Numbered from the stretch's first letter, positions 1 through 21,158 are shown. The stretch is DNA of 21,158 nt from a virus (IMGVR_UViG_3300042301_003057:1-21158), one strand, 5' to 3'. Translations and numbers: made by a program. The notes: generated by a model not told the origin, from the sequence alone.

Positions 1-143
1 CGGATGAGCAGTTCGGCGTTGAGTTCAAAGTAGCGGTTGACTATCTTGCTGAAGTGTTCAAGGTCAAGGTCGCGGGCTTCGGCCAGAGCGCCCTTCACTA
101 GGCATTCCTTCTTGCATTCGTCAGTGCATTCGTTGCAGTTCAC
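1..143 (-). CDS. Small cysteine-rich protein, 3' end outside window
   Basis: A GTG start at 143 opens a frame that runs off the left edge (47 codons visible). The visible protein starts MNCNECTDECKKEC, with four cysteines in the first 14 residues (positions 3, 6, 10, 14), followed by an amphipathic helical stretch (LAEARDLDLEHFSKIVNRYFELNAELLI). A strong ribosome binding site, AAGGAG, lies just upstream at about 148-153. The start lies inside the 3' end of the upstream gene (23-bp overlap), as expected in this tightly packed operon. The Cys cluster suggests metal binding, but no family is recognised. The start and frame are well supported by the ribosome site and the sensible translation; function is unknown. 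Confidence 0.6.
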   Translation of the reverse strand, partial: MNCNECTDECKKECLVKGALAEARDLDLEHFSKIVNRYFELNAELLI

Positions 144-525
144 GGTTCTCCTTCAATACGGTGCTGAGTAGTTGTTCATAGTTTAGTCGTTTGCCGGTAC
201 GATACGTGGTTGCGAAACGCTCGGCTGTGAGTTTCTGCCAGGTAAGTACGTGTTCTGGCCGGACACAGTCTTGGTGGCCACAGAGGCGGTTCCCGGGCAT
301 GTACGGTTCGCCGTGCTCGTCAACGGGCTGCATGCTGTCGTAGTCCACCTCGCCCTGCCACGGGATGCACTTCTCGCCGTTGTACGTGAGGCTCTTGGCC
401 GGTGAGGCGCTGCAGGAGGCGCAGAGGGTGTCTAGCCGGCCACGGATGCGCCGAGCGGTCATCGTGTTTTCACTGCCGGCTTCAGCCCCGCAACGGGGGC
501 AGAGAATCGTTGCCTGCTCGCTCAT
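121..525 (-). CDS. Zinc-finger protein with HNH-like C-terminal motif
   Basis: The 134-residue protein has an N-terminal zinc-ribbon pattern (CPRC at 9-12, CASC at 35-38). It is followed by CIPWQGEVD (from residue 53) and GNRLCGHQDCVRPEHV (78-93). The second block resembles the 'C..N..C.NP.HL' end of HNH_3-type endonucleases (C53, C82, C87, H92), although the usual central HH pair is not evident. It may therefore be a degenerate HNH nuclease or a zinc-stabilised DNA-binding protein. The ATG at 525 overlaps the stop of the upstream HTH gene (ATGA), and GGAAG sits about 8 bp upstream. It belongs to the small-gene operon at the left of the window. Confidence 0.65.
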   Translation of the reverse strand: MSEQATILCPRCGAEAGSENTMTARRIRGRLDTLCASCSASPAKSLTYNGEKCIPWQGEVDYDSMQPVDEHGEPYMPGNRLCGHQDCVRPEHVLTWQKLTAERFATTYRTGKRLNYEQLLSTVLKENRELQRMH

Positions 526-815
526 ACCGTCTTCCAGACTATGGCGCTACGTCCGGAGGCCAGGCGGATGCGCTCGCCGGTGTCCTGCACTAGGCCACGA
601 GCCACCAGTTCGGCGCGCCGGGTACGGATACCGCTCTCGCTCGCCAGGGGCACCAGTCCGTGCTTCATGTTGCGCCGGTACAGGTCAACCAGGTCGGTGT
701 CGGTCAGGCCACCGGTGAGCAGGCCGATAATGGCAATCTGTGTCGCGGTTACGTTGTCCACGCTTCGTGCAGCCTCGTGGCTGGTCTGCGGGTCTGTGGT
801 TCTTGCTTGTGGCAT
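522..815 (-). CDS. Winged helix-turn-helix DNA-binding protein
   Basis: A 97-residue protein of a type common in actinobacteriophages. It starts with a TSHEAARSV segment (residues 11-19). A helical region (TATQIAIIGLLTGGLTDTDLVDLYRR) follows, then a recognition-helix-like segment ending in SGIRTRRAELVARGLV, and finally a likely wing (DTGERIRLASGRSAIVW). The pattern suits a small MarR-like or winged-helix fold that binds DNA, perhaps as an early regulator; no target is known. The start is supported by a conserved leader with GAAGGG ten bases before the ATG; that leader is formed by the 3' end of the two-TM gene just upstream. Confidence 0.75.
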   Translation of the reverse strand: MPQARTTDPQTSHEAARSVDNVTATQIAIIGLLTGGLTDTDLVDLYRRNMKHGLVPLASESGIRTRRAELVARGLVQDTGERIRLASGRSAIVWKTV

Positions 816-819
816 GTTG

Positions 820-993
820 CTATCCCTTCAATGTTTTTGCCATAAGGACACCGAGCCCCCAGAACAGGCTAGTGAAAAATACGCCGGCCACGAAGTCTGC
901 ATAGACCACCATCACGGTCTGCAGCCATCCGGCCAGTGCAAAGACGCCGGTCAATACCGCGCCTAGAACAACGGTTCTTGCTAGTGCTTTCAT
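820..993 (-). CDS. Small membrane protein with two predicted TM helices
   Basis: A 57-residue reading frame. The ATG at 991-993 overlaps the TGA of the DUF2958 gene (ATGA), and the TAG at 820-822 lies within the ribosome-binding leader of the next gene. The translation begins MKALARTVVLGAVLTGVFAL and continues with hydrophobic stretches at about residues 7-20 and 34-53, separated by a short polar turn (Y31, D33). It ends MAKTLKG. This is a hairpin-type inner-membrane peptide. No family is recognised, and a role in superinfection exclusion or membrane regulation would be speculation. The tight coupling on both sides makes it a convincing gene. Confidence 0.65.
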   Translation of the reverse strand: MKALARTVVLGAVLTGVFALAGWLQTVMVVYADFVAGVFFTSLFWGLGVLMAKTLKG

Positions 994-1319
994 AGCGCGC
1001 CCGCCTTCACTTCGGCCAGGGTACGCGGAGCCCAGTGAAGGTCACGCTCAACCGCCGGCACGCCGTTAGCGAAGGTCACGTTCTCCAACTCACTCAGGCT
1101 AAAGTAGCCGAGTTCATCGTCCAGGCCTTGCACGTACCCAAAGAACGTGTCTAGCCCGTCAAACTCGGTTGCGTACCATGTCCACCCGTTAGCGATACTG
1201 AAAAACTTCACCCTGGCTATCGCCTTCCAGTGTTGTCCGTCAGTCGCGTACAGGTCTGGCAGTGTTGCGCGGATGTCGGCCGGCAGCAGTTCGTGCCCGC
1301 GGAGGTTGTTCAGGCTCAT
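990..1319 (-). CDS. DUF2958 family protein
   Basis: A 109-residue protein matching the DUF2958 pattern as I know it: an N-terminal LLPADIRATLPDLYAT segment, then VKFFSIANGWTWYATEFDG, TFFGYVQGLDDELGYFSLSELE, and a late VERDLHW. DUF2958 proteins are short and often found on phages, plasmids and integrative elements; their biochemical role is unknown. The length agrees with the family. The ATG at 1319 overlaps the stop of the upstream 69-residue gene (ATGA), and the stop overlaps the start of the two-TM gene, so the three are probably translationally coupled. Confidence 0.8.
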   Translation of the reverse strand: MSLNNLRGHELLPADIRATLPDLYATDGQHWKAIARVKFFSIANGWTWYATEFDGLDTFFGYVQGLDDELGYFSLSELENVTFANGVPAVERDLHWAPRTLAEVKAGAL

Positions 1320-1525
1320 GCGTTCACGCCCTCTACCAGGTAGCCGTCCTCAACTAGCAGGGAGGCGTAGTCGGCCACCGCGCAACGGAACGCTATCGGG
1401 TCTGTCGCTTTCATTGCGTCACCGGCATAGATTGTCGTGCCCGGTAACTTCAGCGGTTCCCAGTTTTCGTTCAGCGTTTCGCGCAACATGTCTGCCACGC
1501 GCTCGTAGGCTAGTACCTCGCTCAT
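1316..1525 (-). CDS. Hypothetical protein, 69 aa
   Basis: A small acidic protein (MSEVLAYERVADMLRETLNE...) with a helical N-terminus and a C-terminal segment (AVADYASLLVEDGYLVEG) that also looks helical. No cysteines clusters, membrane segments or recognised motifs are seen. The ATG at 1525 overlaps the stop of the upstream gene (ATGA), with GAGGTAGG about 8 bp upstream as ribosome site. Its 3' end overlaps the DUF2958 start by 4 bp, so it is a member of a strictly coupled operon. Function unknown. Confidence 0.65.
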   Translation of the reverse strand: MSEVLAYERVADMLRETLNENWEPLKLPGTTIYAGDAMKATDPIAFRCAVADYASLLVEDGYLVEGVNA

Positions 1526-1710
1526 TCGGCACCTACCTCACGGCCGGCCTGGAGCGCTGCCCAGGCTGCTGTGTACTTCAACTGCAACTTCCGGTACTCA
1601 GGCATCTGTACTACTGCCTCAACGCCGTACTTCAGTTCCATTTCAATCATTGCCATTTTGGCCTTGCGCATACGCGCCATCTCTGCCATCTGGCTTTTGG
1701 CTGCTGCCAT
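1522..1710 (-). CDS. Hypothetical Met/Ala-rich helical protein, 62 aa
   Basis: First gene of the leftmost operon. The 62-residue product is Ala-, Met- and Lys-rich (MAAAKSQMAEMARMRKAKMA...), predicted to be almost entirely helical and possibly coiled coil. No known family is recognised. The start is well defined by the conserved leader GAAGGGAAGCAACATG. Upstream lie a candidate promoter (-10 at 1753-1758) and a 20-bp inverted repeat (1727-1746). The stop overlaps the next start (ATGA). Confidence 0.65.
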   Translation of the reverse strand: MAAAKSQMAEMARMRKAKMAMIEMELKYGVEAVVQMPEYRKLQLKYTAAWAALQAGREVGAE

Positions 1711-1726
1711 GTTGCTTCCCTTCTAC

Positions 1727-1812
1727 CGGTGGCCGGTGTTGGCCACGTAATAACTCTAAAGGGTTTGCAACATGTCACGCAACTTGTCAGTGCATCGTTA
1801 CCGACTCGTTAC
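1727..1812 (-). promoter_or_regulatory. Promoter/operator region of the left small-gene operon
   Basis: On the minus strand, a -10 candidate TAGAGT (1753-1758) lies 18 bp from a -35 candidate TTGCGT (1777-1782). Two tandem 12-bp boxes, GCAACATGTCAC (1767-1778) and GCAACTTGTCAG (1779-1790, plus-strand reading), overlap the -35 and spacer. Two direct GTAACGA repeats (minus strand; 1795-1801 and 1806-1812, period 11 bp) lie 12 bp above the -35, the second overlapping the stop of the upstream HNH gene. Between the -10 and the ribosome site is the inverted repeat at 1727-1746 (GTGGCC/GGCCAC arms). The promoter itself is a pattern-based inference. Confidence 0.5.
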
Positions 1813-2273
1813 AATAGCCGGTCGCCACGGGTTATGTCCTCAACTTCAACGTCACGGTTGTAGAGGTCAGGTTCTATGTCCGGCAGGGTAAACGCCCAGT
1901 TGGAACGGTCAACCTCGCCCAGGGGCTGCACGCGGAAGTCGCTCCAGATGGTTTTCCAGATTCGGTAGTCGCGGGTTCGCGGGGGCTGCCAGCCGGAGGC
2001 CACGGCGTCTCGCCATCGGTACCAGGTGGCCAGGTTGCGGAACCTTGAGTGCACGCTGAAGTGGCAGCAGGGGCAGAGGCCTACGAACGCCGTCTGGCGG
2101 TGATAGTCCTCGGTGTGTGCCTGGATGTTGAGCGGGTTGTCGCCGGCTGTTCGGCCACACATCACGCACTGAGTGGGTCGGGTTAGCCGGCCGGTTTTGA
2201 ACAGTTTGTAAACGAGGTTGCCTCGCTTATTACGGTACTCTGCAGGGAATCCGTTATAGGGTCTTTCTACCAT
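1809..2273 (-). CDS. HNH-type zinc-binding endonuclease-like protein
   Basis: The 154-residue protein carries CVMCG (C36, C39), then NIQAHTEDYHRQTAFVGLC, CPCCH (C67, C70, H71) and H75. This matches HNH-like proteins with 'C..C ... H.EDY ... LC..CH...H' order: two CxxC pairs hold zinc, and the H53/D56 region and H71/H75 would form the ββα-metal site. Such proteins nick or cleave DNA, and many phage copies are of unknown function. The C-terminal half (about residues 80-154) is rich in Trp and Arg and unrecognised. The ATG at 2273 is unusual: a TAGAGT -10-like element lies only 6 bp upstream and no ribosome site is seen, so translation may be leaderless. Confidence 0.7.
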   Translation of the reverse strand: MVERPYNGFPAEYRNKRGNLVYKLFKTGRLTRPTQCVMCGRTAGDNPLNIQAHTEDYHRQTAFVGLCPCCHFSVHSRFRNLATWYRWRDAVASGWQPPRTRDYRIWKTIWSDFRVQPLGEVDRSNWAFTLPDIEPDLYNRDVEVEDITRGDRLL

Positions 2274-2279
2274 GTCTCA

Positions 2280-2300
2280 ACTCTAGCAGAGATAGGTTGC
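2280..2300 (-). promoter_or_regulatory. Candidate leaderless promoter with GCAAC box
   Basis: A minus-strand TAGAGTT element (hexamer 2280-2285) shares the -10 sequence seen at 1753, 5381 and 9903. It ends 6 bp before the ATG of the HNH gene at 2273, so the transcript would begin at or next to the start codon. A box GCAACCTATCTC (2289-2300, minus strand), similar to other GCAAC boxes in this window, lies immediately upstream. No clear -35 is seen. Confidence 0.35.
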
Positions 2301-2305
2301 GTTCG

Positions 2306-2677
2306 CTAGAGCCGGCGCTCCAGAACATGCACTCCCCAGGTGGTCACGCGCTTGACGGTGAAGCCGTTCCGTAGGAACCAGGCCGGGTGACGGGCGTAAA
2401 CCTCAATGACGGTTGCACCGGCCTCACGAGCCCGCTCAATGCGATGGTTGAGCATGGCTGCCCCATGACCTTGCCCGCGTGCTTCCGGGGCTGTGACGGC
2501 ACCCTTGAGGCGTGCCTTCTTGTGACCGGCACCGACCCAGACCAGTGCCCCACACGAGTACTCGCTTGCGAACCATTCAGCGCCGGCCACGGGGGCATGC
2601 GGAAGGTTCTCCATGCGGTACAGGTAGCGGAAGCGTTTCATGGCCTCCTCGTAGGTCACGGCCTGGATGCTACTCAT
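2306..2677 (-). CDS. GNAT-family N-acetyltransferase-like protein
   Basis: A 123-residue protein from the ATG at 2677, chosen because a longer frame would run deep into the upstream ParB gene. This start overlaps that gene's TAG by 8 bp, suggesting coupling. The acyl-CoA pyrophosphate-binding motif is clear (PEARGQGHG, residues 64-72: R67, G68, G70, G72), after a β4-like strand (LKGAVTAP). A following α3 helix and IEVYARHPAWFLRNGF are typical of GNAT motif B. GNAT enzymes transfer acyl groups to amines; the phage Mu Mom DNA-modification enzyme shares this fold. Its position at the end of the ParB/PAPS cassette suggests a shared role, but the substrate cannot be read from sequence. Confidence 0.8.
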   Translation of the reverse strand: MSSIQAVTYEEAMKRFRYLYRMENLPHAPVAGAEWFASEYSCGALVWVGAGHKKARLKGAVTAPEARGQGHGAAMLNHRIERAREAGATVIEVYARHPAWFLRNGFTVKRVTTWGVHVLERRL

Positions 2678-3206
2678 GGTCGGGGTCGCCACCGTCAAAC
2701 TTCGTCTCGCCCGGATACCAGGCCTTGGAGTACGCCCAGTTTTTGATGTCCTTGTTCGTGAAAACGCCGTCCTGCAGGAGCAGGTCAACCTCGTTGATGT
2801 GAGCGCCGATTTCCTTCGCGATTTGTTCACGCGACCAGCCGTAGTCCTCGACCAGGCTCAGCGCGAGTTTGTGCATCTCGACCGCGACATGCGTTCCCTT
2901 CGCGCGGTTGATACGGACGGTGATGGCCATAGCGACATCGTTCTCCACCGGGAGCACGGCCACCGGCAACTTGCCTCCGTAGCGTGCCTTCACGGCCTGG
3001 CTGTCTTGCGAGAGCCTCCACCGGTGGAAGCCGTCAATAATCATGCCGTTCTTGTTGACCAGGACGGGCTGTATCCAGCCGGTGCTCAGCAGCGAGTGCT
3101 CCAGGAGGCGTAACTCGGGCTTGTGGACACGGTTCGGGTTCCAGAAGTTAGAGTGCAACTCGGTTGCGTCTCTCCACTCAATCGTTGAGATAGGGTCGTT
3201 GTTCAT
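2670..3206 (-). CDS. ParB/Srx-fold protein, IbrB-like
   Basis: The 178-residue protein has a ParB N-terminal-type domain: STGWIQPVLVNKNG (residues 41-54), then IIDGFHRWRLS (56-66) with the conserved DGxHR, and later VRINRAKGTHVAVEMHKLA (98-116). A helix-turn-helix-like segment follows (YGWSREQIAKEIGAHINEVDLLL, 122-144). The IIDGFHR and NRAKGTH motifs are like IbrB proteins, which pair with PAPS-reductase-like IbrA proteins and are reported to affect transcription of eib genes in E. coli. The ParB/Srx fold includes CTPases and ATP-using kinases. Its start overlaps the upstream stop by one base (TAATG), so expression is coupled to the PAPS-like gene. Confidence 0.8.
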   Translation of the reverse strand: MNNDPISTIEWRDATELHSNFWNPNRVHKPELRLLEHSLLSTGWIQPVLVNKNGMIIDGFHRWRLSQDSQAVKARYGGKLPVAVLPVENDVAMAITVRINRAKGTHVAVEMHKLALSLVEDYGWSREQIAKEIGAHINEVDLLLQDGVFTNKDIKNWAYSKAWYPGETKFDGGDPDHE

Positions 3207-4261
3207 TACTTTCGCTTTCCTTGTGGTTGAATAACTCGCTTGTACTGACCGGCCATCATGGCCTTCAGGACGTAATCTGGCGGGTAAGAATCAGGGGCTG
3301 CCACGGCACGTGCCTCAATGGACTTGAGTTCGGCCAGAGCCTTGTTCCGTTGAGCCGGGTCGGTGAGGTGGTCGGTAATCCAGTCGTAGACGCCGGCGTA
3401 GGACTGCCCGTATTGGTCAACGAGGGCGTTGCGGTCGTACTCGCGCCAGTAGCGTGCCTGGACGGCCGTCTCCGGGAAAATGTCCATAATCTGTTCAAAC
3501 AGTTGCGGGTCAAGAGCAGCGAGTTTATCAAACTTCTTGGCAGCCTCAGCATGTAGGGGAGTGGCCACGCGAAGTTCAGAGCCGTTCCAGGTCTGTTGGT
3601 CGTAGATAGGGCAATACTGAATGTCGTTGTCGTAGAAGTAACGGAAAATGTCGTTTTCTTCCCAGTCGTAAATCGGCTTGACGAGCATAGCCTTCTTGGA
3701 ACCGGAGGCGTTGATGTAGTTCTCGTTCATCTTGTTGACTGAGGCGCGGTAACGGATAAGGCTCTCGCTCGCGCGGATGCCGTTCACCAGAGCAACCTTG
3801 CCCTTGTACCAGGAGGCCATCAGGTCGTCCGTGGAGTATTGGTCCCAGACCTTGTTGGCCGGGAACCCCAGGTCTTCGTTGTTGAGGCCGTGAGCCGGCT
3901 TCGGGCGAACCCAGTCGCGGGCAGCGTCCCACTGAACGTACTCGTGCGACTGCCCGAGAATAAACTTCGTTGACGAAAGCGGGACGGTCAGGTACTTCAT
4001 TTCGACCCAGTCCATTTGACGGTACTTGTCCACGAAGTCAATGACGACCTGCGGAATAAGTTCCTCGTCACGAAAGACAACGTCTACCTTCGCGATGCCA
4101 CGTTCTTGAGCCACTTCGTGCACGAGGTGCAGAACGGCCAGGCTGTCCTTGCCTCCGGAGAATGCGACAACCACGCGGTCAAAGATGTCGTAGATGTGAT
4201 GTATGCGCTTCTTGGCTTCAGTCACTACGTCAACGTCAATGTATTTCTTGTACCTGGCCAC
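3206..4261 (-). CDS. PAPS-reductase-family ATP pyrophosphatase, IbrA-like
   Basis: The 351-residue protein has the PP-loop SGGKDS (residues 35-40) of N-type ATP pyrophosphatases, then VVFRDEELIP, NGIRASESLIRYR (160-172) and KPIYDWEENDIFRYF (195-209), all conserved positions of the PAPS reductase family. Its C-terminal part (ELRVATPLHAEAAKKFDKL) recalls the DUF3440 region of IbrA. I find only one cysteine (C217). The C-terminal ECGxH cysteine of true PAPS reductases and the Fe-S cysteines of DndC are absent, so a classical sulfate-reduction or phosphorothioation role is unlikely. The start is GTG at 4259-4261, directly after the TAA of the second ParB gene. Confidence 0.85.
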   Translation of the reverse strand: MARYKKYIDVDVVTEAKKRIHHIYDIFDRVVVAFSGGKDSLAVLHLVHEVAQERGIAKVDVVFRDEELIPQVVIDFVDKYRQMDWVEMKYLTVPLSSTKFILGQSHEYVQWDAARDWVRPKPAHGLNNEDLGFPANKVWDQYSTDDLMASWYKGKVALVNGIRASESLIRYRASVNKMNENYINASGSKKAMLVKPIYDWEENDIFRYFYDNDIQYCPIYDQQTWNGSELRVATPLHAEAAKKFDKLAALDPQLFEQIMDIFPETAVQARYWREYDRNALVDQYGQSYAGVYDWITDHLTDPAQRNKALAELKSIEARAVAAPDSYPPDYVLKAMMAGQYKRVIQPQGKRK

Positions 4262-4849
4262 TTACTTGTCCTCAACGATTAGTTCGCGGAGGGTTTCGGT
4301 GATGCGCTCGGCGTTCGTTTCGGCGTCCGGGTGGAGCATGCGTGCCATCTTGAGAAACTCAAACCAGACGTTCTGCTGCTCGTGGTCGTCAAAGATAATC
4401 TCGAACGAAATAATCGGGGTGCCGAGGCCACGGCTCTCGGGGGCTTCCTCGCCGGCCGGACGCTCGTCCAACTTCGCGTTCCAGGCGTCAAACCCGAGCG
4501 CGTTCATGTCGAAGTCGTCCAGGTTTTCCAGTTGGTCAAGCAACTCGCGAGCGTCCCAGGTGGCGAGTTCGGCGGTACGGTTGTCGGCAAGCGCGAAGGC
4601 AGCGACCTTCTTGGCGTCCCAGTCGGCCGGAACCTGAACCACGTCCAGTTCCTTCCAGCCGATACTGATGGCTGCTTGCAGCGTTCCGTTGCCGGCGACC
4701 ACGGTGCCGTCTTGCGACACGACAATCGGCTTCCGCTGCCCGAACATGCGAAGGCTTTCGGCCAGGGCGTCCAGGTTGTTCTGTGGATGCTTGCGAGCGT
4801 TGCGCGGGTCAAACTTGAGGTCAGCGACCTTCATGCTCTTGATTTCCAT
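4262..4849 (-). CDS. ParB-like nuclease-domain protein
   Basis: The 195-residue protein contains a ParB N-terminal domain: DLKFDPRNARKHPQNNLDAL (residues 10-29), FGQRKPIVVS (36-45), VAGNGTLQAAISIGW (51-65) and ALADNRTAELATWD (86-99). The C-terminal IISFEIIFDDHEQQNVWFEF (from 146) is the tail seen in many phage and prophage ParB-like proteins. It differs from the IbrB-like copy, having GNG instead of DGFHR. Such proteins bind DNA or nucleotides; nuclease activity is claimed for some relatives but is not demonstrable here. It begins immediately after the TAA of the Zn-ribbon gene (TAAATG), with AAAGAGAA as a modest ribosome site, and is followed directly by the PAPS-like gene. Confidence 0.85.
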   Translation of the reverse strand: MEIKSMKVADLKFDPRNARKHPQNNLDALAESLRMFGQRKPIVVSQDGTVVAGNGTLQAAISIGWKELDVVQVPADWDAKKVAAFALADNRTAELATWDARELLDQLENLDDFDMNALGFDAWNAKLDERPAGEEAPESRGLGTPIISFEIIFDDHEQQNVWFEFLKMARMLHPDAETNAERITETLRELIVEDK

Positions 4850-5047
4850 TTATTCTCTTTCCTTGAGTTGCCGGTGCAACTCGGTTAGGTCAATGACCGT
4901 GGTCTGCGGTAACCCGGCCTGAGCAGCCGTAGGAGCCCCGTAGAGGTCATGAAGTATCACCCGGTAGCACGGGTCACAGAACCACCGGCCAAAGGCTTTC
5001 ACGCCCTCGGCCAGCGGTGTCTCGCATTCAGCGCAGGTTACGTCCAC
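4850..5047 (-). CDS. Small zinc-ribbon protein
   Basis: A 65-residue protein with two CxxC knuckles, CAEC (5-8) and CDPC (24-27), separated by 15 residues (treble-clef/zinc-ribbon spacing), followed by a helical acidic tail (TELHRQLKERE). It probably binds zinc and may contact nucleic acid or a partner protein. The start is GTG at 5047, overlapping the upstream gene by 10 bp, with AGGAGG about 10 bp before it; no ATG gives the same frame. It sits directly before the ParB/PAPS/ParB/GNAT genes and may be co-expressed with them. Confidence 0.65.
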   Translation of the reverse strand: MDVTCAECETPLAEGVKAFGRWFCDPCYRVILHDLYGAPTAAQAGLPQTTVIDLTELHRQLKERE

Positions 5048-5340
5048 CTGGCCATTTCCTCCTGCACTGCCTGGCCGGTGTAAAGAATGCCGGCCTCAAA
5101 CTTTTTCGCGCACTCGCTGCCAATCGGGTACTTACCCATGTAGCCACCGTCTTGCACCATAGAAAACTCGTTGTCTGCTGCCCAATACTCACCGCCACCG
5201 TAGCCAATCTCTACTAGGTGGCTAGGGGTGTCGCCTACCGGCCGGCCACATTCAAGGCACTTGCTCAGCCAGGCTTCGTTCTCCCACCAGTGGTTCGGTA
5301 CTACGGGCTCTGCTTTTGTGTACTTTATTGCTACTGCCAT
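5038..5340 (-). CDS. Hypothetical protein with Cys motif, 100 aa
   Basis: First gene of the operon that leads into the ParB/PAPS cassette. The 100-residue product has CLECG (C28, C31) and a later IGSECAKKF (C77), plus a Gly/aromatic-rich centre (EIGYGGGEYWAADNEFSM). This suggests a small metal-binding fold of the treble-clef type, although the fourth ligand is unclear. No family is recognised. The ATG is preceded by the leader AAGATAGGGAGAACAAA, almost identical to those of the genes at 15918 and 16112. A promoter candidate overlaps the end of rusA upstream. Confidence 0.6.
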   Translation of the reverse strand: MAVAIKYTKAEPVVPNHWWENEAWLSKCLECGRPVGDTPSHLVEIGYGGGEYWAADNEFSMVQDGGYMGKYPIGSECAKKFEAGILYTGQAVQEEMARWT

Positions 5341-5358
5341 TTTGTTCTCCCTATCTTT

Positions 5359-5439
5359 CCGGCCAACCGGCCTAAAAACAACTCTAGGCCTTTTCGGAAG
5401 GGAAATGCAGCATTTCGTTAGTCGTTATGGATTCGTTAC
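5359..5439 (-). promoter_or_regulatory. Promoter region within the end of rusA
   Basis: On the minus strand, -10 TAGAGT (5381-5386) overlaps the rusA TAG stop (5384-5386) and lies 18 bp from a -35 candidate CTGCAT (5405-5410). Three TAACGA boxes lie just upstream inside the rusA coding end (5415-5421, 5422-5428, 5433-5439); the last two have an 11-bp period, and the middle one begins 12 bp above the -35. A GGCC-rich inverted repeat (5359-5372) separates the -10 from the ribosome site. This is the same arrangement as at 1727-1812. Confidence 0.45.
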
Positions 5440-5848
5440 TATCTGCGAATCTGCGAATGGTGACGCTCACGCCGGCGTCCGCTGCAACCGGTGCATAGAC
5501 TTTCTCGGCGTGCCAGCGAACAATAAGGCTGTCGTCCTTGAGCAGGCCACAGTCAACCGACATGCCGTCACCCAGGGCTCTACAGAGTTTGTCTAGGTCA
5601 GGGGCAACGGAGGGCAGCAGCCGGCGAACGCTAGGAGGCTTAGGCATGTAGAACGTGGCATAGACCACGACCGGTTCAGTGAACGTCACCGGGGAGCCGG
5701 AAGCCACGTACTCGCGGAACACGGCGTCCGCGATGGCTCTCCTCCAGGGCTTCACGTCAGAGGCCTCAATGAAGCGACCGTTGCCGACGTATCTCTTGGA
5801 ACCTTGCGGTCTCGGAGTTCCGTACGCCCTGAAGGAGAAGTCCATCAT
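5384..5848 (-). CDS. rusA: RusA-like Holliday junction resolvase
   Basis: The 154-residue protein shows the RusA pattern: FRAYGTPRPQGSKRYVGNGR (residues 6-25), then a YMPKPPSVR strand, APDLDKLCRALGDGM (82-96) and LLKDDSLIVRWHAEKVYA (102-119). The conserved acidic residues expected to bind metal (D84, D86, D94, D105/D106) and the lysines K87 and K116 are present. RusA dimers resolve Holliday junctions during recombination or packaging. The ATG at 5848 overlaps the TGA of the two-TM gene upstream (ATGA). A start six codons earlier (5866) is possible but has no ribosome site. It closes the replication-recombination operon. Confidence 0.88.
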   Translation of the reverse strand: MMDFSFRAYGTPRPQGSKRYVGNGRFIEASDVKPWRRAIADAVFREYVASGSPVTFTEPVVVYATFYMPKPPSVRRLLPSVAPDLDKLCRALGDGMSVDCGLLKDDSLIVRWHAEKVYAPVAADAGVSVTIRRFADSNESITTNEMLHFPSEKA

Positions 5849-6000
5849 CGGTTCGCGTACAACCATCCGGAGACGGCACCCATGACCACGAAGTAAACTC
5901 CGGCCACTGTGTCAATGACCTGGAGCGCCATGCTCGGCGTGTTCACCGAGTTGACGATGAACAGGAACCCGACCAGGAACGCGAAGATGGTCTGCATCAT
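5845..6000 (-). CDS. Small membrane protein with two TM helices
   Basis: A 51-residue reading frame: MMQTIFAFLVGFLFIVNSVN..., then a second hydrophobic stretch VIDTVAGVYFVVMGAVSGWL, ending YANR. Two hydrophobic segments (about residues 3-19 and 28-46) form a likely membrane hairpin. Its ATG (5998-6000) overlaps the TAA of ssb by one base, and its TGA overlaps the rusA ATG, so it fits exactly between two firmly identified genes. The family is not recognised. A membrane peptide inside a replication operon is unusual, though such peptides are common orphans in actinophages. Confidence 0.65.
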   Translation of the reverse strand: MMQTIFAFLVGFLFIVNSVNTPSMALQVIDTVAGVYFVVMGAVSGWLYANR

Positions 6001-6368
6001 TAGAACGGCGCGTCCTCGACCGGGGTAGCGCCCAGGCCACGTACCAGGTTAGAAACCGGGTCACCGGCCGGCTGACGGCGCTCAGCGGGGGTTACTGAGG
6101 TGGCGCGTACCTTGAGGCTCACGCCGGTAGAACCGTCACGCTTGTCGTAGGTGCCGACCTTGAGGCTGCCGGTCACGCGGAGCAAGTCGCCCTCGTTGAT
6201 GTTGGAAGCGTCCTCAACGGTTACGTCCAGGTAGTCCTTGCCGACAGTTTCCCACTGTCCGGTCATTTCAGACTTCGCTCGCTGAGAGTGGCTCATCTTG
6301 AGAACCGTTCCCCAGTCAAACTGCTTGATTTCGTTTACAAAGCCCTCAAACTCCAGGGTTAGTGCCAT
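6000..6368 (-). CDS. ssb: Single-stranded DNA-binding protein
   Basis: The 122-residue protein has an OB-fold pattern of phage SSBs: LTLEFEGFVNEIKQFDWGTVLKMSHSQR (3-30), WETVGKDYLDVTV (39-51), then NEGDLLRVTGSLKVGTYDKRDGSTGVSLKVRAT (58-90). The tail is flexible and ends in an acidic hydrophobic tip, VEDAPF, as in SSBs that recruit partners through DDDIPF-like ends. It coats single-stranded DNA at forks and recombination intermediates. It is flanked by the replication initiator and RusA, as expected. The start is fixed by GAAAGGAAAAGCAACATG. A GGCC inverted repeat (6390-6403) lies in its leader, so it may also have its own promoter. Confidence 0.82.
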   Translation of the reverse strand: MALTLEFEGFVNEIKQFDWGTVLKMSHSQRAKSEMTGQWETVGKDYLDVTVEDASNINEGDLLRVTGSLKVGTYDKRDGSTGVSLKVRATSVTPAERRQPAGDPVSNLVRGLGATPVEDAPF

Positions 6369-6389
6369 GTTGCTTTTCCTTTCTTGGGT

Positions 6390-6418
6390 CTGGCCGTGGC
6401 CAGCGCTTTCTGTGTCTA
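6390..6418 (-). promoter_or_regulatory. ssb leader with inverted repeat and weak -10
   Basis: A CTGGCC-N2-GGCCAG inverted repeat (6390-6403) lies between the replication initiator stop and the ssb ribosome site. A TAGACA hexamer (6413-6418) that overlaps the initiator TAG could be a weak -10, but no good -35 is found. The layout (stop-overlapping hexamer, GGCC repeat, conserved ribosome site) parallels the leader at 5359-5386, which is the main reason for listing it. Confidence 0.3.
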
Positions 6419-7354
6419 GTTCAGGCTTTCAAGGGCTTGCACTAGGGAGCGGGCAGTGGCCGGCACTTCAATGCCTTTCTCGTTCCACTGACCCACGTAC
6501 TTAGCATACGAGGTGTATAGCGGTTCAGTTTGTTTCGACACGCGCAACAAAAACGCCCGGTTCAACGGCAGCAAGTCTTCCCAGGTGCACGTAACCTCAC
6601 CGGCCTGCCACTCGCGCATCCAGGCACTACGTACCCGGCTTTCCTCGGCCGGTTGCATAGCCTGCTGAGCAGCCTGCTCGCGCGCCTCCTGCCGGCTTAG
6701 TTCGCGTACCGGGTACGGCTCGTTCTCCCAGCCCCCGCCGTTCAGCCACGTGGCCGGGTACGGGATGTATTGCTTCGGTGGCAAGTTAGGGTCGTTCGCT
6801 AACCGGTGCACGCCGGCCATGATGTCCGCGCCATGCTCCCGCCACTGCCGGACGAAAACTTTCTTGGCAGCCAGTTTCTCAACCTTGCGCGGGTACACCG
6901 CCCAGAAGGTATCAAACTGCTCATCCACCGCCCGCTCTGCGGGTGTATTACTTAGAGAGTTTTGTTCTCTAAAGGTTTTATTCTTTAAGTCCGCGGGCTG
7001 CCCCATGTGGGGCTGTTCCACTGTGGAATCGCCAACGGTGGTTGAGGTATGTGACGGGTTCATCACGTACCACGCCTTCGCGCCAAACTGTCCGTTCGGC
7101 AACTTAGTCCGGTTTACCTCAAGCCAGCCCTGCTCGGTTAGGTTTTGGATAGCGCCGTTGATGGCGTACCGGCCGAGACTAGTCTCGCGCTCAATCTGCC
7201 CGTAGGTCAGGTCGTACCCGTGTTGATGGCTCATCAGGTAGGCCAGCAGCCGGAACGCATTCTGCGTAATCCGCGGGTTGCGGATGGCCTCTCTAGGGAT
7301 TTGTGCAAACGGCTGATTGTCCAGCCGGTAAACCTTGTGTACTCCAGTTTCCAT
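6416..7354 (-). CDS. Replication initiation protein with N-terminal winged HTH
   Basis: A 312-residue protein. Residues about 18-85 form a winged helix (IPREAIRNPRITQNAFRLLAYL..., GRYAINGAIQNLTEQGWLEV), as in DnaD/RepA-type initiators. After a low-complexity linker, a second conserved block (FDTFWAVYPRKVEKLAAKKVFVRQW, then QYIPYPATWLNGGGWENE, about 150-220) is typical of phage replisome-organiser proteins. It probably binds the phage origin and helps to load the helicase. The ATG at 7354 follows AAAGGGCAACAA; a start at 7396 would overlap the HNH gene by 29 bp and lacks a ribosome site. ssb lies directly downstream. The origin may lie within or near this gene, but no iterons are obvious. Confidence 0.78.
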   Translation of the reverse strand: METGVHKVYRLDNQPFAQIPREAIRNPRITQNAFRLLAYLMSHQHGYDLTYGQIERETSLGRYAINGAIQNLTEQGWLEVNRTKLPNGQFGAKAWYVMNPSHTSTTVGDSTVEQPHMGQPADLKNKTFREQNSLSNTPAERAVDEQFDTFWAVYPRKVEKLAAKKVFVRQWREHGADIMAGVHRLANDPNLPPKQYIPYPATWLNGGGWENEPYPVRELSRQEAREQAAQQAMQPAEESRVRSAWMREWQAGEVTCTWEDLLPLNRAFLLRVSKQTEPLYTSYAKYVGQWNEKGIEVPATARSLVQALESLN

Positions 7355-7367
7355 TTGTTGCCCTTTC

Positions 7368-7691
7368 TCAAGGTGCAACTCTACGGCCAAACTCATTGTC
7401 CAACAACCACGCCACGCCAGACAAACTGTCGCGTACCGGAACCTCCAACGGACTTTCCCATGACTCTAACTTCCAGCCGTTCTCCCTGGCCAGGCTCGCC
7501 CACCGGTGGTCGCTTTCAATAAGCCCGTTCAGTTGCGAGCAGAGAACAACGATGTTGCTCGGCGCGTCAAGAAGTTTGCTTCCGCCCATACCTCGGTTGA
7601 TACGATGGTTCGGCGCGACCGCCTCAGTTTCGCCACAGTGAAGGCAATAGAAATCGCGGTCGAGATACTTCTGGAACTGCTTCGGGGTCAT
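7368..7691 (-). CDS. HNH endonuclease
   Basis: The 107-residue protein has CLHCG (C16, C19), then NHRINRGMGG (from residue 28), SNIVVLCSQLNGLIESD (about 45-61) and a C-terminal basic end. This is the phage HNH form 'C..C ... H.h.RG.GG ... SNiv.LC...n..iE'. It would nick or cleave DNA with one bound metal; roles in packaging or homing are known for relatives. The ATG at 7691 has no visible ribosome site, which is odd for this phage. The same frame remains open upstream for 45 codons without ATG/GTG/TTG until the amber stop of the preceding gene. Confidence 0.75.
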   Translation of the reverse strand: MTPKQFQKYLDRDFYCLHCGETEAVAPNHRINRGMGGSKLLDAPSNIVVLCSQLNGLIESDHRWASLARENGWKLESWESPLEVPVRDSLSGVAWLLDNEFGRRVAP

Positions 7692-7826
7692 TTTGGTAAC
7701 GTTCAGGTAACGGGCTTGAAGTCCACTATCGGTAAGGAAAACCGCGTTCAGGCACCGGGCAAGGTACTTAGTGCTTGAACGGGGGTTGAAGCCTCTACGG
7801 GGCTTGTGAGGCGTTTCAGGCCAGGC
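7692..7826 (-). other. 135-bp gap between two genes of the recombination operon
   Basis: No ATG, GTG or TTG starts a convincing gene here. In the frame of the HNH gene the whole stretch is open, back to the TAG (7827-7829) that ends the coiled-coil gene, and its middle reads plausibly as protein (SSTKYLARCLNAVFLTDSGLQARYLNVTK). A near-palindrome (GCTTGAAC/GGTTGAAGC, about 7772-7791) could fold as a hairpin. It may hold an untranslated element, an HNH start that I cannot see, or a 5' extension. Confidence 0.3.
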
Positions 7827-8186
7827 CTATCTTTCGCCCACGCCGGCAGTTTTCCACTGCAACTCAATCATTTTGCCGGCAGTCTGAGTAGCGTTCAGAG
7901 CCTCGCTGAGGTGTCGGAGTTTGGTCTTGATACGTTGCACTTCGGCCTTCGCCAACTCGGCTGCCTCGCGCGTTTCTATGCTCTTGAGTTTGGACACGGC
8001 CTGCCGGTCAGCGACCGTACCCTGCGCATCCAGGAACGCGAGCATCTCTTGACGCTCGGCCTCAAGGTCAAGCGTGATGGCTTTCTTCTCGGCGTCCGCA
8101 AGAAGCGCGACACCCTTCGCGGACTGCTCCCGGATAGAAGCAAGTTCACGGATTACATCTGCCGGATACTCAATCAAGGTCGTCAC
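7827..8186 (-). CDS. Coiled-coil protein of the recombination operon
   Basis: A 119-residue, mostly helical protein with a long central segment rich in Ala, Glu and Lys (AEKKAITLDLEAERQEMLAFLDAQGTVADRQAVSKLKSIETREAAELAKAEVQRIKTKLRHLSEALNA). I recognise the 'FLDAQGTVADRQA' core and the C-terminal 'ELQWKTAG' from small phage proteins that sit next to RecT/Erf-type annealing proteins and YqaJ exonucleases in actinophages. Their role is undefined; a partner of the recombination proteins is plausible. The ATG at 8186 overlaps the upstream gene by 17 bp. The stop is an amber codon in the frame of the next HNH gene. Confidence 0.65.
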   Translation of the reverse strand: MTTLIEYPADVIRELASIREQSAKGVALLADAEKKAITLDLEAERQEMLAFLDAQGTVADRQAVSKLKSIETREAAELAKAEVQRIKTKLRHLSEALNATQTAGKMIELQWKTAGVGER

Positions 8187-8370
8187 TTTCTATTTCTTGC
8201 TGAACCTTGAGCAACCTCATACCCAGACGGGCTGCCTCAAGGAGGTACTTATCACGAAGCCGGTCATTGACCGTAGAGTACGGGGTCAAAGCCCCGTACT
8301 CCCTTGCTAGTGCCAGCAGGTCGTCAATCGCTGCCACCAGGACGGCGCGGTCACTCAGTAGCGGGTGCAA
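8170..8370 (-). CDS. Hypothetical protein, about 66 aa
   Basis: A small helical protein (HPLLSDRAVLVAAIDDLLALAREYGALTPYSTVNDRLRDKYLLEAARLGMRLLKVQQEIESDDLD). No motif is recognised. The start is uncertain: no ATG is available. A TTG at 8370 has GAAGG nine bases before it and is preferred here; another TTG at 8379 would give three more residues but directly abuts GAAGG. It overlaps the 3' end of the annealing-protein gene, and its own end overlaps the coiled-coil gene, consistent with coupled translation. Confidence 0.5.
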   Translation of the reverse strand: MHPLLSDRAVLVAAIDDLLALAREYGALTPYSTVNDRLRDKYLLEAARLGMRLLKVQQEIESDDLD

Positions 8371-8881
8371 GTGTTGCAACCTTCGCCTTGATGGCGTCTA
8401 GCACGGCCTCACCGGCTCTCGCGGTACGCGCCTGCGTGTACAGGCCACGGGCGGTCTCGATGTCTGCCAGGCCGTCAATCTGCGCCTGCCAATCAACCTT
8501 CGGCTTAGCCGGTGCCTTCGGGGTTACCCCGCGCTCCACCTTCGCCATTTCCTCACGGCTAGTGCGCTTGTTGCCCGAGAGGTTCATGTTCGCCAGGCAC
8601 CGACCAATAGCCGATGTCTCACAGTTCTCCAGGGCGCTCGTCTTGTTGGCCATGCCGTTCATGCCATCCACCTCAAACGCCCACCCGGTTGCCTTCGGGC
8701 AGTCGGCCATTTGCTCCTCGCCCGTTAGGTAGATGCGCGCCTCAACAACCCAGGTGCTCACCGTACGGTCAGCCGGGGTTGTGTGGTTCACGGTAACGAC
8801 CCTCATGTCGGGGTACATTTCGTGCGCCCGCTTCAGACGCTCCTCAACGGTTTCGTAGTCTTGCAAGTTGAACTGTGCCAT
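8351..8881 (-). CDS. Putative Erf/Sak-like single-strand annealing protein
   Basis: A 176-residue protein. The most telling segment is MANKTSALENCETSAIGRCLANMNLSG (residues 77-103), which resembles the 'ALE..ETsAIGRALan' motif of Erf-type recombinases. The N-terminus (FNLQDYETVEERLKRAHEMYPDMRVVT) and the middle WVVEARIYL, ATGWAFEVDGMNGM fit the same family. The C-terminal part, after about residue 118, is a Pro/Lys linker plus a helical tail. Such proteins anneal complementary single strands during recombination. Directly upstream is the YqaJ exonuclease, the usual partner. The start has the conserved leader GAAGGGATAGCAACATG. Confidence 0.6.
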   Translation of the reverse strand: MAQFNLQDYETVEERLKRAHEMYPDMRVVTVNHTTPADRTVSTWVVEARIYLTGEEQMADCPKATGWAFEVDGMNGMANKTSALENCETSAIGRCLANMNLSGNKRTSREEMAKVERGVTPKAPAKPKVDWQAQIDGLADIETARGLYTQARTARAGEAVLDAIKAKVATLAPATE

Positions 8882-8885
8882 GTTG

Positions 8886-9800
8886 CTATCCCTTCTTAGT
8901 TACTAGGTATGGAGTGCCACCGTTACGGCTCTGCCGGCTTAGAACCCACTGGTCGTCCACCAGGCCACGCTTAGCAGTTTTCATTTCGGCCAACACTCTA
9001 GTTTTCATTTCATTTAGTTTACTCTGTGCAGCCTCAAACTCCTGCAGCGCCACGAAGTAGTAAACACCTAACTGGCCTAACTCCACCGGGTCAAGGGTGT
9101 CGTCAATGGCCGGGTGCATTTTCTTCACCGCTTCAAGCGTGGAATCTGCACCGTCAAACTCGGGCTGTCTGTCCTCTAGCACGTGCGCCCGGAAGCGTTC
9201 CGCTAGTTGCAGGTTCGTAGCCTGCTCAAACTCGTCAGCCTCAACCAAAATCTCAACGTACTTCCGGCCGGCAAACAACACCGCGACATACGCCTCGGTA
9301 AAACCGAACGTCTGCATGTACCACTGGATTTGCGTACGGTAATAGACCGGCACCGTCCAGCCGTCACGCGTTTTCCAATCGTCCTCGTAACTGGCCGTCT
9401 TTACCTCAAGCACGCCCCAGGAACCGTCAGGCTTTTGGTAGAGGCCATCAGTGTTAGCCAACTGCCACGGACGTTCCTCGTTCACCCAGGTACCGGTCTC
9501 GCGGTACAGAGTAAAGTCAGCGTGGTTCTCGGCAAACTTGTCGGCAATAACTGCCTCAAGCCTCGTGCCCCACTCAACCGCGTCACTCGTCAGTACCGGC
9601 CTCTCAACCTTGCCGGTTTTTTGAGCCCACAGAGCAAAGGGGCTCACCCAGGGGCTACAACCGACAACGGCTGCCACCTCCGAGCCACCAATCGCGCCAC
9701 GGCGCAACTCGTGCCATTCCTCGCTCTTAGCCTCATAGTTTCCTGCACGGCGTGCCGTACCGAGAACGTCACCAATAGGTGCTATCTTTTTTCTAGGCAT
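8886..9800 (-). CDS. YqaJ-family exonuclease (viral recombinase)
   Basis: The 304-residue protein follows the YqaJ pattern: SEEWHELRRGAIGGSEVAAVVGCSPW (residues 26-51), VEWGTRLEAVIADKFAE (75-91), ANTDGLY (115-121), LEVKTASYEDDW (131-142) and YYRTQIQWYMQTFG (153-166). The PD-(D/E)xK catalytic residues are likely D118, E132 and K134, with Q157 in the family's conserved QxQ. It is expected to resect double-stranded ends for the annealing protein that follows. It is the first gene of the recombination-replication operon. The ATG at 9800 has GAAGGGAAG about 9 bp upstream, and the stop lies in the next gene's leader. Confidence 0.88.
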   Translation of the reverse strand: MPRKKIAPIGDVLGTARRAGNYEAKSEEWHELRRGAIGGSEVAAVVGCSPWVSPFALWAQKTGKVERPVLTSDAVEWGTRLEAVIADKFAENHADFTLYRETGTWVNEERPWQLANTDGLYQKPDGSWGVLEVKTASYEDDWKTRDGWTVPVYYRTQIQWYMQTFGFTEAYVAVLFAGRKYVEILVEADEFEQATNLQLAERFRAHVLEDRQPEFDGADSTLEAVKKMHPAIDDTLDPVELGQLGVYYFVALQEFEAAQSKLNEMKTRVLAEMKTAKRGLVDDQWVLSRQSRNGGTPYLVTKKG

Positions 9801-9831
9801 CGGGTTTTACTTCCCTTCTCCCCGGTTCCTT

Positions 9832-9908
9832 GCAAGCCGGCCGGTTTCTTTACTGGCCGGTTTTGCATTTCTCCGGGCTAATCGTTTACTATTTACGTAA
9901 TAACTCTA
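9832..9908. promoter_or_regulatory. Divergent control region between exonuclease and whiB
   Basis: The region between the exonuclease (leftward) and whiB (rightward) carries a minus-strand -10 candidate TAGAGT (9903-9908) within TAGAGTTATTACGT, a 14-bp match to the element at 1745-1758. A TCGTTTAC sequence (9882-9889) resembles the TAACGA boxes elsewhere. The exonuclease leader holds a CCGGCC/GGCCGG hairpin (9837-9842 and 9855-9860, loop 12 nt). A possible plus-strand promoter for whiB (TTTACT at 9885-9890, TATACC at 9907-9912, spacer 16) overlaps the leftward one. All assignments are from pattern reading. Confidence 0.4.
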
Positions 9909-9942
9909 TACCAGGGTTAGGACATTTATTGAAGGGAACAAC

Positions 9943-10266
9943 GTGTTTATCGGCAACAACCAAAGAAACGAACTGAACCTGCTGCTCAAGGCCATTGAAG
10001 AAACTGAAGGCGCGGGGGAGTGCTACAACTTTCCAGACGCGTTCTACCCCGACCACCGCAACGGCGGGAACGGTGAGTTGACGAAGTGGGCAGTGGCAAT
10101 CTGCAAGGACTGCCCGCTGCAGAGGCTCTGTGGCGAGTACGCCGTGAAGTGGGAGTTGGACGGTATCTGGGGTGGCCTAGTGCCGGCCGAGCGTGAACGT
10201 ATCCGCCGTGGCCGGGGCATCACCCTGCCTAAGTACGACCCTGAGTTTTTTGGTTCCGTGGCCTAG
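9943..10266 (+). CDS. whiB: WhiB-family transcriptional regulator
   Basis: The 107-residue protein has the four WhiB cysteines in order: C27 (GECYNFPDAFYPD), C54 and C57 (AICKDC), and C63 (LC). It also has the GIWGG turn (74-78) and ER pairs just after it. WhiB-like proteins bind a [4Fe-4S] cluster through these cysteines and associate with the primary sigma factor in actinobacteria; phage copies can alter host transcription. It is the only plus-strand gene between 5 and 13 kb and is divergent from the exonuclease operon. The start is GTG at 9943, preceded by GAAGGGAACAAC, a variant of the conserved start context. Its stop CTAG is shared with the convergent gene. Confidence 0.88.
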   Translation: MFIGNNQRNELNLLLKAIEETEGAGECYNFPDAFYPDHRNGGNGELTKWAVAICKDCPLQRLCGEYAVKWELDGIWGGLVPAERERIRRGRGITLPKYDPEFFGSVA

Positions 10267-10532
10267 CGGAACATCCGGCGCAACGCCTCGGCAGCAGGAG
10301 CACCTATTGCTGAGGCGTTCTGCGTCAGCCAGGCCTCCAACGAGTCAGCCGGCACGGGTGGCTGCAACGCATCCAGAAGCGCCTCTACCTCCTCGTCCAG
10401 GGCGTGAGAGGGCAACTGCTCAACCCTGGCCAGCAGTCGCGCGAGAGGCAGCCTCACCGCGTCAAAGTCCTTGCTCCAAACTAGGTGCTCATCACTAAGC
10501 AGCCTCACGACCGCGCTCAAGCGTTCCAACAT
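10263..10532 (-). CDS. Hypothetical protein, 89 aa
   Basis: A helical, Leu- and Ala-rich protein (MLERLSAVVRLLSDEHLVWSKDFDAVRLPLARLLARVEQLPSHALDEEVEALLDALQPPVPAD..., ending RRMFR). No conserved motif, membrane segment or cysteine is seen. The start at 10532 is supported by GGGGAAGG. It lies downstream of the sigma-like gene and ends on the same CTAG tetramer that ends whiB on the other strand, so the two genes converge with zero spacing. Function unknown. Confidence 0.6.
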   Translation of the reverse strand: MLERLSAVVRLLSDEHLVWSKDFDAVRLPLARLLARVEQLPSHALDEEVEALLDALQPPVPADSLEAWLTQNASAIGAPAAEALRRMFR

Positions 10533-10548
10533 GATTTACCTTCCCCTG

Positions 10549-11142
10549 CTACAGGCGCTCTCCTGAAAGGGCGTCAGCAAGGCGCTGAACAGCCCGGTTG
10601 ACTTGCTTGAGAGCCCCGTCCTTCGTGACGTTACGGAGTTCACCGATTTCCTCGTACGTCAAACCGTCACGGAACCGCCACTCCAGAACCTCGCGCACTT
10701 GCGGGTTCAGCCCGTAGAACGTGCCGCGAATGTCGGCCATGATGGTCACCGCCTCGTTGAAGTCGTACGCCGGCGCGACCGCCTGGCCACTCACCGGGTT
10801 CACGACCAAAGTCGTTTGAGGCACGTCCTCGAACAGATAGGGCAGAGCCCGGCTCAGCAACTCAGGCGTATAAAAGTTGTCCGCGTTCAACGGCCGGCCG
10901 ACACGAGCAGCCGTCTCGCGAGCGCAATACTTCGCTGCCTCACGCCTCAGCGACACGTACAGGTTCGCGCCACCAGACGGCAACGAGCGCCACCTCGTCA
11001 CCGCGTCAGTGTTCTCTACCAGCCACAGATAGAGGTGAGACGTTAGGTCGTCCACCTCAACATTCGCCCACCGCGACCCAACACGTTGAGCCACCTTTTC
11101 AGCAACACGTAACTCGTGCGGGTCAATACTCACCCTAGACAC
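10549..11142 (-). CDS. RNA polymerase sigma-70-like protein
   Basis: A 197-residue protein with sigma-like order. An N-terminal helical part (about 10-80: ANVEVDDLTSHLYLWLVENTDAVTRW..., LRREAAKYCARETAARV) resembles region 2. A C-terminal region-4-type helix-turn-helix follows (LNPQVREVLEWRFRDGLTYEEIGELRNVTKDGALKQVNRAVQRLADAL, about 145-193). This could guide host RNA polymerase to phage promoters, or act as a DNA-binding protein without full sigma function, since region 2 is only loosely matched. The start is GTG at 11142, directly after the TAG of the metallophosphoesterase gene, with GGAGAATAG as ribosome site. Neighbouring genes (HTH, whiB) also look regulatory. Confidence 0.7.
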   Translation of the reverse strand: MSRVSIDPHELRVAEKVAQRVGSRWANVEVDDLTSHLYLWLVENTDAVTRWRSLPSGGANLYVSLRREAAKYCARETAARVGRPLNADNFYTPELLSRALPYLFEDVPQTTLVVNPVSGQAVAPAYDFNEAVTIMADIRGTFYGLNPQVREVLEWRFRDGLTYEEIGELRNVTKDGALKQVNRAVQRLADALSGERL

Positions 11143-12405
11143 CTATTCTCCAATAACTCGACTAGCCGTAACAGTTCTAGGCCAGAAATAGGGCATCACC
11201 GATTCGACCTTCTGGCAGCGGGTCATTGTGAACCGAATCAGGCACGGGTCACTGGCTAGCCCAAATGACTGCGAAAACCAAGCGCTAGTGTCGCAAAGAG
11301 CACCGCCCTGAATCCAATACGTGTCGCCAATCAGCGACTGGAAGCGCGGGTGGTGATAGTGCCCGGTGAACAACAAGTCAGCGTCACCGATAGGGTCGCG
11401 ACTTGCAGCCATGCTCTTGAACCAGGAAAGAATCTTGCCCTCAACGCCTGCACCGGCTCGCGCCACGTGGCCATGCGTCAGGCCGACAACGTGTCCAAGC
11501 ACCTCAACCGTCAACGACAGGCGTTCCTTAGCCGGGAACGAGAACGACACGTGTCCCAGGTTGCCGGCAAGGGCGAAGGCCTCAGCCACCTGCTCAACAA
11601 CCGCCACGTCATCGTTATCCCCGAGGGTCGTGTACGCCTTTCCGTTGTTGCGGTTCTCGCCGTGGTTACCCGGCACGACCGCGACATGAACCGGCAGCCC
11701 GTGCGAAGCCACGTCAACCAAAATCTCAGTCAGCAACCTGCGGACAAGTTTTACCTGGTCACGGCGGTCAAGTTGAACCGAGAAAGTCTGCATTTCATAC
11801 CAGCCCAGGATGCCTTCAACGAGGTCACCGGTTACCGGAATGAAAATCTGCGAGGCCGGTCGTCCAGCCTTCTTGAGCGCCTGCAAGTCGTCAGCAACTA
11901 TGCCGGCAATCTGCAGAGCCTTGTCCACCATGCCGGCAACGCCGAAGCCGTCACCCTGGCCGGCCTGCAAGTCAGTGATGTGTACCCCGTACACGCGCTC
12001 AGCGCCCACAGGAGCGGGTTTCTTGACGCGTGCCTTCTTGGCCACCGCCACGAGTTCGCTTAGGTCAGGAAACGCCTCACCGCGCTTGACTACACGAGCC
12101 TTGAAATAGTACAGACGCTTAGTCGCGCCATCTCCAACGTTCGCATCCCAGGCACGAACCTCAACAGTCTTGCCGTCTACCTGAAAACCGGACGGGTCAA
12201 TACCTGGAGGTAGCAGTTGCTCAAGGATGGCGTCCCAATCGGCGGGAGCCTCCGCCAACGGTGGCGTAACAATCACGCCTCGCTCAGTATCCAGACGTGG
12301 CTCCCAGCCGACCGGGTGCTTCTCTCGCTTCCGGCGAACCTCGGTCGCTGCACCATCGGTTCCCACGGCGAGCAGGGCATCTAGCCCAGGTTGCTCAGCG
12401 GTCAT
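11143..12405 (-). CDS. Metallophosphoesterase
   Basis: A 420-residue protein with calcineurin-like motifs in order: HITDLQ (142-147), VTGDLVEG (191-198), VVPGNHGENR (243-252), LTHGH (309-313) and FTGHYHHPR (346-354). These supply the two-metal site (D145, D194, N247, H248, H311, H349, H351). Residues 1-135 are a separate domain of unknown role, ending in a basic segment (AKKARVKKPAP). Actinophage proteins of this architecture are usually annotated as metallophosphoesterases; whether the substrate is DNA, nucleotide or protein is unknown. The ATG at 12405 overlaps the upstream stop (ATGA). The sigma-like gene starts immediately after its TAG. Confidence 0.85.
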   Translation of the reverse strand: MTAEQPGLDALLAVGTDGAATEVRRKREKHPVGWEPRLDTERGVIVTPPLAEAPADWDAILEQLLPPGIDPSGFQVDGKTVEVRAWDANVGDGATKRLYYFKARVVKRGEAFPDLSELVAVAKKARVKKPAPVGAERVYGVHITDLQAGQGDGFGVAGMVDKALQIAGIVADDLQALKKAGRPASQIFIPVTGDLVEGILGWYEMQTFSVQLDRRDQVKLVRRLLTEILVDVASHGLPVHVAVVPGNHGENRNNGKAYTTLGDNDDVAVVEQVAEAFALAGNLGHVSFSFPAKERLSLTVEVLGHVVGLTHGHVARAGAGVEGKILSWFKSMAASRDPIGDADLLFTGHYHHPRFQSLIGDTYWIQGGALCDTSAWFSQSFGLASDPCLIRFTMTRCQKVESVMPYFWPRTVTASRVIGE

Positions 12406-12737
12406 ACATTCACCACGCTCTCACACACGCAAATCCAGCGCCGGTGCCGATACAGAGTTGAGTAACTCGCATTGAGGCCGGCCTTCTTCATGACCAGCAA
12501 GACCCGCTCATCAGGCAGGTCGCCGGCAAGCAACTCGGTTAGAGCAGACTGGTACGGCTCGTCAAGACCAATCAGGATACGGCCAATCTTGCAAGACTGG
12601 CCTTCTGACTGTTCAGCCGGTTCCAGCAGAACGTCTAATAGACTCATTGCTTCCTTTCCTCGGAGAGCAATCTCCGTCAGGAACAAGCCTACTAAACCGC
12701 CGAGTAACATCCACCAAGGAACGTCATTTCCGGACAC
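12402..12737 (-). CDS. HTH-like protein with optional N-terminal membrane segment
   Basis: From a GTG at 12737 the product is 111 residues. It starts with a strongly hydrophobic helix (VPWWMLLGGLVGLFLTEIAL, residues 6-25), then a soluble part (from M31) with a helix-turn-helix-like C-terminus (SALTELLAGDLPDERVLLVMKKAGLNASYSTLYRHRRWICVC). The last segment recalls small phage proteins ending '...RHR..C.C'. A second in-frame start, ATG at 12647, has a strong ribosome site (GAGGAAAGGAAGCA) and gives an 81-residue soluble form. The GTG has no clear ribosome site but leaves a normal short gap to the upstream gene. Both forms may be made. The stop overlaps the metallophosphoesterase ATG. Confidence 0.55.
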   Translation of the reverse strand: MSGNDVPWWMLLGGLVGLFLTEIALRGKEAMSLLDVLLEPAEQSEGQSCKIGRILIGLDEPYQSALTELLAGDLPDERVLLVMKKAGLNASYSTLYRHRRWICVCESVVNV

Positions 12738-12762
12738 GGCGTGTCGCTAGTGCCATGTTGCG

Positions 12763-13104
12763 TTAAGACGCGGGAGTGAGCAGCCCGATGTCTGTGAGGA
12801 TTTTGCGAATGTGCACCCGGTGCTCCTCAACCGCTTCAGCCAACGACTGTGTCTTGTGACGGCGCTCCAGCAACATCAAGTCACGGCCGTCCGCCAGGTG
12901 CATGATGCCCACGAGCGCCACCCTGTCCTGGTCAAGAACCCAATCGAATACGGCGTCCTCCTCAGCCGAGAACGGCCGGGACACGGTAACCATCAGCCGG
13001 TCACCGCAATACCCCTCCGCGTCACCGACCACGAACGTCCTCGGCCACATCTTCGCGAAGTCGAGAACGCCCTTGCCGTCCACCGACACCTGCATAATCA
13101 TCAC
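12763..13104 (-). CDS. Hypothetical protein, 113 aa
   Basis: An apparently globular α/β protein (MMIMQVSVDGKGVLDFAKMWPRTFVVGDAEGYCGDRLMVTVSRPFSAEEDAVFDWVLDQDRVALVGIMHLADGRDLMLLERRHKTQS...) with a helical C-terminus. I recognise no family or catalytic motif. The ATG at 13104 overlaps the stop of the HTH gene (ATGA), with GGAG five bases upstream, so it is coupled to that regulator. Another Met at 13098 is possible. Confidence 0.6.
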   Translation of the reverse strand: MMIMQVSVDGKGVLDFAKMWPRTFVVGDAEGYCGDRLMVTVSRPFSAEEDAVFDWVLDQDRVALVGIMHLADGRDLMLLERRHKTQSLAEAVEEHRVHIRKILTDIGLLTPAS

Positions 13105-13562
13105 CGCTCCAGAATCTCGTGAGGGTTCACGACCCGCCTGCGGATAGGCACGTCGTCCAAGCCGTCTCCCACTTCGTCAGCCACGACATACAGAAAGCCC
13201 TCGGCGTCCGGCGCATACGCCACGACCCAGCCGTTCTCCTCCAGCGCCTCCAGCCACGCGTCCAGGCGCTCACGCTCGCTAGCCGTCAACCCTGCACCGG
13301 CACGCCTCCTGCCCAGCAGCCTGAGCATCCTCGCCGGGTACTGAGTAAGGTGCTCGCCCTTGACCCGCCACGGAAGTTCGCGCTTGTATCGGTTGTTCGT
13401 CTCGCTCAGGCCGGCACGGCTCAACGCTGCCGACACGGTGGAGCGAGACACCCGGACGCCGGTCGTGGCAAAGATGTGTTCAGCAATCTGTTCATGCGTG
13501 AGGCCGGCCTGCGCCAGGCGAGCCAAGTCTTGAGCAGGGGGCAGCAGTCTCGGAGCAGCCAC
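13101..13562 (-). CDS. Helix-turn-helix DNA-binding protein (possible repressor)
   Basis: A 153-residue protein. Residues 11-51 form a clear HTH (LARLAQAGLTHEQIAEHIFATTGVRVSRSTVSAALSRAGL). A conserved block follows (YKRELPWRVKGEHLTQYPARMLRLLGRRRAGAGLTASERERLDAWLEALEENGWVVAYAPDAEGFLYVVADEVGDGLDDVPIRRRVV). The 'LPWRVK.EH...YPARMLRLLGRRR' core is one I know from actinophage HTH proteins. Its place, divergent from the integrase across a repeat-rich intergenic region, is what one expects of an immunity or lysogeny regulator, but that role is inferred. The start is GTG at 13562, preceded by AAGGACTAGGAC. Confidence 0.7.
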   Translation of the reverse strand: MAAPRLLPPAQDLARLAQAGLTHEQIAEHIFATTGVRVSRSTVSAALSRAGLSETNNRYKRELPWRVKGEHLTQYPARMLRLLGRRRAGAGLTASERERLDAWLEALEENGWVVAYAPDAEGFLYVVADEVGDGLDDVPIRRRVVNPHEILER

Positions 13563-13573
13563 GTCCTAGTCCT

Positions 13574-13602
13574 TATCGTTTGAGCCGGTAACCCAAACGA
13601 TA
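13574..13602. promoter_or_regulatory. Inverted repeat, candidate operator
   Basis: A perfect 9-bp inverted repeat, TATCGTTTG (13574-13582) and CAAACGATA (13594-13602), with an 11-bp spacer (centre-to-centre 20 bp, about two helical turns). It lies just upstream of the GTG of the HTH gene at 13562, in its probable promoter-leader, which suits autoregulation by a dimeric HTH protein. The protein that binds is not known. Confidence 0.45.
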
Positions 13603-13740
13603 CAGCGACCTAGCACAGAGTTGCAACAGTGGCATGTTGCTACGGCGATTCTCCGCAAAACGACCTTGTTCAGTACCGCCGAGTAGGGTACGTTCGTACT
13701 GGTCAGCAGCAGTGGCGATGTTACGCTGCACATGGCACAC

Positions 13741-13757
13741 ACCTATCTGTGATAGGT
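13741..13757. promoter_or_regulatory. Inverted repeat upstream of the integrase
   Basis: A perfect 7-bp inverted repeat, ACCTATC-TGT-GATAGGT, ends 28 bp before the integrase GTG. It overlaps a candidate -10 (TATCTG at 13743-13748, 17 bp from TTACGC at 13720-13725), so binding would block integrase transcription. Its right half extends into a GCAACCTATCAC box (13749-13760, minus strand) related to boxes in other control regions of this phage. Confidence 0.45.
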
Positions 13758-13784
13758 TGCATACAGACCCGAGAGGAGCCCCGA

Positions 13785-14786
13785 GTGCCCCTGCTCTCAG
13801 AGGCAGCCCACGAGTACTACCTCCACCTCCAAGCCCGGAACCACTCAGAGCAAACGGCCAGGGGACGGCGCAACACCGTCCGCAAACTGGCCACCATCGC
13901 CGGCGACCGGCAGTGCGCTAAGGTGGAACCGCGACACATAGACCAACTGTTCAGCAAGCACCCTCACTGGACGGCCGGCACTAGGAACAACGCGCTCTAC
14001 AACCTGCAAGCCTTCTTTAGATGGTGCCGGTTCCGGCGATACGTACCCCGAGATTACGACCCTCTCCACGGGTGGAAAAAGGAGCGCTATGAAGTTCCGC
14101 CCAAGTTGCGAATCGCTGTCACTGAATGGCCTCGGCTATTCCAACACTGCGACAACCCGGTAGAGACAATCGCCGTGGCCACCGGACTGTACTTGTTCTT
14201 GAGGGCAAGCGAGCAGCAGTGTCTGCAAGTTCAACACGTGCACCTGGCCGACCACGAAATCGAAGTGTTTCGGCCGAAGGTACGCCGGTGGGACACCATG
14301 CCAATCTCGGCAGAGTTAGCGCCCTACCTCCGTGAGCACCTAACCTGGATGGCTGCCAGAGGCTTCGCAAACCGAGAGCACTTCCTTATGCCCGCCCGGT
14401 TCCCCGCGAAGGTTCACGCCGGCGTTCAAGGCTTCCTGAAGGGCGCTGCCCCGTACAACCCCGACCGACCAATCGGCAGACCGTACGTCATTATCCAAGG
14501 CGTCCTAGAACGCGCCGGCTATCCAACGTTCCGCGAAGGCGAACACACCCTCCGGCGTTCTGGAGCCCGCGCCTACTTCGACAGCCTGGTAGGCCAGGGC
14601 TATGACGGCGCGCTCCGCCGAGTTATGAGCATGCTCGGCCACCGCAATAGCAAAGTGACCGAAGTCTACCTCGGTTTGGACATTGACCGCCTAACACGCA
14701 ACCGAGACCTCCGGGGCAAACCGATGTTCCCTGAACTGACCAACTCCAACGTGACCTCCCTGACTAGGAGCAGTCGTGGCCACTAA
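13785..14786 (+). CDS. int: Tyrosine recombinase / phage integrase
   Basis: A 333-residue protein. An N-terminal SAM-like core-binding domain (about 1-100: YYLHLQARNHSEQTARGRRNTVRKL..., RNNALYNLQAFFRWCRFRRYV) is followed by a catalytic domain with the expected residues: R140 (LFLRASEQQC), K165 (RPKVRRW), H254/R257 (HTLRRSGAR), H286 (MLGHRNS) and Y295 (VTEVYLGL). It would integrate the phage genome at attP/attB. The GTG at 13785 is chosen because GAGAGGAGC lies just upstream; the frame is open to 13629 (52 more codons), but that part reads as non-protein and covers the control repeats. It leads a three-gene plus-strand cassette. Confidence 0.9.
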   Translation: MPLLSEAAHEYYLHLQARNHSEQTARGRRNTVRKLATIAGDRQCAKVEPRHIDQLFSKHPHWTAGTRNNALYNLQAFFRWCRFRRYVPRDYDPLHGWKKERYEVPPKLRIAVTEWPRLFQHCDNPVETIAVATGLYLFLRASEQQCLQVQHVHLADHEIEVFRPKVRRWDTMPISAELAPYLREHLTWMAARGFANREHFLMPARFPAKVHAGVQGFLKGAAPYNPDRPIGRPYVIIQGVLERAGYPTFREGEHTLRRSGARAYFDSLVGQGYDGALRRVMSMLGHRNSKVTEVYLGLDIDRLTRNRDLRGKPMFPELTNSNVTSLTRSSRGH

Positions 14787-15030
14787 AACCATCAGATTAT
14801 GTGACTTTCCGGACAGCCCTTGCTCTAAGGAAGCAACCTCCTACAGACTGTGGCGGGAGGGTGACCGACATGCCCTCGCAATAGACCTCTGTGACGAGCA
14901 CGCTGAACCACTCAATAGAATGTTTGCGAAGGCCGAGCAAACAGACCTGCCGGTGAAGCCGAGAGTGAAAATGGAAGTGACTCGGCTACGCTCCACGCCG
15001 GCGACACGACCCCTCAAGAAACAGGAGTAA
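14776..15030 (+). CDS. Small zinc-binding protein, 84 aa
   Basis: The 84-residue protein carries C9 and C16 (LCDFPDSPC) and a later DLCDEHAEPL (C39, H42), a CCCH-type zinc site. The tail is basic, rich in Arg and Lys. Proteins with this small 'LC..H..pL' motif occur widely in actinobacteria and their phages; the role is unknown, perhaps DNA binding. The start is GTG at 14776 with AGGAG five bases upstream, overlapping the end of int by 11 bp, so it is translated with the integrase. Confidence 0.65.
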   Translation: MATKTIRLCDFPDSPCSKEATSYRLWREGDRHALAIDLCDEHAEPLNRMFAKAEQTDLPVKPRVKMEVTRLRSTPATRPLKKQE

Positions 15031-15033
15031 ATC

Positions 15034-15219
15034 ATGGTGAGGAAAGTCCGTGCCAGCGTTCCCGGCAAGGCAACACGACACAAGCCAGAACCCGCCACCG
15101 TTCGCAACATCGCTCATCCGCGCCTCTGGCAGACGGCGCTCAAACTGGCCGGTGGCGACCACGCGCGCATCCAGGTCGAAGGATACGGCCGGCTGTCCGT
15201 GATAGTGCCCGAGGTCTAG
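15034..15219 (+). CDS. Hypothetical basic protein, 61 aa
   Basis: A short basic protein (MVRKVRASVPGKATRHKPEPATVRNIAHPRLWQTALKLAGGDHARIQVEGYGRLSVIVPEV) with a disordered basic N-terminus and an α-β C-terminus. No family is recognised. The ATG at 15034 lies three bases after the preceding TAA, with CAGGAG 7 bp upstream. It is the last gene of the integrase cassette and is followed by a strong hairpin. Confidence 0.6.
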   Translation: MVRKVRASVPGKATRHKPEPATVRNIAHPRLWQTALKLAGGDHARIQVEGYGRLSVIVPEV

Positions 15220-15227
15220 AGACGCAA

Positions 15228-15261
15228 ACAGACCCCGGTCAACCAAGTGGCCGGGGTCTGT
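15228..15261. terminator. Bidirectional transcription terminator
   Basis: A perfect 11-bp stem, ACAGACCCCGG (15228-15238) and CCGGGGTCTGT (15251-15261), with a 12-nt loop lies between two converging operons (ends at 15219 and 15296). There is no long U-tract on either side, which is common in high-GC actinobacteria. A second smaller G/C hairpin (CCCCC/GGGGG, 15269-15283) follows and may serve the leftward operon. Confidence 0.75.
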
Positions 15262-15295
15262 GCCTCAACCCCCGGATAGGGGGACGGGGGCAAGT

Positions 15296-15586
15296 CTAGT
15301 TTCGGTACTTCGCCAGGCGGTACTCCGCCAGCATGGCCTTGAACGTTTCGTAGTCTGCCCAGGCCTCACCGGCGCGCCTACGGTCAAGCCCGCGCTCGTC
15401 AGCCCACTCAGTCAAGCGCTGCACCTGGAACCGCGCATCCCACTGGCCGGTCTCTACCAGGCGGGTCGTCATCTCAGTCTGGCGTATCCATTCGTGCAAG
15501 TCGGCCGGCACGTTGTCCTGCAACCACTCGTGCCACGGATTCGTGCTCGGGTCGTACTCTGCCAGCGTCCGCTTCCAGCCGGTCAT
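15296..15586 (-). CDS. Hypothetical protein, 96 aa
   Basis: A Trp-rich, helical protein (MTGWKRTLAEYDPSTNPWHEWLQDNVPADLHEWIRQTEMTTRLVETGQWDARFQVQRLTEWADERGLDRRRAGEAWADYETFKAMLAEYRLAKYRN) with no recognised domain, cysteine pairs or membrane segment. The ATG at 15586 overlaps the TAA of the gene upstream by one base (TAATG), so the pair is coupled. Together they form a two-gene leftward operon with a shared regulatory region. Function unknown. Confidence 0.6.
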   Translation of the reverse strand: MTGWKRTLAEYDPSTNPWHEWLQDNVPADLHEWIRQTEMTTRLVETGQWDARFQVQRLTEWADERGLDRRRAGEAWADYETFKAMLAEYRLAKYRN

Positions 15587-15918
15587 TACTTCTGCCCGCC
15601 CGTTAGGTCAACCGCGTTCTGCATGCGGTAACTAAGCCACTGCCAGAACGCCATCTGGTAGTCCTGCTCAGCCTGGTTCACGCCGGCCTCAGTCATGGCC
15701 TTCAGTTTCAGCCGTACTTCCTGCACGCGCCTAATCTCGTCAAGCACCTCGTCTCGCCATAGCGCGCCCAACATCAGTTCCGCCAGCATCTCGGCCTCTG
15801 TTGCGTATTGCGCCTCAGGGTCGCCGTAGTGCGTGCTTAGCGCGGTAACGAGGCGGTTGTACTCCTGGCGTAGTTCAATAAACTCACGCACTTGCTCAGT
15901 CATTTCTGGCTTTTCCAT
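15586..15918 (-). CDS. Hypothetical helical protein, 110 aa
   Basis: A 110-residue, almost wholly helical protein (EKPEMTEQVREFIELRQEYNRLVTAL..., AEMLAELMLGALWRDEVLDEIRRVQEVRLKLKAMTEAG) with coiled-coil character. No domain recognised. The ATG at 15918 has the conserved leader AAGATAGGGAGCAAAA, almost the same as at 5340 and 16112. Its control region is divergent from the gene at 16112. Function unknown. Confidence 0.62.
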   Translation of the reverse strand: MEKPEMTEQVREFIELRQEYNRLVTALSTHYGDPEAQYATEAEMLAELMLGALWRDEVLDEIRRVQEVRLKLKAMTEAGVNQAEQDYQMAFWQWLSYRMQNAVDLTGGQK

Positions 15919-15935
15919 TTTTGCTCCCTATCTTT

Positions 15936-16094
15936 CCGGCCGGTTGTTTGTGGCCGTGTAATGAGTATGACACCTCCACCAGGGCGAAAGGTACATTTCC
16001 CGAAAAATGTTTATAACGAAATCGTTACCAAAGACATGTTGCAATCTGCAACGCAACCTGTCACTATCTATGATGTGGCCAACACCGGCCACCG
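15936..16094. promoter_or_regulatory. Divergent control region with operator-like repeats
   Basis: This region serves a leftward (15918) and a rightward (16112) operon. For the rightward gene, CTGCAA (16046-16051) and TATGAT (16069-16074) are 17 bp apart. Leftward, CATACT (15964-15969, minus strand) is a weaker -10 without a clear -35. A TAACGA-AA-TCGTTA palindrome (16014-16027) lies about midway between the two. GCAACCTGTCAC (16053-16064) and GCAACATGTCTT (minus, 16031-16042) flank the rightward -35. Each leader has a GGCC inverted repeat: 15936-15955 (GGCC arms) and 16075-16094, the latter identical to 1727-1746 on the other strand. Confidence 0.5.
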
Positions 16095-16111
16095 CAAGAT
16101 AGGGAGACACA

Positions 16112-16453
16112 ATGTACGGCAGTTTTTTTAACACGGTAATGAACAACACGGCACCGGCCGAGCCAGAGGTAGGCATGGGCGCGACCCTGCTGCTGTGGAG
16201 CGACCGCCACGCCGGCACGATAGTTGCAGTAAACGGCAAGACCCTGAAGTGGCAGCGTGACCGCGCCATCCGTACGGACGACCACGGCATGAGTGACGCC
16301 CAGGGTTACCGGTACGAACCAAACCCCCAGGCCGAGGTGGAGACCTACACCCTGCGCAAGAACGGCCGGTGGGTGAAGGCAGGAACCCCTATGAAGGGTG
16401 GCTTGACCCTGCTAGTCGGTGCCCGCCACGAGTACTACGACTTTAGTTTCTAA
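16112..16453 (+). CDS. Conserved phage hypothetical protein, 113 aa
   Basis: The 113-residue protein has the pattern GMGATLLLWSDRHAGTIVAVNGKTLKWQRDRAIRTDDHGMSDAQGYRYEPNP, then YTLRKNGRWV and GGLTLLVGARHEYYDFSF. I recognise this arrangement (WSDRHA..V, a K.l..Q.D segment, G.....Q.Y.Y, and a final G.R..Y.DfsF) from actinophage proteins of unknown function, probably a small β-rich fold. The ATG follows AAGATAGGGAGACACA, the conserved leader. It forms a plus-strand pair with the 44-residue gene behind it. Confidence 0.7.
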   Translation: MYGSFFNTVMNNTAPAEPEVGMGATLLLWSDRHAGTIVAVNGKTLKWQRDRAIRTDDHGMSDAQGYRYEPNPQAEVETYTLRKNGRWVKAGTPMKGGLTLLVGARHEYYDFSF

Positions 16454-16471
16454 CCAAAAAGGAGAACCAGA

Positions 16472-16606
16472 ATGAAGGAAGTAACGATAACCCAGGGCGA
16501 CATGGGTGAGACCGTAGTGACCGTGAAGTGGGACGGGGAGGTGCTTGACCGGGTGACGTTGACCCCGGTAATGATGGCAGCCCTGAAAGACCACCTGGCC
16601 GACTAG
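16472..16606 (+). CDS. Small protein, 44 aa
   Basis: A 44-residue frame from ATG at 16472, preceded by AAAAAGGAGAACCAG (strong AGGAG, good spacing). The product is MKEVTITQGDMGETVVTVKW followed by DGEVLDRVTLTPVMMAALKDHLAD: a β-hairpin-like start and a helix at the end. It begins 18 bp after the previous stop, ends 12 bp before a terminator, and has codon use like its neighbours, so it is probably a real gene. No homologue is recognised. Confidence 0.55.
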   Translation: MKEVTITQGDMGETVVTVKWDGEVLDRVTLTPVMMAALKDHLAD

Positions 16607-16618
16607 GCCAGACGCGAA

Positions 16619-16654
16619 AAACCCCCGGCCGGCACGAAGCCAGACCGGGGGTTT
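16619..16654. terminator. Bidirectional transcription terminator
   Basis: A perfect 10-bp stem AAACCCCCGG (16619-16628) and CCGGGGGTTT (16645-16654) with a 16-nt loop, rich in G/C and carrying A/T ends on each side. It separates the rightward gene ending at 16606 from the leftward lysis operon ending at 16667. Confidence 0.8.
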
Positions 16655-16666
16655 CCGTTGTAGTGA

Positions 16667-16891
16667 TTACTTGTCGCTGAAGGCGCTATCCACTTCGTCA
16701 CGAGTCAGTTTGCCGTCCGTGTAGTACGACTTGCCAATCTCGCGCCAGACCGTGAACGCTGCTGCCAGGCCGGCCACGAGTGCCGACTTCCATGCGTCAA
16801 CGTCCATGAGTGAACCGGCAGCCATGATGGTTGCGACCTCGGCACCTATGAGTGCGAACGTCCGCTTGAGTGCGTCCCAGAGTAACTTCAT
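16667..16891 (-). CDS. Holin-like small membrane protein
   Basis: A 74-residue protein with a hydrophobic, Ala-rich segment (RTFALIGAEVATIMAAG, about 10-26) and a second one (SALVAGLAAAFTVW, 36-49), then a charged C-terminus (YTDGKLTRDEVDSAFSDK). The two-segment layout and 'DGKLTRDEvd.AF' end match actinophage holin-like proteins. It lies directly after the endolysin, where holins are usual. It would form the membrane lesions that time lysis. Start ATG at 16891 with GGTGGAATC. The exact holin class is uncertain. Confidence 0.65.
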   Translation of the reverse strand: MKLLWDALKRTFALIGAEVATIMAAGSLMDVDAWKSALVAGLAAAFTVWREIGKSYYTDGKLTRDEVDSAFSDK

Positions 16892-16930
16892 GATTCCACC
16901 ATTCTTGCGGTCGTTGATTGTTGAGTGCTT

Positions 16931-17656
16931 CTACTTGAGGCGAACGATGTCGCCAGGGTGTAGAGGCTTGTCCCCGTTTAGAACCTGAAGTTCCTTCGTG
17001 TAGTTGCCCACTGTCTTGCCGGCCGGAAGGTTCTGCTCAGCGATGCGCCAGTACGAATCGCCCTTCACGACCTTCACAGTCTTGACGGGCTTCTTTACCG
17101 GGGCAGGAGCCGAAACCGGCTTGCTCACCGGCTTACTGACGGCCTTCGGGGGAGTGGCCGGGGTGGTAACACGTCCAGGCCACTTAGGTCGGCCGATACC
17201 CACTACGAGGCTGTACGGGCGAACCTTGCGATAAACGCCGTCACCGTCACCCTGAGAGCCACCGGCCGGGTTGAGAGTGTTGCCCTCAATAGTGTGGAGC
17301 ACGCGCTTCTTAGTGTCGTTCTTGACCACGATACCGACATGGTCGGCGTCCGGGTTTGAGTCAAAGTTCAGGAACACGACATCGCCGGCCTGAGCCTTCG
17401 TTGCCGGAACCATCTGCCCCTTCTTCTTGAACCAGGCCACGGCAGCGCTGCAAGATGCGAAACCCTTCTTGCTAGAGGCAGCAACCAGATTGGCAGCGCC
17501 GTTCTGGCCGAAGCAGTAAGACACGAACATCGCGCACCACGGATTGTGATTCAGCCCGTACCACTTGCCGAAAATGGAGTCGTTGCTCTTGCCCTCCTTG
17601 TACTTGATGTCTACGAAATGGGTAGCGGTCGCAATGACCTTCTCGGGGGTTGTCAA
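16931..17656 (-). CDS. Endolysin, CHAP domain plus LysM
   Basis: A 241-residue protein. Residues about 1-155 form a CHAP amidase/peptidase domain: the catalytic cysteine is C41 in NPWCAMFVSYCF, the histidine is H106 in DHVGIVV, and EGNT (124-127) supplies the third position. A Pro/Lys/Ala-rich linker (about 161-193) leads to a LysM domain (TVKVVKGDSYWRIAEQNL..., GDIVRLK, 193-241) that binds peptidoglycan. It would cleave the host cell wall at lysis. The start is TTG at 17656, with TGGAG about 6 bp before it. It is followed by the holin-like gene. Confidence 0.88.
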   Translation of the reverse strand: MTTPEKVIATATHFVDIKYKEGKSNDSIFGKWYGLNHNPWCAMFVSYCFGQNGAANLVAASSKKGFASCSAAVAWFKKKGQMVPATKAQAGDVVFLNFDSNPDADHVGIVVKNDTKKRVLHTIEGNTLNPAGGSQGDGDGVYRKVRPYSLVVGIGRPKWPGRVTTPATPPKAVSKPVSKPVSAPAPVKKPVKTVKVVKGDSYWRIAEQNLPAGKTVGNYTKELQVLNGDKPLHPGDIVRLK

Positions 17657-17668
17657 TGGATACTCCAG

Positions 17669-17914
17669 TTACTTGATGCGGATTAGCATTCCCGGATAGA
17701 CCGGGTTCTCGTTGTTCAGGACGAAAACGTCCAGAGCGTTGACGCCGGCACGCTCAGCGATGCTCGCGTAGTTGTCTCCGTCAAGCGCCACGAGGAAGCC
17801 CTCGGCCGGCTCAACAGATACAACCGGTGCATCCTCGACCACAATCGCCTCTACGGGGCTCTCAGGGCTTTCTACGACCGTTTCCTCGGCCAGGGTGTCT
17901 ATGGACTTAGCCAT
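17669..17914 (-). CDS. LysM-domain protein
   Basis: An 81-residue protein. The first half is acidic and probably unstructured (MAKSIDTLAEETVVESPESPVEAIVVEDAP). The second half is a LysM motif (LDGDNYASIAERAGVNALDVFVLNNENPVYPGMLIRIK, about 44-81) that ends 'PGMLIRI', as in real LysM domains. It has no catalytic domain and may help anchor or regulate lysis proteins, or bind peptidoglycan as a decoy. The start ATG at 17914 has AAGGAG nearby. It is directly upstream of the endolysin, whose own LysM is similar. Confidence 0.75.
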   Translation of the reverse strand: MAKSIDTLAEETVVESPESPVEAIVVEDAPVVSVEPAEGFLVALDGDNYASIAERAGVNALDVFVLNNENPVYPGMLIRIK

Positions 17915-17925
17915 GATGTTTCTCC

Positions 17926-18162
17926 TTAGTTACCTAGATACTTCGTGAGCATGGCACCGAGGCCACCGCTCGCCATCGCCACGCCTAGCAGCAGCCACCT
18001 GAACTGCTCCAAGACTCGTATTCGAGCCTCGTGGTCTTGAGCCATCGCTTTCTGCGCCACCTGGTCGGAACGCATAGCGATAAGCATTTCCTTCATTTCG
18101 CGCTGCTCCTTGTAAACCATCGTGATGGTCACGCGGGCAGACTGCTCCTCGTGCTCGGCCAC
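17926..18162 (-). CDS. XhlA-like coiled-coil membrane protein
   Basis: A 78-residue protein with an N-terminal coiled-coil region (EQREMKEMLIAMRSDQVAQKAMAQDHEARIRVLEQF, about 18-53) and one C-terminal membrane helix (RWLLLGVAMASGGLGAMLTKYL, about 55-76). This is the haemolysin XhlA arrangement, seen in holin-like or holin-accessory phage proteins. It may work with the holin-like protein of the same cassette. Start GTG at 18162 overlaps the tail fibre stop by one base (TAGTG), linking lysis and tail gene expression. Confidence 0.62.
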   Translation of the reverse strand: MAEHEEQSARVTITMVYKEQREMKEMLIAMRSDQVAQKAMAQDHEARIRVLEQFRWLLLGVAMASGGLGAMLTKYLGN

Positions 18163-18827
18163 TATGCGCCTACGTACTCAACAATGAACCGGTTCGCGTA
18201 GATGGTGCCGTCAATGTTCGTGTTCGTGCCCTGATTGTGAGTTACACCGATAGCCAGAGTGTCGCCGGCCGTCAAGCTCAGGCCAGTGACGTTCAAAGTT
18301 TGACCCAGGGTTCCGCTGAAAGCGTTCGTAGATTGGTTGTAGTTTATGCCACCGTTGACGAGCAGACGCGTGATTCGGTAGCCAGTAGCGCCAGAGGCCA
18401 AAGTCCACGAAATGCCGGCAGTCACGTTGTAACGACCAGTCACCGGAACGGTAAGAACACCGCTCGCGTGAGTAAAACCGCCACGAAGGTTCACCGTGCT
18501 ATAGCCGGTCACCGTTCCAGTCGTACCGGTGGAGATAGATTGAGTGCTCGTCTGGATAAGTTCAGCGCGAGGTGGAGTGCCTAGAGGCTGTAGCACCCAG
18601 GCCGTGCCGTTGTATTGCCAGAACTGACCGGTGGACTGCTCCCAGACGGTCAGGCCGGCGAACAGGTCAGCGCCAGTCAACGAAGTGCGAACCGTGGAAC
18701 CGGTCAAAATCTTGACGCTTCCGTAGTTGTTCGCTACCCAGTTGCTCAGGGTGTTGATGTCGTTGACCGGGTTGAATGAATCCGTGGTCTGGACAATAGG
18801 TTGATTCTTAGCGCCGACTGTAGGCAT
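18162..18827 (-). CDS. Minor tail / fibre protein with C1q-like C-terminus
   Basis: A 221-residue protein. Its N-terminus (VQTTDSFNPVNDINTLSNWVANNYG) and middle (GLTVWEQSTGQFWQYNGTAWVL) are like phage fibre or adhesin attachment regions. The C-terminal ~125 residues (VNLRGGFTHASGVLTVPVTGRYNVTAGISW..., RLLVNGGINYNQ..., LSLTAGDTLAIGVTHNQ, FIVEYVGA) show the β-sandwich pattern of C1q/TNF-like trimer domains, used for receptor binding. It is the last tail gene before lysis and a candidate host-recognition protein. The ATG at 18827 has GGAG 7 bp upstream. Confidence 0.72.
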   Translation of the reverse strand: MPTVGAKNQPIVQTTDSFNPVNDINTLSNWVANNYGSVKILTGSTVRTSLTGADLFAGLTVWEQSTGQFWQYNGTAWVLQPLGTPPRAELIQTSTQSISTGTTGTVTGYSTVNLRGGFTHASGVLTVPVTGRYNVTAGISWTLASGATGYRITRLLVNGGINYNQSTNAFSGTLGQTLNVTGLSLTAGDTLAIGVTHNQGTNTNIDGTIYANRFIVEYVGA

Positions 18828-19559
18828 TTAGTTACTCCATCCGATTCTTAGTGTTCCAAAAGGTAGTGCGTTAGCGATAGTCGCGGTGTTCGTGTTCGTA
18901 GTGATACCGACACCGAACCCGTTCAAGTTTGACTGCAAGATAGAGTTCCAGGCAGTCGGCAGCGCGACCCATCCGGAGGAGTTGCGGGTCACCGGCGACC
19001 CAGAGAAACCGGCCACGCCGGTCGGCCTGGTAGCGCGGAGGTGGTAAGCCACGTTCAGCGGATACTCGCCGGAAGTCAACGGAGGCAGGTAAACCTCAAT
19101 GGACTGCACCGTCTTGCCGGCCAGGGACGAGAACGCGCCCGTTCCGTAGAACCACGCTCCACCGGTGGTAGCCGACTGAGTGAACACCGAGGTCGCGGTC
19201 GTAAACAGACCAGAGTTGTCGTCATAAGCGCCACGATTAGTCGGGCTGAAGTTGCTGTAGCCGTAACCGGCCGTAGACGGCTTAGGTACAGGCGGGTTAG
19301 AAATACCGCCCGTCCACGCGCCACTTGAAGTGCGAGACACAGTGTTCAGCGAACCAATAACGTACCCGGACTTGCCGAACACCTGGCAGACAACAGTCGA
19401 ACCGACCGCCACCGTAGACGAAACGGAATCCATCATGGGGAGCGTAAGTTGCTGCCCCTCAATAGCCACCGTCGCCAGATAGCCGTTGTAGTTCACGAGC
19501 ACGCCGGTCTTGACCTTAGGAGTGTCGTTCTTTACCGCTTTCGCTAGAACATTCGCCAT
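18828..19559 (-). CDS. Minor tail protein
   Basis: A 243-residue protein. The first ~75 residues (VKTGVLVNYNGYLATVAIEGQQLTLPMMDSVSSTVAVGSTVVCQVFGKSGYVIGSL) form an OB-like β-domain as in phage baseplate hub/spike proteins. After a Gly/Ser/Pro linker, the C-terminal half is rich in Thr, Ser and Gly with regular β-strands (TVQSIEVYLPPL..., YPLNVAYHLRATRP..., GTLRIGWSN), like adhesin or carbohydrate-binding domains. It probably contributes to the tail tip. The start ATG at 19559 is adjacent to the TAA of the previous tail gene. No exact family is claimed. Confidence 0.65.
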   Translation of the reverse strand: MANVLAKAVKNDTPKVKTGVLVNYNGYLATVAIEGQQLTLPMMDSVSSTVAVGSTVVCQVFGKSGYVIGSLNTVSRTSSGAWTGGISNPPVPKPSTAGYGYSNFSPTNRGAYDDNSGLFTTATSVFTQSATTGGAWFYGTGAFSSLAGKTVQSIEVYLPPLTSGEYPLNVAYHLRATRPTGVAGFSGSPVTRNSSGWVALPTAWNSILQSNLNGFGVGITTNTNTATIANALPFGTLRIGWSN

Positions 19560-20699
19560 TTACGCAATCCAGTTTCTAGGCATAGACAGAGTAACGTCCA
19601 TTTCGCCCTTGTCCTTGTAAGTAAAACCGACCACGCGACACGTCACCGGAGCGGGAGTGCCTTCCACAGTCAGGTTGCAATAGTCGCCCAACTCAAGAGC
19701 CGGGTTCGGCAGAGCACTAATCGGCACCGTCTGAGTGTTGCGCTGAGCAATCGTGGCAAGTTGAGCGTCTGCCCAGGCCTGGATACTTGCAACCGTGTTG
19801 AGCAAGTCAGTGTCGTAAAACACCGGCCTCGGGCCGAAACTCGAATAGAAGGACGTGGGACCATCAGCCTGGATGGCATAAGCGACCACGTTGACCTGCT
19901 GAGTGTTCTTGCCCCTGGCAACCACGATGTTGTAAACGCCGTCACGCGACAGGGTCTTTTTGTACTGAGTAACGTTGATGTTCCAGCCGAAAGTCGGTGC
20001 CGTGTTGCTCGCAGACTGCGCCGGGTTCAGTTGCCTAAGCGTCAACTTGCCGGCCGGCGTCATAACCGGCTCAGCGCCCAGAACGGCAGCCAGGCTCTTG
20101 ACCGCTTCCATTCTGTCCTCGCTGTAAGTCAACGTAGACGGAATAGTGATGTCGGAGTAGCCAACCCAGGACGGCGTTTCAGTGCCAACCACGTCAGAGA
20201 CAAGAAAGACAATCTCCGCCCAGGCCGTGCTCTGTGTCGGCGCGGTAGGAACAAGAAACTTGTAGTCCGCAACCTTCTGCATGAAGTCACGGCCGGTCAG
20301 AGTGATACGCGAACCGGCACGGCTAAGAACAGTCTCGCCAGTAGTTGTCGTGTACGACTTCCAGGCTTCCTCAACTTCCATGTCCCAAATGACGTACCAG
20401 CCCAGAGAAACGACTTCCTCAGCGTTGCCAATCCTGAAGCCGGCACGGACGTTCACGATAGAACCGAACGGCGTCAACGGTGAACCGATGCTTGTCGGGG
20501 TCAGTGCCCCGTCCACGTCAGCGACAACCAGACGCACAGAACCTTGAACGTCAGAGTCAGCGTCAAAAGTTACTGAGTTGCCACCGGCCTCAAGAGGTAG
20601 GGTCGCAATCAGGTTGTTGTCCTTCCAGAGGTCGGCATAAAACACCGGCTTCGTGGACGACTGAATCGCTGCCAGAAAGTTGCTAGTAACGGTCTGCAT
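19560..20699 (-). CDS. DUF5047-like minor tail protein
   Basis: A 379-residue protein. Its N-terminus (MQTVTSNFLAAIQSSTKPV) followed by LPLEAGGNSVTFDADSDVQGSVRLVVADVDG and GSIVNVRAGFRIGNAEEVVSLGWYVI fits the DUF5047 family of siphovirus tail proteins. The centre (TLTGRDFMQKVADYKFLVPTAP..., EDRMEAVKSLAAVLGAEPVMTPAGKLTLRQL) and the C-terminus (PNPALELGDYCNLTVEG..., YKDKGEMDVTLSMPRNWI) are like the hub domains of phage tail-tip proteins. It begins with TGATG overlap on the upstream stop and is in the tail-tip block. Confidence 0.72.
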   Translation of the reverse strand: MQTVTSNFLAAIQSSTKPVFYADLWKDNNLIATLPLEAGGNSVTFDADSDVQGSVRLVVADVDGALTPTSIGSPLTPFGSIVNVRAGFRIGNAEEVVSLGWYVIWDMEVEEAWKSYTTTTGETVLSRAGSRITLTGRDFMQKVADYKFLVPTAPTQSTAWAEIVFLVSDVVGTETPSWVGYSDITIPSTLTYSEDRMEAVKSLAAVLGAEPVMTPAGKLTLRQLNPAQSASNTAPTFGWNINVTQYKKTLSRDGVYNIVVARGKNTQQVNVVAYAIQADGPTSFYSSFGPRPVFYDTDLLNTVASIQAWADAQLATIAQRNTQTVPISALPNPALELGDYCNLTVEGTPAPVTCRVVGFTYKDKGEMDVTLSMPRNWIA

Positions 20700-21158
20700 C
20701 AGGCGGGAGGGTTCCTTACTGCGTTGATGTAAGTGCTAGAGCCATAGGCCGAGTTCGCTGCCGTGTAAGTCGCGTACTTGCTCTGCCAGTAGGCATACGA
20801 GTAAAACGTGACTATTACACTCGTGGACTGCGCCTCAGTTTCGTTGTAGACCACGCTCCAGCGGGTCAGAGGGCTAGTAGTACTCGTGTGCCAGTCCAGG
20901 GGCTCCTGGCTTGCCTCAAGCACGCCATACATAAGCCTCGGCAAGTTGCCCAGTGCACCCGGCACGCGGATAAGCACCGGCGCGGTCTGGAGCAGGTCAC
21001 GCATCTGGTCGCCACCGGCCGGCTTCGTGAGAACGTCAAAGTTCACGCTCTCAAGAGCACGCTCTCCATAGAACTGAAGAACCGGCCGTGACTTACCAAT
21101 CACGTTACTTCGATTATAGTCGTAACCGCGCGAAATAGAACCAAACGAACCTTGCCCG
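20699..21158 (-). CDS. Tail protein, 5' end outside window
   Basis: The frame is open from the right edge to the stop at 20699 (153 codons visible). A GTG at 21103 could begin it, but the codons before this read as good protein (GQGSFGSISRGYDYNRSN), so it is treated as the C-terminal end of a longer gene. The visible part (VLQFYGERALESVNFDVLTKPAGG..., RVPGALGNLPRLMYGVLEASQEPLDWHT..., WSVVYNETEAQSTSVIVTFYSYAYW) is β-rich and followed by the DUF5047-like gene, so it is most likely a minor tail protein of the tail tip. Confidence 0.65.
   Translation of the reverse strand, partial: GQGSFGSISRGYDYNRSNVIGKSRPVLQFYGERALESVNFDVLTKPAGGDQMRDLLQTAPVLIRVPGALGNLPRLMYGVLEASQEPLDWHTSTTSPLTRWSVVYNETEAQSTSVIVTFYSYAYWQSKYATYTAANSAYGSSTYINAVRNPPA

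Follow-up and report, generated by a model that had tools for sequence, protein, structure and literature searches.

An IbrA/IbrB-containing phage gene cassette with an exchangeable acetyltransferase or methyltransferase-like gene: a candidate modification pathway

Previously, IbrA and IbrB of E. coli have been reported to activate the eib genes of prophages (Sandt 2002, as cited in PMC7649339). We found no other published function for the pair. Two decades of annotation have assigned the two proteins no chemistry, and they are often mislabelled as a PAPS reductase and a partition protein, or as sulfur metabolism genes. PAPS reductase-like proteins of phages have been compared with DndC in an mBio 2021 paper on M. 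abscessus prophages, and PAPS-type partners go unmentioned in the main text of a PNAS 2025 survey of ParB-CTPase folds (PMC12704722). The CmoA-CmoX-CmoY system of Synechococcus phage S-B43 brings about DNA carboxymethylation and amidation, and ParB proteins accompany the phage DNA carboxymethyltransferase and adenylating ligase (PMC12783734). Mom has been described as a GNAT-superfamily enzyme (PMC7824862). The present study places an IbrA/IbrB-like pair within a five-gene phage unit that has one two-state position; we found no description of either the unit or the position in the openly available papers searched.

The window, i.e., the whole stretch of DNA analysed here, is an entire virus record of 21,158 bases, possibly a fragment. 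With genes for a WhiB-like regulator and an integrase-like protein, it appears to come from a temperate phage of an actinobacterial host. The phage collection held no nucleotide relatives of the whole window. On the minus strand, four genes (ParB, IbrA, IbrB, and GNAT) abut or overlap between positions 2306 and 4849, as an earlier note on this DNA had described, and the junctions and the GNG, SGGKDS, DGFHR, and RGQGHG motifs that it read are all present. Gene 1 of the cassette encodes ParB1, a ParB/Srx-fold protein with the GNG motif (4262..4849, 195 aa; phrog_620, 1.4e-35). Directly after its TAA comes the GTG start of an IbrA-like PP-loop ATP pyrophosphatase of the PAPS-reductase fold (3206..4261, 351 aa; phrog_2302, 4e-117), which overlaps by 1 nt (TAATG) the gene for an IbrB-like ParB/Srx-fold protein with the DGFHR motif (2670..3206, 178 aa; phrog_2159, 2e-67). 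A PAPS-reductase-fold SGGKDS protein thus adjoins a ParB-fold IbrB with D-G-x-H-R. An 8-nt overlap, ATGAGTAG, joins IbrB to a GNAT N-acetyltransferase gene (2306..2677, 123 aa; above the cut-off for Pfam Acetyltransf_1/7), whose ATG start at 2677 is preferred over a GTG at 2830. Gene 5, on the same strand, encodes HNH5, an HNH-like zinc protein (1809..2273, 154 aa; phrog_2340 endonuclease, 3.8e-6). The zinc-ribbon gene that the earlier note saw just upstream exists as a minus-strand ORF abutting ParB1 (4850..5047, 65 aa), with two CxxC pairs (CxxC...CxxC) in its translation; it has no clear family match, and its membership of the cassette is unsupported.

IbrA relatives were drawn from viral contigs and phage records, and their neighbours were identified with HMMs built from the loci. 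Across the 90 IbrA-seeded loci, IbrB was present in all 90 and ParB1 in 89; HNH5 lay on the same strand in 58, and 46 had a terminase large subunit within reach, many of the contigs being incomplete. The typical order is ParB1-IbrA-IbrB-slot-HNH5-TerS-TerL, and one group has the variant ParB1-IbrA-slot-HNH5-IbrB-TerL. Seeding with IbrB instead gave 80 loci, on contigs partly common with the first set, of which 79 had IbrA and 67 HNH5. Phage records matched IbrA 217 times and IbrB 219 times, with nearly identical leading genera. By these counts, the IbrA-IbrB pairing is near-obligate. The earlier note had set a search for the gene order in other phages as a test; the order is conserved across relatives, and its proposal of one functional unit is strongly supported. 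All five window genes have low dN against the closest relative, L005 (0.12 to 0.48, with dS at 1.6 to 3.0 for genes where it is computable, which excludes IbrB), and dozens of contigs show this same order, carried by many unrelated phages just ahead of the packaging genes; therefore, judged by sequence conservation, the arrangement is not a matter of chance. HNH5 also lies near IbrB in 81 of 122 distinct cassettes. On the strength of these neighbourhoods, the unit is larger than four genes: it includes HNH5 and, in relatives, continues into terminase genes. HNH5 membership, like the two-state nature of the GNAT position, was missed by the earlier note. Two further candidates for membership were rejected. 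Amidoligase genes occur near 12 of the 90 loci, mostly on the opposite strand and kilobases off. In L005, ParB1 and IbrA are separated by a glutaredoxin-like gene, which has homologues in L221 and L222; it is confined to these closest relatives, and the window cassette has no redoxin.

The position after IbrB (after IbrA in the order variant) holds either a GNAT gene or MT4, which encodes a protein of ~183 to 209 aa with a SAM-binding Rossmann motif, labelled methyltransferase in phrog_11826. Among the 122 distinct viral cassettes with room downstream, 48 have GNAT, 59 have MT4, 15 have neither, and none has both, where ~23 of 122 with both would be expected under independence. Some loci of this pooled set came from an MT4-seeded search, so its proportions are biased, but the mutual exclusion should not be. 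The IbrA-seeded 90 loci agree (GNAT 45, MT4 29, neither 16, several of these on incomplete contigs, both 0), as do the 80 IbrB-seeded loci (GNAT 36, MT4 33, both 0). A tree of IbrA addresses relatedness among the cassettes: 17 changes of slot content are needed on it, at least 10 of them forced by well-supported branches, some branches being long. Thus, the slot has switched repeatedly. Where it is empty and the contig extends far enough, the gene next after IbrB is in most cases an HNH-like or a terminase gene, not one for another enzyme.

Could GNAT and MT4 be unrelated cargo at an insertion hot spot, with just IbrA and IbrB (together with ParB1) forming a functional set? Phage genomes are mosaic, the slot is empty in 15 of the 122 cassettes, and a cryoconite Mu-like phage carries an acetyltransferase gene in its packaging module where other variants have DNA methyltransferases (PMC7468147). 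However, the slot has just two recurrent families, which never co-occur, and the ORFs of both overlap the gene before them (median -17 and -22 nt). Furthermore, MT4-like genes are almost confined to these cassettes. In an MT4-seeded viral search, 64 of 69 loci had IbrB, 62 IbrA, 61 HNH5, and none GNAT, the exceptions being mostly on short contigs; in 50,697 phage records, MT4 had 16 matches, all in Arthrobacter, Bacillus, and Mycobacterium phages of IbrA-bearing groups. We therefore regard the cargo explanation as very improbable.

The exchange can be followed in cultured phages. Gene 8 of Arthrobacter phage Salgado is MT4 and gene 8 of Arthrobacter phage Kovu is GNAT. The DNA of the two phages is ~81% identical across ParB1, IbrA, and IbrB and ~78% across the terminase genes, and their IbrA and IbrB proteins are 87% and 85% identical, whereas the gene 8 products are unrelated. 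Within this stretch, the swap is therefore clean and limited to one gene. Other cultured carriers are Arthrobacter phage Laroye, Mycobacterium phages prophi79-1 and Phlyer, and Bacillus phage 031MP002; in the Arthrobacter and Mycobacterium phages, a terminase follows the cassette. In the papers found, these cassettes are annotated piecemeal and not as one system.

That two unrelated transferases repeatedly swap in one overlapping operon position is simplest to account for if both act on the same intermediate, and the adenylyltransferase-like enzyme upstream suggests that this intermediate is made by ATP activation. IbrA matches PAPS_reduct (2.8e-18). Its AlphaFold model (pLDDT 91.6) has human FAD synthase (Z 18.6) and the ATP sulfurylase subunit CysD (Z 16.8) as nearest structures, followed by APS/PAPS reductases and fungal FMN adenylyltransferases (Z ~14 to 16) and then other PP-loop enzymes, neighbouring entries within 1 Z counting as ties. 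IbrA relatives share an invariant SGGKDS loop and a number of invariant charged residues. CxxC, APS-type cysteine pairs, and ECG(L/I)H are absent from all 46 IbrA proteins, some of which have no cysteine or one. The lack of these cysteines and the predicted structure rule out IbrA as a PAPS reductase or a sulfur-assimilation gene, a reading for which its cysH score (32.8 bits against a cut-off of 165.1) is likewise low; considering both sequence and model, the name 'PAPS reductase' is misleading. From the fold, we infer that IbrA would carry out adenylyl transfer.

A sulfur-based explanation would have the cassette perform DndC-like phosphorothioation or another thiolation of phage DNA, with the sulfur then capped. 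IbrA shares its PP-loop family with DndC and BrxP, and the glutaredoxin-like gene of L005 and its two homologues would fit such a chemistry. The missing CxxC and ECG(L/I)H motifs speak against it, as do the semi-conserved Cys217, which is missing in 6 of the 46 proteins, a DndC score of 29.1 bits where the cut-off is 290.4, and the lack of a redoxin in the window cassette. PADLOC defence models gave just weak matches, to DndC, BrxP, and methyltransferase models. Altogether, sulfur chemistry seems to us improbable.

The two ParB-fold proteins are of different types. Their ParB_N matches fall below the Pfam gathering score, while their PHROG matches are clear. ParB1 has the same domain type as phage ParB-DNA methyltransferase fusions (phrog_498, 2.3e-34; PADLOC MTase_II, 4.7e-18). 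IbrB has the ParB fold by profile and carries D-G-x-H-R where partition ParB carries a GERR-like motif. Among its 39 members, D58, G59, R62, and the stretch T96-x-R98-x-N100-R101-A102-K103-G104-x-H106 are invariant and H61 is near-invariant. Low scores against TIGR00180 (ParB1 21.9 bits and IbrB 18.9 bits, cut-off 58.45) speak against a plasmid partition ParB of the ParABS kind.

In a regulatory explanation, IbrA and IbrB would co-activate phage genes, here the adjacent packaging genes, and GNAT or MT4 would modify a regulator or IbrB. The activation of eib genes by the E. coli pair, in the account of Sandt 2002 that PMC7649339 cites, is a precedent for it; the cassette adjoins terminase genes, and ParB-fold proteins can bind DNA and NTPs (PMC12704722). 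On the other hand, it accounts poorly for two unrelated transferases swapping repeatedly in one slot, and an enzyme of adenylyltransferase fold would have to serve as a regulator. Moreover, the slot enzymes are absent from the E. coli-type branch, where IbrA is present in 78 of 80 loci, GNAT and MT4 in 0 of 80, and terminases of the modelled types were not seen. A regulatory module is therefore unlikely in our judgment.

GNAT matches Acetyltransf_1 (6.4e-6, above the Pfam cut-off), has R67 and G70 invariant in 28 members, and shows the R/Q-x-x-G-x-G/A acetyl-CoA loop and the GNAT fold. Its model (pLDDT 95.7) lies nearest to N-acetylglutamate synthase and other acetyl-CoA N-acetyltransferases, and its NCBIfam matches to amino-acid N-acetyltransferases are weak. 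By profile and model, it is of the ordinary acetyl-CoA type. The earlier note had drawn an analogy with Mu Mom, which gained nothing from the comparison: the GNAT profile aligned with the single Mom sequence used at an hhalign probability of 0.4%, lending no support to homology, and ordinary amine or amino-acid N-acetyltransferases are the closest neighbours of the GNAT model. In MT4 proteins, the SAM-binding D..G-L motif is invariant, and the catalytic (D/N/S)PP(Y/F/W/H) or PC(Q/N) motif is absent from all 29 examined, which rules out a canonical DNA methyltransferase. In HNH5, the pattern C-x2-C...H...C-x2-C-H-x3-H (C36, C39, H53, Y57, C67, C70, H71, and H75) is invariant in 29 aligned relatives, and its profile matches HNH proteins weakly.

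Our preferred reading, to which we would give somewhat less than an even chance, is that the cassette forms a modification pathway: IbrA would use ATP to activate a target, and a capping enzyme would add an acetyl or a SAM-derived group, phage DNA being the likeliest target. The earlier note's suggestion of a modification system gains indirect backing from the repeated swap between acetyltransferase and methyltransferase-like genes and the adenylyltransferase-like IbrA. In such a pathway, IbrA would bind ATP through its SGGKDS PP-loop, activate the target by adenylyl transfer, and release pyrophosphate, with IbrB as its dedicated ParB-fold partner and ParB1 as the DNA-associated partner. The finishing enzyme would then cap a group on the product, with acetyl from acetyl-CoA in the window phage (GNAT) or with a SAM-derived group in its relatives (MT4). 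As the slot is empty in some cassettes, capping would not be essential. HNH5 may have an accessory part as a zinc protein, possibly as a nuclease able to tell modified DNA from unmodified. Phage DNA synthesised not long before it is packaged would be the most probable target, and changing the cap often would help the phage evade host nucleases directed at one given mark. The chemistry, the order of its steps, the role of each ParB-fold protein, and DNA as the target are what we infer; the kinship of ParB1, the position at the packaging genes, and the S-B43 precedent (PMC12783734) are our reasons for favouring DNA.

DNA hypermodification is plausible. Some points count against our preferred reading: MT4 has none of the catalytic motifs seen in known DNA methyltransferases, GNAT by profile and model resembles amino-acid and amine acetyltransferases and not a DNA enzyme, and the published role of IbrAB is eib activation, in a branch that has neither GNAT nor MT4. 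A protein, an RNA, or a small molecule such as a nucleotide or amino-acid conjugate could be modified instead, blocking host defence or adjusting metabolism. The nearness of GNAT to N-acetylglutamate synthase and other amine acetyltransferases, the non-canonical MT4, and the amidoligase genes near some cassettes would suit such a target, though those amidoligases are loosely placed and mostly on the opposite strand, ParB1 has the domain type found in fusions with phage DNA methyltransferases, and the cassette sits at packaging genes. We consider a non-DNA target rather unlikely. The more specific version of our preferred pathway would be a phage DNA hypermodification of a new class: a PP-loop adenylyltransferase, together with ParB-fold partners, would put a reactive group on base or backbone, and a final, exchangeable enzyme would cap this group with an acetyl or SAM-derived one. 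This version is possible, but we hold it as doubtful. If true, the marks of related phages would share a scaffold and differ in their chemistry.

Should DNA prove to be the target, the pathway would add a new kind of mark to those of phage DNA, one readily exchanged and of interest for evading restriction and for enzymes that label DNA. The Kovu/Salgado pair represents a natural experiment, with one pathway and two different last enzymes in related cultured phages; if DNA is not the target, comparing the two would help to reveal the true one.

Among the closest known systems, the E. coli IbrA/IbrB pair combines, as here, a PAPS-reductase-fold PP-loop protein with an adjacent DGFHR-type ParB-fold partner in a near-obligate association, at just ~24 to 32% identity. 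The Dnd, Ssp, and BREX-4 systems (DndC, SspD, and BrxP, with the ParB-family DndB) likewise couple a PP-loop ATP pyrophosphatase to a ParB-superfamily companion; in contrast, IbrA has neither Fe-S nor dyad cysteines and does not reach a DndC-level score. CmoA-CmoX-CmoY resembles the proposed pathway as a multi-step phage DNA modification with an adenylating enzyme and co-occurring ParBc proteins, but its enzyme families differ from those of the cassette, CmoX being a cytosine C5 enzyme of which the cassette has no known counterpart. Mu Mom is, like the window GNAT, a GNAT-superfamily enzyme of a phage, whereas the window protein has a canonical acetyl-CoA loop and ordinary acetyltransferases as its nearest structures. 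The cassettes of cultured phages match the window in their ParB, PAPS reductase-like, and ParB-like genes, with or without a slot enzyme: Laroye, prophi79-1, and 031MP002 have MT4 as Salgado does, Kovu has GNAT, and Phlyer has neither.

In the window, the first cassette gene, ParB1, abuts the gene for the PP-loop protein IbrA with no glutaredoxin-like gene in between, unlike in the closest relative, L005, where such a gene (L005:5748-6005; PF00462, 2.3e-11) is flanked by ParB1 on one side and IbrA on the other. Homologues of the L005 gene are also carried by L221 and L222, two close relatives of the window. In the contig L076, the interval from the end of ParB1 (2962) to the start of IbrA (3534) holds an ORF of ~190 aa, recognized by eye as 2-oxoglutarate/Fe(II) dioxygenase-like, which could possibly be another tailoring enzyme.

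Amidoligase homologues lie near 12 of the 90 viral cassettes, mostly on the opposite strand. Both cultured Arthrobacter phages encode a gamma-glutamyl cyclotransferase, an Amidoligase_2 protein, and a glutamine amidotransferase, in Salgado as genes 97-99 (L362:47160-49736) and in Kovu as genes 96-98 (L363:47482-49946). This trio is situated upstream of the cassette, with a few genes in between; the Arthrobacter phage genomes are circularly permuted.

A WhiB-family regulator gene on the plus strand of the window (9943-10266; PF02467, 2e-9) points to an actinobacterial host. The window also encodes a sigma-70 region 4 protein (10549-11142) and has a tyrosine-integrase-like gene (13629-14786) whose Pfam score falls slightly short of the cut-off; this pair suggests that the phage is temperate and carries its own regulator.

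Besides the HNH-like gene of the cassette, two short ORFs of the window, at 121-525 and 7368-7691, display an HNH-like zinc pattern by eye. Proteins resembling the cassette HNH-like protein were found in 23 of the 80 loci of the E. coli-type IbrB branch (L282-L361). In many contigs of this branch, IbrB precedes IbrA, the reverse of the window order.
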